A stretch of 44,838 bases of DNA. Source: a virus. Shown here piece by piece: positions 1 through 44,838 of this stretch. The notes beneath the pieces were generated by a model. The model was not told where the DNA came from. It made no database searches and saw only the letters and a program-made list of their open reading frames with translations. The DNA lies in the IMG/VR virus record IMGVR_UViG_3300033143_001244, positions 1-44,838 of that record. One strand, 5' to 3'. The position numbers and the translations under genes are program-made. Position 1 is the first letter of the stretch, and each line of letters opens with the position of its first letter.

Positions 1-54
1 TAATGATGCAGCTTGGAAGTAACCTGAAGGATTAACCTGAGATAACAACTGACC
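1..54. repeat. Left copy of 54-bp terminal direct repeat
   Basis: These bases are identical to 44785-44838. Both copies lie inside the portal coding sequence, and the reading frame is continuous only if one copy is removed. This is what an assembler leaves when it closes a circular or circularly permuted genome, so it is probably an artefact of circular assembly and not a true terminal repeat. Confidence 0.9.
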
Positions 55-1647
55 TATATTACCTGAAAGTATTGTTTCAAGCATTAGTTGATTCTTCTCA
101 TCTTCATCATTATACGCAGTTGTAGCAATTTCAATCTCAACATCTGTGAATGCTAATTCAGTTTCACCTTCTGGAATAGGTGCAAACAATAAGTTACCAT
201 CTTCATCTTCCATTACCTCTCCGGAAGCTGGGTCACGTACTTCTTCATAGGCAAACTCATATATAGGTTCACCATCAGGACCGAGTTCACCTGTAGGAAT
301 CTGCATAGGTTGATTTACATAAACCCAACGCGAACCAGTAGTTTCATCTGATATGCGTAAAGCTTGTTCAGCTGTATAAAACTGTTTAATTAGATTAGCT
401 ACATCTTGACCAAGTAAGCGATAGAATTGTTCTATACGACCTGTGAGGTAACGTAATGCAGTTATAGTAGCATTCTGTTGTAACTTAACCTTACGACCAC
501 TATCAGATGCAAATGCCATACCTAAGAAGCTATCATTAATAGATAGTATCTTTTGTATGCGGTCAAATGCTTTATCAATAATAGTATACTGGTCAAGTAC
601 TTCACGACTCATATTTTCAATCTTAATACCAGCTAAGTCAGATACTTCAACTACTGATGTAACGCGATTGAATGCTCTAGTAAAATCAGCTATATTATCC
701 ACAGCACCAGACTCAACGTAAGCTTTCTGTGTGCTAGCCATTAATTGAATCTTAACTAATGCTTGATTAATAGCATGTTGAGTCTCAATAATCTCACGGA
801 AAATACCATAGTATTCGGTACGGTCTGATGTATGCAACTTCTGTACACGGAATGGTGATTTAACTTCCTTGAAAGTAATCTCCTTCCGGAACAATTCTAC
901 CATATTAGACCAGTGTACTGACCATGTACGACCTTCGTCATCAATAAGTACAGAGTGAACTATTAGATAGTTATCAAAAATTTTATAGTAACCAGTGAAC
1001 TCACCATTGTAAGAATACTCAAACTCAGCACCTTCAATATCAACATGGTTATAGTACGATTCTAACTGGTCAAGTTTTTCTTGTCCATATAAGTTACGTA
1101 CTTCATCTTCAGCAACCCACTTAAAGCGGTGAATATAACGACCATCTGAATAGTCATCTTTACGACTCATAGGGTCTAAGATAACTTCATTATCTGGTAC
1201 AGACTCAATTTCAATTTTATTGATAGGTCTGCCAAATCTATCTCTCTCACCAGTAGGAACTACATTAATATAACTAATGAATAAGCCAGATATAATACCA
1301 CCTAACTTAATAGTATCACCTTCAGCTGTAAAGTTATTTGTTCTAAAGGTGTACGACATTATATCATTAATAAGTGCAGCAGTGTATATCTCTGCTTCCT
1401 TAGTTGGCATAGCAGTAGCTGTATTAACTACAGTAGAATAGTAACCAATAAGCATACGTGCAAATAGTTTAACTACATTGAACGTTTCTTTTGGTTGTCC
1501 ACGGTTTTCTAGTACAGCTAATTGGTCAGCTGTATACTGTCTGTTATGAAATAAATTCCATACAGTTTCAGCTTCATAACGAGATGCTTCATAGGATTCA
1601 TAACCTACTTTAAAAGTATCTCTTAATGTTTCTACATCTGCCTTCAT
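1..1647 (-). CDS. Portal protein, N-terminal 549 codons (continues at right end of window)
   Basis: Reading leftward from an ATG at 1647 the frame stays open to base 1 and resumes without a break at 44784, ending at 44590. This gives one protein of about 613 residues, a normal podovirus portal length. Portals form the dodecameric DNA channel at one head vertex and dock the terminase. The call rests on length, the charged alpha-helical N-terminus, its position among structural genes beside ejection proteins, and the absence of another candidate. The start overlaps the upstream stop (ATGA), and a GGAGGAG ribosome site lies just before it. The product is an inferred portal of the P22/N4-like type; I cannot assign the subfamily. 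Confidence 0.72.
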   Translation of the reverse strand, partial: MKADVETLRDTFKVGYESYEASRYEAETVWNLFHNRQYTADQLAVLENRGQPKETFNVVKLFARMLIGYYSTVVNTATAMPTKEAEIYTAALINDIMSYTFRTNNFTAEGDTIKLGGIISGLFISYINVVPTGERDRFGRPINKIEIESVPDNEVILDPMSRKDDYSDGRYIHRFKWVAEDEVRNLYGQEKLDQLESYYNHVDIEGAEFEYSYNGEFTGYYKIFDNYLIVHSVLIDDEGRTWSVHWSNMVELFRKEITFKEVKSPFRVQKLHTSDRTEYYGIFREIIETQHAINQALVKIQLMASTQKAYVESGAVDNIADFTRAFNRVTSVVEVSDLAGIKIENMSREVLDQYTIIDKAFDRIQKILSINDSFLGMAFASDSGRKVKLQQNATITALRYLTGRIEQFYRLLGQDVANLIKQFYTAEQALRISDETTGSRWVYVNQPMQIPTGELGPDGEPIYEFAYEEVRDPASGEVMEDEDGNLLFAPIPEGETELAFTDVEIEIATTAYNDEDEKNQLMLETILSGNIGQLLSQVNPSGYFQAASL

Positions 1648-3044
1648 TCTTTAGCTCCTCCAAGACCACTGAGGTCCGCATCACCTTTAGGTTTAGGTTT
1701 ATTACCTACATCTAAATCATTTAGTGCTTCTATACGTTGGTCGATACTTGCGAGTATCTCATCCATTTTTTGTTGGTCTACTCCTAATCGTACATGAGCA
1801 GAGTATGGATTCTTCATTCGTGCAACAGATTCAAGCTTTGCTTTAACTTGAGTTAGTGCTGTTTTAAACTGATTCAATACAGGACCAAGCTTTTGACCTA
1901 ATGTACCGAATGCTTCTTTAAAGCTTTTAATCTCAGCTTCTGTTAACGCAGAACCAAATAATGCATGTCGTACTGTGTTTCTGAATGCAGCATAAGCAGA
2001 TGTTGCTGCTACACCATCAACATTGTCAGATACATATTTCTTAGCTTTCATAAGAGCAGAATCGTATAAGCCAGTTTCTTTGCTTGTTAGGTTTTTACCT
2101 GGGTCACCCATAGCTATAAGCATACGCATACTATTAAGGTCTGTCTTCTCTTTAGAAGTATATTGAACATTTTCTAATCGTTCAATAGCTGATATATCAG
2201 AATAAGCTTTAAGGTAATTCTCGCGTTTACTAAAATCAGTACTAAAGAATTTATCAGCTCCACCAAAAGTCTTAAGTAAATTTTTAGTGCGGTCGTCAGC
2301 TTCACCAAGTTGGCCAAGTTTCACACCGCCTTTCATCTTATCACCGAGCTTAGAAATTTGAACATCTTTCGGATTAGGCTCTTTACCTTCCGCCTCTGCT
2401 TTCTTGATTCGCTCTTCTGCATCTGCTATAACCTTTGCATCACGCTCAAGTGGACCAGGTCCTTTGTTACCAGACTTTTTATTGATACTTGCTCTTTTTA
2501 ATAAATCAGCAAGTTTTTGATTTTCTAAGTAGCGTGTATAGCCAGTACCACCATAAATAGTCATCATATCAATAATCTTTTTGGTGCCATCTTTCATAGT
2601 GGCTTTTACATAACGACCAGCTGCATTTTCTTTAGTGGCTTCATCAGTAAATACTTCAGGGTTAAAACCTGTGTTATGAATTAATTGTTTGTCGTTAAAT
2701 ACATCAACTCTATCTAATGAAGCTAAGTCATTAAACTTATCTTTCATCATAGGATGCTGTATTAGATTATTTAAGTGTCTGGTGTCATAATCAGCAGTAT
2801 ATGCATCTAAAGAACGAAATGTTTGCTGTGCTTGATTCTGACGCAATAGCTCTTTATTCTGAGCAGTTAAGGCATCCATCTCAGTATTAACTGCACCAGT
2901 ATCTTTAGCATGCTTTAGCTTAGCTAACTTAGCTTCGCCTTCTGCTTTTCGTACTTTAGCCGCATCACGGTCAGCACTACCTGCAGCGTAACCTTCTGCA
3001 CCTTTTGCTAAAGCATGAGCAAACCCTGCTGCTTTACCTACCAT
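1644..3044 (-). CDS. Putative ejection/internal virion protein (466 aa)
   Basis: This 466-residue protein has no family I can name with certainty. It opens with an Ala/Gly/Lys-rich helical stretch and continues as charged, largely alpha-helical sequence with Lys/Glu-rich linkers near residues 190-240. It lies between the portal and another Ala-rich virion protein, the usual position of proteins ejected with the DNA in short-tailed phages. TTAGGAG precedes the ATG, and its stop overlaps the portal start, implying translational coupling. Virion location is inferred from context; function is unknown. Confidence 0.55.
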   Translation of the reverse strand: MVGKAAGFAHALAKGAEGYAAGSADRDAAKVRKAEGEAKLAKLKHAKDTGAVNTEMDALTAQNKELLRQNQAQQTFRSLDAYTADYDTRHLNNLIQHPMMKDKFNDLASLDRVDVFNDKQLIHNTGFNPEVFTDEATKENAAGRYVKATMKDGTKKIIDMMTIYGGTGYTRYLENQKLADLLKRASINKKSGNKGPGPLERDAKVIADAEERIKKAEAEGKEPNPKDVQISKLGDKMKGGVKLGQLGEADDRTKNLLKTFGGADKFFSTDFSKRENYLKAYSDISAIERLENVQYTSKEKTDLNSMRMLIAMGDPGKNLTSKETGLYDSALMKAKKYVSDNVDGVAATSAYAAFRNTVRHALFGSALTEAEIKSFKEAFGTLGQKLGPVLNQFKTALTQVKAKLESVARMKNPYSAHVRLGVDQQKMDEILASIDQRIEALNDLDVGNKPKPKGDADLSGLGGAKE

Positions 3045-3053
3045 AATAGACTC

Positions 3054-3698
3054 CTAAGTTGTTTTTACTTCTGTTGTTTTATCGGGTTGATTAGCATATG
3101 TCTTCAGACCTGTGCTAAGCATTGAACCAGAGCTTTCCCATAATGATGCAGCATCTGAATCTAATCTACTTTGTTTATCTGCTGCAATACGGTCTGATAC
3201 AGAAGCACCACTTTGCATTGCAGAAGCTATATTACGTTCACCTGATTCTTTTCTAGCTAAATTAGGCTGCAAGAAATTTTGTTGCATTTCAGCTACTTTT
3301 AGAGGAGCATCACGACGAATCTCAGCCCGTGTTTCAGCTGAACCGATTTCTTGTTGTTTTATAAGGTCAGCTTCAAGACCACTACCACCTAAACCACGCT
3401 GAGCCAATGATTCTTTAATCTTAGTTTGTGCTGTAGCAAAAGATTGTGCTTCATCTTGCAAACCAGCAGAAGTCATAACTTCTGGTGTCATACCTTCATA
3501 AAAGTCAGCTAAGTTTTGTTCTATGTCGCCATAGATGTCTTTCCACTCATCATACTTTTCTTTTTCAAAAGCAATTAGTTCATCAGACTTTTCACCTGCT
3601 TTAGCTGCTCTTGCATCTGCTGCTGATGATGCTTTCTCACTTGCGTCAGCAGCCATTACGCCTGAAACTACTGCCACACCTAAATATCCCCAAGGCAT
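3054..3698 (-). CDS. Putative DNA-ejection/virion-associated protein (214 aa)
   Basis: The N-terminus (MPWGYLGVAVVSGVMAAD) is a short hydrophobic Gly/Ala segment followed by an Ala/Ser/Lys-rich coiled region. I associate this pattern with small podovirus proteins that sit at the head-tail junction or are ejected into the host envelope. The middle contains GLGGSGLE and the C-terminus is polar. AGGAGAATGAT precedes the ATG. The gene lies within the leftward structural operon, 9 bp from the next gene. Role is by position and composition only. Confidence 0.5.
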   Translation of the reverse strand: MPWGYLGVAVVSGVMAADASEKASSAADARAAKAGEKSDELIAFEKEKYDEWKDIYGDIEQNLADFYEGMTPEVMTSAGLQDEAQSFATAQTKIKESLAQRGLGGSGLEADLIKQQEIGSAETRAEIRRDAPLKVAEMQQNFLQPNLARKESGERNIASAMQSGASVSDRIAADKQSRLDSDAASLWESSGSMLSTGLKTYANQPDKTTEVKTT

Positions 3699-3699
3699 A

Positions 3700-3978
3700 T
3701 CATTCTCCTATAATTCCTGCTGTACGCAAGGTTGCTAATAATGTATCTATTTTATCAGATGCTATTTCTGTGTCATCTGCTATTTGTTGCACTTCAGCCT
3801 GTACATATGATGCACCGACAGTAGCTGCTGTATTGGCTATATCAGCTATTGCTGGATTAGCAAGTAAAGCATGATACAAAGACTCTAATTTAGTTCGTAA
3901 ATCAACTAATGCAGTATATTGCTCTTCTATATTATCAAGAGCAGATACAGGAATATCAGGTAGTATAGCATCACTCAT
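3700..3978 (-). CDS. Hypothetical small helical structural protein (92 aa)
   Basis: A 92-residue protein that is mostly helical, with alanine- and leucine-rich segments and a polar N-terminus (MSDAILPDIPVSALDN). I recognise no family. Its start overlaps the stop of the nozzle-like gene (ATGA) and its end abuts the next gene, so it is translated as part of the tail/ejection cluster. A minor virion or assembly role is inferred from position. Confidence 0.55.
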   Translation of the reverse strand: MSDAILPDIPVSALDNIEEQYTALVDLRTKLESLYHALLANPAIADIANTAATVGASYVQAEVQQIADDTEIASDKIDTLLATLRTAGIIGE

Positions 3979-5474
3979 TTATCGAATGCTCCTACCGTAT
4001 AATCTACTTCAATTACTTCGCCTGTACCTGTTAATCTGAACTGTATATGATAACCATTTTTATACTCTTCTGGCACTTTTACTTCATGTGTTTCATGAGT
4101 AGTAAATGATTTAGTCTTTCGTAGTATTCCATCAATATAGACTTCTACTGTAATTGAACCAGAGCTATGTATAAGAACAGACTTATAAGTTTTACGTAAG
4201 GTCAATGAACCATCAGATAATTCTGGTGAAGTATATGTAAATGATTCATCAACTGAATCTGCAAATAACTCAAAATAACTATCTGTTTTATACCCATACA
4301 ATATATCTTCGGCTACCACTAAATTTGTTATATCTAATGTTAGTTCTTTTAAAGTAGCACCATATCTAAAGTCGTAAGCTAAGATAGAATTATCACTCTT
4401 TAGTACATAATATACTTCATTATGAAAAGCAGAGTTTATGATTGATAAAGATACAGCACCTAGTTTATCTTTAGATAGTACTTTAACTTGAGAACCATCA
4501 ACAGCACATATACCATCTGATGATACCCATAAAATAGTGTTTTTAGCATACTGTATAGAATCAAATGATAAGCAACCTTGGTCACCACTAAATGGTCGTT
4601 TAGAGAATGCCGCTGGACTAGTACCAGTTATAATATATGACTTATACTTAGTAAAAACTATAATACCTAAACTAATAGATGCAATACCTGTTATCTCTAC
4701 AGGGAAGTCAATAAAGTTAACTGCAGGCCAATAAGTAAATTGACCTGACATAGAAAAGTATAACTTATCACCTAGTACACCAAACATAATGCCATATGCT
4801 TCAGTTAAGTACTTCATGCCTGCTGGACACTGATTATAGTTTGTAGCAACCATATCATCACCAGCTAAAGATGTATCTGATGAGCTATCTAAATAAGCTA
4901 ATGTTGCATTAGGTATAGTAGTAACTAAAGTAAATGATGTTAGCGTACCACCAACTCTATATATGCGCTTTTCGTCTACTTGAGAGTCTAGGGATGCAAC
5001 CATACCAGTTAAGTCAACACCTTGAGAAGTTACAGCAACTTCAGCAGAAACTGGAGAAGGTTGTGACTCAACACCTTTAGTACTATTATAGTAAGTAAAT
5101 ACATATGTATAGGTACCATTTAATGCACCAGTAGCATTAACAGCAACCGTAGCTGCAGTAACAGGTCCAACTATACCAAGTAGATAGTGTGTAGTGCCAT
5201 CAAAATACTTTGGTACCTGATTAGCTTCTGTATAGTATAAGTTAGCTTGATACTCTAAGTAGTGCCGTTTTGTAGTAGAACTTTCCCAAACTGCTAATGC
5301 TTCAAAATAATAAGCCCATTGGTCTAATGCAGTACCTGAAGTAGCCTTCTTTTTAACTGGTTGTAAAGTACTGGCTTCATTGTCAATATTAGAATACTCA
5401 ACAGCCTCGCTAGTCTGTAATAGATGCGCTGACTGTCTTGTGTTTAAACCACCGTTAAATATTTGTAATTTCAT
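3975..5474 (-). CDS. Tail nozzle-like protein (tail tubular B / P22 gp10-like)
   Basis: The 499-residue protein is beta-rich. It starts with the pattern NGGLNTR followed by an N-terminal domain with Asn and a basic-hydrophobic stretch typical of phage nozzle or stabilisation proteins that extend the short tail below the adaptor ring. It contains fibronectin-like beta segments (TYVFTYYNS at about 125-135) and WVSSDGICAVDG-type beta-propeller repeats in the second half. It sits downstream of the adaptor gene and fibre genes. Family placement is by motif and length. Confidence 0.65.
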   Translation of the reverse strand: MKLQIFNGGLNTRQSAHLLQTSEAVEYSNIDNEASTLQPVKKKATSGTALDQWAYYFEALAVWESSTTKRHYLEYQANLYYTEANQVPKYFDGTTHYLLGIVGPVTAATVAVNATGALNGTYTYVFTYYNSTKGVESQPSPVSAEVAVTSQGVDLTGMVASLDSQVDEKRIYRVGGTLTSFTLVTTIPNATLAYLDSSSDTSLAGDDMVATNYNQCPAGMKYLTEAYGIMFGVLGDKLYFSMSGQFTYWPAVNFIDFPVEITGIASISLGIIVFTKYKSYIITGTSPAAFSKRPFSGDQGCLSFDSIQYAKNTILWVSSDGICAVDGSQVKVLSKDKLGAVSLSIINSAFHNEVYYVLKSDNSILAYDFRYGATLKELTLDITNLVVAEDILYGYKTDSYFELFADSVDESFTYTSPELSDGSLTLRKTYKSVLIHSSGSITVEVYIDGILRKTKSFTTHETHEVKVPEEYKNGYHIQFRLTGTGEVIEVDYTVGAFDK

Positions 5475-6116
5475 TTACATTGCCAACATTACGCCGGTGT
5501 TTTTCCAGCTTAATTGACCAAAAATATGGTCTACCCAAAAAGCTTTCTCATGAGTATAAGGTCCACCAGAAGTAGCGTTATGAAAACCAGCAAAACGCCA
5601 TCTAATGCCTAAGTCTGCTGCTTTACCATATCCAAATGGATTAATACCCCATAGATTAGTTTCACTTCCTTCATAGTGATATGGAATAGTAGCGTCGTCC
5701 CCTAATTGTTCGAGTGTTGTATAACTGCTTTCATCTGTTCCTACTTGAGCACCATCTAGACGTAGAACTAAATCTTTGCTTCTTAATTCATACTTTAACG
5801 TACCATCCCAACTACAAGCCCTAGCTCTTATTTTTATTCCAAATATAATTGCCCCGATTGGTAATACTGATACATCAAAGCCTAATGCATCAACCCTACT
5901 AAGGTAATATTCTGTCTGTCTGGCTTGACTAACAAAACCACCTATAGCTGCAAAAGCTTCATAAGATACTGTATTTAGTGTAAGTGCATCTTCAGTATCC
6001 ATTTCTTGTACACCACCACCACCTGGGTCAGACCAATCAGCACCCATGTTACCATCTAAAAGGTCTGTATAAGTTCCAAAAGGTTGATAGTCTGTATTTC
6101 CAGCTAAAGCACTCAT
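5475..6116 (-). CDS. Putative tail appendage protein (213 aa)
   Basis: A beta-rich, aromatic 213-residue protein with a Gly-rich linker (DPGGGGVQEM) near residue 35 and many Trp/Tyr residues in the C-terminal half, such as RWRFAGFHNATSGG. This is compatible with a small fibre or carbohydrate-binding appendage. It begins with TAATG overlap at the end of the fibre gene and ends immediately before the nozzle-like gene. No family is recognised; a receptor-contact role is a guess from context. Confidence 0.5.
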   Translation of the reverse strand: MSALAGNTDYQPFGTYTDLLDGNMGADWSDPGGGGVQEMDTEDALTLNTVSYEAFAAIGGFVSQARQTEYYLSRVDALGFDVSVLPIGAIIFGIKIRARACSWDGTLKYELRSKDLVLRLDGAQVGTDESSYTTLEQLGDDATIPYHYEGSETNLWGINPFGYGKAADLGIRWRFAGFHNATSGGPYTHEKAFWVDHIFGQLSWKNTGVMLAM

Positions 6117-7375
6117 TATACTGCACTCACATTATCCATAAGACCAACTGTAGTTATTTTACCGTGAGATTTTATTAAACCTAATATATCTTGTACGTTC
6201 GTACCAATCGTAAGAGTAGGTGTATTATTATCAACTCCGGCTACTGTAATAGTCCAACCACCGCCGTTCTGTATTGCAATTGTGGCTCTATCGTTTACAT
6301 TAGAACTAGAGAATGTAAGTGTAATATTTGCACCTGCTTCAATTATGTGTAGGTCACCTAATGACATATCAATGGCTGTATTAGTTGTTAGTATACCCCA
6401 AGCTTTGATTATAGTTCCACCTGTATACTGGGCAGGGTTTAATAACTCCATATTATCATTAGCATTATTAAACTTAAGTATTAACTCACGCCCAGCTGGA
6501 CCTAAATCATCTACAGCTAAAGCAGTATTACCATTTGTAACAATAGTCTTTGCACCTAAACTATCTACATTTATTGTTGGTGCAGTTACAGTATTACTAC
6601 CTAAAGAACGCAAAAAGATAATATCATTATCATCATATGCTTTCATACCAACAGACACAGTTATAGCGTCTACAGTACCACCTGCATCTCCTGCGTATGG
6701 TGCTGATTTATCTGTATGTAATGATAATACTTCCCAGTCTGTTCCATCATACTGTATATCAATAGTCCCTGAATCACCTACGCCAAAAGTATATACACTA
6801 TCTATAGCTAGTGTAAATGCACTAGCAGTAGTATAAATTAAATTGAATCGCATACCTTTAAATAGATTAACTGTGGGTAAGGTAACTGTACGATTAACAG
6901 TTAAAACAGTATCAAATAACTGTATACATTCATCACCTGCAACTAAAGTTAGATTAGCGTCACCATTATCAGCAGACATACTACGACTTAAATCAAGTCG
7001 CTTCCAACGCCCATTAGCTGCTACATCAGGTTCAAATATACTTATTAGGTCTTCAGAGGATGAGGTATCAGAAGTATCTAACCAGAATAAACCACCGCCC
7101 GAGTCACCTGAGACATCGTAACCGCGTAAAAGAACATACTCTGTTTGACCATTAACAGTTACTAGTGCTTGCATAGCTACTACATTAGCTAATACAGTAG
7201 CTTTTTTACCTAGTACGTCTTTAATAGTTTCGGTTGCATCATAATTAATATTACTAGCATTTAACTTAGTTATAGGTAAACTAGTACCACCACGAACTTG
7301 GCTAACTGTACCTACACCAGTAAGAATATCTTCTAAACCTAGTAACTCTTTAGTTATTACTCTACTCTCAGCCAT
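6116..7375 (-). CDS. Tail fibre protein with N-terminal adaptor-like domain (419 aa)
   Basis: The first 40 residues (TKELLGLEDILTGVGTVSQV and following) match the N-terminus of the adjacent 93-residue protein, so this is probably the virion-attachment domain. The rest is beta-rich, low in Cys and rich in Thr/Val/Asn, as in trimeric fibre shafts and knobs. A Gly-rich segment (SGDSGGGLFW) near residue 90 is common where tailspike or fibre domains begin. Starts by TAATG overlap with the upstream gene. Host receptor binding is inferred, not shown. Confidence 0.62.
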   Translation of the reverse strand: MAESRVITKELLGLEDILTGVGTVSQVRGGTSLPITKLNASNINYDATETIKDVLGKKATVLANVVAMQALVTVNGQTEYVLLRGYDVSGDSGGGLFWLDTSDTSSSEDLISIFEPDVAANGRWKRLDLSRSMSADNGDANLTLVAGDECIQLFDTVLTVNRTVTLPTVNLFKGMRFNLIYTTASAFTLAIDSVYTFGVGDSGTIDIQYDGTDWEVLSLHTDKSAPYAGDAGGTVDAITVSVGMKAYDDNDIIFLRSLGSNTVTAPTINVDSLGAKTIVTNGNTALAVDDLGPAGRELILKFNNANDNMELLNPAQYTGGTIIKAWGILTTNTAIDMSLGDLHIIEAGANITLTFSSSNVNDRATIAIQNGGGWTITVAGVDNNTPTLTIGTNVQDILGLIKSHGKITTVGLMDNVSAV

Positions 7376-7656
7376 TAGTTTGGTATCCTTAAGACTTTAA
7401 ATCCTGCGCCGCCACTATCAGCAATACCAACAGTAACACGCTCTAATGTAGCATTATCAACATCATATAGAAAGAACCTTGTATCACCTGCTACAACAGA
7501 TGCGTCTGTATCAAGTACATCAGAACTTAAATTCTTTATATTTAATTTACTAATAGGTACAGATACGCCTGCTCTTACTTGATTTACTGTACCTGTACCT
7601 ACTAATACATCTTCTAAACCAGCAAGCTCTTTTGTAAGTGTAATTGTGTCAGCCAT
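7375..7656 (-). CDS. Small fibre-adaptor-like protein (93 aa)
   Basis: Nearly the whole first half (TKELAGLEDVLVGTGTVNQV and following) is a diverged copy of the N-terminus of the 419-residue fibre downstream. It lacks a receptor-binding part, so it may be an adaptor, a short fibre, or a remnant of a duplicated fibre gene. Its start and stop both overlap neighbours by TAATG, showing tight coupling with the head-tail adaptor gene and the fibre. Confidence 0.55.
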   Translation of the reverse strand: MADTITLTKELAGLEDVLVGTGTVNQVRAGVSVPISKLNIKNLSSDVLDTDASVVAGDTRFFLYDVDNATLERVTVGIADSGGAGFKVLRIPN

Positions 7657-8480
7657 TATTCAAACCCACTATAGTAATTAGTTTCTTGTTTAGAGGAGCT
7701 AATGTTATCAGCAGCACTGTGCTTTTTAGCACTAACAAATTCCATTGCATAAAACTGTAGTTCTTCTGTACCTAACTTTCTATTCTGTGTATCCTGGTCA
7801 TCACGCCAAGCCATACCAACTACGTAATGCTTAATAGCTTTATCATACATTTCATCTATAACTAATACAGATGTACCAATGTCTATTGCATTAATTTCAG
7901 CAGGTCGTTCATGATAGTAAACTAAAAGACTTTTAACTACTTCTGACATGTCTGATAATTCACCGTAAACAGAGTTAAATTCTGCTGTTTGAGTAACAGA
8001 CTCATTGATATCAACTACTACACCATAAGGTGAAGCAACTGTATCACCTTCAATACTAACAACTATACCGTATGCACCAGCTATATATGTGTCTGGAATA
8101 TCACCTACTTCTGGTATAGGATAAGTTTTAAACTGACCAGGATTTAGTTTATCAAAAACTATATATTCAAGTGATATACCTGTATCAAATTCCCATGTAG
8201 GATTAATATCATCCATTTGAGCATGAGATTTAAGAGTTACTTTATTGCCATCTAAATCAGTAATACGCATGATATTGATAGCTTCAGAAGGTAAGTTATA
8301 CACATTCTGATTAGGGAATAATTGTATGTTTACGGTTGTTCTTAATAATTTGTTCTTAGTGGCAATATCTTTTTGAGCTTCATCTATTAGACGAAGTAAA
8401 CGAGCGTCAGACCATCTATCTGCATCAGGGTCAGATAACGAATCTCTTACTCTTAATAGTACATCTGCTATACGTCCCAT
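7656..8480 (-). CDS. Head-tail adaptor (tail tubular A-like) protein (274 aa)
   Basis: The N-terminus has the pattern LRVRDSLSDPDADRWSDARL followed by LIDEAQKDIA. This is the classic opening of phage adaptor proteins (gp11/TTPA-like, DUF6682-type) in which Leu-Asn/Ser-Asp, Arg-Trp and a helix with Ala-Gln are conserved. Adaptors form the ring that joins portal to nozzle. Length fits the family, as does the position between decoration proteins and tail genes. Inserted beta segments near residues 130-165 contain a repeated YGVVV-type strand. Confidence 0.68.
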   Translation of the reverse strand: MGRIADVLLRVRDSLSDPDADRWSDARLLRLIDEAQKDIATKNKLLRTTVNIQLFPNQNVYNLPSEAINIMRITDLDGNKVTLKSHAQMDDINPTWEFDTGISLEYIVFDKLNPGQFKTYPIPEVGDIPDTYIAGAYGIVVSIEGDTVASPYGVVVDINESVTQTAEFNSVYGELSDMSEVVKSLLVYYHERPAEINAIDIGTSVLVIDEMYDKAIKHYVVGMAWRDDQDTQNRKLGTEELQFYAMEFVSAKKHSAADNISSSKQETNYYSGFE

Positions 8481-8890
8481 TAGAACCTCGTGAATTTACC
8501 TGTTGTTTTATCTATCTCTATATACTGAATAACATAGGTACCAGTAAAACCAACTAACGTATCTCCTGAACCACCTTTAGAAGTAAAATTAGCATCACCC
8601 CATACCTTTTTATGTATGGCATAATTAAAAATAGATAGTATAGGTGGAGATGTACTATCTACAAGCCAATTACTTGCTGTAAATGCACCTACATTTAAAC
8701 TAACAGTATCACCAAGTGTATCAGCTTTACTATGTATTATTAGGTCTACTTTACGCAAAAGAAAATATGCAGGAAGTACAGCAAAAACAGACCCATCACC
8801 TACTAAGCTATCAGGTCCTACACTAATTACAGCTACACTTATATTTCTTTTTTCGTTTATGTTACCATTTCTAGTCAAATCTTTACGCAT
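8480..8890 (-). CDS. Decoration-protein paralogue (136 aa)
   Basis: The protein parallels the 140-residue protein encoded just upstream: MRKDLTRN, VAVISVG, DGSVFAVLPA, and a C-terminus QYIEIDKTTGKF that matches EYIELDKNTGEY. I start it at the ATG at 8890. The longer frame begins with TTG at 8938 and would be translated through a strong hairpin, and homology to the paralogue begins only at 8890. AGGTAAAG lies before this ATG. Probably a capsid-surface or head-fibre protein; function inferred from paralogy and position. Confidence 0.6.
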   Translation of the reverse strand: MRKDLTRNGNINEKRNISVAVISVGPDSLVGDGSVFAVLPAYFLLRKVDLIIHSKADTLGDTVSLNVGAFTASNWLVDSTSPPILSIFNYAIHKKVWGDANFTSKGGSGDTLVGFTGTYVIQYIEIDKTTGKFTRF

Positions 8891-8912
8891 AACTTTACCT
8901 ATATGTGAGAAC

Positions 8913-8936
8913 GGGAAGCCTATCTCTAGGCCTCCC
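8913..8936 (-). terminator. Strong GNRA-loop hairpin between decoration paralogues
   Basis: On the leftward transcript a 10-bp stem (GGGAGGCCTA / TAGGCTTCCC, one G-U pair) closes a GAGA tetraloop. It begins about 19 nt after the stop of the capsid-proximal decoration gene. There is no clear U-tract, so it may be a partial terminator, an RNA processing site or an mRNA 3-prime-end stabiliser. A partial terminator after the capsid module would raise capsid over tail expression, as the T7 terminator after gene 10 does. Confidence 0.55.
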
Positions 8937-8954
8937 AATTACTTACATCAACAC

Positions 8955-9377
8955 TTATGAACTTAAGTGTTTAGTGTACTCACCAGTGTTCTTATCGAGT
9001 TCAATGTACTCAATAATAAGTTCACCGATTAACGCACCATCAGCTGGAGTTACACCACCTGCCTTGATTACTAACTCACCACCTGTTTCCATGTATTGAG
9101 CTGCTGGTACCAAAGTCTCATCACCAACGTTAGCTGCTGCCACCGCCAGTTCTTCAACAACGTTAGTACCATTCGCTACTATATCAAGTGTGGCAGAAGC
9201 CGTACCTGATGCAGTTGTAATGTTACTTACAACGCGAGTAATCAATGAACGAGCCGGCATATTTACATATACAGAACCGTCAACCAGGATATCCGCTTCA
9301 ACAAAAGGAATGACTGCAACGCAGACACCCTTCTTTTGAGCGATAGCTAAAGTACGAGTTTTATTTAAACGTGCCAT
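8955..9377 (-). CDS. Putative capsid decoration/head protein (140 aa)
   Basis: A 140-residue beta-rich protein that begins 13 bp after the capsid gene, with GGGAGAATAGCTC before the ATG. It has a basic N-terminus, a DGSVYVNMPARSL strand, a TTASGTASATLD strand and a C-terminus rich in Ile/Glu. Small proteins placed directly after the major capsid gene usually stabilise the shell. A diverged second copy lies downstream, so the pair may form alternating decoration subunits. No named family is claimed. Confidence 0.55.
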   Translation of the reverse strand: MARLNKTRTLAIAQKKGVCVAVIPFVEADILVDGSVYVNMPARSLITRVVSNITTASGTASATLDIVANGTNVVEELAVAAANVGDETLVPAAQYMETGGELVIKAGGVTPADGALIGELIIEYIELDKNTGEYTKHLSS

Positions 9378-9390
9378 GAGCTATTCTCCC

Positions 9391-10533
9391 TTATTGGACT
9401 TGCAAGTCAACAGCAACAACACCGTAGTCAAGGTCAGCAACCTTGGCAGCAGTATAATCTGTATTCTCAGCAGTCATGTTAGTTTTCTGCGATTCCATCC
9501 AGAACTCAACAGCAGATTCAGACTTGATTCCAAAATCTTGCGATTCCTGGAATTTATAATCTGGCATCTTACCGAAAGCTAACTGCATAGCACCCGCACC
9601 CATGATTAAGCCACGAGAGTGTAAGTTCACACTTGCGTAGTCAAAACCAGCCTGACCAGTCCATAATGCTGAGGCAGGAGCCGCACCATCATATTGACGT
9701 AAGCCACACATTTCAATCTCAGAGTCATCAAGACCCCAACCTAAGACTGAACCTGCTGTAGAGCCAAAGAACTGTTCAGCTTCAACAACTAGTAGATTGC
9801 CGATTTTACCGATAATACCACTAATTAAACGATTGTTGTTACCGCGAACGTCACCTGAAGCCATAATGTTAGCAAAGCCTGTTACAGCTGTAGCATCTTG
9901 CATCAAGATATTCTTCATAGCAGAATCAATAACAAATAACCAAATTGGCTTTTTGTTCTCTAAACGGAATGGGTCTAATGGACGGCGGATGCCACCACTA
10001 GTGAAACCGTTAGAGGTCTTTAAGATTTTCTCGATATCGAGTAAATCAGTCCAGGTGAAAGTAGAACCCAAATCGATAGTATGAGATGGTGCTTGACCCA
10101 ACAGACCTTGAGCAGAGTCAAACAATGCTTGGTCTTTAAAGCGAATGAACAAGTCACCCAACTTAGAACGTGAATCAGCGTGTTCAGTAATAGATAAGTC
10201 ACCGATATCAACACCATCGAAATCATCACCATTGTCTACAACGAGACGGTAACGTTCAACAGTAACTTTATCAGAGAACTTGCGTTTTTGCTCGCCTTTA
10301 CCAAAAGCAGTATCTTTGCCCTTGACAGCTTTACCAGAGATGTTACCATCAAAATCGAAGACAACAGTGTGACCTTCTTTTGAGTTGGTGTTATTCGCCT
10401 GGAAGACGATTGAGTCTGACGACATACCTTGATAAGCATTCCAAAATGAAACAGAGGCTTTTTGAATCAAGCCTTCACGCATCCATTTCTTACGCTTAAG
10501 GTCGGACGTCAGTGGAACTACTGCAGTAGACAT
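9391..10533 (-). CDS. Major capsid protein, N4-gp56-like family
   Basis: The 380-residue protein carries features of the N4-gp56 major capsid family: a basic N-terminal helix (KRKKWMREGLIQKASVSFW), an aromatic helix, the beta strand HTVVFDFDGNISGKAVKG where a Gly-rich loop follows, and KVTVERYRLVVDNG in the E-loop/spine area. It forms the HK97-fold icosahedral shell. GGAGGTAGACA precedes the ATG, the best ribosome site in the region, in keeping with high expression. It lies directly downstream of the scaffold. Confidence 0.8.
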   Translation of the reverse strand: MSTAVVPLTSDLKRKKWMREGLIQKASVSFWNAYQGMSSDSIVFQANNTNSKEGHTVVFDFDGNISGKAVKGKDTAFGKGEQKRKFSDKVTVERYRLVVDNGDDFDGVDIGDLSITEHADSRSKLGDLFIRFKDQALFDSAQGLLGQAPSHTIDLGSTFTWTDLLDIEKILKTSNGFTSGGIRRPLDPFRLENKKPIWLFVIDSAMKNILMQDATAVTGFANIMASGDVRGNNNRLISGIIGKIGNLLVVEAEQFFGSTAGSVLGWGLDDSEIEMCGLRQYDGAAPASALWTGQAGFDYASVNLHSRGLIMGAGAMQLAFGKMPDYKFQESQDFGIKSESAVEFWMESQKTNMTAENTDYTAAKVADLDYGVVAVDLQVQ

Positions 10534-10550
10534 TGTCTACCTCCTATTTG

Positions 10551-11324
10551 CTAAAATATTTCTTTTTCGTACGAGGCAGCAGAATCAGCATCAACAGCTT
10601 CATCTGTTGCTTTACTCGCACCACCAGATTTATTAAGCTCAGGTTCTTCTTCACCAGTGTCAGAAGTTGCAATCTTCTTACCTTTGGTTAGATACTCTTT
10701 TGCTTCAGTTAAAAACTCAGCAAATGAGATTTCACCTTTACTTAACTTACCTGTAATCCGCGGAGGCAGGTCGTTTTCAAAAACGTTATCATCTAGCTTC
10801 AATTCTGGATTGTCGCTGATGAATTGTTCCAAGAGTACTTGTCTATCTTCCAATTCAACTTCTTGCTCAGCATCAGAGTCGATAGTTTCTAACGTCTTCT
10901 CATATTTGCTATATGCTTCAGTATCATATTCATTCAACTTAGCACGCCATGCATCAGGATTTGATTCTTTCAGGTCTTCAAGTTCTTCAGCTTGCTCTAC
11001 TGTCAGATTCGGTCTGATGGAAACTTCAAGTTGCTCTGTTAGCGCAGTGGTCTTAGACTCTGCTACTTTCAGTGCTTGTTGAGACTTGGTAAATGACTTC
11101 TGTGTATCTCGGCGTCTACGTTCTGCATTGACTGAATATTGCATTTCGGGTGACATATCTTTCGGTACGTTCCATTTGCCGTCTTCATCAAATTCCATAT
11201 TGCTTACTGCTTCACTTATATCACTTTCGTACTTAGCCGTGTCAAATGAAGTTTCAGCAGTAGACGTATTATCAGTATCATCTTCTGGAAACTCAACTTG
11301 AGCGGCAGTGTCTGGATTGCTCAT
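10551..11324 (-). CDS. Capsid scaffolding protein (257 aa)
   Basis: Very acidic and largely helical protein placed immediately upstream of the capsid gene, the hallmark of podovirus scaffolds. The N-terminal 40 residues are Asp/Thr-rich, residues 65-95 are a basic patch followed by a coiled coil (ALKVAESKTTALTEQL), and the C-terminal part is Glu/Asp/Lys-rich. Scaffolds fill the prohead and leave before DNA packaging. AAAGGAG precedes the ATG, and a good sigma70-type promoter lies 30-55 bp upstream. Confidence 0.72.
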   Translation of the reverse strand: MSNPDTAAQVEFPEDDTDNTSTAETSFDTAKYESDISEAVSNMEFDEDGKWNVPKDMSPEMQYSVNAERRRRDTQKSFTKSQQALKVAESKTTALTEQLEVSIRPNLTVEQAEELEDLKESNPDAWRAKLNEYDTEAYSKYEKTLETIDSDAEQEVELEDRQVLLEQFISDNPELKLDDNVFENDLPPRITGKLSKGEISFAEFLTEAKEYLTKGKKIATSDTGEEEPELNKSGGASKATDEAVDADSAASYEKEIF

Positions 11325-11351
11325 TGTGTTCTCCTTTTATCAATTATTTTG

Positions 11352-11380
11352 ATTATATTACATTATATATAGAATGTAAA
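11352..11380 (-). promoter_or_regulatory. Sigma70-type promoter for scaffold and capsid genes
   Basis: On the minus strand TTTACA (11375-11380) is followed after 17 bp by TATAAT (11352-11357), close to the host consensus and at ideal spacing. It sits in the only gap of the leftward block near these genes, just upstream of the scaffold ribosome site. It would add transcription of the capsid module independent of the distal operon start. Confidence 0.65.
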
Positions 11381-11381
11381 C

Positions 11382-11397
11382 TTAATAAATTTATTAA
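11382..11397. repeat. 16-bp perfect AT palindrome
   Basis: TTAATAAATTTATTAA reads the same on both strands. It lies between the end of the large fibre gene and the scaffold promoter's -35 box. It could bind a dimeric regulator of the scaffold promoter or simply reflect low complexity; function is not established. Confidence 0.4.
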
Positions 11398-11398
11398 T

Positions 11399-13186
11399 TT
11401 ATCTTCTTCCTAGCATACGATAGTATAATCGTTTAGCATGACCTACTATAATAGGTGTTATACCTACAATACCTGCAACTATACTTGTCATAGTAATACT
11501 ACCAGCAATCGTTTTGAAAGACACAAAACTCGGAAACAGATTGCCGATAGCAGTTATTGATGAAGTAAATAACTTAGAAGTCTTTTTAAATAGTGCTCCA
11601 GTTGCTGTTATACTACCAGCTAAACGCATAGGTATCTTTTTAAGTAATAGTCCAGTTGCAGTTATACCACCAGCTAAAGCTTTACCTGTTCTTTTAACTA
11701 TAGTACCAGAAGCAGTTATTGTACCTGTTACTGTACGTTGCACAGTTATTAAGGTATCTAATAAACCAGAGGCAGTTATAGAACCAATTAGGAGTAATGA
11801 CATTCTTTTAAAGACAGTCCCTGCTGAGGTTAAAAAGCCTTCTAATGTTTTCAGAGTCTTCTTAGCCAGAATGCCACTACTTGTTATTGTACTACTAAAT
11901 AGGATACTTGTTTTCTTATTTACTGTTCCTGCTACAGTCATTGAACCACTGACAGCTTGATAAAATAAACCTACTACCTTATTACCAACTAATACACTAG
12001 TTGCTGTTATACTACCTGTGAATGTTCTGAAGTATAGCTTTGCAGTAGTAAGTATACCTGAACCTGTTATACTACCAGTAAACGACTTAAATGTTTTTTT
12101 AGTTATACTACCTGTGCTTGTTATGACACCTACAAGATGTAAAGGTATTCTCTTTAATAGTATACCAGATGCAGTTATACTACCTGTCAATACTTTAACA
12201 ACTTTCTTGACTCCAGAGACGATACCAGAGCCTGTAATAGACCCTGCGAATGCTCTTACATAAGTTGTAGCTTTAGTCAGTAAACCAGAAGGTGTAATAG
12301 AACCTGTGAATGTTCTAAACGCAGTTAGTACAGTAGATAAAGCACCTGTACTAGTCAAAGAGCCAACTACTGTTCTAAACGCAGTTAGCTTAGTTGCTAC
12401 AATACCTGCAGCAGTTATAACACCTGCCATTAGTCTAGCAAATAAGTTAACCGATGTCATAGCACCAGTACCAGTTAAAGACCCAACAGGAGTTGAATAA
12501 TATAGAGTGCCCGATATTTTAGTTATTGTTGCTGAGCCAGTACTGTTATAAGCATCTAATCCTTTTACTCGAAAAAGCATTGCATCGCTGTCTGCTAAAT
12601 CAGCAGCGATGAACTCTATAGTATATTCAACTTCAACAAAATCTAAACCTAAGAAATCAGCATCACCACCAATACCATCTTCAATAATACCCGCGTTAGG
12701 GGATATTATCGTGCCTATTATTTGTGCAGTAGTATCTCCCCCATTTGTTATATTAGTAGAATCAAAAGCTTTGACCTCCGATGAAACGGTAGTCATGTCT
12801 GTCCAAGCACCAGCGTTCAACTGATATTCCATTTGACCGTCTAAATACGTTTCAGGATTATCTCCAAACTCATAAATAACAAATCGCAATCTTTGTTGTA
12901 CGTTACCTGAACTTACATCTATATCTAAATTATTGTTAGCAAGAACAGGCCAAGTAGCGGTAGTTTCATTACCATCGTCTTCACGCCAACGATATTCATT
13001 TTGTCTCCAAGTTGCAGGAGGAGGGGGTATGGTAATAGTAGAATGAGCAGTTACGGTGTAAGTTTGATTGCCGTCATTATTACTATCATATACTTGAAAT
13101 TCTACTACATCCCCATCCGCTAAATCTGCTTTAATAAACTCAAGTGTGTATTCTATTTCCCATTCTTCATTAGCTAGAATGTCCAT
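11399..13186 (-). CDS. Large fibre/structural protein, 3-prime part of a frameshifted gene (595 aa)
   Basis: The first 220 residues form a beta-rich, lectin-like domain (YRWREDDG and SEVKAFDST motifs) ending in EVEYTIEFIAADLADSDA. From about residue 230 to 575 the protein consists of some 16-18 imperfect repeats of about 20 residues with core GSITASGxLxK, basic and hydrophobic. The preceding frame (13174-13554) encodes a second copy of the same beta domain and runs out exactly where this frame takes over, so both parts probably were or are one protein of about 720 residues. Likely a tail or head fibre. Confidence 0.6.
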   Translation of the reverse strand: MDILANEEWEIEYTLEFIKADLADGDVVEFQVYDSNNDGNQTYTVTAHSTITIPPPPATWRQNEYRWREDDGNETTATWPVLANNNLDIDVSSGNVQQRLRFVIYEFGDNPETYLDGQMEYQLNAGAWTDMTTVSSEVKAFDSTNITNGGDTTAQIIGTIISPNAGIIEDGIGGDADFLGLDFVEVEYTIEFIAADLADSDAMLFRVKGLDAYNSTGSATITKISGTLYYSTPVGSLTGTGAMTSVNLFARLMAGVITAAGIVATKLTAFRTVVGSLTSTGALSTVLTAFRTFTGSITPSGLLTKATTYVRAFAGSITGSGIVSGVKKVVKVLTGSITASGILLKRIPLHLVGVITSTGSITKKTFKSFTGSITGSGILTTAKLYFRTFTGSITATSVLVGNKVVGLFYQAVSGSMTVAGTVNKKTSILFSSTITSSGILAKKTLKTLEGFLTSAGTVFKRMSLLLIGSITASGLLDTLITVQRTVTGTITASGTIVKRTGKALAGGITATGLLLKKIPMRLAGSITATGALFKKTSKLFTSSITAIGNLFPSFVSFKTIAGSITMTSIVAGIVGITPIIVGHAKRLYYRMLGRR

Positions 13187-13554
13187 TGCTCCGGCAGCAC
13201 CTGGCCTTCGTTAGAATTAGTGGCGTAAGTACCGGAGCCTAGTTGTTGTGTTGTTTCTCCATCATCTGTAAGTTTAGTTGAATTAAATGCTTTAACTACA
13301 GAAGAAGTAGTTGTTACATCTGTGTATGTGCCTCCATTTAAACTATACTGAATTAGTCCCCAATAATTAAAGCCGTCGACGCCGCCATCTTCCTGTACTA
13401 AGATTCTTAGTCTTGCTTGAACGTTGCCCGCACCTAAATCGAACTCATGCGTAGTATTAACAACCTCAAGCCAAGTAGCATCTGTTTCATCTGTGCCGTC
13501 ATCATCGCGCCAACGATAAGAGTCTTGGTCGTAGTTTATAACACTATGCGTCAT
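13174..13554 (-). CDS. Fibre protein 5-prime part, truncated by -1 frameshift (126 aa)
   Basis: Encodes the beta domain YRWRDDDG ... VVKAFNST ... TTQQLGSG that is repeated in the next frame. The last residues (GQVLPEQWTF) are out of register. Reading the -1 frame from about 13195 gives GAAGAMDILANEEWEIEY, which aligns residue for residue with GIGGDADFLGLDFVEVEY of the second copy. A one-base loss near GGCCAGG would explain it; a programmed shift is possible but there is no standard slippery heptamer. A sequencing indel is a third option. Confidence 0.6.
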   Translation of the reverse strand: MTHSVINYDQDSYRWRDDDGTDETDATWLEVVNTTHEFDLGAGNVQARLRILVQEDGGVDGFNYWGLIQYSLNGGTYTDVTTTSSVVKAFNSTKLTDDGETTQQLGSGTYATNSNEGQVLPEQWTF

Positions 13555-13929
13555 TTACTTCAACTCTCTCGGCTGATTCCTAAATATTTGTCTTGGAGTT
13601 TTTGATAAATCAGGGTCATTCCCTGCTTTACTAATAATGTCATTAAAAAGTTCATTTGGTATTGTTCTACCAAGCTTTAGCCCATGTATATTTCTATCTT
13701 TGTCATGAGCTAATTGGTCGACTAAGCCGATAAAATCTGAACCATACCAAATAGGTCTACCATCTAAATCTTTAGCCCAATAATAGTTCCAACGCTGTAG
13801 CATCATACGTTGACCTTTTTCTTCATAGGCAATAATGGCAATCACGCCAAAAGCAGGAGCGTGTTCAGGCTCCCCTTGACTATCGTCAAAGGTAGAGCCG
13901 TCATCATAATAGATACGCCAGGCGAGCAT
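13555..13929 (-). CDS. Hypothetical structural-operon protein (124 aa)
   Basis: The protein begins LAWRIYYDDGSTFDDSQGEP, has a central aromatic stretch (MLQRWNYYWAKD, YGSDFIGLVDQL) and a charged C-terminus. I recall similar small proteins next to fibre genes in other phages but cannot name a family or function. It starts by TAATG overlap with the upstream gene and ends one base before the fibre gene start, so it is coupled to both. Confidence 0.5.
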   Translation of the reverse strand: MLAWRIYYDDGSTFDDSQGEPEHAPAFGVIAIIAYEEKGQRMMLQRWNYYWAKDLDGRPIWYGSDFIGLVDQLAHDKDRNIHGLKLGRTIPNELFNDIISKAGNDPDLSKTPRQIFRNQPRELK

Positions 13930-14483
13930 TAGCTGCCAGCAGGAAGAGTCAATTCGTAAGTGAATTCGATTGAATCACCGTTAATAACATTGATTGCTGT
14001 AAAGACTGAACGGTCAAGTAATGTACCAGCAGAAGCAGCAGATAAAACACCATGCTCAGTAATTGCAAGAGTACCAGTATATGGAATAGTTGCAACAGTC
14101 TGATAGATATTAGCACTTGCGCCTTCTGCTTGAGCACCTGATACTCGAGTAGCAGCTTCTGTTCCTAGTGTAGTATCAGTAACATTTTCAGCTACTACAC
14201 CTGTTCCAGAAGCATGGAATTTAAACAAGGCTACATCAGTTCCAGCAGATTGTAAACCATCGACCAGATAGGCTACACCAGCATCAGTTACGACTTTCGT
14301 ACTAATAAGACCAATTTGTTCTCGTGTACCATCTGCATGAATTACGGTTGCATATAATCGACCAACAGGAGTAATACAGTCAACAGCTCCAGTAAGTGCA
14401 TATAACGCAAAAGACTTTAATCCTTCCCATAATACACGTACTTGTAGATTGAATTCAATCCAAGCACTACGTAATTTTTTCAT
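13929..14483 (-). CDS. Putative structural protein (184 aa)
   Basis: A beta-rich protein with a helical N-terminus and a core (FKFHASGTGVVAENVTDTTL) of the type found in small phage neck or head proteins of unknown role. I start it at 14483 because AGAGGAAGA lies 5 nt upstream; an ATG at 14510 is in frame but has no ribosome site. It overlaps the small upstream ORF by 17 nt, an overlap used repeatedly in this genome. Confidence 0.5.
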   Translation of the reverse strand: MKKLRSAWIEFNLQVRVLWEGLKSFALYALTGAVDCITPVGRLYATVIHADGTREQIGLISTKVVTDAGVAYLVDGLQSAGTDVALFKFHASGTGVVAENVTDTTLGTEAATRVSGAQAEGASANIYQTVATIPYTGTLAITEHGVLSAASAGTLLDRSVFTAINVINGDSIEFTYELTLPAGS

Positions 14484-14568
14484 TAGTTCTTCCTCTTTTG
14501 GCAGTGCCATTTTTGATTTGTTTAGTTAGCAGGTACGATTTGTACCATTGTATCAAACGTTGAAGCAT
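14467..14568 (-). CDS. Small basic ORF (33 aa)
   Basis: Begins by TAATG overlap with the upstream gene and is preceded by GGTGGGAGAG. It encodes a Lys/Arg-rich peptide starting MLQRLIQWYKSYLL and ends inside the next gene. It contains the inverted repeat GGTAC-5nt-GTACC at 14532-14546. It may be a real small protein or serve only to couple translation across the gap. Confidence 0.4.
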   Translation of the reverse strand: MLQRLIQWYKSYLLTKQIKNGTAKRGRTNEKIT

Positions 14569-14900
14569 TACTCTCCCACCTTAGTGATAGTAGCAATACC
14601 TGCTGCTGATTCTTGGATTATAGCGACATGAGTAGTATCTTTAGGCATAACAAGTACTTCTACGCCTGCAGGAAAGAATAAGTCACTTACTGTTGCAGTT
14701 AGACCAGTAATACCGAATTTAATATAGGTATCGGTATTAGAAGCAATACGAACAAGTTGTGAGCCTGTCATATCTGCTTCTTGTGAACTAGCACTTACTG
14801 TAATTTTAGCGTGTACTGATTCGTCAGTTGGTAGTGATTGTATTGCATCACCAAACTGTCCCTTGGTCATTCCTTTTACTTGTTGTCTGTCATCGGCCAT
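14568..14900 (-). CDS. Putative structural protein, first gene of leftward block (110 aa)
   Basis: A 110-residue, probably beta-sandwich protein (SASSQEADMTGSQLVRIASN; PAGVEVLVMPKDTTHVAI), similar in style to small phage proteins that decorate virions. I choose the ATG at 14900 (MADDRQQ); upstream TTG or ATG starts at 14930 and 14909 overlap promoter-like sequence. No clear ribosome site precedes any of them, which is odd for a structural gene and suggests a nearly leaderless transcript. Confidence 0.5.
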   Translation of the reverse strand: MADDRQQVKGMTKGQFGDAIQSLPTDESVHAKITVSASSQEADMTGSQLVRIASNTDTYIKFGITGLTATVSDLFFPAGVEVLVMPKDTTHVAIIQESAAGIATITKVGE

Positions 14901-14922
14901 AAAAATCATTATATAAAAAAGA

Positions 14923-14952
14923 GTGTACAATGTATATAGAATAATATATAAT
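14923..14952 (+). promoter_or_regulatory. Rightward promoter for terminase block
   Basis: GTGTAC, 18 bp, then TATAAT (14947-14952). Read as TGTACA plus 17 bp it resembles a sigma70 promoter with a shared non-consensus -35 box. Two other rightward promoters (19976-20005, 29235-29264) have the same arrangement. It lies 39 bp before the first rightward ATG. Confidence 0.6.
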
Positions 14953-14973
14953 AAAATTATTAATTTAATTCAA
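14945..14973 (-). promoter_or_regulatory. Candidate leftward promoter for structural block
   Basis: On the minus strand TTGAAT (14968-14973), 17 bp, TATATA (14945-14950) faces the structural genes. It overlaps the rightward promoter, so the two would compete. The region is very AT-rich, which makes chance matches likely. Confidence 0.35.
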
Positions 14974-14990
14974 TGACAAGAGGAACTGAC

Positions 14991-15191
14991 ATGAAAGTAA
15001 CCAGACGTTTAGGTAAGTATGAAGTCGATTTTACTAATGATTTAGTTTTAACTAAAAGCACTAAAACTGAAATGCAAGGTAGAGACCTACGTGATTTTAA
15101 ACTATCTAATATAACACGTGTACCTATCAATACATTCCTTAATAAGATTAAAGCTTCTTTTATTACTTTAGCTTTCATATGGTTTAGCTAA
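14991..15191 (+). CDS. Hypothetical small protein (66 aa)
   Basis: Starts at the ATG with AAGAGGAAC 5 nt upstream; an earlier ATG at 14973 lacks a ribosome site. The protein begins basic (MKVTRRLGKYEVDF), has a central charged part and ends in a short hydrophobic run (ASFITLAFIWFS) that could be a weak membrane segment. Its stop overlaps the next start (TAATG). First gene of the terminase operon. No family recognised. Confidence 0.5.
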   Translation: MKVTRRLGKYEVDFTNDLVLTKSTKTEMQGRDLRDFKLSNITRVPINTFLNKIKASFITLAFIWFS

Positions 15192-15694
15192 TGAGTTTCT
15201 TTATTTTAGGCTTACCAAGAAGTCGAACAGCTTGGCTTGCTAATCTTATGTCTTATGATGGTTATCACTGTCATCATGAAGGTTCTAATAACTGTTATAA
15301 ACTAGAAGAATATAAAGCTAAGTTAGGACCTTGTACAGGTGATGCTAATACTGGTTTAGTCTTAATAGATATTAAGAAGCATTTCCCTGATAGTAAGATA
15401 GTTATTATCGATAGTACTATTGATGAAGCAGTAGCTTATGGTCAAAGGGTACATAAAGCTAATTTTACTAAAGGGTTAACAGTAATGAAAGCTAAGTTAG
15501 ATAAGTTAGAAGGCCTTCATATACCTATAGCTGATATCGATGACCACTTAGAAGATATCTGGGAATACTTAACTCATGGTATTCCATTCAATCCTCAACG
15601 AGCTAATTTACTTAAAGGTTTAAATATTAATGTAAAAGAGCCTTATCTTATTAACGTACGAGCAGCAAGGAGTTTTTACAGTGATTGCGAATAA
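15191..15694 (+). CDS. Sulfotransferase-like P-loop protein (167 aa)
   Basis: The N-terminus FILGLPRSRTAWLANLM matches the phosphosulfate-binding loop style of sulfotransferases (PRSxTxWL), which bind PAPS and transfer sulfate; other P-loop transferases have similar loops. At 167 residues it is shorter than typical sulfotransferases. It overlaps the 2OG oxygenase gene by 14 nt, so the two are likely co-translated and may act on one substrate. Substrate unknown: virion protein, cell surface or small molecule are all open. Confidence 0.5.
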   Translation: MSFFILGLPRSRTAWLANLMSYDGYHCHHEGSNNCYKLEEYKAKLGPCTGDANTGLVLIDIKKHFPDSKIVIIDSTIDEAVAYGQRVHKANFTKGLTVMKAKLDKLEGLHIPIADIDDHLEDIWEYLTHGIPFNPQRANLLKGLNINVKEPYLINVRAARSFYSDCE

Positions 15695-16247
15695 ATCTCA
15701 TTTCAGAATTGGCCTCACGGTCGACGTGAAGCCTCTTAAAGAACAATTAGATATCAATACAAATCTATTCGATAGATATAATATGCGTCGTACGATGCCT
15801 GGGTCTCCCCACAGTGAGATGGAGGATATTTGGATAAGATATAATGATATCCAACCGTTTCTTGAAAAAGGTAGCTTTGAAGGTTTTGCTGATGAGCATG
15901 ATTCTATTTGGTACCCTGCTTATTTAGATTTACCTGCAGTACGTCAAATCATCTTTGATATCATGGCTGCAGTGGATGGTGAGCGTCTAGGTGGTGTACT
16001 TATTACTAAACTTCCTCCTGGTGGTAAGATTGCTGCTCATACTGATAGTGGCTGGCATGCTGCATACTATCAGAAATTCTATGTTCCTATTAAGAATGCT
16101 CCTGGTGCTACATTCAACTTTGAAGATGGTGTTATAGACCCTACTGAAGGTGATGTATACTTCTTCGATAATTCACAACTACACTGGGTAGAAAATAACT
16201 CAGACCAAGACCGCATAGCTATGATTGTATGCATACGGAGAACATGA
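15681..16247 (+). CDS. 2-oxoglutarate/Fe(II) oxygenase, Asp/Asn beta-hydroxylase-like (188 aa)
   Basis: Double-stranded beta-helix oxygenase features are visible: iron ligands H120-T-D122 and H168 (LHWVENN), and R178 placed to bind 2-oxoglutarate. The spacing and GGKIAAHTD motif resemble the aspartyl/asparaginyl beta-hydroxylase family. Starts with GTG at 15681, supported by AAGGAG 8 nt upstream, inside the end of the preceding gene. A protein hydroxylase is the plain reading; involvement in nucleobase modification cannot be excluded given the hydroxymethylase elsewhere. Confidence 0.7.
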   Translation: MIANKSHFRIGLTVDVKPLKEQLDINTNLFDRYNMRRTMPGSPHSEMEDIWIRYNDIQPFLEKGSFEGFADEHDSIWYPAYLDLPAVRQIIFDIMAAVDGERLGGVLITKLPPGGKIAAHTDSGWHAAYYQKFYVPIKNAPGATFNFEDGVIDPTEGDVYFFDNSQLHWVENNSDQDRIAMIVCIRRT

Positions 16248-16414
16248 TGGTAATTAGTTTTTCAATTAAGAAGTTCGATAAAGAGCATACAGACCTTGTA
16301 GCAGATATTAAAGGTATCTGTATACGTAATGGTATTAATTTCAGTCATGTAGTTCTTGAAGCATTAGCTAAACATAAGAAGGAGGTCTTAGATGCCAACG
16401 AAAATCTCCGATGA
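16244..16414 (+). CDS. Small protein, possibly ribbon-helix-helix (56 aa)
   Basis: A 56-residue protein with ATGA overlap to the oxygenase stop and ACGGAG before it. The second half (NFSHVVLEALAKHKKEVL) is compatible with the C-terminal helix of an Arc/MetJ-type DNA-binding fold, with a beta strand-like N-terminus (VISFSIKKFD). It overlaps the small terminase gene. A regulatory or packaging accessory role is speculative. Confidence 0.45.
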   Translation: MMVISFSIKKFDKEHTDLVADIKGICIRNGINFSHVVLEALAKHKKEVLDANENLR

Positions 16415-16931
16415 GGAAAAGCTACGCATCATGGGTAAAATGCAAGCTGATTCTTCTCCTGCAGCACTAAGAACTATTAGTGAAGAAATGCAGGTACCTT
16501 ATTCACGTCTTATAGCTTATCGTAAAGAACTAAGATTAGCAGAAGAGAATGGTGATATCTCATTATTAGTAGATGCTGATAAACTAATTGTACATAGAGT
16601 AGCTGAAGAAGTTAGGCAAGACTTAAAAGAATTAGCTCCTACAGAAGGTGAGCTTATATCAGCAAAGGTAGATGAAGCTACAGATAGTGTTGACGGTTAT
16701 TTAGTACTCAATGAGCGTCTACAGACAACTGCTTTAACTATAGCATCTAAGATTAATAACCTGGCTGATACTGCTGTTGATTCTAAGGAGCTTCTTATAT
16801 TAGTTGAGTCTCTAACTAAGTTGCAGGTTGCTTTCTTTAATAAGCAAGTAACTAATGTTAACGTATTGAACCAAAGCAATAGTTATGCTTCTAAAGAAGT
16901 GTCTGCATTTAAAGGACTGCAAAAACGATGA
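16392..16931 (+). CDS. Terminase small subunit (179 aa)
   Basis: Directly upstream of and overlapping (ATGA) the terminase large subunit, with an AAGGAGGT ribosome site. It begins with a helix-turn-helix-like segment (LRTISEEMQVPYSRLIAYRKEL, residues about 27-48) that could bind the packaging site, followed by a long helical oligomerisation region and an Asn/Gln-rich tail (NVNVLNQSNSYAS). TerS recognises phage DNA and loads the motor. Called by position and architecture. Confidence 0.65.
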   Translation: MPTKISDEEKLRIMGKMQADSSPAALRTISEEMQVPYSRLIAYRKELRLAEENGDISLLVDADKLIVHRVAEEVRQDLKELAPTEGELISAKVDEATDSVDGYLVLNERLQTTALTIASKINNLADTAVDSKELLILVESLTKLQVAFFNKQVTNVNVLNQSNSYASKEVSAFKGLQKR

Positions 16932-18553
16932 ATGAGATGCGTATAGGTCAAACCAAGTTCGAAGAGATGTTTCCTGAGATGTTCGAATACAGTGATATCT
17001 TCTATACTGACTATGAATCAGATGAACAGTTCATTAACGAGTACTTAACGTCTAAGCTATGGAGATTGAATAACCTCTATACTATCATTGACAAAGATGG
17101 TGAGCGTATACCATTCGTTATGAACATGTCTCAATTGCGTGTATACCAGGCGTTATCTATCCACGAACGTCTTATCATACTTAAATCACGCCAACAAGGT
17201 ATATCAACCTTCTGGTTAATATACTTCTTCGATGATGCTATGTTCGAGGAAGACTTTAATATAGGCTTAATGGCACAAGGCAAGGAAGAAGCTGCTACTC
17301 TTCTAGAACGTGTGAAGCTTGCATGGGATGAACTAGACGACTCTATCAAGACATTCCTTCATGTTAGTTTAGACAAAGATAACAGTACTGAGTTCTCCTT
17401 CTCAAACAACTGTACCATCTTCATCCGTACCTCCTTCCGGTCAGCCACTCTGCAGCGTCTGCACATCTCAGAGCTTGGTAAGATTGCTAACAAGTTCCCT
17501 AAGCGAGCTAAAGAGACTAATACTGGTACCCTACAAGCTATTAAGGCAGGTAACATCGTAGCTATTGAGTCTACAGCCGAAGGCGATAACATGTTTAAGG
17601 ATAAGTGGGACCAAGCCTATAATCACCAAGGTCCTCTTGCAGGCAAAGACTTCCTTGCTGTGTTCTTATCTTGGATTGATGACCCTGATTGTGTAGAGTC
17701 TACACCACAGTTGATATCTAAAGAGCATGCTGCTTACTTCAGTAAGATAGAAGACGAGTTAGGTCTGATACTAACAGACGAACAGAAGTGGTTCTGGGTT
17801 GTGCAGTATAGAGAGCTTCAAGACGGTGAAGTCAATGATATACACCAGGAGTATCCTTCTACACCTGAAGAGGCATTTGAAGCAGCTCGTGATGGTACAT
17901 ATTACTCTACAGATTATCGTAAGAAGGTAGTTAACAAAGGACATGAGATAACTAATCTATATGACCCTAACCTAGATGTAGATATTGTGCTGGACCTTGG
18001 TATGAACGATGATATGGTGATGGGCTTCTGGCAAGCATACGAGGACGAAGAGCGGTGTGTGCATGCATATAGAAACTCTGGTGAAGGCCTAGAACACTAC
18101 GTTAACTATGCTAATACCTGGCTGACTGATAACGACGCATCTCTTGGCACATTCTCAGGTCCACATGACTTACGTGTGCGAGAGCTTGGTACAGGTATCT
18201 CTCGTAAGAAAAGATTGCATGAATTAGGTGTACGTAAAGTACAAGTGTTACGTAAGGCGTCTGTCAACGACGGTATTGAAGCTGTGCGTAAAATGATTCC
18301 TAAGTTATATATAGACCCTGTGGAATGCGACTTTGTAATAACAGGTTTTAAGAACTACTCGAAAGAGTGGGATGATATACGCGGTATATGGAAAGATAAG
18401 CCGTTTCATGACAAGCATTCACATCCAATGGATATGGTAAGGTATAGAGCAATGAGCAAACTTAAATACAGGGAGAAGTCCAAGGATGAAACACGTGCAG
18501 CAGCTCAAAACAATCGTACAAAAGCTCGTGGCGGTAAAGGATATGCTTTATGA
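16928..18553 (+). CDS. Terminase large subunit (541 aa)
   Basis: ATP-driven DNA-packaging motor with N-terminal ATPase and C-terminal nuclease. Visible motifs: Walker A-like LKSRQQGIST (residues 85-94), Walker B LHISELG with catalytic E182, and coupling motif AIESTAEG (213-219). In the nuclease half, acidic residues lie in DIVLDLGMND (about 357-366) and HSHPMDMVRYR near the end. The length is typical. Codon usage here is richer in C/G third bases than in neighbours, which may indicate different history. Confidence 0.9.
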   Translation: MNEMRIGQTKFEEMFPEMFEYSDIFYTDYESDEQFINEYLTSKLWRLNNLYTIIDKDGERIPFVMNMSQLRVYQALSIHERLIILKSRQQGISTFWLIYFFDDAMFEEDFNIGLMAQGKEEAATLLERVKLAWDELDDSIKTFLHVSLDKDNSTEFSFSNNCTIFIRTSFRSATLQRLHISELGKIANKFPKRAKETNTGTLQAIKAGNIVAIESTAEGDNMFKDKWDQAYNHQGPLAGKDFLAVFLSWIDDPDCVESTPQLISKEHAAYFSKIEDELGLILTDEQKWFWVVQYRELQDGEVNDIHQEYPSTPEEAFEAARDGTYYSTDYRKKVVNKGHEITNLYDPNLDVDIVLDLGMNDDMVMGFWQAYEDEERCVHAYRNSGEGLEHYVNYANTWLTDNDASLGTFSGPHDLRVRELGTGISRKKRLHELGVRKVQVLRKASVNDGIEAVRKMIPKLYIDPVECDFVITGFKNYSKEWDDIRGIWKDKPFHDKHSHPMDMVRYRAMSKLKYREKSKDETRAAAQNNRTKARGGKGYAL

Positions 18554-18558
18554 GAACT

Positions 18559-18576
18559 GGATGAACAAGTTCATCC
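18559..18576. repeat. Inverted repeat directly after terminase gene
   Basis: GGATGAAC-AA-GTTCATCC is a near-perfect palindrome 6 bp past the terminase stop. As RNA it can form a hairpin, but no U-tract follows, so it is not a standard terminator. It could be a processing site, a weak pause site or a protein operator. Confidence 0.4.
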
Positions 18577-18713
18577 TGTACTCGCTTATTAAATTTATTA
18601 AGTTATAAAAAGTGGACGAATCACTAGGTACAGGTTGTGTACATGAACAGGCGCCCTGGCTAGCTTCCTTACCCCTATAAGTTGTACTTATGAGCACATT
18701 AATTAAGTCAATG

Positions 18714-18761
18714 TTAGTGTATTAGTATGTTAGTATATTACTATATTAGTATATTAGTGTG
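18714..18761. repeat. Six tandem 8-bp iterons (TTAGTATA-like)
   Basis: TTAGTGTA, TTAGTATG, TTAGTATA, TTACTATA, TTAGTATA and TTAGTGTG follow each other with no spacer. Eight-bp tandem units in an AT-rich intergenic region are typical of initiator-binding iterons or of a microsatellite. No initiator protein is recognised in the window. Confidence 0.6.
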
Positions 18762-18801
18762 TCACATGTCATACTATATAGCATACTGTCTATATTCTAA
18801 T

Positions 18802-18817
18802 ATTACTATATAGTAAT
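18802..18817. repeat. 16-bp perfect palindrome
   Basis: ATTACTATATAGTAAT is fully self-complementary. Its half-site TTACTATA equals one of the iterons 60 bp to the left, so the same protein may bind both, as a dimer here and as an array there. Confidence 0.5.
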
Positions 18818-18899
18818 GTACTTGATTGACAGTATTAATATATAAGTACATTCTTAATAAGTATATCTTATAGACATATAAAATACTTATAAGGAAGAG

Positions 18900-18941
18900 T
18901 TTGCATTTGTTTGCGTTGTTTGCAGTTATATATACTATAAT
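18900..18941 (+). promoter_or_regulatory. TTTGC triplet repeats and TATAAT box of early promoter
   Basis: TTTGCA (18900), TTTGCG (18910) and TTTGCA (18919) are spaced 10 and 9 bp, about one helical turn, directly upstream of TATAAT (18936-18941). There is no good -35 hexamer at 17 bp, so an activator bound at the repeats could replace it. This would drive the first early gene. Confidence 0.45.
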
Positions 18942-18990
18942 ATATATAAGTGAATAAATAAGTATACTTTATTTATTGATGAAATTTATT

Positions 18991-19008
18991 TATATCTATA
19001 TAGATATA
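18991..19008 (+). promoter_or_regulatory. 18-bp palindrome / leader hairpin before boxA
   Basis: TATATCTATATAGATATA is perfectly self-complementary and ends 5 bp before boxA. In rRNA leaders a hairpin (boxB) also precedes boxA, so the order here is similar. The stem is all A-T apart from one pair in each arm, so stability is modest. Confidence 0.4.
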
Positions 19009-19013
19009 TCTTA

Positions 19014-19025
19014 TGCTCTTTAACA
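19014..19025 (+). promoter_or_regulatory. boxA-like antitermination signal
   Basis: TGCTCTTTAACA, continuing AATTT, equals the boxA found in E. coli rRNA leaders and spacers, where NusB/S10 bind RNA and make RNA polymerase resistant to termination. It lies in the leader of the first early gene, on the transcribed strand, and a Rho-independent terminator follows that gene at 19596. This supports boxA-dependent antitermination. Confidence 0.65.
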
Positions 19026-19051
19026 ATTTGGTGAATAACTGTTATAGATTT

Positions 19052-19073
19052 TACTAATGATTGAAAATTAGTA
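19052..19073 (+). promoter_or_regulatory. Stem-loop downstream of boxA
   Basis: TACTAAT and ATTAGTA form a 7-bp stem with an 8-nt loop (GATTGAAA). Lambda nut sites also place a hairpin after boxA, but the loop here is not the GNRNA pentaloop bound by N proteins. Role uncertain. Confidence 0.4.
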
Positions 19074-19090
19074 CTTCTTAATAGATTTAA

Positions 19091-19112
19091 ACTATAACAA
19101 TTCCGTTATAGT
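19091..19112 (+). promoter_or_regulatory. Inverted repeat upstream of first early gene
   Basis: ACTATAAC-6nt-GTTATAGT is a perfect 8-bp inverted repeat 22 bp before the ATG. It could be an operator for a dimeric repressor or a leader hairpin near the ribosome site AGGATAT. Confidence 0.4.
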
Positions 19113-19134
19113 ATAAACTAATGAGGATATTATC

Positions 19135-19587
19135 ATGAGTATTAAAAAATCTTATACTGACATCATTTCTTTCTTAGAAGCTAATCAATCAAAGAAAGTT
19201 TCTTCTATCATGGAAGAAGTTTTACTTATGGCTGAAAGTAAGAAGCAATCAACTACATCGTTGTTTAACGATGATGGTTCTGTGTTTGCAATCTTTTGCT
19301 ATTATCATAAGCAATGGGAAATTGTGAAAGATGTACCTTATGGTTCAAAAGCAAACACTGCAACAAAGTTAAACACAATGTGCAAAGTTGGTAATTCTAA
19401 ATGGACTAAGAAGCAACGTGATGCAAAAACTGCATTAGCTAATCTTATTGACAAAGTTGCAGTTGGTGACATTCAACCAACTGATATTAAAAGTCACAAA
19501 GATGACATTGAAACTATCCGCTTAACTATGGATAAAGTTGATATGCCTATTGGTTATGTTAATGAAGAAGCACTTATGAATAGATAA
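19135..19587 (+). CDS. First early gene; paralogue of the 22926-23402 protein (150 aa)
   Basis: Shares the framework of the minus-strand gene at 22926: IKKSY/AY, LEANxxxKV, a beta segment ending FCYYHKxWE, NxMCKxGxSxWTKxxRxAK and an acidic-basic C-terminus. The FCYYHK motif marks a conserved phage protein group of unknown function. Being the first gene after boxA, and followed by its own terminator, it may be expressed immediately on infection, as host-takeover proteins are. Lys-rich and Cys-containing; no catalytic motif seen. Confidence 0.6.
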   Translation: MSIKKSYTDIISFLEANQSKKVSSIMEEVLLMAESKKQSTTSLFNDDGSVFAIFCYYHKQWEIVKDVPYGSKANTATKLNTMCKVGNSKWTKKQRDAKTALANLIDKVAVGDIQPTDIKSHKDDIETIRLTMDKVDMPIGYVNEEALMNR

Positions 19588-19595
19588 GTGAAACT

Positions 19596-19630
19596 AATAC
19601 CTCTTGCAGAAATGTGAGAGGTATTTTTTT
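19596..19630 (+). terminator. Rho-independent terminator after first early gene
   Basis: AATACCTCT pairs with AGAGGTATT (loop of 12 nt) and is followed by seven T residues. It begins 9 nt after the stop codon. Together with the boxA upstream, it is the natural point where antitermination would control entry into the rest of the early block. Confidence 0.8.
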
Positions 19631-19755
19631 GTCTCTAAGAAAGGTGCCACCAGCTGGTAGAGTGGTGATATACTGTTCCAGAGTGAATTTGAAAAGTGGT
19701 GTGGTTTTGAACACTTCGCAAGGCGATAACTAAAGTAGGTGAGTCTTTGTCGCAA

Positions 19756-19906
19756 ATCCAAAAAATCCAATACTAGCACTATAATACATATCTAAATCCA
19801 ATTTATTAATTAATAGAAAACTCTATAATACTGAATATAGGGGTTACCGGATTATTGGATTTTGGATTTTTCGCAGATTTTTGAACAGCATTTGGATTTT
19901 TTGGAT
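19756..19906. repeat. Seven TTGGAT boxes in inverted clusters
   Basis: ATCCAA occurs at 19756, 19765 and 19796; TTGGAT at 19855, 19862, 19892 and 19901. The outer pairs are 9 bp apart on each side and mirror each other, and the flanks GTCGCAAATCC and GGATTTTTCGC extend the symmetry. The AT-rich core between them contains TTATTAATTAATA. Looks like a multi-site operator or a second origin candidate. Confidence 0.55.
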
Positions 19907-19975
19907 TTATACCATACACTTAAGTAGCGGTGTTATCTTGATTAATAAAACTAATGTACGCATAAAGACAATCTT

Positions 19976-20005
19976 GTGTACAATAGTATATTATTTTAGT
20001 ATAAT
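19976..20005 (+). promoter_or_regulatory. Rightward promoter for small early genes
   Basis: GTGTAC, 18 bp ending in TTTTAG, then TATAAT (20000-20005); equally TGTACA with 17-bp spacing. Same layout as at 14923 and 29235. It lies 48 bp before the next accepted ATG. Confidence 0.6.
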
Positions 20006-20052
20006 AAGAGAGTGGTGAATTACTTTTATTTCACCAATCATTGGAGAGTGTA

Positions 20053-20256
20053 ATGAATGTACACTATAAAGTAAGAGTTAACAATGTGGATAAGTATCTA
20101 CTATTACCACCTGTTATGTTTCAATCTAGAGTTGAACAAATCTTTGACTACTGTGTAGAACATGACATTAATCCAGCACATGTTACTATATTAGAGACAT
20201 CTAATAGAAATAACATATATCGCAATTTACTTAAATTATATTTGGGTAACTATTAA
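20053..20256 (+). CDS. Hypothetical early protein (67 aa)
   Basis: Starts at the ATG preceded by GGAGAGTGTA; an upstream TTG is less likely. Sequence MNVHYKVRVNNVDKYLLLPP followed by a helical, charged part. First of a run of about ten small early proteins with no recognisable family, a pattern usual for phage host-takeover genes. Function unknown. Confidence 0.5.
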   Translation: MNVHYKVRVNNVDKYLLLPPVMFQSRVEQIFDYCVEHDINPAHVTILETSNRNNIYRNLLKLYLGNY

Positions 20257-20257
20257 C

Positions 20258-20271
20258 ACACTTAGGAGTGT
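20258..20271 (+). promoter_or_regulatory. Hairpin enclosing the Shine-Dalgarno of the 20279 gene
   Basis: ACACT-TAGG-AGTGT folds with part of AGGAG in the 4-nt loop and the rest in the stem, 8 nt before ATG. Two later early genes show the same design. It may tune translation by structure or temperature. Confidence 0.45.
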
Positions 20272-20278
20272 ATAAACT

Positions 20279-20599
20279 ATGAAACTACTATTTAGAGCTA
20301 AAGATGTACTACCTTTAATTAAGAAAATTAAAGAAACTAAAGAAGACTTACTGTTTGTTAAAGATGAAGGTATCTACTTGATGACAAAAGGTGAGACTCC
20401 TGCATATGCAATAAGTTATTCTCCTGATGTTGACTTCTTATTTGACCGCTGTAAAGCAGCAGTTGGTGGTGATGATTTTTGTGACCATCTACCACAGCAA
20501 AAAGAAAGCATAAATGATATATTAAAGCTTAATGATAAGATAGAACACTTCTTTGTTGACTTTACACAAGAAACATTACAATTTGGTTATATATATTAA
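20279..20599 (+). CDS. Hypothetical early protein (106 aa)
   Basis: A 106-residue acidic protein (MKLLFRAKDVLPLIKKIKET) with several Cys and Asp residues and a C-terminal DFTQETLQFGYIY. AGGAG lies in a small hairpin upstream of ATG. No family recognised; part of the small early gene run. Confidence 0.5.
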   Translation: MKLLFRAKDVLPLIKKIKETKEDLLFVKDEGIYLMTKGETPAYAISYSPDVDFLFDRCKAAVGGDDFCDHLPQQKESINDILKLNDKIEHFFVDFTQETLQFGYIY

Positions 20600-20601
20600 C
20601 A

Positions 20602-20614
20602 CACTACAGGAGTG
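20602..20614 (+). promoter_or_regulatory. Hairpin enclosing the Shine-Dalgarno of the 20622 gene
   Basis: CACT-ACAGG-AGTG. The surrounding leader (taacacact ... aggagtg.ataaac) is a close copy of the leader before 20279, so the two translation-start modules were probably duplicated. Confidence 0.45.
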
Positions 20615-20621
20615 CATAAAC

Positions 20622-20762
20622 ATGAAAGCTACAACACAATACTTATTACAATCAAACGGTAAGACCATTAAGGTCACAACTAAGAAGCCAAGATTATTAA
20701 TGCTAGAAGCATTAATAGACAGCTTTTCAACACTTAAATTTGCACAACATCAAGTAGTATAA
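20622..20762 (+). CDS. Small basic early protein (46 aa)
   Basis: MKATTQYLLQSNGKTIKV then a Lys-rich and a helical segment. Start chosen from AGGAGTGCATAAAC before ATG; the longer upstream frame runs back into the previous gene. Basic charge hints at nucleic-acid contact, nothing more. Confidence 0.45.
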   Translation: MKATTQYLLQSNGKTIKVTTKKPRLLMLEALIDSFSTLKFAQHQVV

Positions 20763-20764
20763 TT

Positions 20765-21046
20765 ATGCCGACTTATAAAGATTATATTGCATCTCGCCAA
20801 CCGTGTGAAGATTTAAGAACACTCGAAGGCACACAATTCCATGACGACATTGAACAATATCAAGATGCTGTTGAAGGTTATATTTACTTTAATAGCTACT
20901 GGATTGTTGACTGTAGTAATCCTGAGATGGGTTTCTATGTTATGGTCGGTGTAGAAGAGAGATATTATGCCACACTAGAAGAGACTGAGAAGTTCTTGTG
21001 GGATAACTTTGTGAATGGTGACCAGAATGGGAGTGAACATCAATAG
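20765..21046 (+). CDS. Hypothetical early protein (93 aa)
   Basis: Acidic and aromatic, with EGYIYFNSYWIVDCSNPEMG in the middle. No good ribosome site, but the start follows the previous stop by 2 bp, so translation is probably coupled. A 3-prime hairpin (21061-21086) follows the gene. Function unknown. Confidence 0.45.
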   Translation: MPTYKDYIASRQPCEDLRTLEGTQFHDDIEQYQDAVEGYIYFNSYWIVDCSNPEMGFYVMVGVEERYYATLEETEKFLWDNFVNGDQNGSEHQ

Positions 21047-21060
21047 TTGTTAGTATTACT

Positions 21061-21086
21061 ACTGTAGTTTAGCAATAGACTACAGT
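21061..21086 (+). promoter_or_regulatory. Stem-loop in early intergenic gap
   Basis: ACTGTAGT and ACTACAGT form a perfect 8-bp stem with a 10-nt loop. No U-tract, so it is more likely an RNA stability or processing element than a terminator. Confidence 0.45.
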
Positions 21087-21091
21087 GTTGA

Positions 21092-21105
21092 TTACTAAGG
21101 AGTAA
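21092..21105 (+). promoter_or_regulatory. Hairpin enclosing the Shine-Dalgarno of the 21109 gene
   Basis: TTACT-AAGG-AGTAA places AAGG in the loop and AG in the stem, 3 nt before the ATG. Third example of this design within 850 bp. Confidence 0.45.
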
Positions 21106-21108
21106 ATT

Positions 21109-21348
21109 ATGGATACATGCACAAAAGAAGACTTAACAGACTTCTGGTCAGACCTTGTGAAAGATAACATAGCTATGGGACAATATCAATTCCCAATGAG
21201 TGTTGCACAAGGTTCCGGAATAGCTTACGATACATTACAGAATAACGAGTTTAGAAGATGTAGGGTAAAAGTTTACATTGATAACTATGACGCTGATGAC
21301 CTTAAAGACTGGGTCGAGGAACATTTAGGAGACGAATATGTCGGATAA
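21109..21348 (+). CDS. Acidic early protein (79 aa)
   Basis: MDTCTKEDLTDFWSDLVKDN opens a helical, acidic protein that ends DWVEEHLGDEYVG. Overlaps the next gene by 11 nt. High negative charge could suit a DNA mimic or an inhibitor of a host protein, which is only a guess. Confidence 0.45.
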   Translation: MDTCTKEDLTDFWSDLVKDNIAMGQYQFPMSVAQGSGIAYDTLQNNEFRRCRVKVYIDNYDADDLKDWVEEHLGDEYVG

Positions 21349-21529
21349 TAAATACAAAAGAGAATGGTTTGAACCTTACTACATGGACAACGAAGACACA
21401 TGTAATATAGAAGAGTTCAATGACAACAACGGGTATGATGAGATAGACCGCAAAGCATTAGCTATGTTACAACCAGGCGAGCATGTTTGGTTAGGTTTGG
21501 GACAAGGCCATAAGGTGACAATGTTATGA
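21338..21529 (+). CDS. Hypothetical early protein (63 aa)
   Basis: AGGAGACGAAT precedes ATG. Very acidic N-terminal half (MDNEDTCNIEEFNDNNGYDE) and a Gly-rich C-terminus (HVWLGLGQGHKV). Stop overlaps the next start (ATGA). Unknown function. Confidence 0.45.
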   Translation: MSDNKYKREWFEPYYMDNEDTCNIEEFNDNNGYDEIDRKALAMLQPGEHVWLGLGQGHKVTML

Positions 21530-21846
21530 CTACTCGCACATACAAAACTGAGTTTCCTGACTTCGTACTTGATGTTGAGATACCACCAGGTTTTGAAGAT
21601 AACAGCTGGCATAACGACACGATGCCGAACTGGTACCATGAAGGTAAACAACTTCATCTTTGGATTGACTACACAGATGACAGTTTGAGAGAAATGCCAG
21701 GCGCAGGAAGTAAGTTCATGCTTATACAAGCTGACTTAGAACAAATCCATTCTTGTGAAGGCGAGATATTAGCAGACACAAATGACTATAATGACATACT
21801 ACAGGAGATAGAGAAATGCAAGCACATAACAAGTTCCAAGATTTAA
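21526..21846 (+). CDS. Hypothetical early protein (106 aa)
   Basis: Coupled to the preceding gene by ATGA. Contains FPDFVLDVEIPPGFEDNSWH, an aromatic HEGKQLHLWIDY strand and a Cys-containing helical C-terminus. Predicted small alpha/beta protein; family not recognised. Confidence 0.45.
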   Translation: MTTRTYKTEFPDFVLDVEIPPGFEDNSWHNDTMPNWYHEGKQLHLWIDYTDDSLREMPGAGSKFMLIQADLEQIHSCEGEILADTNDYNDILQEIEKCKHITSSKI

Positions 21847-22163
21847 TCGCAGATGTACTTAAAGCACAAGGCTATAGTGAAGATGTGCAGACCTTACTAT
21901 ATGATGAACTAATGTTAGATGATTCATTACCACTTGAGTTGCGTACTTTCATGAGTCGCGTTTCGGGTGTATGGCAATATCTAATTAGTGAAAGTATTGA
22001 GTTACCTGCTAAAGAGCCTGTGATTTCTTCAACTAACCTGGTAAGCACACCAAAAACAATGGATGAAGTAACTAACATGCTATCAGGTATTCCGCTAGAG
22101 CACCGAGGCAGTGCTTTGATAGCTGTCCAAATGACAATTAACTATATTAACAGTAAGGAGTAA
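21816..22163 (+). CDS. Hypothetical early protein (115 aa)
   Basis: Helical protein beginning MQAHNKFQDLIADVLKAQGY, with an acidic middle and a C-terminal TMDEVTNMLSGIPLEHRGSA. CAGGAGATAGAGAA precedes ATG. Overlaps the previous gene by 31 nt, the largest same-strand overlap here. Unknown function. Confidence 0.45.
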   Translation: MQAHNKFQDLIADVLKAQGYSEDVQTLLYDELMLDDSLPLELRTFMSRVSGVWQYLISESIELPAKEPVISSTNLVSTPKTMDEVTNMLSGIPLEHRGSALIAVQMTINYINSKE

Positions 22164-22166
22164 CAT

Positions 22167-22400
22167 ATGAGTGGCACTATAGTATACATTCAAGCAATAG
22201 ATAATCCTGACGAGATAGTACACAGTTATTATACACCATGGGAAGAAGATGGTGAGGCTATCGACCAGTTTTTAACTATGACAGACCACATCTTAGCTAA
22301 AGAAGATTGGGACAATGGTGTGTTTGAAGTAGAGAACGAGGAAGGTGAGAGATTTATATTATCTTTAGCTTACATAGATGAGTTTACACAATTAACTTAG
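22167..22400 (+). CDS. Acidic early protein (77 aa)
   Basis: SGTIVYIQAIDNPDEIVHSY starts a small acidic alpha/beta protein. AAGGAGTAACAT precedes ATG. No family recognised. Confidence 0.45.
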   Translation: MSGTIVYIQAIDNPDEIVHSYYTPWEEDGEAIDQFLTMTDHILAKEDWDNGVFEVENEEGERFILSLAYIDEFTQLT

Positions 22401-22409
22401 GAGTATAAC

Positions 22410-22595
22410 ATGGCTAAGCAAGTATCGTTTACAATTGATACCGTCATTGATGGTAAAGTAAGGCACCAACAAGAGGGTCTATCTATTGCAGACCTCCAGG
22501 AATACCGTATGATTAATGCGTTAGAGCACATCACATTATGTGAGATGTTTGACGTTAAAGAGTTTGACTTAACTGTTCGCTTAATAGAGGAGTAA
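22410..22595 (+). CDS. Hypothetical early protein (61 aa)
   Basis: MAKQVSFTIDTVIDGKVRHQ, then a helix rich in Leu/Glu and a C-terminal FDLTVRLIEE. TAGGAGTATAAC precedes ATG. Unknown function. Confidence 0.45.
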   Translation: MAKQVSFTIDTVIDGKVRHQQEGLSIADLQEYRMINALEHITLCEMFDVKEFDLTVRLIEE

Positions 22596-22599
22596 TAGT

Positions 22600-22863
22600 A
22601 TGTTATCAGCATTAACAGTACAGAAAGCAGGTACCAATAAAGAACTAGCACATGAGATAAGTACATTAGAAATGTTTCACAGCTCTCCGGAAGGTGAAGA
22701 CTTACAGGAATTGGTTGCAATCTTCCAGAATCAATATTCTAATTGGACACTAGAAACTATCCATTCAAGCAGTGACTTTGCTGTCTTGCGAGATACCAGT
22801 GGAGACTACTGGATTGCACAATCAATGGTATACAGTGGTGTATGTGTAGTTGAACATTCTTAA
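22600..22863 (+). CDS. Hypothetical early protein, last of small-gene run (87 aa)
   Basis: Contains QNQYSNWTLETIHSSSDFAV and a C-terminal GDYWIAQSMVYSG. GAGGAGTAATAGT precedes ATG. Followed at once by the bidirectional terminator that ends this early transcript. Unknown function. Confidence 0.45.
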   Translation: MLSALTVQKAGTNKELAHEISTLEMFHSSPEGEDLQELVAIFQNQYSNWTLETIHSSSDFAVLRDTSGDYWIAQSMVYSGVCVVEHS

Positions 22864-22868
22864 GGTAT

Positions 22869-22901
22869 AAAAAAAAGCCCTACCAGAAATGATAGGGCTT
22901 T
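22869..22901. terminator. Bidirectional Rho-independent terminator
   Basis: AAAGCCCTA pairs with TAGGGCTTT around a 10-nt loop. On the minus strand eight U residues follow, a strong terminator for the 22926 gene; on the plus strand the tail is weaker (TTTCTATT) and ends the small early genes. Confidence 0.82.
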
Positions 22902-22925
22902 CTATTACTTGGAACTTACTAAATG

Positions 22926-23402
22926 CTATGCAGCTTTAGTCTTTTCACTACCTGGAGCTTCTTTAGTGCCGTGACCGTCTTCGCGAGGTACAATCTTAGC
23001 ACGATTGGCTTCGATGTCTTTCTTCATACCAGCGATGTCACTTGGCTTAATCTTACCTTCAGCAACTTGGTCAAGTAAGTCAGCACTTGCACCCTTAGCA
23101 GCACGAAACTGCTTGGTCCATTGTGATGTACCTTCTTTACACATGTTGTTAAGTCCAGTAGGAGATGTAGTTTTAACACCATATTCAACTTTGGTAACAT
23201 CTTCCCATTTTTTATGGTAGTAACAGAAAACATGTGTTACCTTACCAGCTGCATCTTTAAGGAACAATTGAGCTCCACCTTTACCACCGCCTGATTTAGC
23301 AGAACATAAAGCTTTCGCGCCTTCCAGGATTGTCTTTACTTTTGAGTCAGGATTTGCTTCAAGATATTCGATTAGTTCTTTGTACGCTTTTTTGATAGCC
23401 AT
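22926..23402 (-). CDS. Reverse-oriented paralogue of first early gene (158 aa)
   Basis: Same protein family as 19135-19587 (FCYYHKKWE, MCKEGTSQWTK), with an inserted Lys/Gly-rich loop (SGGGKGGAQ) and a longer polar C-terminal tail ending EKTKAA. Start set at 23402 because GGAGG lies 5 nt upstream; the longer GTG frame at 23429 has none. It is the only minus-strand gene inside the early block, has its own promoter, leader palindromes and terminator, and so forms a separately controlled unit. Confidence 0.65.
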   Translation of the reverse strand: MAIKKAYKELIEYLEANPDSKVKTILEGAKALCSAKSGGGKGGAQLFLKDAAGKVTHVFCYYHKKWEDVTKVEYGVKTTSPTGLNNMCKEGTSQWTKQFRAAKGASADLLDQVAEGKIKPSDIAGMKKDIEANRAKIVPREDGHGTKEAPGSEKTKAA

Positions 23403-23434
23403 GTTGGCCTCCGTAGTTGGAACAGTCACAATAG

Positions 23435-23448
23435 TAACTGGTCAGTTA
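23435..23448. promoter_or_regulatory. Palindrome in leader of the minus-strand early gene
   Basis: TAACTG-GT-CAGTTA lies about 33 bp upstream of the ATG, downstream of the predicted start of transcription. It is either an operator or an RNA hairpin in the leader. Confidence 0.45.
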
Positions 23449-23451
23449 AAT

Positions 23452-23470
23452 AGTGAGAACATTACTCACT
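23452..23470. promoter_or_regulatory. Second palindrome in the same leader
   Basis: AGTGAG-7nt-CTCACT, 3 bp from the first palindrome and next to the predicted transcription start. Two adjacent dyads suggest cooperative repressor binding or a structured leader RNA. Confidence 0.45.
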
Positions 23471-23482
23471 GAAAGTATAATC

Positions 23483-23512
23483 ATATTAAACTATTATACC
23501 TCAAAAGTACAA
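23483..23512 (-). promoter_or_regulatory. Promoter of the minus-strand early gene
   Basis: On the minus strand TTGTAC (23507-23512), 18 bp, TAATAT (23483-23488). The -35 box matches the TTGTAC/GTGTAC boxes of the rightward promoters. Confidence 0.45.
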
Positions 23513-23554
23513 TTAGAATATCTTATGACCCTATAAAAACATTTTATTTTACAT

Positions 23555-23584
23555 TTGAAACAGAACATAGTAATATAGTATGCT
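23555..23584 (+). promoter_or_regulatory. Candidate rightward promoter for replication genes
   Basis: TTGAAA, 18 bp ending in ATAG, then TATGCT. It begins the rightward transcription that resumes after the terminator and the reversed gene. Spacing and position are good, the -10 is weaker. Confidence 0.45.
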
Positions 23585-23606
23585 TAATTGAAAGGGAGAA
23601 ACTATA

Positions 23607-23786
23607 ATGGTACAGTATACAAGAAGAGACCACCTTATTGTTAACACAGAAACAAAAGAACAAATCCACCACAAATCTATTAATGCAGCTAAGCTAGCAT
23701 CACGTAAATTGCAGACATCAGGCAATACTGTTAGTGTGATATCATCACGTAATACCAGGTTACATATTAAAGTTTACAATAAATGA
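23607..23786 (+). CDS. Small basic protein (59 aa)
   Basis: Reads MVQYTRRDHLIVNTETKEQ and continues Lys/Arg/Ser-rich to HIKVYNK. AAAGGGAGAAACTATA precedes ATG, and the stop overlaps the next start (AAATGA), so it is clearly a coupled gene although short. The basic charge suggests nucleic-acid binding; no family recognised. Confidence 0.55.
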   Translation: MVQYTRRDHLIVNTETKEQIHHKSINAAKLASRKLQTSGNTVSVISSRNTRLHIKVYNK

Positions 23787-23980
23787 ATAACTTATACACA
23801 CCAAAACCAAATAATTTTAAGCTGGCTATACATTCAAATAAAGTATGCTCATTTTGTGGTGCAATAGGTAGGACATCTATATTAATTAAGTCTCCTATCA
23901 GTGACCATTACATTTGTCAATCGTGTTTAAAAGACATTAAAGAGGTTATGGACGAAGATGACAATCAAAGTAATAAATAA
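23783..23980 (+). CDS. ClpX-like C4 zinc-finger protein (65 aa)
   Basis: C22-x2-C25 and C45-x2-C48 with sequence CSFCGAIG ... HYICQSCLKDI closely follow the N-terminal zinc-binding domain of ClpX, which dimerises and binds adaptors and substrates. Here it stands alone without an AAA+ domain. It might bind zinc and mimic or block the ClpX docking domain, or simply be a small zinc ribbon. Overlaps both neighbours. Confidence 0.55.
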   Translation: MNNLYTPKPNNFKLAIHSNKVCSFCGAIGRTSILIKSPISDHYICQSCLKDIKEVMDEDDNQSNK

Positions 23981-24155
23981 TATAGAATGCTGGGACATTA
24001 AACATGAAGCTCCACGTATTTTAACTATACAATCAAGCGATAAGTTTAACCTTGATGATAAGTGGGTTGAACTATCCGTGGATAATCATAAATATAGAGT
24101 GAAAGCACAAGACCTTATTGATGCTACTATGAACTCTACACAGGTGGGTAAATGA
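23958..24155 (+). CDS. Hypothetical protein (65 aa)
   Basis: Mixed alpha/beta sequence (VINNIECWDIKHEAPRIL; WVELSVDNHKYRVKAQDL). Overlaps the zinc-finger gene by 23 nt and the next gene by ATGA. No family recognised; it belongs to the primase operon. Confidence 0.45.
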   Translation: MTIKVINNIECWDIKHEAPRILTIQSSDKFNLDDKWVELSVDNHKYRVKAQDLIDATMNSTQVGK

Positions 24156-24493
24156 GAGGGAACAATAAACGTAAGCTAATCCCTGAAGAGATTTTATTTG
24201 CTATATTAAAAGACTATCGGGTAGGTGTACCGCTATCTAAATTAGTTAAGAATTACGATATGGAGATATCAACCCCTCACCTACGTAAACTACTCTTTAT
24301 ATATATAGACATTTTGGACATAAGTCAAGATGAAGCATATCGTACCAACTTGCGCAATGCAATCTTCCCTGCCTGGGTCAAGTATGCAACTAGTGCTATG
24401 GTACAACCAGACAGATGGACCTATGTAGGTAAGTTCCCATTTGGCCAGTGGGGAGTGCGAATAAAAGCACTGCCTACGGAGGCCAATAAATGA
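24152..24493 (+). CDS. Putative helix-turn-helix-type protein (113 aa)
   Basis: The N-terminal part (EEILFAILKDYRVGVPLSKL, then DMEISTPHLRKLL) has the look of a resolvase-like helix-turn-helix: a helix, VPLSKLVKNY, then a second helix. The C-terminus is Trp/aromatic-rich (DRWTYVGKFPFGQWG). Coupled to the primase-helicase by overlap. DNA binding, perhaps origin or primosome related, is inferred only. Confidence 0.45.
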   Translation: MRGNNKRKLIPEEILFAILKDYRVGVPLSKLVKNYDMEISTPHLRKLLFIYIDILDISQDEAYRTNLRNAIFPAWVKYATSAMVQPDRWTYVGKFPFGQWGVRIKALPTEANK

Positions 24494-26781
24494 AGACAAT
24501 ACAACCGTTCATTGACTTAGGCTTTTACACTGTACCTCTTACTGGTAAATTAACACGATTAGAAAATGGTGATAAGACTACACCAGGTTTTGAGAAGAAC
24601 TGGAAAGCTAAGAATCAAAAAGACTTTAACGAGAATGCAACAGAATTAGGAGGCGCTATTACAGGAGCTATCTCCAACATAATAGCGATTGATTGTGATG
24701 ACCAAGGAACCTACGACCTCTTTGCCGCTTTGGACAAAGACAACACCTTTCACTTTATTTCTAAAGGAAAACCCAAAGGTGGCGGAACTATTATATACAA
24801 GTATCCCACAGGTGAAGCACTTGAATCTTTCTCAATACAATCTAAGCTTATGCACTTGGACTTTTACTCCGACAATGGTTTCGTATATCTTCCATCTGGA
24901 GCTAATCAAACAAAAGAGCCATGGAACTTCGAATCATTTGATGAGCTTCCACCTCTCCATACCGTACCAGACACCGTGCTTAGACTGCTCCTTAATCTCC
25001 AGTTACAATACACATTAGGTAAAGGTCAAGCTAAACAGGAAGACCCAAACAAAAGTATTAAAGTACGGTCTAATTACCTGGCACCACAAATTGAGTTACT
25101 AATAGCTAAGAAGACATTCATCCCTTCTTTGTTTCGTATCATAACACCTAAAGACTTCAGAGACTTACCACAATATAAACAACATGGATATTTGCATCCT
25201 AACTCTGTACCTGAAGGTAGAGGTAGTGAGTACTTATCTAAAGTATCAGCTATCTTTGGTGCAGACCCATCCGTTGGTAAAGAGTTATACTTAACTGCTA
25301 TGGCTCTTATTAATGACATGTGGGAATATCCTATCAATGCCAAGAAGTTTAATAATACTATACTAACTCCAATGGTTGAAGGTCGTAGTAGTATCGCAGG
25401 TGAACCCATCTGGCAGTACGATGAACACTGGAAGACCAGAGGACTTGCCTTTACTACTAAACTTGGTGATGCCTTAGAGGTATTCTATGACGATGTCAGA
25501 GCCTGTTACTACGTCATAAATTATACTAATGACATGATAAAAGTATTCTATAAAGAAGCTGACATGATGGGGTATATAGAACCTGTTGCTGTTGCCTTAC
25601 CACCTCGCAAAGAACTGAAGGCTATGGTGCCTGTCGTACGTACTGCCCTGGAACCTACTCTACCTTATGGATTCTACTCAGAAGATGATTATAGTAGACA
25701 GTTTAATGTCTTTAGACAGACTCCTGCATTAGCTATACTAACTAAACCAGAAGATTATAAAGACTTATACAACAGACCTAACACAATACTTAACTTCTTA
25801 CATACTTTAGTACCTGATGATATCATGCGTAACTATCTATTAGGTTTCTTAAAGCGTAAGCTAACCACATTTAAGTACTCACCAGTTGTACTCTATTTCA
25901 TTGGTGCACACGGTTCAGGCAAAGATACATTCATTAACATATTAGCTTCTATCATGGGTGAGAACTTTGTTGCTAGACCATCAGCTAAAGAATTCATTGA
26001 ACAATACAATGGTTGGATAGTTGATAAGTTCTTTGTACAGTTAGATGAGTATGGTAATCAGCTACATACGTTAGCAGATAAAGAGACTGCCCTAGGTAAG
26101 ATTAAATCATACTCTGGTAAACCTCAAATGCAGATACGACAGATGCGAACTGATGGTTTCCCGTACAATCACTTAATGACTATGGTCATGTCAGCTAATT
26201 CTAATCCTCTTATGTTAGAAGATGGTGACAGACGTGTAGCTATGATAGAGACACCTAATATATTAAAGAATGCTGATTGGGTTCATACTGCTGGAGGCAT
26301 GACAGCTGTCATTGATAAGATACAGACTGAGATAAATGACTTTGCATACTACCTGGCTACTGAGGTTAACACAATCTCCTGGGATAGTTATATGGATGCA
26401 CCAGAGACTGATTCTAAGCGGGACATAATATCATCTAAACTACCAGCAGCACAAAGACTTGCATATTACTTTAAGCATAGTATGTTTGAGCAACTGGAAG
26501 AGGTTGTTGAAGAAGCTGGTCAGGCTGCAGTACTACAACACTCTGCATCAGGTCGTATATATGAAGACGATTTGTTTGAGTTATATAGTTACATGACAGA
26601 AGGTCGTGGCACTAAGAGAGGATTAACAAAGGTTATGCGTGAGCATGACTATGAAAAAGTACCAACATCTAAAGCAGGTGTGAAAGCATATTACTACCAT
26701 ATTAATACTTTGACACACTATAAACCAACTATATTTAATGATGAGACAGATAATAAATCTGCTGACGTAACGGGAGTATAA
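24490..26781 (+). CDS. Primase-helicase: PrimPol domain plus SF3/D5-like helicase (763 aa)
   Basis: The N-terminal 150 residues show a bifunctional primase/polymerase fold: IIAIDCDD (acidic metal ligands near residues 66-71), GKPKGGGTIIYKY and LDFYSDNGFVYLPSG (third acid at about 124). The C-terminal ATPase has Walker A GAHGSGKDT (472-480), Walker B FVQLDEYG and a motif C region MVMSANSNP, as in DUF5906/D5-type replicative helicases. One protein thus makes primers and unwinds the fork. GGAGG precedes ATG. Confidence 0.85.
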   Translation: MKTIQPFIDLGFYTVPLTGKLTRLENGDKTTPGFEKNWKAKNQKDFNENATELGGAITGAISNIIAIDCDDQGTYDLFAALDKDNTFHFISKGKPKGGGTIIYKYPTGEALESFSIQSKLMHLDFYSDNGFVYLPSGANQTKEPWNFESFDELPPLHTVPDTVLRLLLNLQLQYTLGKGQAKQEDPNKSIKVRSNYLAPQIELLIAKKTFIPSLFRIITPKDFRDLPQYKQHGYLHPNSVPEGRGSEYLSKVSAIFGADPSVGKELYLTAMALINDMWEYPINAKKFNNTILTPMVEGRSSIAGEPIWQYDEHWKTRGLAFTTKLGDALEVFYDDVRACYYVINYTNDMIKVFYKEADMMGYIEPVAVALPPRKELKAMVPVVRTALEPTLPYGFYSEDDYSRQFNVFRQTPALAILTKPEDYKDLYNRPNTILNFLHTLVPDDIMRNYLLGFLKRKLTTFKYSPVVLYFIGAHGSGKDTFINILASIMGENFVARPSAKEFIEQYNGWIVDKFFVQLDEYGNQLHTLADKETALGKIKSYSGKPQMQIRQMRTDGFPYNHLMTMVMSANSNPLMLEDGDRRVAMIETPNILKNADWVHTAGGMTAVIDKIQTEINDFAYYLATEVNTISWDSYMDAPETDSKRDIISSKLPAAQRLAYYFKHSMFEQLEEVVEEAGQAAVLQHSASGRIYEDDLFELYSYMTEGRGTKRGLTKVMREHDYEKVPTSKAGVKAYYYHINTLTHYKPTIFNDETDNKSADVTGV

Positions 26782-26783
26782 TA

Positions 26784-26999
26784 ATGATAAATCCACAAGA
26801 GCTAATACAAGACTATGTTGACCAGGGTTATACAAAAGAAGAAGCTGTAGCAAATGCTAAAGTTGACTTACATAATAAAAAAGTATATACTGCACTTTCA
26901 AATAAAGAACAATTAATCAAACGGTTAAATAATCCAGCTACCAGGTTAAGTGAACAAACTAACCGTGCAGTATTACGAAAAACAAACCATAGCTCATAG
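26784..26999 (+). CDS. Small helical protein (71 aa)
   Basis: Highly helical and charged (INPQELIQDYVDQGYTKEEA). GGGAGTATAATA precedes ATG, 2 bp after the primase-helicase stop. Size and context would suit a helicase-loader or replication accessory peptide, but nothing in the sequence proves it. Confidence 0.45.
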   Translation: MINPQELIQDYVDQGYTKEEAVANAKVDLHNKKVYTALSNKEQLIKRLNNPATRLSEQTNRAVLRKTNHSS

Positions 27000-27051
27000 G
27001 TTTTACTTTAACTGTCATAAGAACAATCTATTATATTATAGTGTCAGAGTA

Positions 27052-27060
27052 TGATATAAT
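27052..27060 (+). promoter_or_regulatory. Extended -10 promoter element
   Basis: TGATATAAT matches the extended -10 (TGnTATAAT). No good -35 is visible, which such promoters can lack. It lies 27 bp before a small ORF and the helicase gene. Confidence 0.45.
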
Positions 27061-27086
27061 GTATATAACTATTAAGGAGAAATATA

Positions 27087-27248
27087 ATGGTGTCAGGTGA
27101 AGTAGCAATACTATTTGGTATCGCGATGTTCTTTCTTGGAATATTAGCAGGTAAACAAATAGGCAAAGAACGATGTGTTAAAAAGGTTGAAGCTATATTA
27201 GAACAGTATGGCTTTAAACATGATGATGAGAATAACGGAGACGCATAA
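27087..27248 (+). CDS. Small single-span membrane protein (53 aa)
   Basis: Starts MVSGEVAILFGIAMFFLGIL: one clear membrane span at residues 6-22, then a basic, charged cytoplasmic tail. AAGGAG precedes ATG and the stop overlaps the helicase start (TAATG), so it is translated with the helicase. It may anchor replication at the membrane or affect the host envelope. Confidence 0.55.
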   Translation: MVSGEVAILFGIAMFFLGILAGKQIGKERCVKKVEAILEQYGFKHDDENNGDA

Positions 27249-28567
27249 TGGAATTAGACAACTTTAAGGCTTTCCTCGAAGATGAGACAGCTTGGGAGAT
27301 GTTTATATCAGGTCAAGCAGGTACGGGTAAGACAACCTTATTGCATGACCTGGTTCTGCACTGCATGGTACAAGAGATACCTTATATTGTATGTGCATAC
27401 ACTCACAAAGCTTGTGGCATCTTACGAGATAAGCTACCCGCAAATGCAGAAGTTAAGACACTTCACTCTTATTTAAAGAAACGTCCTGGCGTTAATGAAC
27501 ATGCAACTAAGCGTGAGCACGTTACTGTAAGTAGTAAACAAGGTGATTCTGAGCGTGTAAAGATTATGTTCCTTGATGAGTACTCTATGGTAGGCGAGAA
27601 AGACTATGCAGACATAGGTAGTGAACAAGACCCTATGTATACTGGTAAACCTGATATGAAGGTTCTCTACTTAGGTGACCCTAATCAATTGCCACCAGTA
27701 GGTGACACCATGGCTGTCTATCCAAGTGGTAAGTATAACTTTGTATTAACTAAGATATATCGCCAGGCAGGAGACAATCCGTTACTCGATACGCTTACAC
27801 AATTAGTTGGTTTTATAAATGGTAAGAAACCTGAGCCTCTTATAGAGAATAGCAAATTCAAACGGCGAGTAAATATTGTAATGGAATATACATATGGTAC
27901 AATTACACAGGATAAGGTAATATTAGCATTCACTAATAAACGTGTACAGGAGATGAACTTTGAAATTAAAGGACAAAATAGACCTTACTTACAAGATGCA
28001 ATATATAGTCCAACTTTGCGTCACCATTATTTCTTTGTTGATAGCATTGATAATAACGATATTCATCATATAGATAGAGTATTTGATGACCAACTAACTT
28101 TCAACTCTAAATATAAAACTTTAGAGCACTTGATACGTATGGATTGTTGTGAGTTCATGCACGTAGTAGACGAGGAAGATTATGAGTATATATTTGGAGT
28201 GGTCTTTGGGCACTATAACTACAAAACAGCCTTGGAGACTTTGCAGGAGTTGGCGGTCGACGCTAATAGAGCTATCGAAGGACAGACGACGGTTAAAGCT
28301 AAAGTATGGGCTGCGGCTAACCCACACAAACCACTATCAAGAGCACGTGCTAAAGCGTGGCGAGACTATATGACATTCAAAGACTGTGTGGTCTGTATGG
28401 ATTTCCCTTATGCAATGACTGTACATAAGAGTCAAGGTTCTACATTCGATACAGTATTTGTTGATACAAAAGACTTAGGTATTTGTGCAGACAATAACTA
28501 TAGTCTTTATCTTAAACTGCTTTATGTAGCTATCAGTAGAGCATCTAATATGGTGTATACAAACTAA
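27248..28567 (+). CDS. SF1B DNA helicase, RecD/Dda-like (439 aa)
   Basis: Helicase motifs are clear: Walker A GQAGTGKTT (22-30), motif Ia AYTHKACG, motif II LDEYSMVG, motif III GDPNQLPPV, motif IV-like KIYRQAGDNPLL, and motif VI region TVHKSQGSTFD ... LYVAISRAS at the C-terminus. The length equals T4 Dda (439 residues), a 5-prime to 3-prime helicase used in origin initiation and recombination. Located among replication genes, as expected. Confidence 0.85.
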   Translation: MELDNFKAFLEDETAWEMFISGQAGTGKTTLLHDLVLHCMVQEIPYIVCAYTHKACGILRDKLPANAEVKTLHSYLKKRPGVNEHATKREHVTVSSKQGDSERVKIMFLDEYSMVGEKDYADIGSEQDPMYTGKPDMKVLYLGDPNQLPPVGDTMAVYPSGKYNFVLTKIYRQAGDNPLLDTLTQLVGFINGKKPEPLIENSKFKRRVNIVMEYTYGTITQDKVILAFTNKRVQEMNFEIKGQNRPYLQDAIYSPTLRHHYFFVDSIDNNDIHHIDRVFDDQLTFNSKYKTLEHLIRMDCCEFMHVVDEEDYEYIFGVVFGHYNYKTALETLQELAVDANRAIEGQTTVKAKVWAAANPHKPLSRARAKAWRDYMTFKDCVVCMDFPYAMTVHKSQGSTFDTVFVDTKDLGICADNNYSLYLKLLYVAISRASNMVYTN

Positions 28568-28653
28568 TGAGTAAGTATGATAAGATAATGTTTAGGCTTA
28601 CTATTCTTTTAATAGTTATTATAGTGGGGTTAAAGTCATGCGGTACTGTATAG
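28567..28653 (+). CDS. Tiny membrane peptide (28 aa)
   Basis: MSKYDKIMFRLTILLIVIIV followed by a short tail with Cys. One hydrophobic span. Starts on TAATG at the helicase stop and overlaps the next gene by 16 nt, an arrangement used elsewhere in this genome for coupled genes. Could be translated, or could only couple its neighbours. Confidence 0.4.
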   Translation: MSKYDKIMFRLTILLIVIIVGLKSCGTV

Positions 28654-28868
28654 TTGGGAGTTCTCGTGCACCTCTTAATGCACAATGGGCTAGTAGACTT
28701 TGTTCTGCTATTAAAGCTAATTTTGTTGATATAATGGTTGATAAAGAAGACGATAGGCATTCATTGAATTGGATAACTATTGAAGCAAGTAAAGATTTAA
28801 CTGAAGAGAAGGTCAAAGAAATCTTTGGCCCTAATTTTGAACTGAGGAGAAAGAAAGATGGACACTGA
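28638..28868 (+). CDS. Hypothetical protein (76 aa)
   Basis: Alpha/beta sequence beginning MRYCIVGSSRAPLNAQWASR, reminiscent of a small nucleotide-binding strand-loop, and ending in a basic tail. Overlaps both neighbours. No family recognised. Confidence 0.45.
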   Translation: MRYCIVGSSRAPLNAQWASRLCSAIKANFVDIMVDKEDDRHSLNWITIEASKDLTEEKVKEIFGPNFELRRKKDGH

Positions 28869-29199
28869 ACAAATGATACAAGACTTAGGTGCAAACGTAG
28901 CACCACGAGTTACACCTGAAGATGTTAAAGCTAAAATAGTTAAAGTGTTATATAAAAGAATGACTGATACATTAACTGTTTGTGTTATCATTGCACAAAA
29001 TGGTTATAATGTAACGGGTACATCTGCTTGTGCTAGCCCTGAAAACTACAATAAAGAGATAGGTGAAAAGATTGCCTATGATGAAGCATTTGGTAAGTTG
29101 TATGGATTAGAAGGTTACTTGCTTAAAGAACAGCTATATCAAACAGCAATTTTTAATGAAAAGATGTGTAATGACTTTGATGATGATATACCGTTCTAA
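28858..29199 (+). CDS. N4 gp49 / Sf6 gp66 family protein (113 aa)
   Basis: Matches the small phage family named for N4 gp49 and Sf6 gene 66. Markers: a helix ending RMTDTLTVCVIIAQNGYNVTG, then SACASPENYNKEIGEKIAYD and LEGYLLKEQLY. Function of the family is unknown; members usually sit among early or replication genes, as here. GAGGAGAAAGAAAG precedes ATG. Confidence 0.7.
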   Translation: MDTEQMIQDLGANVAPRVTPEDVKAKIVKVLYKRMTDTLTVCVIIAQNGYNVTGTSACASPENYNKEIGEKIAYDEAFGKLYGLEGYLLKEQLYQTAIFNEKMCNDFDDDIPF

Positions 29200-29234
29200 A
29201 TAAGTTAGGCTTATGACCACATAAAATCTTTTGA

Positions 29235-29264
29235 TTGTACACATATATTATACTATAGTATAAT
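29235..29264 (+). promoter_or_regulatory. Rightward promoter for SSB and polymerase operon
   Basis: TTGTAC, 18 bp ending CTATAG, TATAAT (29259-29264); equally TGTACA with 17-bp spacing. The best example of the shared promoter type. It lies 85 bp before the SSB start. Confidence 0.62.
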
Positions 29265-29349
29265 GTTAGTATTCTCCGTTGGTGAGGGATTAGAACTAAA
29301 ACTGAATACTCACTTAAAATTAAATGATAACTATATAGGAGTATATGAA

Positions 29350-29997
29350 ATGGCAAAACAGCCAAGTGAGAACTTTACTACGTCTAAGTTCATACCGGTA
29401 AAAGAAGGTGAGCTACGTTGGATTTTTATTGACCAACCTGGCAAAGAGAACCTTCAAAAGAAGATGGTGCTACAGTCTTCATTGTATTGCAAGACTGATT
29501 CTGATGGGTGTCAAGCTCTGAAGGATGCGTTGGAAGAATTTTGGAAGGCTAACAAGCCTGCTGGAGCTCCTCCTATGGCTAAGTCTTATGGTTGGACTGA
29601 CGTTATCGAGAAAGATGGCGAAGGCAACAATGTCTACGAGGGAGATAATCCTACGTTGACGGGGGAAACCGTCTTTGCTTTCTGGACAGGTGCAGTTTGG
29701 CCTGACGGTAAACCACATGAAATTGCTATCTATAATGCTAAGGGTAGTAAGATTGCTCTTGGTGGTAAGAAAATAGGTAATGGTTCCTTTGGTGCTATCT
29801 CAGGTGCAATGAGTATCTATGATGCTGGTAAAGGTGCACAAGGTGTAACACTCTATTTGAATGCTATCCAAGTCACACAGTTTGTTGAGTACTCTCAAGA
29901 TGCTGGTTTCGGTGAAGAGGAAGGTGATTTCGATGGAGTGGCAACTGACTTTGAAGGCACTACTGCTTCAGAAGATGTAGCACAGCCAAAGTTGTAA
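29350..29997 (+). CDS. Single-stranded DNA-binding protein, DUF2815-like (215 aa)
   Basis: Sequence style of phage DUF2815/T7 gp2.5-like SSBs: KFIPVKEGELRWIFIDQPG, MAKSYGWTDVIEKDGEGN, FAFWTGAVWPDGKP, GNGSFGAISGAMSIYD and a strongly acidic C-terminal tail (EEEGDFDGVATDFEG). The OB-fold binds ssDNA and the acidic tail recruits replication partners. Start fixed at 29350 by GGAGTATATGAA; the longer frame overlaps the promoter. Located before the DNA polymerase. Confidence 0.72.
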   Translation: MAKQPSENFTTSKFIPVKEGELRWIFIDQPGKENLQKKMVLQSSLYCKTDSDGCQALKDALEEFWKANKPAGAPPMAKSYGWTDVIEKDGEGNNVYEGDNPTLTGETVFAFWTGAVWPDGKPHEIAIYNAKGSKIALGGKKIGNGSFGAISGAMSIYDAGKGAQGVTLYLNAIQVTQFVEYSQDAGFGEEEGDFDGVATDFEGTTASEDVAQPKL

Positions 29998-30002
29998 GAA
30001 TA

Positions 30003-30307
30003 AAGGCTAATAGTGCTAAGCCTTATCCAAAGACTGTATAAGGTACCGCAGTCAGCACCTATGCTGATATATAGACCAAGTGAGCCGCTCTTCTGGGATT
30101 AAACAACTAAGATTGGCCTTGTTGGGTTAAGGTAATAGATTGACTATATTGAAGCGTTCGGGACTAGGGTTAAGAGCCACTGAAACACCATGTAGGTTAC
30201 GCTTCCGAAGGTGTACTGGAGTCCCACCTATTTTGGGGTGAGTGGTCAGCTCAAATATGGTCGCGTCCATATCGGCTAGAGCAGTTCGACTCTGTTCCGC
30301 CCCGCCA
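30003..30307 (+). ncRNA. Candidate structured RNA with pseudoknot
   Basis: Stems visible by eye: AAGGCT/AGCCTT (30003/30019), TCAGCA/TGCTGA with CCTA loop (30052-30067), and nested GGGACT/AGTCCC (30160/30220), CCA/TGG, ACACC/GGTGT (30185/30210). GAAGCG at 30151 is complementary to CGCTTC at 30200, inside the innermost loop, a pseudoknot. A T-arm-like hairpin ends the element. It could be a phage ncRNA, a leader controlling the polymerase operon, or a ribozyme remnant. I find no match to tmRNA, group I intron cores or known riboswitches. Confidence 0.45.
30235..30307 (+). ncRNA. tRNA-like element, non-canonical
   Basis: Seventy-three nt run from GGGGTGA to a GCCA end. The 3-prime half is tRNA-like: a T-arm with loop TTCGACT closed by AGCAG/CTGTT, then CCGCCCC that pairs with 6 of 7 bases of GGGGTGA, then G and CCA. 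The middle stem ATATGG/CCATAT has a 6-nt loop, not 7, and the D-arm is missing or rudimentary. So it is either a degenerate tRNA or a tRNA-mimic; no anticodon can be assigned. Confidence 0.4.
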
Positions 30308-30340
30308 CTTTAATTAATCCTCTTTTAAGGAGAGTATAAA

Positions 30341-30766
30341 ATGAATAAGCACCAAGAAGAATTATTGTTAGACGATTATTATACTGTTGGAATTATCTTC
30401 TCTACTGAAGCAACAGCTAAACGGTATACGTACAAAGTTGATAAATCTATGTCAGTCGAAGAAGATGACTACGTAGTTGTATTAGCTGATGGTGAATACA
30501 AGGTAGTTAAAATTGCTGAAGTACATGATGAAATACAAATTGACTTCAACACTAATTTTGCTTATAAGTACATCATCGACAAAATAGACTTCTCTACTTA
30601 TGAAAAGTTAAAGGAACGTTCAATTGTAATTGCTAAGACGTTGACTGAATCAAGTCGTCGTCAATTGAAGTCTGAATTAGTTACTAACTTAATTGAAGAC
30701 TTAGATGATGATGCAGTTAAGAAATTAACTTCACAATGCGGTCAAGATTTCTTAGGTACTAAGTAA
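30341..30766 (+). CDS. Conserved-type phage protein upstream of DNA polymerase (141 aa)
   Basis: The N-terminal half is a beta-rich domain (KRYTYKVDKSMSVEEDDYVV, then GEYKVVKIAEVHDE), a pattern I have seen in many small phage proteins encoded near replication genes; it recalls the DNA-binding N-terminus of PriA. The second half is helical and charged (RRQLKSELVTNLIEDL). Coupled to the polymerase by TAATG. A replication accessory role is inferred. Confidence 0.5.
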   Translation: MNKHQEELLLDDYYTVGIIFSTEATAKRYTYKVDKSMSVEEDDYVVVLADGEYKVVKIAEVHDEIQIDFNTNFAYKYIIDKIDFSTYEKLKERSIVIAKTLTESSRRQLKSELVTNLIEDLDDDAVKKLTSQCGQDFLGTK

Positions 30767-32484
30767 TGACTGTACCTTATGTACCTTATAAGGAAGTAAC
30801 TTTGGAGGAGGTCAATTTCGACCCCTCCAAACCACTTGCTTTCGATACTGAGACGTGTGGTCTATATGGTCGTATCCGACTCGCTCAGTTTTATCAAGCT
30901 GACTGGGATGAAGTCTTACTAGTCAATAACCCAGACCCTTATGCATTAGCTGCTAGGCTTAATGAAGTTAAATCTGTTATGCATAATGCTCACTACGATA
31001 TCACAACAATTCAAGGACAAACTGAATCTAGATACGAACCGAAAGACTATGAAGATACTTTCTTACTGTCTAGACTTCACTATTATAATCGTGAAAAGTT
31101 TGATGCTGCTTCTGTAATGTTGTATGCACTAGGCTTTGACCCGTACGATGAAGCAGGATTAGATAAGAAAGTACTACAAAAGAGTGAATGGGACGTACCT
31201 GTTTTATCTTCAACTCAAAAAGTATATGCTGCTATTGATGTCTATTACCTATTAGATGTATATGATGTAGTCAAAGAGCAGAAAGATACTACTAGCTATA
31301 AGTTAGATATGCACACATTACATCATTGTTTAGATATACAAAACAATGGTATGCCTATCCTTGAAGATGAGATAACTAAACAGTATGAAGCTAATCTTGA
31401 GGCTATTGAGGGTTATGACTTACCTATTAATGTTAACTCGTGGAAACAAGTAAGACCTTATATAGAGTATAATGAGTCTGATGCTTTAGCTTTAGCTACT
31501 CAAACGTTAAAAGGTAATGAGAAAGCTGGTCAGGTTCAAACAGTACGTAAACTGTTAAAACAGAATAGTTTCTTAACTAAATTCTCTGCTACTGCTGTAT
31601 TAGGTTATATCTTTGGTAAGTTCTTACCTTCCGCCAGGTCAGGTCGTCTTACTTCTAAAGACCAAAACCTACAACAACTACCTCGCTTACTTAAAAAGGT
31701 ATTTGGCTTTAAGACTGAAGATGGTAAAGTATTAATCTATGCTGATTATGCTCAGCTTGAGATGCGGTCTATTACCTGTGTAGTTGGTGAGTGGATATTA
31801 GATAAACTCCTGCGAGCTGGTGGTGATGTACACGACTATGTTGCTAAGATGTTCTTTGGTGACGGTTTTACTAAAGACCAACGACAAATAGCTAAGACAT
31901 GCAACTTTAATTTATTGTATGGTGGTGGTGCAGCTATGTTAGTTAGTATCCTTATTACTACAGCTATGATGCTTATATCTGAAGCTGCTGCTAAAGGATA
32001 TAAAACTAAATGGTTGAATTTGTATCCAGCTATTAGAGCTTGGCAAGAACGTGGTATAAGTGACTGGCGTAACGGTAAAGCTTGGAAGACTCCTTTTGGT
32101 CGTAGGTACACAGCTAAAATGATGACTGACCAACTTAATATACAGAACCAAGGTTTTGGTGCTGAAGTATTTAAACTTGCTATACACTACTTAGCTCCTA
32201 AACTAAAAGAAATGGAAGGCGTTAGAATACTAGACCTTATTCATGACTCTTTTATAATAGAGTGTGATAATGAACCTGAACTGTATAAAGAAGTATCGGC
32301 TATGGTTGCTGAAGCAATGCAAGTTGCTTGGTTTGAGGCACTAAGAGTTGGTATTGACTTGAAAATCCGGGACCTTCCTATGCCTGTAGATGTGTTTGTA
32401 GGTTACAATTGGGGTCGTATTGAAGACGACTACTTATATAAGTATGAATTAGAGGGAATGCAATACTATGATAAAGCAGCATAA
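30766..32484 (+). CDS. Family A DNA polymerase with 3-5 exonuclease (572 aa)
   Basis: Replicative polymerase. Exonuclease motifs: LAFDTET (D27, E29), HNAHYD (D78) and YAAIDVYYL (D158). Polymerase motifs: A ADYAQLEMR (D327), B RQIAKTCNFNLLYG (R373, K377, F381, Y385), C LIHDSF (H494, D495). F381 matches Phe762 of E. coli Pol I. At 572 residues it is shorter than T7 gp5 (704), mostly in the linker between exonuclease and polymerase. Overlaps the hydroxymethylase gene by 17 nt. Confidence 0.92.
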   Translation: MTVPYVPYKEVTLEEVNFDPSKPLAFDTETCGLYGRIRLAQFYQADWDEVLLVNNPDPYALAARLNEVKSVMHNAHYDITTIQGQTESRYEPKDYEDTFLLSRLHYYNREKFDAASVMLYALGFDPYDEAGLDKKVLQKSEWDVPVLSSTQKVYAAIDVYYLLDVYDVVKEQKDTTSYKLDMHTLHHCLDIQNNGMPILEDEITKQYEANLEAIEGYDLPINVNSWKQVRPYIEYNESDALALATQTLKGNEKAGQVQTVRKLLKQNSFLTKFSATAVLGYIFGKFLPSARSGRLTSKDQNLQQLPRLLKKVFGFKTEDGKVLIYADYAQLEMRSITCVVGEWILDKLLRAGGDVHDYVAKMFFGDGFTKDQRQIAKTCNFNLLYGGGAAMLVSILITTAMMLISEAAAKGYKTKWLNLYPAIRAWQERGISDWRNGKAWKTPFGRRYTAKMMTDQLNIQNQGFGAEVFKLAIHYLAPKLKEMEGVRILDLIHDSFIIECDNEPELYKEVSAMVAEAMQVAWFEALRVGIDLKIRDLPMPVDVFVGYNWGRIEDDYLYKYELEGMQYYDKAA

Positions 32485-33292
32485 TTTTGAACTTGACTAT
32501 ATCGCTTTAATAGAGGATATACTTGAGAATGGTGAACGACGTGAAGGTCGTAATGGTACAACTATATCTGTATTTGGTCGTACATTCACAGTAGATATGT
32601 CTGATACACCTAATGAGTTTCCTTTACTATTAGGTCGTAAAATGTTCTATCGTGGTGTATTTGGTGAATTTGCAGCTTTCTTGCGAGGTCCTAAGAATGT
32701 AAAAGACTTTGAAGATATGGGCTGTAATTATTGGAAACAGTGGGAGGATAATGACGATGGCGATATCACAGTGGATTATGGTAACTTGTGGCTCGACTTC
32801 GATGGTGTCAATCAGCTTGACGTTCTTAGAGAAAGTCTTAAGAACAATCCTATGGACCGTCGTATGCTTATTAGTGGTTGGAACCCTGCTAATCTTAGCA
32901 AAAACAGTTTACCTTGCTGCCATCTTTTATACCAGTGGTATGTACGGGATGGTGATTATCTTGATATGGTTTGGTACCAGCGTAGCGTTGACACTATGGT
33001 GGGTCTCCCTTCAGATATCATACTGGCTGCAATATGGAACGTTCTCCTGGCAAACGAGTGTGGATACAAACCAGGAAAGCTAATCTTTAACTTAGGTGAT
33101 ACTCATATCTATGAAGAGCATTTACCTAAGATACAAGAGTATAAACAGAACAGGCATAAAGCTACACGTTCATTGCCTGTCTATGGTTTAGGTATGGTAC
33201 CAGGTGAGAAGATTGAAAACTTTACACCTGATAAGATTCAAATAGTGGACTACAATCCAGGTCCCGTAATTAAATTCGAGGTGAAAGCATGA
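32468..33292 (+). CDS. ThyA-fold nucleotide hydroxymethylase, predicted dCMP hydroxymethylase (274 aa)
   Basis: Aligns along its length with thymidylate synthase: R28 (GRNGT), E67 (GEFAAFLRG), W89, Y104, catalytic C151 (LPCCH), QRSVD with R172, S173 and D175, and GDTHIY (H213, Y215). The residue equal to E. coli ThyA N177, which reads the dUMP base, is D183 (GLPSDI). Known T4 dCMP hydroxymethylase has Asp179 there. So I predict 5-hydroxymethyl-dCMP from dCMP and methylene-tetrahydrofolate, for insertion in phage DNA. Thymidylate synthase remains the alternative. Confidence 0.75.
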   Translation: MIKQHNFELDYIALIEDILENGERREGRNGTTISVFGRTFTVDMSDTPNEFPLLLGRKMFYRGVFGEFAAFLRGPKNVKDFEDMGCNYWKQWEDNDDGDITVDYGNLWLDFDGVNQLDVLRESLKNNPMDRRMLISGWNPANLSKNSLPCCHLLYQWYVRDGDYLDMVWYQRSVDTMVGLPSDIILAAIWNVLLANECGYKPGKLIFNLGDTHIYEEHLPKIQEYKQNRHKATRSLPVYGLGMVPGEKIENFTPDKIQIVDYNPGPVIKFEVKA

Positions 33293-33681
33293 TACTAAGA
33301 AAAGAAATACAGTTTGGAACACACGCAGGGTTCATACAACGTATCACTGAGTGGAACAATGCACGATATGGTGCACAACTATTAAACGTAGCACTGACTC
33401 ATGAACTATTAAAAGAAGAAGTTGGTGAGTTTAATGAAGCTACTACTCAAGTAGATACATTAGATGCATTAGTTGATATTATATATGTAGCTACTGGTGC
33501 AATGGTTAAAATGGGTTTAAGCGAGCTGCAGATTTATAAGGCTATACATGCTGTATGTGATGCTAATGACTCTAAAACAGTAGTTAAGACTAAAGCTCAT
33601 GTTAAAGCTAATGTTGATAAAGGTGTAGATTTTATGCCGCCAGAGACACGCTTACAGGAGATTCTTGATGAACTCACATGA
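33289..33681 (+). CDS. MazG-like all-alpha NTP pyrophosphohydrolase (130 aa)
   Basis: Shows the all-alpha NTP-PPase pattern: ELLKEEVGEFNEA (metal-binding Glu residues) followed by DTLDALVDIIYVATGAMVKM with D and D, then a third helix. The superfamily includes MazG, PRA-PH, and dCTP/dUTP pyrophosphatases, T4 gp56 dCTPase among them. It overlaps the hydroxymethylase (ATGA), and GAGGTGAAAGC precedes ATG. If the hydroxymethylase is real, this could be the dCTPase that removes normal cytosine nucleotides. Substrate is inferred from context. Confidence 0.7.
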   Translation: MILRKEIQFGTHAGFIQRITEWNNARYGAQLLNVALTHELLKEEVGEFNEATTQVDTLDALVDIIYVATGAMVKMGLSELQIYKAIHAVCDANDSKTVVKTKAHVKANVDKGVDFMPPETRLQEILDELT

Positions 33682-34351
33682 AGAGTTAGCTTTAAAAACC
33701 GCATCAGAATCACCATGTGAAAAACGTAAGGTAGGTGCAGTATTAGTATATCAAGACACAGTATTGAGCTATGCTAATAATTATCACCCAGATGCTTTTA
33801 GTGTATGTGAACTAGCTGATGGTAGTACTGACCCAAAGGTTATTCATGCAGAAGTTGCTACTTTAGATGCAGCACATAAAGCGTTTGACCATATGCACGT
33901 ACCATTAACTCTTTATGTTACACATAATCCATGTACTAGTTGTTTAGATTATATTAATCATTATGCTAAGCAGTATGGTATAGTTATTAAGATTAAGATT
34001 GTTGAGCAGTTTATGAAGTTTGATTCAGGTAAACTTGCTTATGATTTAATACCACCTACGTGGATTGAACTTGATGCTGAAGTACTAACTAAAGGTGCAC
34101 AGAAGTATAAACCTAATAACTGGCGGCAAGTTAAACCAGAAGAGATTATGCGTTATTACTCTGCTGCTATGCGTCACATACAAGATTGGAAGAAATTTAT
34201 GGATGGTCTTCCTGAAGGTCATTTATTTGATGACGGTGAAATGGGTATAGGCACACATCATTTAGCTAATGCAAGAACTAACCTGGGTTTTTTATTAACA
34301 TTAACAGAAACGCTTGAAAAAGCAGAGGAAATTAAAAATGGAAACAGTTGA
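33668..34351 (+). CDS. dCMP deaminase-like domain fused to dATP/dGTP diphosphohydrolase-like domain (227 aa)
   Basis: Residues 1-112 form a zinc deaminase: HAE (H60, E62) and PCTSC (C89, C92). Residues 117-212 match the dATP/dGTP diphosphohydrolase N-terminal-type domain: KFDSGKLAYDLIPP, LTKGAQKYKPNNWR, AMRHIQDW, FDDGEMGIGTHHLANA with conserved K, NW, RH, DD and E residues. Both act on the nucleotide pool. The fusion is unusual. Start at ATG 33668 with AGGAG 7 nt upstream. Confidence 0.72.
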   Translation: MNSHEELALKTASESPCEKRKVGAVLVYQDTVLSYANNYHPDAFSVCELADGSTDPKVIHAEVATLDAAHKAFDHMHVPLTLYVTHNPCTSCLDYINHYAKQYGIVIKIKIVEQFMKFDSGKLAYDLIPPTWIELDAEVLTKGAQKYKPNNWRQVKPEEIMRYYSAAMRHIQDWKKFMDGLPEGHLFDDGEMGIGTHHLANARTNLGFLLTLTETLEKAEEIKNGNS

Positions 34352-34685
34352 TATAGCACGTATGGTACATGAATGTAATAAAATGTACTGTGAGGCGATT
34401 GGTGATTTATCACAGGTATCTTGGGAAGATACACCACCTGAGATTCAGAACTCAGCAGTTGATGGTGTAGAGTACTTTATGGACAATCCTGATAGTGGTC
34501 CAGAAGAGATGCATGAAAACTGGGTGAAGTTTAAGCTAGCACATGGTTGGAAGCACGGCGAAGAAAAGAGTACGTTCCGTAAGACTCACCCATGTTTAGT
34601 TCCGTACGATGAATTACCTGAAGGCCAGCAAATGAAAGATAAGATTTTCATGGCCTTATGCGGAGTGTTACAGTTTGCCGACTAA
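34338..34685 (+). CDS. RyR-domain protein (115 aa)
   Basis: The whole protein is one ryanodine-receptor (RyR) repeat: IARMVHECNKMYCEAIGD, SQVSWEDTPPEIQNSAVDG, DNPDSGPEEMHENWVKFKL, and KTHPCLVPYDELPEGQQMKD. Stand-alone RyR domains are frequent in phages but their role is unknown; in animals the repeats are parts of a calcium channel. AGAGGAAATTAAAA precedes ATG. It overlaps neighbours and shares the nucleotide operon. Confidence 0.8.
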   Translation: METVDIARMVHECNKMYCEAIGDLSQVSWEDTPPEIQNSAVDGVEYFMDNPDSGPEEMHENWVKFKLAHGWKHGEEKSTFRKTHPCLVPYDELPEGQQMKDKIFMALCGVLQFAD

Positions 34686-34905
34686 CAAAGAGTTAGGTAT
34701 AGCTGCGGCACAAGTTTATTATTATAGTCAAGCGTACGGGTCATTAACAAGACATGTAAGAGCTGAAGATGCTATTAAATTATTCTTACCGCCAGTTACT
34801 GAGATGATGGTACAGTACACAGCACCATTACCTCAAGATAGAAAAGACTGGTTAGCTGGTTTTAAAGAAGAACAAGCTAAGATTAAGCTTGATTTGTGTT
34901 TCTGA
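34675..34905 (+). CDS. Hypothetical protein (76 aa)
   Basis: TTG start, supported by GGAGTGTTACAG and overlap with the RyR gene. Helical, with a C-terminal VRAEDAIKLFLPP and WLAGFKEEQAKI. Its stop codon lies within the first 10 bases of the repeated leader element. No family recognised. Confidence 0.45.
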   Translation: MPTNKELGIAAAQVYYYSQAYGSLTRHVRAEDAIKLFLPPVTEMMVQYTAPLPQDRKDWLAGFKEEQAKIKLDLCF

Positions 34906-35043
34906 CGATTCTGGGCCTCCTAAGGTCTTGTTTAAGAAGTTTAAATTAGATATTGATATAATCATCAAGGCTAAAAACGGAGTCCTTAGAATCGACCTAA
35001 GGAGTCCGTTAGCCTAAGTCATTGATTTATAAGGAGTTTTTAT
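34899..35043 (+). promoter_or_regulatory. Duplicated structured leader, copy A (riboswitch-like)
   Basis: A 145-nt element before the Cas4-like gene, homologous from end to end with 39086-39239. Shared ends: TTTCTGACGATT, AGGTCTTGTTTAAGA, TTAGAATnGACC and TTGATTTATAAGGAGTTTTT. It forms AGGCTAA/TTAGCCT around CGGAGTCCTTAG/CTAAGGAGTCCG (one mismatch). CTAAGGAG in the stem copies the true ribosome site ATAAGGAG, so TCCTTAG can pair with either. This would allow an on/off translation switch. The ligand or trigger is unknown. Confidence 0.6.
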
Positions 35044-35044
35044 A

Positions 35045-35875
35045 ATGAGTATTAAGATTAACCGAACAGAGATAGTAATACGTCCATCAAGTGTTGATTC
35101 ATTTCAACAGTGTGCTTATCAATGGGCTAAGGTATTTTTAGAAGGTCGTGTAACTATACCAAGTTCTCGTGCTGCTATTGGTACTGGTATCCATAAAGCA
35201 GTTGAAGTAATGTGGGATGAAGCAATACAGCGAGGTGTTAACGACCCTAATGTTGACATGATGTTTGATGCTGGTGTTGAGGCGTTTAAAGAAGAATCTA
35301 AGAAAGAGGGTATGAGTTATAATGAAGGTGAAACTATTGACACTTGTAATAAAGAAATCATTATTGGCACGCAAGCTTTCGTTGATGACCTTGTGCCTTT
35401 CTTGGACATTCCGACAGCTGTTGAGAAACGGTTTACCATCAATATCTCCGACCATCCGATTGTATCTGCAATTTCTGGTACTGTTGACTATATTGCTCCT
35501 GGCCGTATCGATGATGTTAAAACTAGTAAGCGGAAACCCTCACTACCTAACTATGTCACTCAGCAATCCATTTACAAATTATTAGCTGAGCAAAATGGTC
35601 ACCCAGTACAACATAGTATGATTCAAGGTGTTGTACTTAAGAAAGTACCTGAGTGTCATATTCTTGAACTTGAGCCTAATGTTGACCAAGCTAAATATTT
35701 AGTTAACCACATGCTGGATACAATTCGGGTAGCTGCAGCAGATATAGTTCCAATTGAGACTTTGTTTCATTGCAATACTAAGTACTATCTATGTAGCCCT
35801 AAATATTGTGTGCTGCATGGTGAGTGTCCAGCAACTAAAAAACATGTTCCTAAACAGGAGAAGCCTAAGTTATGA
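35045..35875 (+). CDS. PD-(D/E)XK nuclease, Cas4/RecB-like (276 aa)
   Basis: RecB/Cas4-type architecture: RPSSVDSFQQCAYQWAKV at the N-terminus with a first Cys (C22), GTGIHKAVEVMW, then GTVDYIAPGRIDDVKTSKRK containing the D and D-x-K catalytic pair, QQSIYKLLAEQ, and a C-terminal cysteine cluster (CSPKYCVLHGEC) that probably binds an iron-sulfur cluster with C22. Such phage exonucleases process DNA ends for recombination or degrade host DNA. Preceded by structured leader A with AAGGAG. Confidence 0.75.
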   Translation: MSIKINRTEIVIRPSSVDSFQQCAYQWAKVFLEGRVTIPSSRAAIGTGIHKAVEVMWDEAIQRGVNDPNVDMMFDAGVEAFKEESKKEGMSYNEGETIDTCNKEIIIGTQAFVDDLVPFLDIPTAVEKRFTINISDHPIVSAISGTVDYIAPGRIDDVKTSKRKPSLPNYVTQQSIYKLLAEQNGHPVQHSMIQGVVLKKVPECHILELEPNVDQAKYLVNHMLDTIRVAAADIVPIETLFHCNTKYYLCSPKYCVLHGECPATKKHVPKQEKPKL

Positions 35876-36099
35876 TGGAAAAGCTGACAACTAAAAAGGC
35901 TGTCATGCTAGTATTAAAAGATACTAAACGTTCTAAGTACTGGTTAGCTCAACAACTGGAAGTACAGCCTATCATGATAAGCAATTATCTTAGGCCTGTA
36001 CGACCCAGTCGTATGGGTATTAAGACAGCTGAGCTATTCAAGCAGTTATTTACAATTGAAATAACTGATGTGTATAATCCTATCAAGGAGATAGAATAA
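35872..36099 (+). CDS. Small helix-turn-helix protein (75 aa)
   Basis: Cro/C1-like layout: AVMLVLKDTKRSKYWLAQQL then VQPIMISNYLRPV, where a recognition helix would lie near residues 29-42. Starts within the nuclease stop region (ATGATG), with CAGGAGAAGC upstream. It is the best candidate in the window for a sequence-specific regulator and might bind one of the palindromes. Confidence 0.55.
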   Translation: MMEKLTTKKAVMLVLKDTKRSKYWLAQQLEVQPIMISNYLRPVRPSRMGIKTAELFKQLFTIEITDVYNPIKEIE

Positions 36100-36584
36100 T
36101 GAAAAAATTACTTTTAATAGTACTATTATTTAGCTTATCAATAACTATACAAGCAAAAGATATTGGTGGTATAACAGTATTAGCAGGAAAACAAACTAGT
36201 TTAGCTATTTCAACAGGTTATGAGCGCTTGCAGTTTGAAATAATTGGTACAGGTAACACTGGCTATAATATAAAGATTAAGCCAATACAAACAAGTTTAG
36301 TTGATATATGGTTAGGCATTGGGGAGCAAAACTTTACTGAGTCTGTCTCAGACTATAGTAGTAACTGGAACAGTAGTAGTTTAAGTAGTAATTATTATGA
36401 GCCTATTGTACACATAGAGTTTGTACATTATTCAGGTTTATTACTGCGTTTTGCTGCATATAAAGCAACGGGTACTTTTGCTTTTATACGTACAGATAAT
36501 GTAGGTAATGTATTAGAACGTAAAGTAGTTGCTAGAGATTTTATAAATACTAGTGCATGGTTAGGTTATCGCTGGAGATTCTAA
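36099..36584 (+). CDS. Exported protein, probable outer-membrane beta-barrel (161 aa)
   Basis: Signal peptide MKKLLLIVLLFSLSITIQA with cleavage expected after residue 19. The mature part alternates polar and hydrophobic residues (YERLQFEIIGTGNTGYNIKI; VHIEFVHYSGLLLRFAAY) and ends SAWLGYRWRF with a C-terminal Phe, the Bam recognition signal of outer-membrane barrels. Size suits an 8-strand barrel. Such a phage protein could block receptor use by other phages or alter the envelope. It lies inside the replication block. Confidence 0.6.
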   Translation: MKKLLLIVLLFSLSITIQAKDIGGITVLAGKQTSLAISTGYERLQFEIIGTGNTGYNIKIKPIQTSLVDIWLGIGEQNFTESVSDYSSNWNSSSLSSNYYEPIVHIEFVHYSGLLLRFAAYKATGTFAFIRTDNVGNVLERKVVARDFINTSAWLGYRWRF

Positions 36585-36587
36585 CAT

Positions 36588-37874
36588 ATGATGATACCGA
36601 GGGATTACCAAGCTGAGCAAGCAGAGGTCGGTGCTGAGATATTACGTAAGTACATGATTCTCTACTTAGCTTGGGAAGAACGGACTGGTAAAAGTCTGAC
36701 TGGTTTATTAATTGCTGAACTAATTAATGTAACTAATATATTAATAATAACTAAAAAGAAAGCTTTAGGTAGTGTTAAGCTTGGTGAGGGGTGGGCTAAC
36801 TTATTAGCGGAGTTTGAACATGAAAAAAACTATACACTTACTACCTACGGTAAAGCACGAGTTGGAGATTATGACCTCATTATATTGGATGAAGCGCATA
36901 ACTACATATCTGGCTATCCCAAGCCATCGGCTACCTGGAAGAAACTCAAACAGGTCTGCAAAGGCAAGCCTATTATATACATGTCTGCAACACCACATGC
37001 TCAAGGATATCAATTACTCTATCACCAATTCGCATTGTCTTCTTGGAGCCCATGGCGGAATGAATCGACTTTCTATAATTGGTTTAGACATTATGGTATC
37101 CCATATACCATTAAAATCCATGATAAAGAAGTAAACCAGTATGATAGAGTACAAGATGATATAGTAAAAGTTTGTGTAGAACATTTATTCATTACTAAGA
37201 CTCGTAAGGAGCTTGGCTTTGACCATGAACCGAAAGATGAACTGCATTATGTAGAACTTAACGATATTACTAAGCAGTTATATAATGATTCGCTAAATAA
37301 TAAAATTCTAATATTAGGAGATAGTGGTGTAACTAAATTGTTAGATACTACTATTACTATGCGGTCTACACTACATATGCTTGAAGGTGGCGTAGCAAAA
37401 GTAACCTCATATATGCCACCTAATCCTGAACATAGTATACTGCAGACAGACGTAGAAAAGATTGAGGGTGAAGCATTATATCACGTTCACTATAATTTAT
37501 GTTTCTCTAATGAGAAAATAGAGTACATACTAGAAAACTGGGGTGATACAGATGAAATCGCTATTATGTATAACTATATTGGTGAAGGTATAAAACTAAG
37601 ACAGTGGTTTAAAAAAGCAAAGATATTGCAAGCTACATCGAATGCTGAGGGTGTTGAATTATCACATATTAAGCACCTTATTATCTACAGTCAAGATTTT
37701 AGTACAGCAAGACATACACAAAGACGAGCTCGCCAAGCAAGCATGCAGCGAGAATGGGCAATCTTTGTGCATTTCTTGTTAGTAAAGAAAGCAATAAGCT
37801 GTCAAGTCTACAAGACAGTATCTATTAATAAAGTCAACTATGTTGACAGTCGATTTGAACGGGAGATGTTATGA
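36588..37874 (+). CDS. SF2 DNA helicase/translocase (428 aa)
   Basis: SF2 motifs: Q-like RDYQAEQA (5-12), Walker A WEERTGKSLT (29-38), DEAH box LIILDEAH (DEAH at 101-104), motif III MSATPHAQG and motif VI-like HTQRRARQA near the end. Resembles SNF2-type phage helicases used in DNA repair or recombination. Starts at an ATGATG 4 bp after the barrel gene and overlaps the ligase by ATGA. Confidence 0.8.
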   Translation: MMIPRDYQAEQAEVGAEILRKYMILYLAWEERTGKSLTGLLIAELINVTNILIITKKKALGSVKLGEGWANLLAEFEHEKNYTLTTYGKARVGDYDLIILDEAHNYISGYPKPSATWKKLKQVCKGKPIIYMSATPHAQGYQLLYHQFALSSWSPWRNESTFYNWFRHYGIPYTIKIHDKEVNQYDRVQDDIVKVCVEHLFITKTRKELGFDHEPKDELHYVELNDITKQLYNDSLNNKILILGDSGVTKLLDTTITMRSTLHMLEGGVAKVTSYMPPNPEHSILQTDVEKIEGEALYHVHYNLCFSNEKIEYILENWGDTDEIAIMYNYIGEGIKLRQWFKKAKILQATSNAEGVELSHIKHLIIYSQDFSTARHTQRRARQASMQREWAIFVHFLLVKKAISCQVYKTVSINKVNYVDSRFEREML

Positions 37875-39085
37875 AACTATTAGACAACTTAGCTGAGACA
37901 AACTCAACTATAGATAAACAAGCAAAACTAAGAGGTATTGCTCATCTTGATTGGGCTACCTTTATATATGCTTATAACCCTTACTTAATTTATCACATGA
38001 AATTTCGTGATGAAGAAATTAATGCTATAGGTGAACCAAATCAAGAAATGTTTAACCTGTTAGATGATGTTGCCAATAAGGTTATATCTGGTAATAAGGC
38101 TAAGGTAATGGTACGTACGTTTGCATCTAATAATGGTGACTTAATTAAACTAATCATTAATAAAGACTTACGTTGTGGTGTAACTGCTACTACGTTCAAT
38201 AAGGTTCACCCCAAGTCTATTGCACAGTTTAAAGTACAATTAGCTAAGGAAGCACCATTAGATAGTTTAAAGTATCCTTTATTAGTTCAACTGAAATATG
38301 ATGGTGTGCGTATAATAGCTGTTAACACTGGTGGTAAAGTTAAGTTTTATACTCGTAATGGTAAAGATGTAGCTCTACCAGAGTTAAGACGAGTTATTGA
38401 AGCTATACCAGCTGTTAACTATGTATTAGATGGTGAACTTACTTTAGCTAAAGGTAAACAAGATGAGCGCACTAAGATTTCAGGTATGGTAAACTCAGCT
38501 ATGCATGGCGGACGTATAAGTGAAGAGCATGTTGTATATAATTGCTTCGACTTTATGTCTCTATCACATTGGGAAGAAACAAGCTGCCCTGATATATATG
38601 AAGTGCGATATTCATTGGTAAGGGAAGTACTAGCACAGACAGATAGTACAATGGTACGGTTAGCACACACCTATGAAGCACATAGCCCAGAAGGTGTTAC
38701 TGAGATATATGAGAGTATAATTGCATCTGGGTTTGAGGGTCTTATTCTAAAGAGAGCAGACCACTTGTATACTTTTAAACGGTCTAAAGATTGGGTTAAA
38801 GTTAAAGAGATTATAACCAGTGAACTTAAGTGTATTAATATCATGGCGGGTGAAGGTAAATACCAAGGTATGATAGGTGCACTGAAGTGTCAAGGTACTG
38901 TTGATGGCAAAGAAGTAACAGTTAAAGTTGGTTCAGGTCTAACAGACTTACAACGTGGACTACCAGAGTCTGAATTTATATTCAGACAGATAGAAGTTAA
39001 ACACAACGGAGTAATAAAAGATAGTCGTACTGGTGAGTACAGTCTATTTTTGCCTCGCTTTGTTATGGTTAGGTTCGATAAGTGA
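37871..39085 (+). CDS. ATP-dependent DNA ligase (404 aa)
   Basis: Nucleotidyltransferase motifs: I KYDGVR with adenylated Lys142, III VLDGEL (185-190), IV SGFEGLILK and V WVKVKE, followed by an OB-fold (GMIGALKCQGTVDGK; SGLTDLQRG). Size and order match T7/T3-type phage ligases, which seal nicks in replication and recombination. Followed immediately by structured leader B. Confidence 0.9.
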   Translation: MKLLDNLAETNSTIDKQAKLRGIAHLDWATFIYAYNPYLIYHMKFRDEEINAIGEPNQEMFNLLDDVANKVISGNKAKVMVRTFASNNGDLIKLIINKDLRCGVTATTFNKVHPKSIAQFKVQLAKEAPLDSLKYPLLVQLKYDGVRIIAVNTGGKVKFYTRNGKDVALPELRRVIEAIPAVNYVLDGELTLAKGKQDERTKISGMVNSAMHGGRISEEHVVYNCFDFMSLSHWEETSCPDIYEVRYSLVREVLAQTDSTMVRLAHTYEAHSPEGVTEIYESIIASGFEGLILKRADHLYTFKRSKDWVKVKEIITSELKCINIMAGEGKYQGMIGALKCQGTVDGKEVTVKVGSGLTDLQRGLPESEFIFRQIEVKHNGVIKDSRTGEYSLFLPRFVMVRFDK

Positions 39086-39239
39086 TTTCTGACGATTTTA
39101 GGCTTCATGAGGTCTTGTTTAAGACATTTTAATTGAGTCTAGATATGATTAATAAGGCCTAATTTAGTCGTCTTAGAATGGACCACAGGAGCCCAGGATT
39201 TGGAGGCTCCTAAGTCCTTGATTTATAAGGAGTTTTTAT
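39086..39239 (+). promoter_or_regulatory. Duplicated structured leader, copy B (riboswitch-like)
   Basis: Begins at the ligase stop. Homologous to 34899-35043, with GTCTT-GTTT-AAGAC hairpin, long-range GACGA/TCGTC and TTAGGC/GCCTAA pairs, and AGGAGCC/GGCTCCT. CTCCT of the last stem could instead pair with the ribosome site AGGAG at 39229, and TCCTT-GATTTAT-AAGGA is a direct anti-ribosome-site hairpin. The same switch logic thus survives although the stem sequences differ, which argues for selection. Confidence 0.6.
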
Positions 39240-39312
39240 GATAAAAAGTAAGGTAATGTTATGGAGTACTCCTGAAGGTACTAATGTATTTAAACAGCAG
39301 TGGGGAAACTAA
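39238..39312 (+). CDS. Short ORF after leader B (24 aa)
   Basis: ATG directly follows the strong ribosome site of leader B and reads MIKSKVMLWSTPEGTNVFKQ to QWGN. Ends 1 bp before the nuclease ATG. It may be a leader peptide coupling the switch to the nuclease, or the remnant of a lost gene. Confidence 0.45.
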   Translation: MIKSKVMLWSTPEGTNVFKQQWGN

Positions 39313-39313
39313 A

Positions 39314-39586
39314 ATGAAAGAACAAGATATACAAGCTAAGATACAAAAATATATTAAAGCTAGAGGAGGTTACGTTGTTAAAACTATCACATCTAATCGT
39401 GCTGGTATTCCTGATTTATTGTGTTGTATTAGTGGCAAATTTATTGGTATAGAAGTTAAGATGCCAGGTGCGAATGCATCACCACTACAATTAGCTAATG
39501 GTACAATGATTGAAGCTGCTGGAGGTTTATTTTTAGTGGCGACTAGTGCAGCTGAGGTTAGAGACTTCTTGGATGCTTACTTATGA
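39314..39586 (+). CDS. VRR-NUC family nuclease (90 aa)
   Basis: Stand-alone VRR-NUC domain: KEQDIQAKIQKYIKARGG, NRAGIPDLLCCISG with catalytic Asp (D in IPD), FIGIEVKMP giving E-x-K, and a C-terminal LATSAAEVRDFLDAYL-type helix. Family members cut branched or junction DNA and are common phage resolvases. Start chosen at 39314 (MKEQD); a longer frame begins inside the preceding ORF. Downstream of leader B. Confidence 0.8.
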   Translation: MKEQDIQAKIQKYIKARGGYVVKTITSNRAGIPDLLCCISGKFIGIEVKMPGANASPLQLANGTMIEAAGGLFLVATSAAEVRDFLDAYL

Positions 39587-39726
39587 AATTATCTTATATA
39601 GTGCTATTTAGTATACTTATACTATTATTTCACTGTAGTCAACCTGAGGAGCATCCATCGAAGCCCCTCAAGCATGACCCACTGAATAAAGCTATTTACT
39701 CTGGTATGAGCACATTTCAAGGCTAG
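39583..39726 (+). CDS. Small lipoprotein, possible outer spanin (47 aa)
   Basis: MKLSYIVLFSILILLFHC is a signal sequence ending in Cys18, after which the chain is Pro/Lys/Glu-rich. Short proline-rich lipoproteins of this size act as outer-membrane spanins (Rz1-like). The lipobox is not ideal (Leu-Phe-His-Cys). Coupled to the nuclease by ATGA; its 3-prime end overlaps the convergent gene by 35 nt. No inner spanin was found. Confidence 0.45.
   Translation: MKLSYIVLFSILILLFHCSQPEEHPSKPLKHDPLNKAIYSGMSTFQG
39645..39670 (-). terminator. Hairpin at the convergence of the two transcription blocks
   Basis: On the leftward transcript TGAGGGGC pairs with GCTCCTCA (one G-U) around 10 nt, just after the last leftward gene. 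No U-tract follows. It could end the leftward transcript; it lies within the small lipoprotein gene on the other strand. Confidence 0.35.
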
Positions 39727-39916
39727 GGTCATAGATATACCCTTCGCCATGCTCTTTAATACATTGAGCAGTACGTTCGGCGTTAGGGTCTTCTACTACA
39801 GGTGTAACACCCTCTTTAACAAACTCTTCGCCTTTAGCTGCAGCATCAAGTCTGCCTTGTGCTTCATCACTTTTACCAAAGTAACTGCCTGCAAGTAACA
39901 TCTTTTCATTTTCCAT
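39692..39916 (-). CDS. Hypothetical protein, last leftward gene (74 aa)
   Basis: Starts at 39916 with GAGGACTAACAAG upstream; longer frame rejected. Charged, Ala/Glu-rich N-terminus and a C-terminus with two Cys (TAQCIKEHGE, EMCSYQSK). Follows the holin gene in the lysis cluster and overlaps the convergent lipoprotein. No family recognised. Confidence 0.5.
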   Translation of the reverse strand: MENEKMLLAGSYFGKSDEAQGRLDAAAKGEEFVKEGVTPVVEDPNAERTAQCIKEHGEGYIYDPSLEMCSYQSK

Positions 39917-39920
39917 CTTG

Positions 39921-40334
39921 TTAGTCCTCGTCATCGAAATTAGTGAAGTTTTTAGCCTTAATCTTATCTGTTTCCATTTTAGCATTCTTTTCTTTCTGTC
40001 TTGCAATACGCCAAGAAGGAAAACTACCAAATAAGATTGCTTCTACACCAGTAGATATTTCAATGCTATTTAGTTCAAAGTATAAACCAAAACCAAATGC
40101 AATAGCAGTTAGTACAGGTGTGAATAAACTCTTAATAATAGCATCACCAGCATAAGCTAATTTAACTAAAGCATCTACCCAAGGGATAGTCTTAGTATTA
40201 ATAAGCGCCATTATAACTTTGTTTGTTAGCTCTAAAGACTTAAACGCATACTCTGTTTTCTTGTCTTTATCTTCAATCATTTTACCACCAAGACCAAGAA
40301 GACTCGGTAGTGCAGTTGCTAATAATGATAACAT
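39921..40334 (-). CDS. Putative holin, 3-TM type (137 aa)
   Basis: Resembles the GTA/phage 3TM holin group: a hydrophobic N-terminal segment (MLSLLATALPSLLGLGGKM), then NKVIMALINTKTIPWVDALV before a basic turn, FTPVLTAIAFGFGLYFELN as a clear membrane span, and a strongly charged tail. Holins open the inner membrane to time lysis. The cluster with the endolysin and another membrane protein supports it. Confidence 0.6.
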   Translation of the reverse strand: MLSLLATALPSLLGLGGKMIEDKDKKTEYAFKSLELTNKVIMALINTKTIPWVDALVKLAYAGDAIIKSLFTPVLTAIAFGFGLYFELNSIEISTGVEAILFGSFPSWRIARQKEKNAKMETDKIKAKNFTNFDDED

Positions 40335-40597
40335 TAGTGATTACCTCCGTTATGTGTTACATAATCAAATACTACTTTACCTACCCAAAGAATTGCACCA
40401 GTTAATACAGTGACAATAGTACCTATAACTGACTGCTGTGCTTTTTCCCAACGTTTCTGCCTACGCTCATCTTTTTCCATCTGTAATTGTACAAATTTAT
40501 GGTGTGTATCATGCACAGCTGCAGGTATCGTGTCCGGTGGTGAACCTAGTGCTTTTGTTAGAACTTCTTCTAATTCTTCTTTACTTACCCCAGTCAT
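40334..40597 (-). CDS. Single-span membrane protein of lysis cluster (87 aa)
   Basis: Charged N-terminal coiled region (HHKFVQLQMEKDERRQKRW) and one C-terminal membrane span (VIGTIVTVLTGAILWVGKVV). It resembles haemolysin XhlA-like or class III holin partners. Lies between endolysin and holin with ATG overlaps; may be an antiholin or a signal-anchor lysis protein. Confidence 0.5.
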   Translation of the reverse strand: MTGVSKEELEEVLTKALGSPPDTIPAAVHDTHHKFVQLQMEKDERRQKRWEKAQQSVIGTIVTVLTGAILWVGKVVFDYVTHNGGNH

Positions 40598-41019
40598 AGT
40601 ACTTCCTCAAAATGTGCTAAATCATCAAATGTTTGGTCAAGAAAGTCCTTATCCATATCCCAGTCTCCACCCCAACGTAAGTTAACTCCTAGTTCTTTTG
40701 CCTTAGTATCAATAACACCAGCTAAGTAGTAGAAATGTGCAATTTTATGCATCTTAACTAAATCACTATCAGAATCTTGTGGCCAACCGGAAGGATATGG
40801 TAATACATCAACCCCTCTAGAAGGAACTTCATTATGGGTAGAATCAGGCCATTGTTTAGTAGAGAAACCATCTGCAAATGCTTTATTCTGCAGAGCTTTT
40901 ACTCTATGGCCGTAAATAACCGAGAAGTCTATTTCTTTTATTACTGCATTCATAACACGCTGTATACCAGTAGTACACGTAGCGAGATTAGCTGCAGACC
41001 TTGTACTAAATGAACTCAT
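40594..41019 (-). CDS. Endolysin, L-alanyl-D-glutamate peptidase (M15 family, 141 aa)
   Basis: Peptidase M15C features: FSVIYGHRVKALQNKAFADG, the zinc motif SxH...D in DSTHNEVPSRGVDVLPYP (H62, D71), and LRWGGDWDMD ... DLAHFE with third ligand H136. Related to the T5 endolysin that cleaves the L-Ala-D-Glu bond of peptidoglycan. No signal peptide, so it depends on the holin. Part of the late lysis cluster. Confidence 0.82.
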   Translation of the reverse strand: MSSFSTRSAANLATCTTGIQRVMNAVIKEIDFSVIYGHRVKALQNKAFADGFSTKQWPDSTHNEVPSRGVDVLPYPSGWPQDSDSDLVKMHKIAHFYYLAGVIDTKAKELGVNLRWGGDWDMDKDFLDQTFDDLAHFEEVL

Positions 41020-43880
41020 TTAAATATTAAAACCTCTTCACCAATTGATAAACCATCAAAGCCCTGGTTCTTTAAGACTTCTTGTAATTTACTATCATCT
41101 CTATATAAACGCATATCAAAGTCTTCAACTCCTAATGCATCTTTTATATTTTGCTCAGTAGCTATACGACTAGGCAAGAAACGCTCTTTTATAACCTTGC
41201 CACCAGTGATACGAGACCGAGCACGAATTGCACTCTTACTTGTACTCCAGTATTGACCTTTACCCAATGGTCCATCTTTTGCTTTAGTCATAGAACCTGG
41301 TACACCTGTTCGATACAAAGGCACTTTAGGATAAGTTTCTTTATACCCAAACTTTGCATACTCAATAGCTAACTGTCTAATTTTAGCTTGTAATGCATGG
41401 TCCTGGGGTAACTCACGTAATATAGTTGCCATTGTTTTAGAGTTACCAGGATTCTCCATAAGCTTAGCTACATTTGTAGTCAGAGCAGTAGTGTTGCCTA
41501 TTTTACCGGGTATCAACCGTTTAACATAGTTAAATAAGTTACTAGCTATCTCATACTTCAGACGAATAACAGGGTCTGTAGTCAAATAACTTTGGAACCG
41601 TGGAGCAGCAACTTGACCAGTAGCTCGTGAAAGTTCTACATCATTTTTAAATACTTTAGCCATAGCATTTACTGCTCGCTTCAATTCTCTTGCTTTAGGT
41701 GTTGTAAAACCTACATGTGCAAGCTCATCTGCCAAGTTAGTAAAGTGTGTAGCTTGTGTCCCACTCTCTACACCTATCGTATGTTTCTTAGCTAATGCAT
41801 CAAACACTGCACCTTCTGCATGTGCTCTAGCTCTAGGTGGTAGCTTACCTAATACAGACATGAATGTGCCGTCAATAGAAGTTATCTTATTCTTAAGAGC
41901 AGCTACAACTTTAGTAGAACTTATACCTTTACTTGTTAACGCTTTAAAGAGTATATTTTCTTTTAGTTTAAACATCTTAGAATATTCTATATTAGCTTGC
42001 TTCCAGGCCTTATTCCATGATGCACCCATAACAGGGTTATTCTTAGCTACTTTACTTATCTCTGCATCAATTGATTTTAGTACACTACCAATAGCCTCAA
42101 AATCTTTCTTATTAACTATCTTAGTACGAGACTTGAACTCATTTACAGTTTTACGTAATTCAAGTAAGTCTTCAAATGACCGTAATTGATTTGGTGTTTC
42201 TGTTACTTTAGCTGCAGATTTAACTACTGTTTCTTTAGCTCCACCTCTTGCAAAAGGACGCTGGATAGTTTTAGTAGTTTCTTTAGCTTTTTGTACATTA
42301 CCTAAGTCACGTACACGATTCATGTACAGCTCAAATCTATCTCTTACTGCAGGATTAGTTAAACTTGCATGAATCTTGTCCATAAGAGGGTCTAAAGCTA
42401 ATTTATCATAATTGAAGCGATAGTTAGTATCAACCATAGAATCTGCAGCTATTTCTTTAACACCAGTATAATAGTCTTTAACAGATGATACATACTTATT
42501 AAGTTCATCATTCATTACAGAACCGATATTATCGTTAGTCATTCTACCTGTATTGAATAATAAGTCTTTAGCACGCACGCTAATACTTCTTGCTATTGCT
42601 GCACTTGAAGAAGGATTTAAACCAGCAGCAGTACGTATAATATGCTCTCCACCAGGTTCAGTCTGAGGTATAATACTTAGTGCTCTCTTAGCTTGAGAGC
42701 CTTCTGCTTTAAGTCCTGTAGCTTTTTCCCATTCTACAATTATCTCATCTACCTGGTCATCAGTTAGATGCATTAAATCTTTAAGTGCTTTATACGCACC
42801 TTCTTTATTACCAGCTACAAAAAAGTCATAACCTCTACCAAGACCTTTTATAAGTTTAAAACCACCTGCTATAAGTGGAGCACCAACAATTTCAGTAGTA
42901 GTAGCAAATATACCAGCATCTTTCATACGTGCCATTACGAATTTAGCATCAAGTTGTTCTTTAACTCTTATAGAATTATGGAGCAAATCTAATGAACGAC
43001 CTATACTTGCACCACCTCCACCTGCAATAGCTGCTGCTCCAACTTTCATTGCAGACTTAGTAAACCAGCCGAACTTACCAAAACCTGGTGTTTGAGTTAA
43101 CGTATTAACAGCTTTATAAGCTAAGATACTAGCACTGGCTCCACCGATTATTTCCATTTCAGCTGCAGCTATATCGTATAAAATACTTTCATCTATCTTA
43201 ACTGACCCAGCTTCAGTAACTTCCATTAAATCACCTGCTTCATCAACTTCAATATTTCTACCCATCTTACGTAATGTGTTAGCTACAGCATAACTTAAGT
43301 CCATACGTTGACGGTTAAACTTTTGCATGCCAGCTTTATCTTCACTGACATAAGAAACTAAGCCTTTTAATATAGGCATTTGTAACACTTGTACATTTCT
43401 TGCCATTGCAGTTAAATGAGATAAGTCTTCATCCTTTACATCAACTGTTTCAGTGACATCATTTAAGATAGGTGGACGGTAACGACCTATAGCTTCATCT
43501 GGAGTCTCAAATAAGTCATTAACTAATTCTTCAGAGTAACCTAATTGATTAACCATGATTATTTTAAGGTTATCTTCATCTAAGTTTTCTAGTGCTTTAG
43601 ATACACCTGGAGCTAATCCATCTAATAATACGCTACGTGCATCATACGGCTCCATACCTTTTTCATCAATCAACCTTTGTTCAATAGTGCTTACATGCTG
43701 ACCTTCTTCTAATGCAGAAGTAACAAAACGTTTTTCAGCATACTGAGCTAAAGTATCAGCTTCAGTATCACCTGAACCTACTATTAAGGTCTTAGGTTCT
43801 TTACCAGGTTCTTCGATACCTACAGTACTGATACCAATCTTACCTGTCATTACATCGCTCGGAGCGTTTAGGTCTTCCAT
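41016..43880 (-). CDS. Large internal virion protein with C-terminal ADP-ribosyltransferase-like domain (954 aa)
   Basis: Largest gene here. Residues 1-850 are mostly helical, with a Gly/Ala hydrophobic stretch (IIGGASASILAYKAVN; AAAIAGGGGASIGR) near 245-300 and coiled coils, as in ejected podovirus proteins. Residues 854-954 resemble a mono-ADP-ribosyltransferase: LYRTG (R857), GKGQYWSTSKSAI (S879-T-S) and GFDGLSIGEEVLIF (E948/E949), giving the R-S-E order. T4 carries Alt, a packaged ART injected into the host; this may be a fused counterpart. Confidence 0.6.
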   Translation of the reverse strand: MEDLNAPSDVMTGKIGISTVGIEEPGKEPKTLIVGSGDTEADTLAQYAEKRFVTSALEEGQHVSTIEQRLIDEKGMEPYDARSVLLDGLAPGVSKALENLDEDNLKIIMVNQLGYSEELVNDLFETPDEAIGRYRPPILNDVTETVDVKDEDLSHLTAMARNVQVLQMPILKGLVSYVSEDKAGMQKFNRQRMDLSYAVANTLRKMGRNIEVDEAGDLMEVTEAGSVKIDESILYDIAAAEMEIIGGASASILAYKAVNTLTQTPGFGKFGWFTKSAMKVGAAAIAGGGGASIGRSLDLLHNSIRVKEQLDAKFVMARMKDAGIFATTTEIVGAPLIAGGFKLIKGLGRGYDFFVAGNKEGAYKALKDLMHLTDDQVDEIIVEWEKATGLKAEGSQAKRALSIIPQTEPGGEHIIRTAAGLNPSSSAAIARSISVRAKDLLFNTGRMTNDNIGSVMNDELNKYVSSVKDYYTGVKEIAADSMVDTNYRFNYDKLALDPLMDKIHASLTNPAVRDRFELYMNRVRDLGNVQKAKETTKTIQRPFARGGAKETVVKSAAKVTETPNQLRSFEDLLELRKTVNEFKSRTKIVNKKDFEAIGSVLKSIDAEISKVAKNNPVMGASWNKAWKQANIEYSKMFKLKENILFKALTSKGISSTKVVAALKNKITSIDGTFMSVLGKLPPRARAHAEGAVFDALAKKHTIGVESGTQATHFTNLADELAHVGFTTPKARELKRAVNAMAKVFKNDVELSRATGQVAAPRFQSYLTTDPVIRLKYEIASNLFNYVKRLIPGKIGNTTALTTNVAKLMENPGNSKTMATILRELPQDHALQAKIRQLAIEYAKFGYKETYPKVPLYRTGVPGSMTKAKDGPLGKGQYWSTSKSAIRARSRITGGKVIKERFLPSRIATEQNIKDALGVEDFDMRLYRDDSKLQEVLKNQGFDGLSIGEEVLIFK

Positions 43881-44590
43881 TATTTTTTACCTTTCTTCTT
43901 TTTAGTCATTTGATGTACAGCTGCACCACCTGCCGCACCAGCAGCAATAGCCGCAGCATCTTGCATAGCTTTACTTTTCTTCTTTTTAGTTGCTTGTTTA
44001 CCTTTACCAAGACCCTTTTTAACAAAGTCAGTACTTTGCATCTTAGAAGACTTATTAGGTGCTTTCTTTGCTGTAGCTTGTCCTTTTTGTTTACTACGTA
44101 AAGTTTTCAATTCATCTGCTGTATTTTGATTTAATTCATCATACGCACCAGGGTTACTTTTCTGTAAATCTTTTTTAGTACCTATACCTACTTTATTTAA
44201 ACGTTTCTGTTTAGGTCCTTGCTTACGCTTAAGAGCTTGAACTTCAGCATCAGTTTTACCTTCTTTAGATGCTTTGTTTTGTAGTGCTTTATTAGGTTTA
44301 GTCTTACGAGTAGCTTGTTTCTTAGCTCCACCAAGTCCAGCATCTCGCATACTATTAGCTTTAACTTTAGCTGCAGCTTTGGCTACATCTAATTGTTTTC
44401 CTACTCTATTTATTTGTTCAGCTGTACTTTTAGTTCTACTGGCTTTATGTAAAGTGTTTAATACTGCTTCTAACTCTTTAACAGTTTTAGTAGAAGGGTC
44501 TACTACTTCAACTGTTACTTCTTTAATTAATTTTGTTTTTTTAGCAGCTTTCTTAAGGCCAGCACCAATTAGTTTACTTATAGCACCCAT
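43880..44590 (-). CDS. Very basic Lys/Ala-rich protein (236 aa)
   Basis: About a third of residues are Lys, Arg or Ala in low-complexity blocks (KKAAKKTKLIKEV; KQATKKKKSKAMQ; HQMTKKKKGKK), like histone H1 or phage DNA-binding ejection proteins. One hydrophobic AIAAGAAGGAAVH stretch lies near the C-terminus. It sits between portal and the large virion protein, coupled by TAATG to both. DNA or membrane binding in the virion is inferred. Confidence 0.5.
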   Translation of the reverse strand: MGAISKLIGAGLKKAAKKTKLIKEVTVEVVDPSTKTVKELEAVLNTLHKASRTKSTAEQINRVGKQLDVAKAAAKVKANSMRDAGLGGAKKQATRKTKPNKALQNKASKEGKTDAEVQALKRKQGPKQKRLNKVGIGTKKDLQKSNPGAYDELNQNTADELKTLRSKQKGQATAKKAPNKSSKMQSTDFVKKGLGKGKQATKKKKSKAMQDAAAIAAGAAGGAAVHQMTKKKKGKK

Positions 44591-44838
44591 TAGTCTACTC
44601 CTTCATTTGTATTCTGTGGTAGTTTTAATTGTCCGCTTAATGAACCACCTTGTTGTTGTGGTTGTCCTTGTGCCATTAACGATGCAGCTTCTGCAAATGC
44701 AGGGTCTCCACCTAATCTTTCTGCTGTATCAGCTAATATCTTAGCAATATCAGGACTATTTTTAGTCTTCATAGATTTCAGTGATAATGATGCAGCTTGG
44801 AAGTAACCTGAAGGATTAACCTGAGATAACAACTGACC
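44590..44838 (-). CDS. Portal protein, C-terminal part (joins 1-1647)
   Basis: Continues the portal frame without a break if the duplicated 54 bases are counted once. The 65 codons at 44590-44784 include the stop, and the tail is Gln/Gly-rich (QGQPQQQGGSLSGQL) as in many portal C-termini. A TTG within 44785-44838 could be misread as a start of an 80-residue protein; I reject that. Confidence 0.75.
   Translation of the reverse strand, partial: GQLLSQVNPSGYFQAASLSLKSMKTKNSPDIAKILADTAERLGGDPAFAEAASLMAQGQPQQQGGSLSGQLKLPQNTNEGVD
44785..44838. repeat. Right copy of 54-bp terminal direct repeat
   Basis: Identical to bases 1-54. See left copy. One copy must be dropped to restore the portal frame, so the unit genome is 44784 bp. 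Confidence 0.9.

Follow-up and report, generated by a model that had tools for sequence, protein, structure and literature searches.

Two related spacers between co-directional genes, here called copies A and B, were found in the window (the whole stretch of DNA analysed, a virus record of 44,838 bases), and each occupies the entire gap between its two genes. Judging from their letters, and with confidence a little short of even, we read them as diverged duplicates of an operon-internal control region in which a candidate IHF bend site overlaps the ribosome-binding site (Table 1). The sequence family is absent from Rfam and, the tail excepted, was not found in the public phage genomes searched; phage control regions that lie between genes and contain an IHF-type site are a known kind; and the inversion of the tail in place among relatives is the most unusual feature.

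Table 1. Positions of copies A and B, of the features within them and of the adjoining genes in the window.
Feature	Position	Strand	Remarks
76-aa ORF (TTG start), 5' of A	34675..34905	+	no homologue among relatives compared
Copy A	34899..35043	+	intergenic, from 76-aa ORF to Cas4-like PD-(D/E)XK nuclease gene
A left dyad arm CTCCTAAGGTC	34917..34927	+	10/11 complementary to 34994-35004
A -10-like TATAAT (TGATATAAT, extended -10 form)	34957..34962	+	no good -35
A right dyad arm GACCTAAGGAG	34994..35004	+	
A tail CCTAAGTCATTGATTTATAAGGAGTTTTT	35013..35041	+	
A IHF consensus core AATCAATGACTTA	35015-35027	minus	no mismatch
A Shine-Dalgarno-like AAGGAG	35031-35036	+	within tail
Cas4-like PD-(D/E)XK nuclease (PF12705)	35045..35875	+	
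ATP-dependent DNA ligase (PF01068, PF14743)	37871..39085	+	
Copy B	39086..39239	+	intergenic, from DNA ligase gene to 24-codon ORF / VRR-NUC gene
B -10-like TATGAT	39144..39149	+	AAGACA 17 nt upstream
B tail CCTAAGTCCTTGATTTATAAGGAGTTTTT	39209..39237	+	
B IHF consensus core AATCAAGGACTTA	39211-39223	minus	no mismatch
B Shine-Dalgarno-like AAGGAG	39227-39232	+	within tail
24-codon ORF	39238..39312	+	immediately 3' of B
VRR-NUC domain protein (PF08774)	39284..39586	+	

When copy A was searched against the record, B was recovered with 74% identity end to end (E-value 2.4e-20), in agreement with the full-length alignment of the original prediction; all of the blocks quoted for the two copies were found in the order quoted, and no third copy was found in the 44,838-base record with A as query. 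The A-B similarity stood 6.4 sd above shuffles (4.3 sd without the last 31 nt), and shuffles gave an expectation of 0 matches for the 28-nt tail. The description of A as a noncoding leader holds for its bulk, which is intergenic, but the first 7 nt are the 3' end of the 76-aa ORF (stop 34903-34905). The gene preceding B encodes an ATP-dependent DNA ligase; the 24-codon ORF and VRR-NUC gene follow B as had been described, and a convergent junction lies about 450 bp beyond B. A coding remnant was considered and rejected: one frame of A stays open for 38 codons, but B and C (a copy in a relative, see below) have stops, and differences by codon position were 11/10/14 (A-B) and 11/12/13 (A-C), without third-position excess. 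The translation of the 38-codon frame of A resembles that of C and matched no protein family.

Several other observations were made. The 54-bp ends of the window (1-54 and 44785-44838) are identical, which suggests that the genome is complete and was assembled as a circle. At window 36099-36584 and at L008 2299-2601 the replication gene cluster contains inserted small genes whose starts resemble signal peptides, and the former had no match in PHROGs or Pfam. A 343-nt intergenic stretch (window 29998-30340) has a 3' end like a tRNA/tmRNA T-arm (GAGCAGTTCGACTCTGTTCCGCCCCGCCA); ARAGORN found no tRNA or tmRNA anywhere in the window and Rfam gave nothing at E <= 1 for this stretch, which is possibly an unrecognised structured RNA.

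The phage of the window is related to Edwardsiella phage KF-1, Vibrio phage VPMS1, Pseudoalteromonas phage PH1 and Dickeya phage Amaethon. B is also carried by a phage contig, L033, that is nearly identical, and copy A is known from the window phage alone among the relatives searched. Copy C (L008 2184-2335) lies directly 3' of a ligase gene whose product has 55% amino acid identity to the window ligase, the order there being ligase, C, a 100-aa ORF whose start resembles a signal peptide, and VRR-NUC. Diverged copies D (L118) and E (L096) are 150-200-nt spacers that also follow the ligase gene, and D stands directly 5' of the core VRR-NUC gene. A core-only profile (A, B and C, with the tail removed) recovered D at its place after the ligase gene (E-value 4e-4 in 1.2 Mb) and found copy E weakly (E-value 0.38). 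Element identity was 70% for A-C and 61% for B-C; because the ligase fourfold sites adjoining B and C were only 51% identical (chance, 37%), the element is likely to be under some constraint. In L103-L109, L111-L115, L119, L120 and two database phages A matched only scattered stretches of 14-19 nt, several relatives without the element have little or no spacer 5' of the Cas4-like gene, and the genomes examined never held more than two copies each. The ancestral site is probably 3' of the ligase gene, and the copy 5' of the Cas4-like gene probably arose later, by duplication or exchange. The shared regulon of DNA-processing enzymes that had been proposed, here nuclease genes, is unsupported, because the common position in relatives is after the ligase gene and the following gene varies between phages; the Cas4-like gene is, moreover, often leaderless. 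Other short hairpin spacers were seen before the Cas4-like gene of element-less relatives (L105 7927-8000, L107 5236-5316, L108 7930-8000, L115 4853-4902), with hairpin z of -2.4 to -3.7.

In 50,697 phage genomes nothing matched B, C or D, A matched plasmids through its tail and nothing else, and two-block patterns returned known loci only from IMG/VR. Two candidate two-block matches were rejected, one within coding sequence and attributable to chance (L127), the other in a terminator region 3' of a gene, together with the tail motif (L129).

The published IHF consensus is WATCAANNNNTTR / TAAnnnnTTGATW (PMC5963220, PMC10380432). IHF is restricted to few phyla, e.g. proteobacteria (PMC10380432), and the hosts of the cultured relatives (Edwardsiella, Vibrio, Pseudoalteromonas, Dickeya) are all gammaproteobacteria. 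The tails of A, B, C, D and E (5/5) matched the consensus as YAAnnnnTTGATW; in A and B a T-run stands at a distance of about 10 bp from the core, an A/T tract is also present in C and E, and that of D is weaker. In H'-type IHF sites an A/T tract stands upstream of the ATCAA half, and we take the T-run beyond the A/B tail core to correspond to the A-tract of such sites. The five tails thus resemble the IHF sites of proteobacteria and their phages in consensus, in the A/T tract at about 10 bp in most, and in being intergenic, whereas the tail is stricter than the consensus and overlaps a Shine-Dalgarno sequence, and is best called a candidate site. The YAAnnnnTTGATW 13-mers in the window numbered 6 versus 4.0 in shuffles, which is no enrichment, and neither IHF-consensus 13-mers nor the tail motif were enriched in unselected viral contigs.

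A tail of the form CCTAAGTC[AC]TTGATTTATAAGGAGTTTTT, about 30 nt long, recurs across many unrelated phages and plasmids, mostly in intergenic positions. A viral scan with TTGATTTATAAGGAGTTTTT alone as the pattern gave 17 independent contexts, and in 12 of these YAA stood exactly 7 nt 5' of TTGATTTATAAGGAGTTTTT, the IHF spacing (p 3e-13), while none of the 17 had YAA at other offsets from -3 to -13; YAA at this spacing beside TTGATTTATAAGGAGTTTTT completes the published consensus TAAnnnnTTGATW. From these features we infer that IHF may be the reader of the tail. The recurrent motif TAAGTC.TTGATTTATAAGG is stricter than the IHF consensus, so a different factor could read it. The exact 22-mer had only 5 matches in 85k bacterial and archaeal genomes and is therefore no common host repeat, and a literature search on the motif letters found no publication. 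As to its surroundings elsewhere, the intergenic motif of about 22 bp, TAAGTCATTGATTTATAAGG, was seen in unrelated phages and plasmids (L009-L034, L082-L087), in tandem in L022 and L025, within other repeat modules in L014 and L097, and adjoining tRNA-like sequence in L028; the L097 copies near 12654 and 13802 lie just 3' of sigma-70-like promoters. The likeness of TTATAAGGAG to the T7 +1 region raised the possibility of a T7-like RNA polymerase promoter, which was rejected: the subset of ORFs scanned contained no RNA polymerase gene, and unrelated phages have the motif too.

In D and E the tail is inverted at an unchanged position, the D tail TCCTTTATAAATCAAGGACTTAGGA being the reverse complement of the B tail plus one extra T, and in C the tail falls within the 100-aa ORF, in its signal-peptide-like start. 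The unchanged position, against a changing orientation and translation context, points to a site in double-stranded DNA. This bears directly on the reading of the element as a structured mRNA leader (a processing site, a stabiliser or a ligand-sensing RNA), whose folded transcript would control the stability or translation of the downstream gene, and which we consider unlikely though deserving of some weight. Copies A, B and C were more stably folded than their dinucleotide shuffles (z -3.56, -3.08 and -3.29), and hairpins of z about -3.5 also occur in the spacers before the Cas4-like gene of L105, L108 and L115; but D and E were unremarkable (z -1.56 and -0.86) and A, B and C do not share a minimum-energy fold. 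The fold of A kept 84% of its pairs over A-C (4/500 shuffles were equally high), with 5 A-C pairs changed on both sides versus 3.0 in shuffles. Under a divergence-matched null, in which the reference was mutated to equal divergence with pairing ignored, the A fold was retained no more than marginally above expectation (p 0.04 on B and 0.11 on C), and neither the B fold (p 0.5-0.7) nor the C fold (p 0.15-0.34) was retained, the tests ranging over 0.04-0.73. The consensus of all five sequences fell to -2.1 kcal/mol with a covariation penalty, so that the consensus fold was lost once D and E were added. Rfam had no family match for the whole window, and a permissive search on A gave chance-level matches only. 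Conserved ends with variable paired middles had been offered as evidence of an RNA (or DNA) element, and compensatory changes in homologues as support for it; such changes are few, and with the three close sequences examined an RNA reading is possible. What stands of the original prediction is that an element has been conserved, with related copies in three other phages; the conserved ends and paired middles are no sound evidence of an RNA, and a 3' block with IHF-consensus properties, inverted in two relatives, fits DNA better than RNA. The intergenic RNase III processing sites of T7-like phages are RNA elements, and the spacers resemble them in lying between co-directional genes, with inverted repeats and an adjacent ribosome-binding site, but A-E have no common fold and the element is part-inverted in relatives.

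The core of the element is about 95 bp long with imperfect dyad symmetry and an AT-rich centre, and its profile has a weak match to the reverse complement of itself (E-value about 0.8-0.9). A -10-like hexamer falls in identical columns of A (TATAAT), B (TATGAT) and C (TATGAT), with poor -35 sequences; sigma-70 hexamers at 16-18 nt score 9/12 in B, and A has a good -10 only. Promoter matches in the region were not above shuffles, and a weak internal promoter in the core is plausible. Terminator-like matches in 34000-40400 numbered 8 versus 3.0 +/- 1.9 in shuffles, among them one on the minus strand of A and another on the plus strand of B. It is improbable, though, that the element is a terminator/attenuator or insulator whose hairpins and T-runs would end transcripts from either side, including antisense late-gene read-through: the nearness of B to the convergent junction would suit it, as would the similar tail that ICP1 and Vibrio phage 11895-B1 carry after a stop codon, immediately ahead of convergent genes, but the two copies have their hairpins on opposite strands and at unlike places, and a plus-strand terminator just 5' of the Shine-Dalgarno sequence would silence the following gene. 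Slightly less probable is that a small element of the mobile or recombination type (MITE-like or att-like) was copied via transposition or homing. IHF sites are common in such elements, one genome holds two copies, and the tail occurs in unrelated phages and plasmids, there in tandem or in repeat modules; but the A/B borders show neither terminal inverted repeats nor a target-site duplication, the collections searched gave no match to the core beyond this phage group, and C, D and E share one orthologous place, with no examined genome exceeding two copies. Moron-type gene insertions bring their own regulatory flanks, and the element does adjoin variable genes (the 76-aa ORF, the 24-codon ORF and the 100-aa ORF of L008), but it also lies directly 5' of core genes, VRR-NUC in L118 and the Cas4-like gene for A.

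If the element is a control region with an IHF bend site, as we favour, the host IHF heterodimer would bind and bend the tail DNA, and the bend would modulate local transcription, either from the weak internal promoter (-10-like TATAAT/TATGAT) or at transcript ends. IHF action would thereby set the amount of the downstream genes, the distal part of the early operon. The tail itself supplies a Shine-Dalgarno sequence. It could also be an invertible, IHF-dependent translation/transcription switch, quasi-palindromic and offering an IHF site and a Shine-Dalgarno sequence in either orientation (TAAGGAG for A and B, TTAGGA for D and E), in which flips between relatives would keep both functions and alter the geometry of the IHF bend relative to the start codon; we hold this to be very improbable.

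A strong fold of a single sequence together with conserved ends is insufficient for calling an RNA element. If the favoured reading is confirmed, the recurrent phage and plasmid intergenic motif of about 22 bp would gain a candidate reader, and this podovirus group would be one that uses a host DNA-bending protein at operon-internal spacers.

Follow-up and report, generated by a model that had tools for sequence, protein, structure and literature searches.

The intergenic leader that separates an ATP-dependent DNA ligase gene from a 24-codon open reading frame (ORF) in this viral genome (leader B) appears to be a copy of a mid-operon module of Kafunavirus-like podoviruses, placed mostly before nuclease genes, in which a promoter nested in an RNA hairpin would allow read-through and local mRNA to be told apart. 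We put the probability of this reading at about 0.5. The module is defined by sequence homology, complementary stem arms with a sense-strand G-U bias, a conserved loop, an AGGAG at fixed spacing, and an IHF consensus with an A-tract that is seen in both orientations. Leader B belongs to an unrecorded leader family.

The window (the whole stretch of DNA analysed, 44,838 nt) is a circular-looking virus record of 44.8 kb with a 54-bp end repeat. Its gene order is that of a podovirus, with Edwardsiella phage KF-1 (Kafunavirus), Vibrio phage VPMS1, Pseudoalteromonas phage PH1 and Dickeya phage Amaethon as relatives. No match was returned when the window was compared with phages by DNA megablast. 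The relevant features, in window coordinates, are:

34899-35044, plus strand: leader A, the same module before a PD-(D/E)XK nuclease gene, with a -10 TATAAT (34957-34962), an IHF-like site (35015-35041) and a Shine-Dalgarno sequence (SD; 35031-35036)
35045-35875, plus strand: PD-(D/E)XK nuclease gene after leader A
37871-39085, plus strand: ATP-dependent DNA ligase gene upstream of leader B
39086-39237, plus strand: leader B, the whole intergenic leader from the ligase stop to the 24-codon ORF, paralogous to leader A
39087-39179, plus strand: long stem, an imperfect inverted repeat with a promoter-like sequence in the loop
39121-39149, plus strand: sigma70-like promoter sequence, AAGACA-17-TATGAT, with the -10 at 39144-39149
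39187-39211, plus strand: predicted hairpin AGGAGCC...GGCTCCT, which includes the AGGAG block conserved in the family (39187-39191)
39211-39237, minus strand: IHF-like DNA site, A-tract AAAAACTCCTTATA followed by AATCAAGGACTTA
39227-39240, plus strand: SD AAGGAG (39227-39232) and ATG (39238) of the 24-codon ORF
39228-39273, plus strand: predicted hairpin closing the SD and ATG against ATGTTATGGAGTACTCCT inside the ORF
39238-39312, plus strand: 24-codon ORF, MIKSKVMLWSTPEGTNVFKQQWGN
39314-39586, plus strand: VRR_NUC nuclease gene (PHROG 93, E 2e-23; Pfam VRR_NUC 23.7 bits, just under the 23.8 cut-off)

Leaders A and B are 77% identical over 73 nt and 86% identical over 44 nt, and a homologue of leader B also follows the ligase gene in locus L033, whose ligase is 54% identical. 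Related loci (80 in total, from Kafunavirus-like podoviruses) were fetched with the neighbouring helicase as anchor, and homologues were sought with a profile built from A, B and L033. They were found after ligase and upstream of nuclease genes, and about 20 relatives in the helicase-anchored set carry them at corresponding gaps of the operon, in most cases ahead of a nuclease gene. The next genes encode PD-(D/E)XK nucleases, VRR_NUC, a phrog_107 exonuclease or, in one case, a helicase, or are small ORFs of no assigned function. No relatives of the 24-codon ORF were found, and L033 has a different, 100-aa ORF at the same place. Many relatives (e.g., KF-1 and PH1) are without leader B because their ligase and VRR_NUC genes overlap.

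The elements share a common anatomy: a long inverted repeat, with arms that vary from phage to phage yet remain complementary, a -10-like TATGAT or TATAAT in the loop, and often a WGGAG at a fixed spacing. In 12 of 19 elements, versus 1.3 expected, a WGGAG lies at +30 to +70 relative to the centre, mostly at +45 to +49; the set was assembled in part by eye and in part through the centre motif, and is not an unbiased sample. The pattern CTGACGATTYTRGGCYT found true homologues in viral contigs only in a near-identical contig and in L033, the other matches being due to chance. No Rfam covariance model matched the window at the gathering score (the best permissive match, E 0.34, was unrelated), and a literature search with the motif letters returned no match for long strings and only apparently unrelated papers for shorter ones. 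The odds are roughly even that these leaders form an undescribed phage leader RNA family, spread over ~20 podoviruses, in which the stem co-varies from phage to phage and has an internal promoter in its loop, AGGAG stands at a set distance, and local expression of replication and recombination nucleases is kept apart from read-through.

The long stem of leader B stands out in RNA folding (z -3.78), its inverted repeat beats 60 of 60 shuffles, and its arms are complementary beyond the sequence that they share with the family. Among the 24 elements tested first, the best inverted repeat beat all 60 shuffles in 11, and in nearly all the loop contained a promoter-like sequence. By the ungapped score, leaders A, L033 and L069 did not individually rise above all shuffles. 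The complementarity score was 14.9 for the arms of the same element and 8.9 for arms cross-matched between phages (permutation P ~5e-5, which is indicative only, as selection of the elements was done in part by eye and they are not wholly independent of one another). Since own arms pair better than exchanged arms, the complementarity is not just shared sequence. When mismatched arm pairs were counted on the sense strand with neutral scoring, G-T outnumbered A-C by 57 to 29, compared with 101:105 in exchanged arms (P 0.01) and 2103:2041 in coding windows (P 0.0045), these P values being equally indicative. The G-U bias points to pairing of the stem in the sense RNA, that is, in transcripts running through the element.

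The loop of leader B holds the sigma70-like sequence, a 9/12 match that is not rarer than chance on its own. A promoter scan of the leader region gave fewer matches than shuffled sequence, and the -35 is not conserved. The centre TATGATTAATMAG has only five occurrences in all relatives searched, always as the centre of an element, and TATGAT lies in the loop of 9 of 76 intergenic inverted repeats versus 1 of 102 coding ones. In B and its relatives, the -10-like sequence of the putative promoter sits between the two hairpin strands, a placement that is also seen in the T4 e and I-TevI leaders. Other candidates were dropped: an invertible promoter, because loops of 16-38 bp look too short; a phage-RNA-polymerase promoter, because there was no such polymerase among the genes checked, a subset of the ORFs; and also a Xer/dif site, a plasmid iteron and a hammerhead ribozyme.

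The block shared by leaders A and B, downstream of the stem, is likely an IHF DNA-bending site. High-affinity IHF sites consist of WATCARNNNNTTR plus an A-tract, the latter being found in the strongest sites (PMC8421141). The consensus is matched by AATCAAGGACTTA in B and by AATCAATGACTTA in A, with a left-side A-tract, AAAAA upstream of CTCCTTATA, in both; no other consensus site in the window has an AAAAA tract at that spacing. IHF-like sites, all with an A-rich tract, were found in 7 of 21 element flanks, versus 0.28 expected. The combination of consensus and A-rich tract at a spacing similar to that of high-affinity sites (PMC8421141) is common to A, B, L033, L069, L086, L093 and L142. In the last four the site is inverted, with an unchanged location between stem and downstream gene. 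Inversion of the shared block argues for a DNA site.

Copies of the underlying motif extend beyond the module. The 21-mer AAGTCNTTGATTTATAAGGAG was found in 31 stretches of viral contigs, versus 0 for the same pattern read backwards, and a genome collection held seven stretches with the 21-mer and none with the 26-mer. Its complement, AATCAANGACTTA, fits the IHF consensus, and the TTTTT that follows corresponds to the A-tract. Copies cluster in both orientations (80 versus 1 control matches, in loci chosen for holding the motif) and occur in unrelated settings, beside tRNA 3' ends (L014, L026), on plasmids and after promoters (L022). When the spacer was left free, scanning yielded 93 distinct matches, with GTCA (22), GTTG (8), GTCG (6) and GTGA (6) as spacers and an A/T-rich tail. 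The 21-mer is strongly enriched in viruses and plasmids and fits IHF sites, yet the GTC part of its spacer is more constant than the consensus demands, and we treat the site as putative.

Positions 39180-39239 had been read in the initial annotation as a two-state RNA switch that sequesters the SD, with AGGAGCC as a decoy for the anti-SD sequence CTCCT. The segments on which that reading was built exist (AGGAGCC at 39187-39193, GGCTCCT at 39205-39211, TCCTT at 39215-39219, and AAGGA at 39227-39231 within the SD), and the AGGAGCC/GGCTCCT hairpin that would hold CTCCT is predicted to be stable, with a pair probability of 0.77-0.96 depending on the segment folded. Folded by itself, the 39-nt hairpin segment is better than 199 of 200 shuffles (z -2.73); folded as 39180-39260, the region does not stand out (z -1.08; 27 of 200 shuffles equally good). 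However, the CTCCT at 39207, which was supposed to reach the SD AGGAG as well, paired with it at a probability of 0.00-0.07 in every context, with no alternation between decoy and SD. The TCCTT/AAGGA pairing, proposed to block the SD directly, reached 0.40-0.49 only in RNA ending at the start codon or a little past it, and dropped to 0.00-0.01 once the ORF was included, because the SD then pairs with CTCCT 39269 in the ORF. This is the strongest predicted pairing of the SD and had been missed: AGGAG pairs with CTCCT 39269-39273 in the 24-codon ORF at 0.97-0.98 (hairpin z -2.90 against shuffles), alike in long and short RNAs. Folding thus predicts an SD closed by a constant hairpin with its own ORF, and not by the proposed switch.

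The comparison with relatives points the same way. Leaders A and B are related regulatory leaders, and the likeness claimed for them holds as sequence homology but not for the named pairings, since TCCTT/AAGGA is incomplete in A and AGGAGCC/GGCTCCT is found in B only; neither anti-SD pairing is conserved in A, L033 or the relatives. Pairing preserved through changed sequence does occur across the family, but for the long stem. The base that enables TCCTT in leader B sits in the free spacer of the IHF-like motif; A and L033 have TCATT, and in most contigs carrying the motif this base is usually A, so that TCCTT/AAGGA cannot fully form there. The TCCTT-GATTTAT-AAGGA hairpin was dismissed as incidental, because the base on which it depends varies among copies of the motif. 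An mRNA switch would also not tolerate the inversion of the SD-holding block in four relatives. The supposed decoy AGGAG is part of the conserved family block, and in L071 and L085 it has the position of an ordinary SD for the ORF that follows, close after the stem. In the window, this AGGAG is separated from the gene by the IHF-like block, which brings a new SD, and the "decoy" may therefore be a displaced ribosome site. The specific decoy switch is not supported, and we consider this two-state model very improbable; the block is more likely a host DNA-bending site.

In bacteriophage T4, the leaders of gene e, soc, 49 and I-TevI form an inhibitory mRNA hairpin with a late promoter inside its 5' strand, and in e and I-TevI this arrangement silences early read-through mRNA (PMC3014915). 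In the module, a sigma70-type promoter would lie in the loop of the long inverted repeat, and messages running in from the ligase gene would carry both arms and form the long hairpin, while those from the internal promoter would be without the 5' arm. As in the T4 leaders, only upstream-initiated mRNA would have both strands, and the arrangement recurs in related phages; unlike them, the module has its SD outside the long stem, a sigma70-like rather than a T4-late promoter, an IHF-like site, and a location mostly before nucleases. A strict T4 gene e/I-TevI mechanism, in which the read-through hairpin hides the ribosome site and only the internal-promoter mRNA is translated, would agree with the arrangement of promoter and 5' strand (PMC3014915) and with L071 and L085, where AGGAG is placed as an SD right after the stem. 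We nevertheless consider it doubtful, as the start-adjacent SD of both A and B is not part of the long stem and is predicted to be equally accessible in long and short transcripts (unpaired probability 0.18 in both forms for B, 0.47 and 0.48 for A). A purely DNA feature, either an inverted-repeat operator or a replication initiation site with an IHF site, is unlikely. It would account for an IHF-like site kept in either orientation, and the window encodes an NrS-1-like primase-polymerase (24490-26781); NrSPol recognises TTTGGTTA and GTG sites (PMC8718748). RNA folding would then be incidental, which is at odds with the sense-strand G-U bias; furthermore, the arms are too variable for one binding protein, and the GC skew, which turns near 14 kb and 39.5 kb, matches the gene-strand change and locates no origin. 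A mobile palindromic repeat, or an insertion hot spot for small extra genes, without regulatory role, is improbable: there are two copies in one genome, and small unrelated ORFs follow the element in the window, L033, L071, L093 and L100, but the examined elements are sense-oriented, lie between genes in the same few operon gaps, and have complementary arms and a conserved loop.

For the promoter-in-hairpin module, the location of SD and start codon outside the long stem in A and B means that the effect of the hairpin is not directly readable from the sequence, and that processing or insulation of the read-through mRNA is more likely than strict occlusion. We infer that the hairpin most likely limits or processes this mRNA, by cleavage or insulation, and that the nuclease would then be made mainly from its own promoter. 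The downstream IHF site, also present in leader A and five relatives, would probably bend the DNA at the promoter or give a response to host state. The predicted closure of the leader B SD by its own ORF in every transcript form argues against the promoter-in-hairpin explanation. RNase III processing hairpins are found between genes of T7-like phages. The module resembles them in its long imperfect stems between early-operon genes, next to promoters, and differs in that its putative promoter is inside the loop. If the stem limits read-through, podoviruses in which no RNA polymerase of their own was identified would share with T4 the timing of dangerous nucleases in one long operon, reached by a different arrangement. 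The ~20 natural variants with different arms make the role of the hairpin testable.

Several further observations were made. Leader A has a very strong hairpin (34968-35015, z -6.4) at the predicted 5' end of the mRNA from its internal promoter. In L100, a 35-nt nearly perfect inverted repeat (1899-1986), with an 18-nt loop holding TATGAT on the other strand, precedes a 97-aa ORF. A TTG-start 13-codon ORF (MEAPKSLIYKEFL, 39200-39241) begins 8 nt past the AGGAG at 39187-39191, and its end overlaps the ATG at 39238; the PKSLI..FL of its translation recurs at the beginning of the L033 100-aa ORF. Elsewhere in the window, the product of 24490-26781 is a relative of the NrS-1-type DNA polymerase/primase (phrog_19785, 910 bits), alongside which the genome encodes a family A DNA polymerase, and one ORF (33665-34351) joins a dCMP deaminase domain to a dATP/dGTP diphosphohydrolase N-terminal domain. 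A minus-strand 595-aa ORF with ~60-nt repeats (11399-13186) perhaps encodes a tail fibre, and 8-bp tandem repeats, TAGTATAT, are present at 18715-18761, within an AT-rich region (18554-19134) that has no long ORF.
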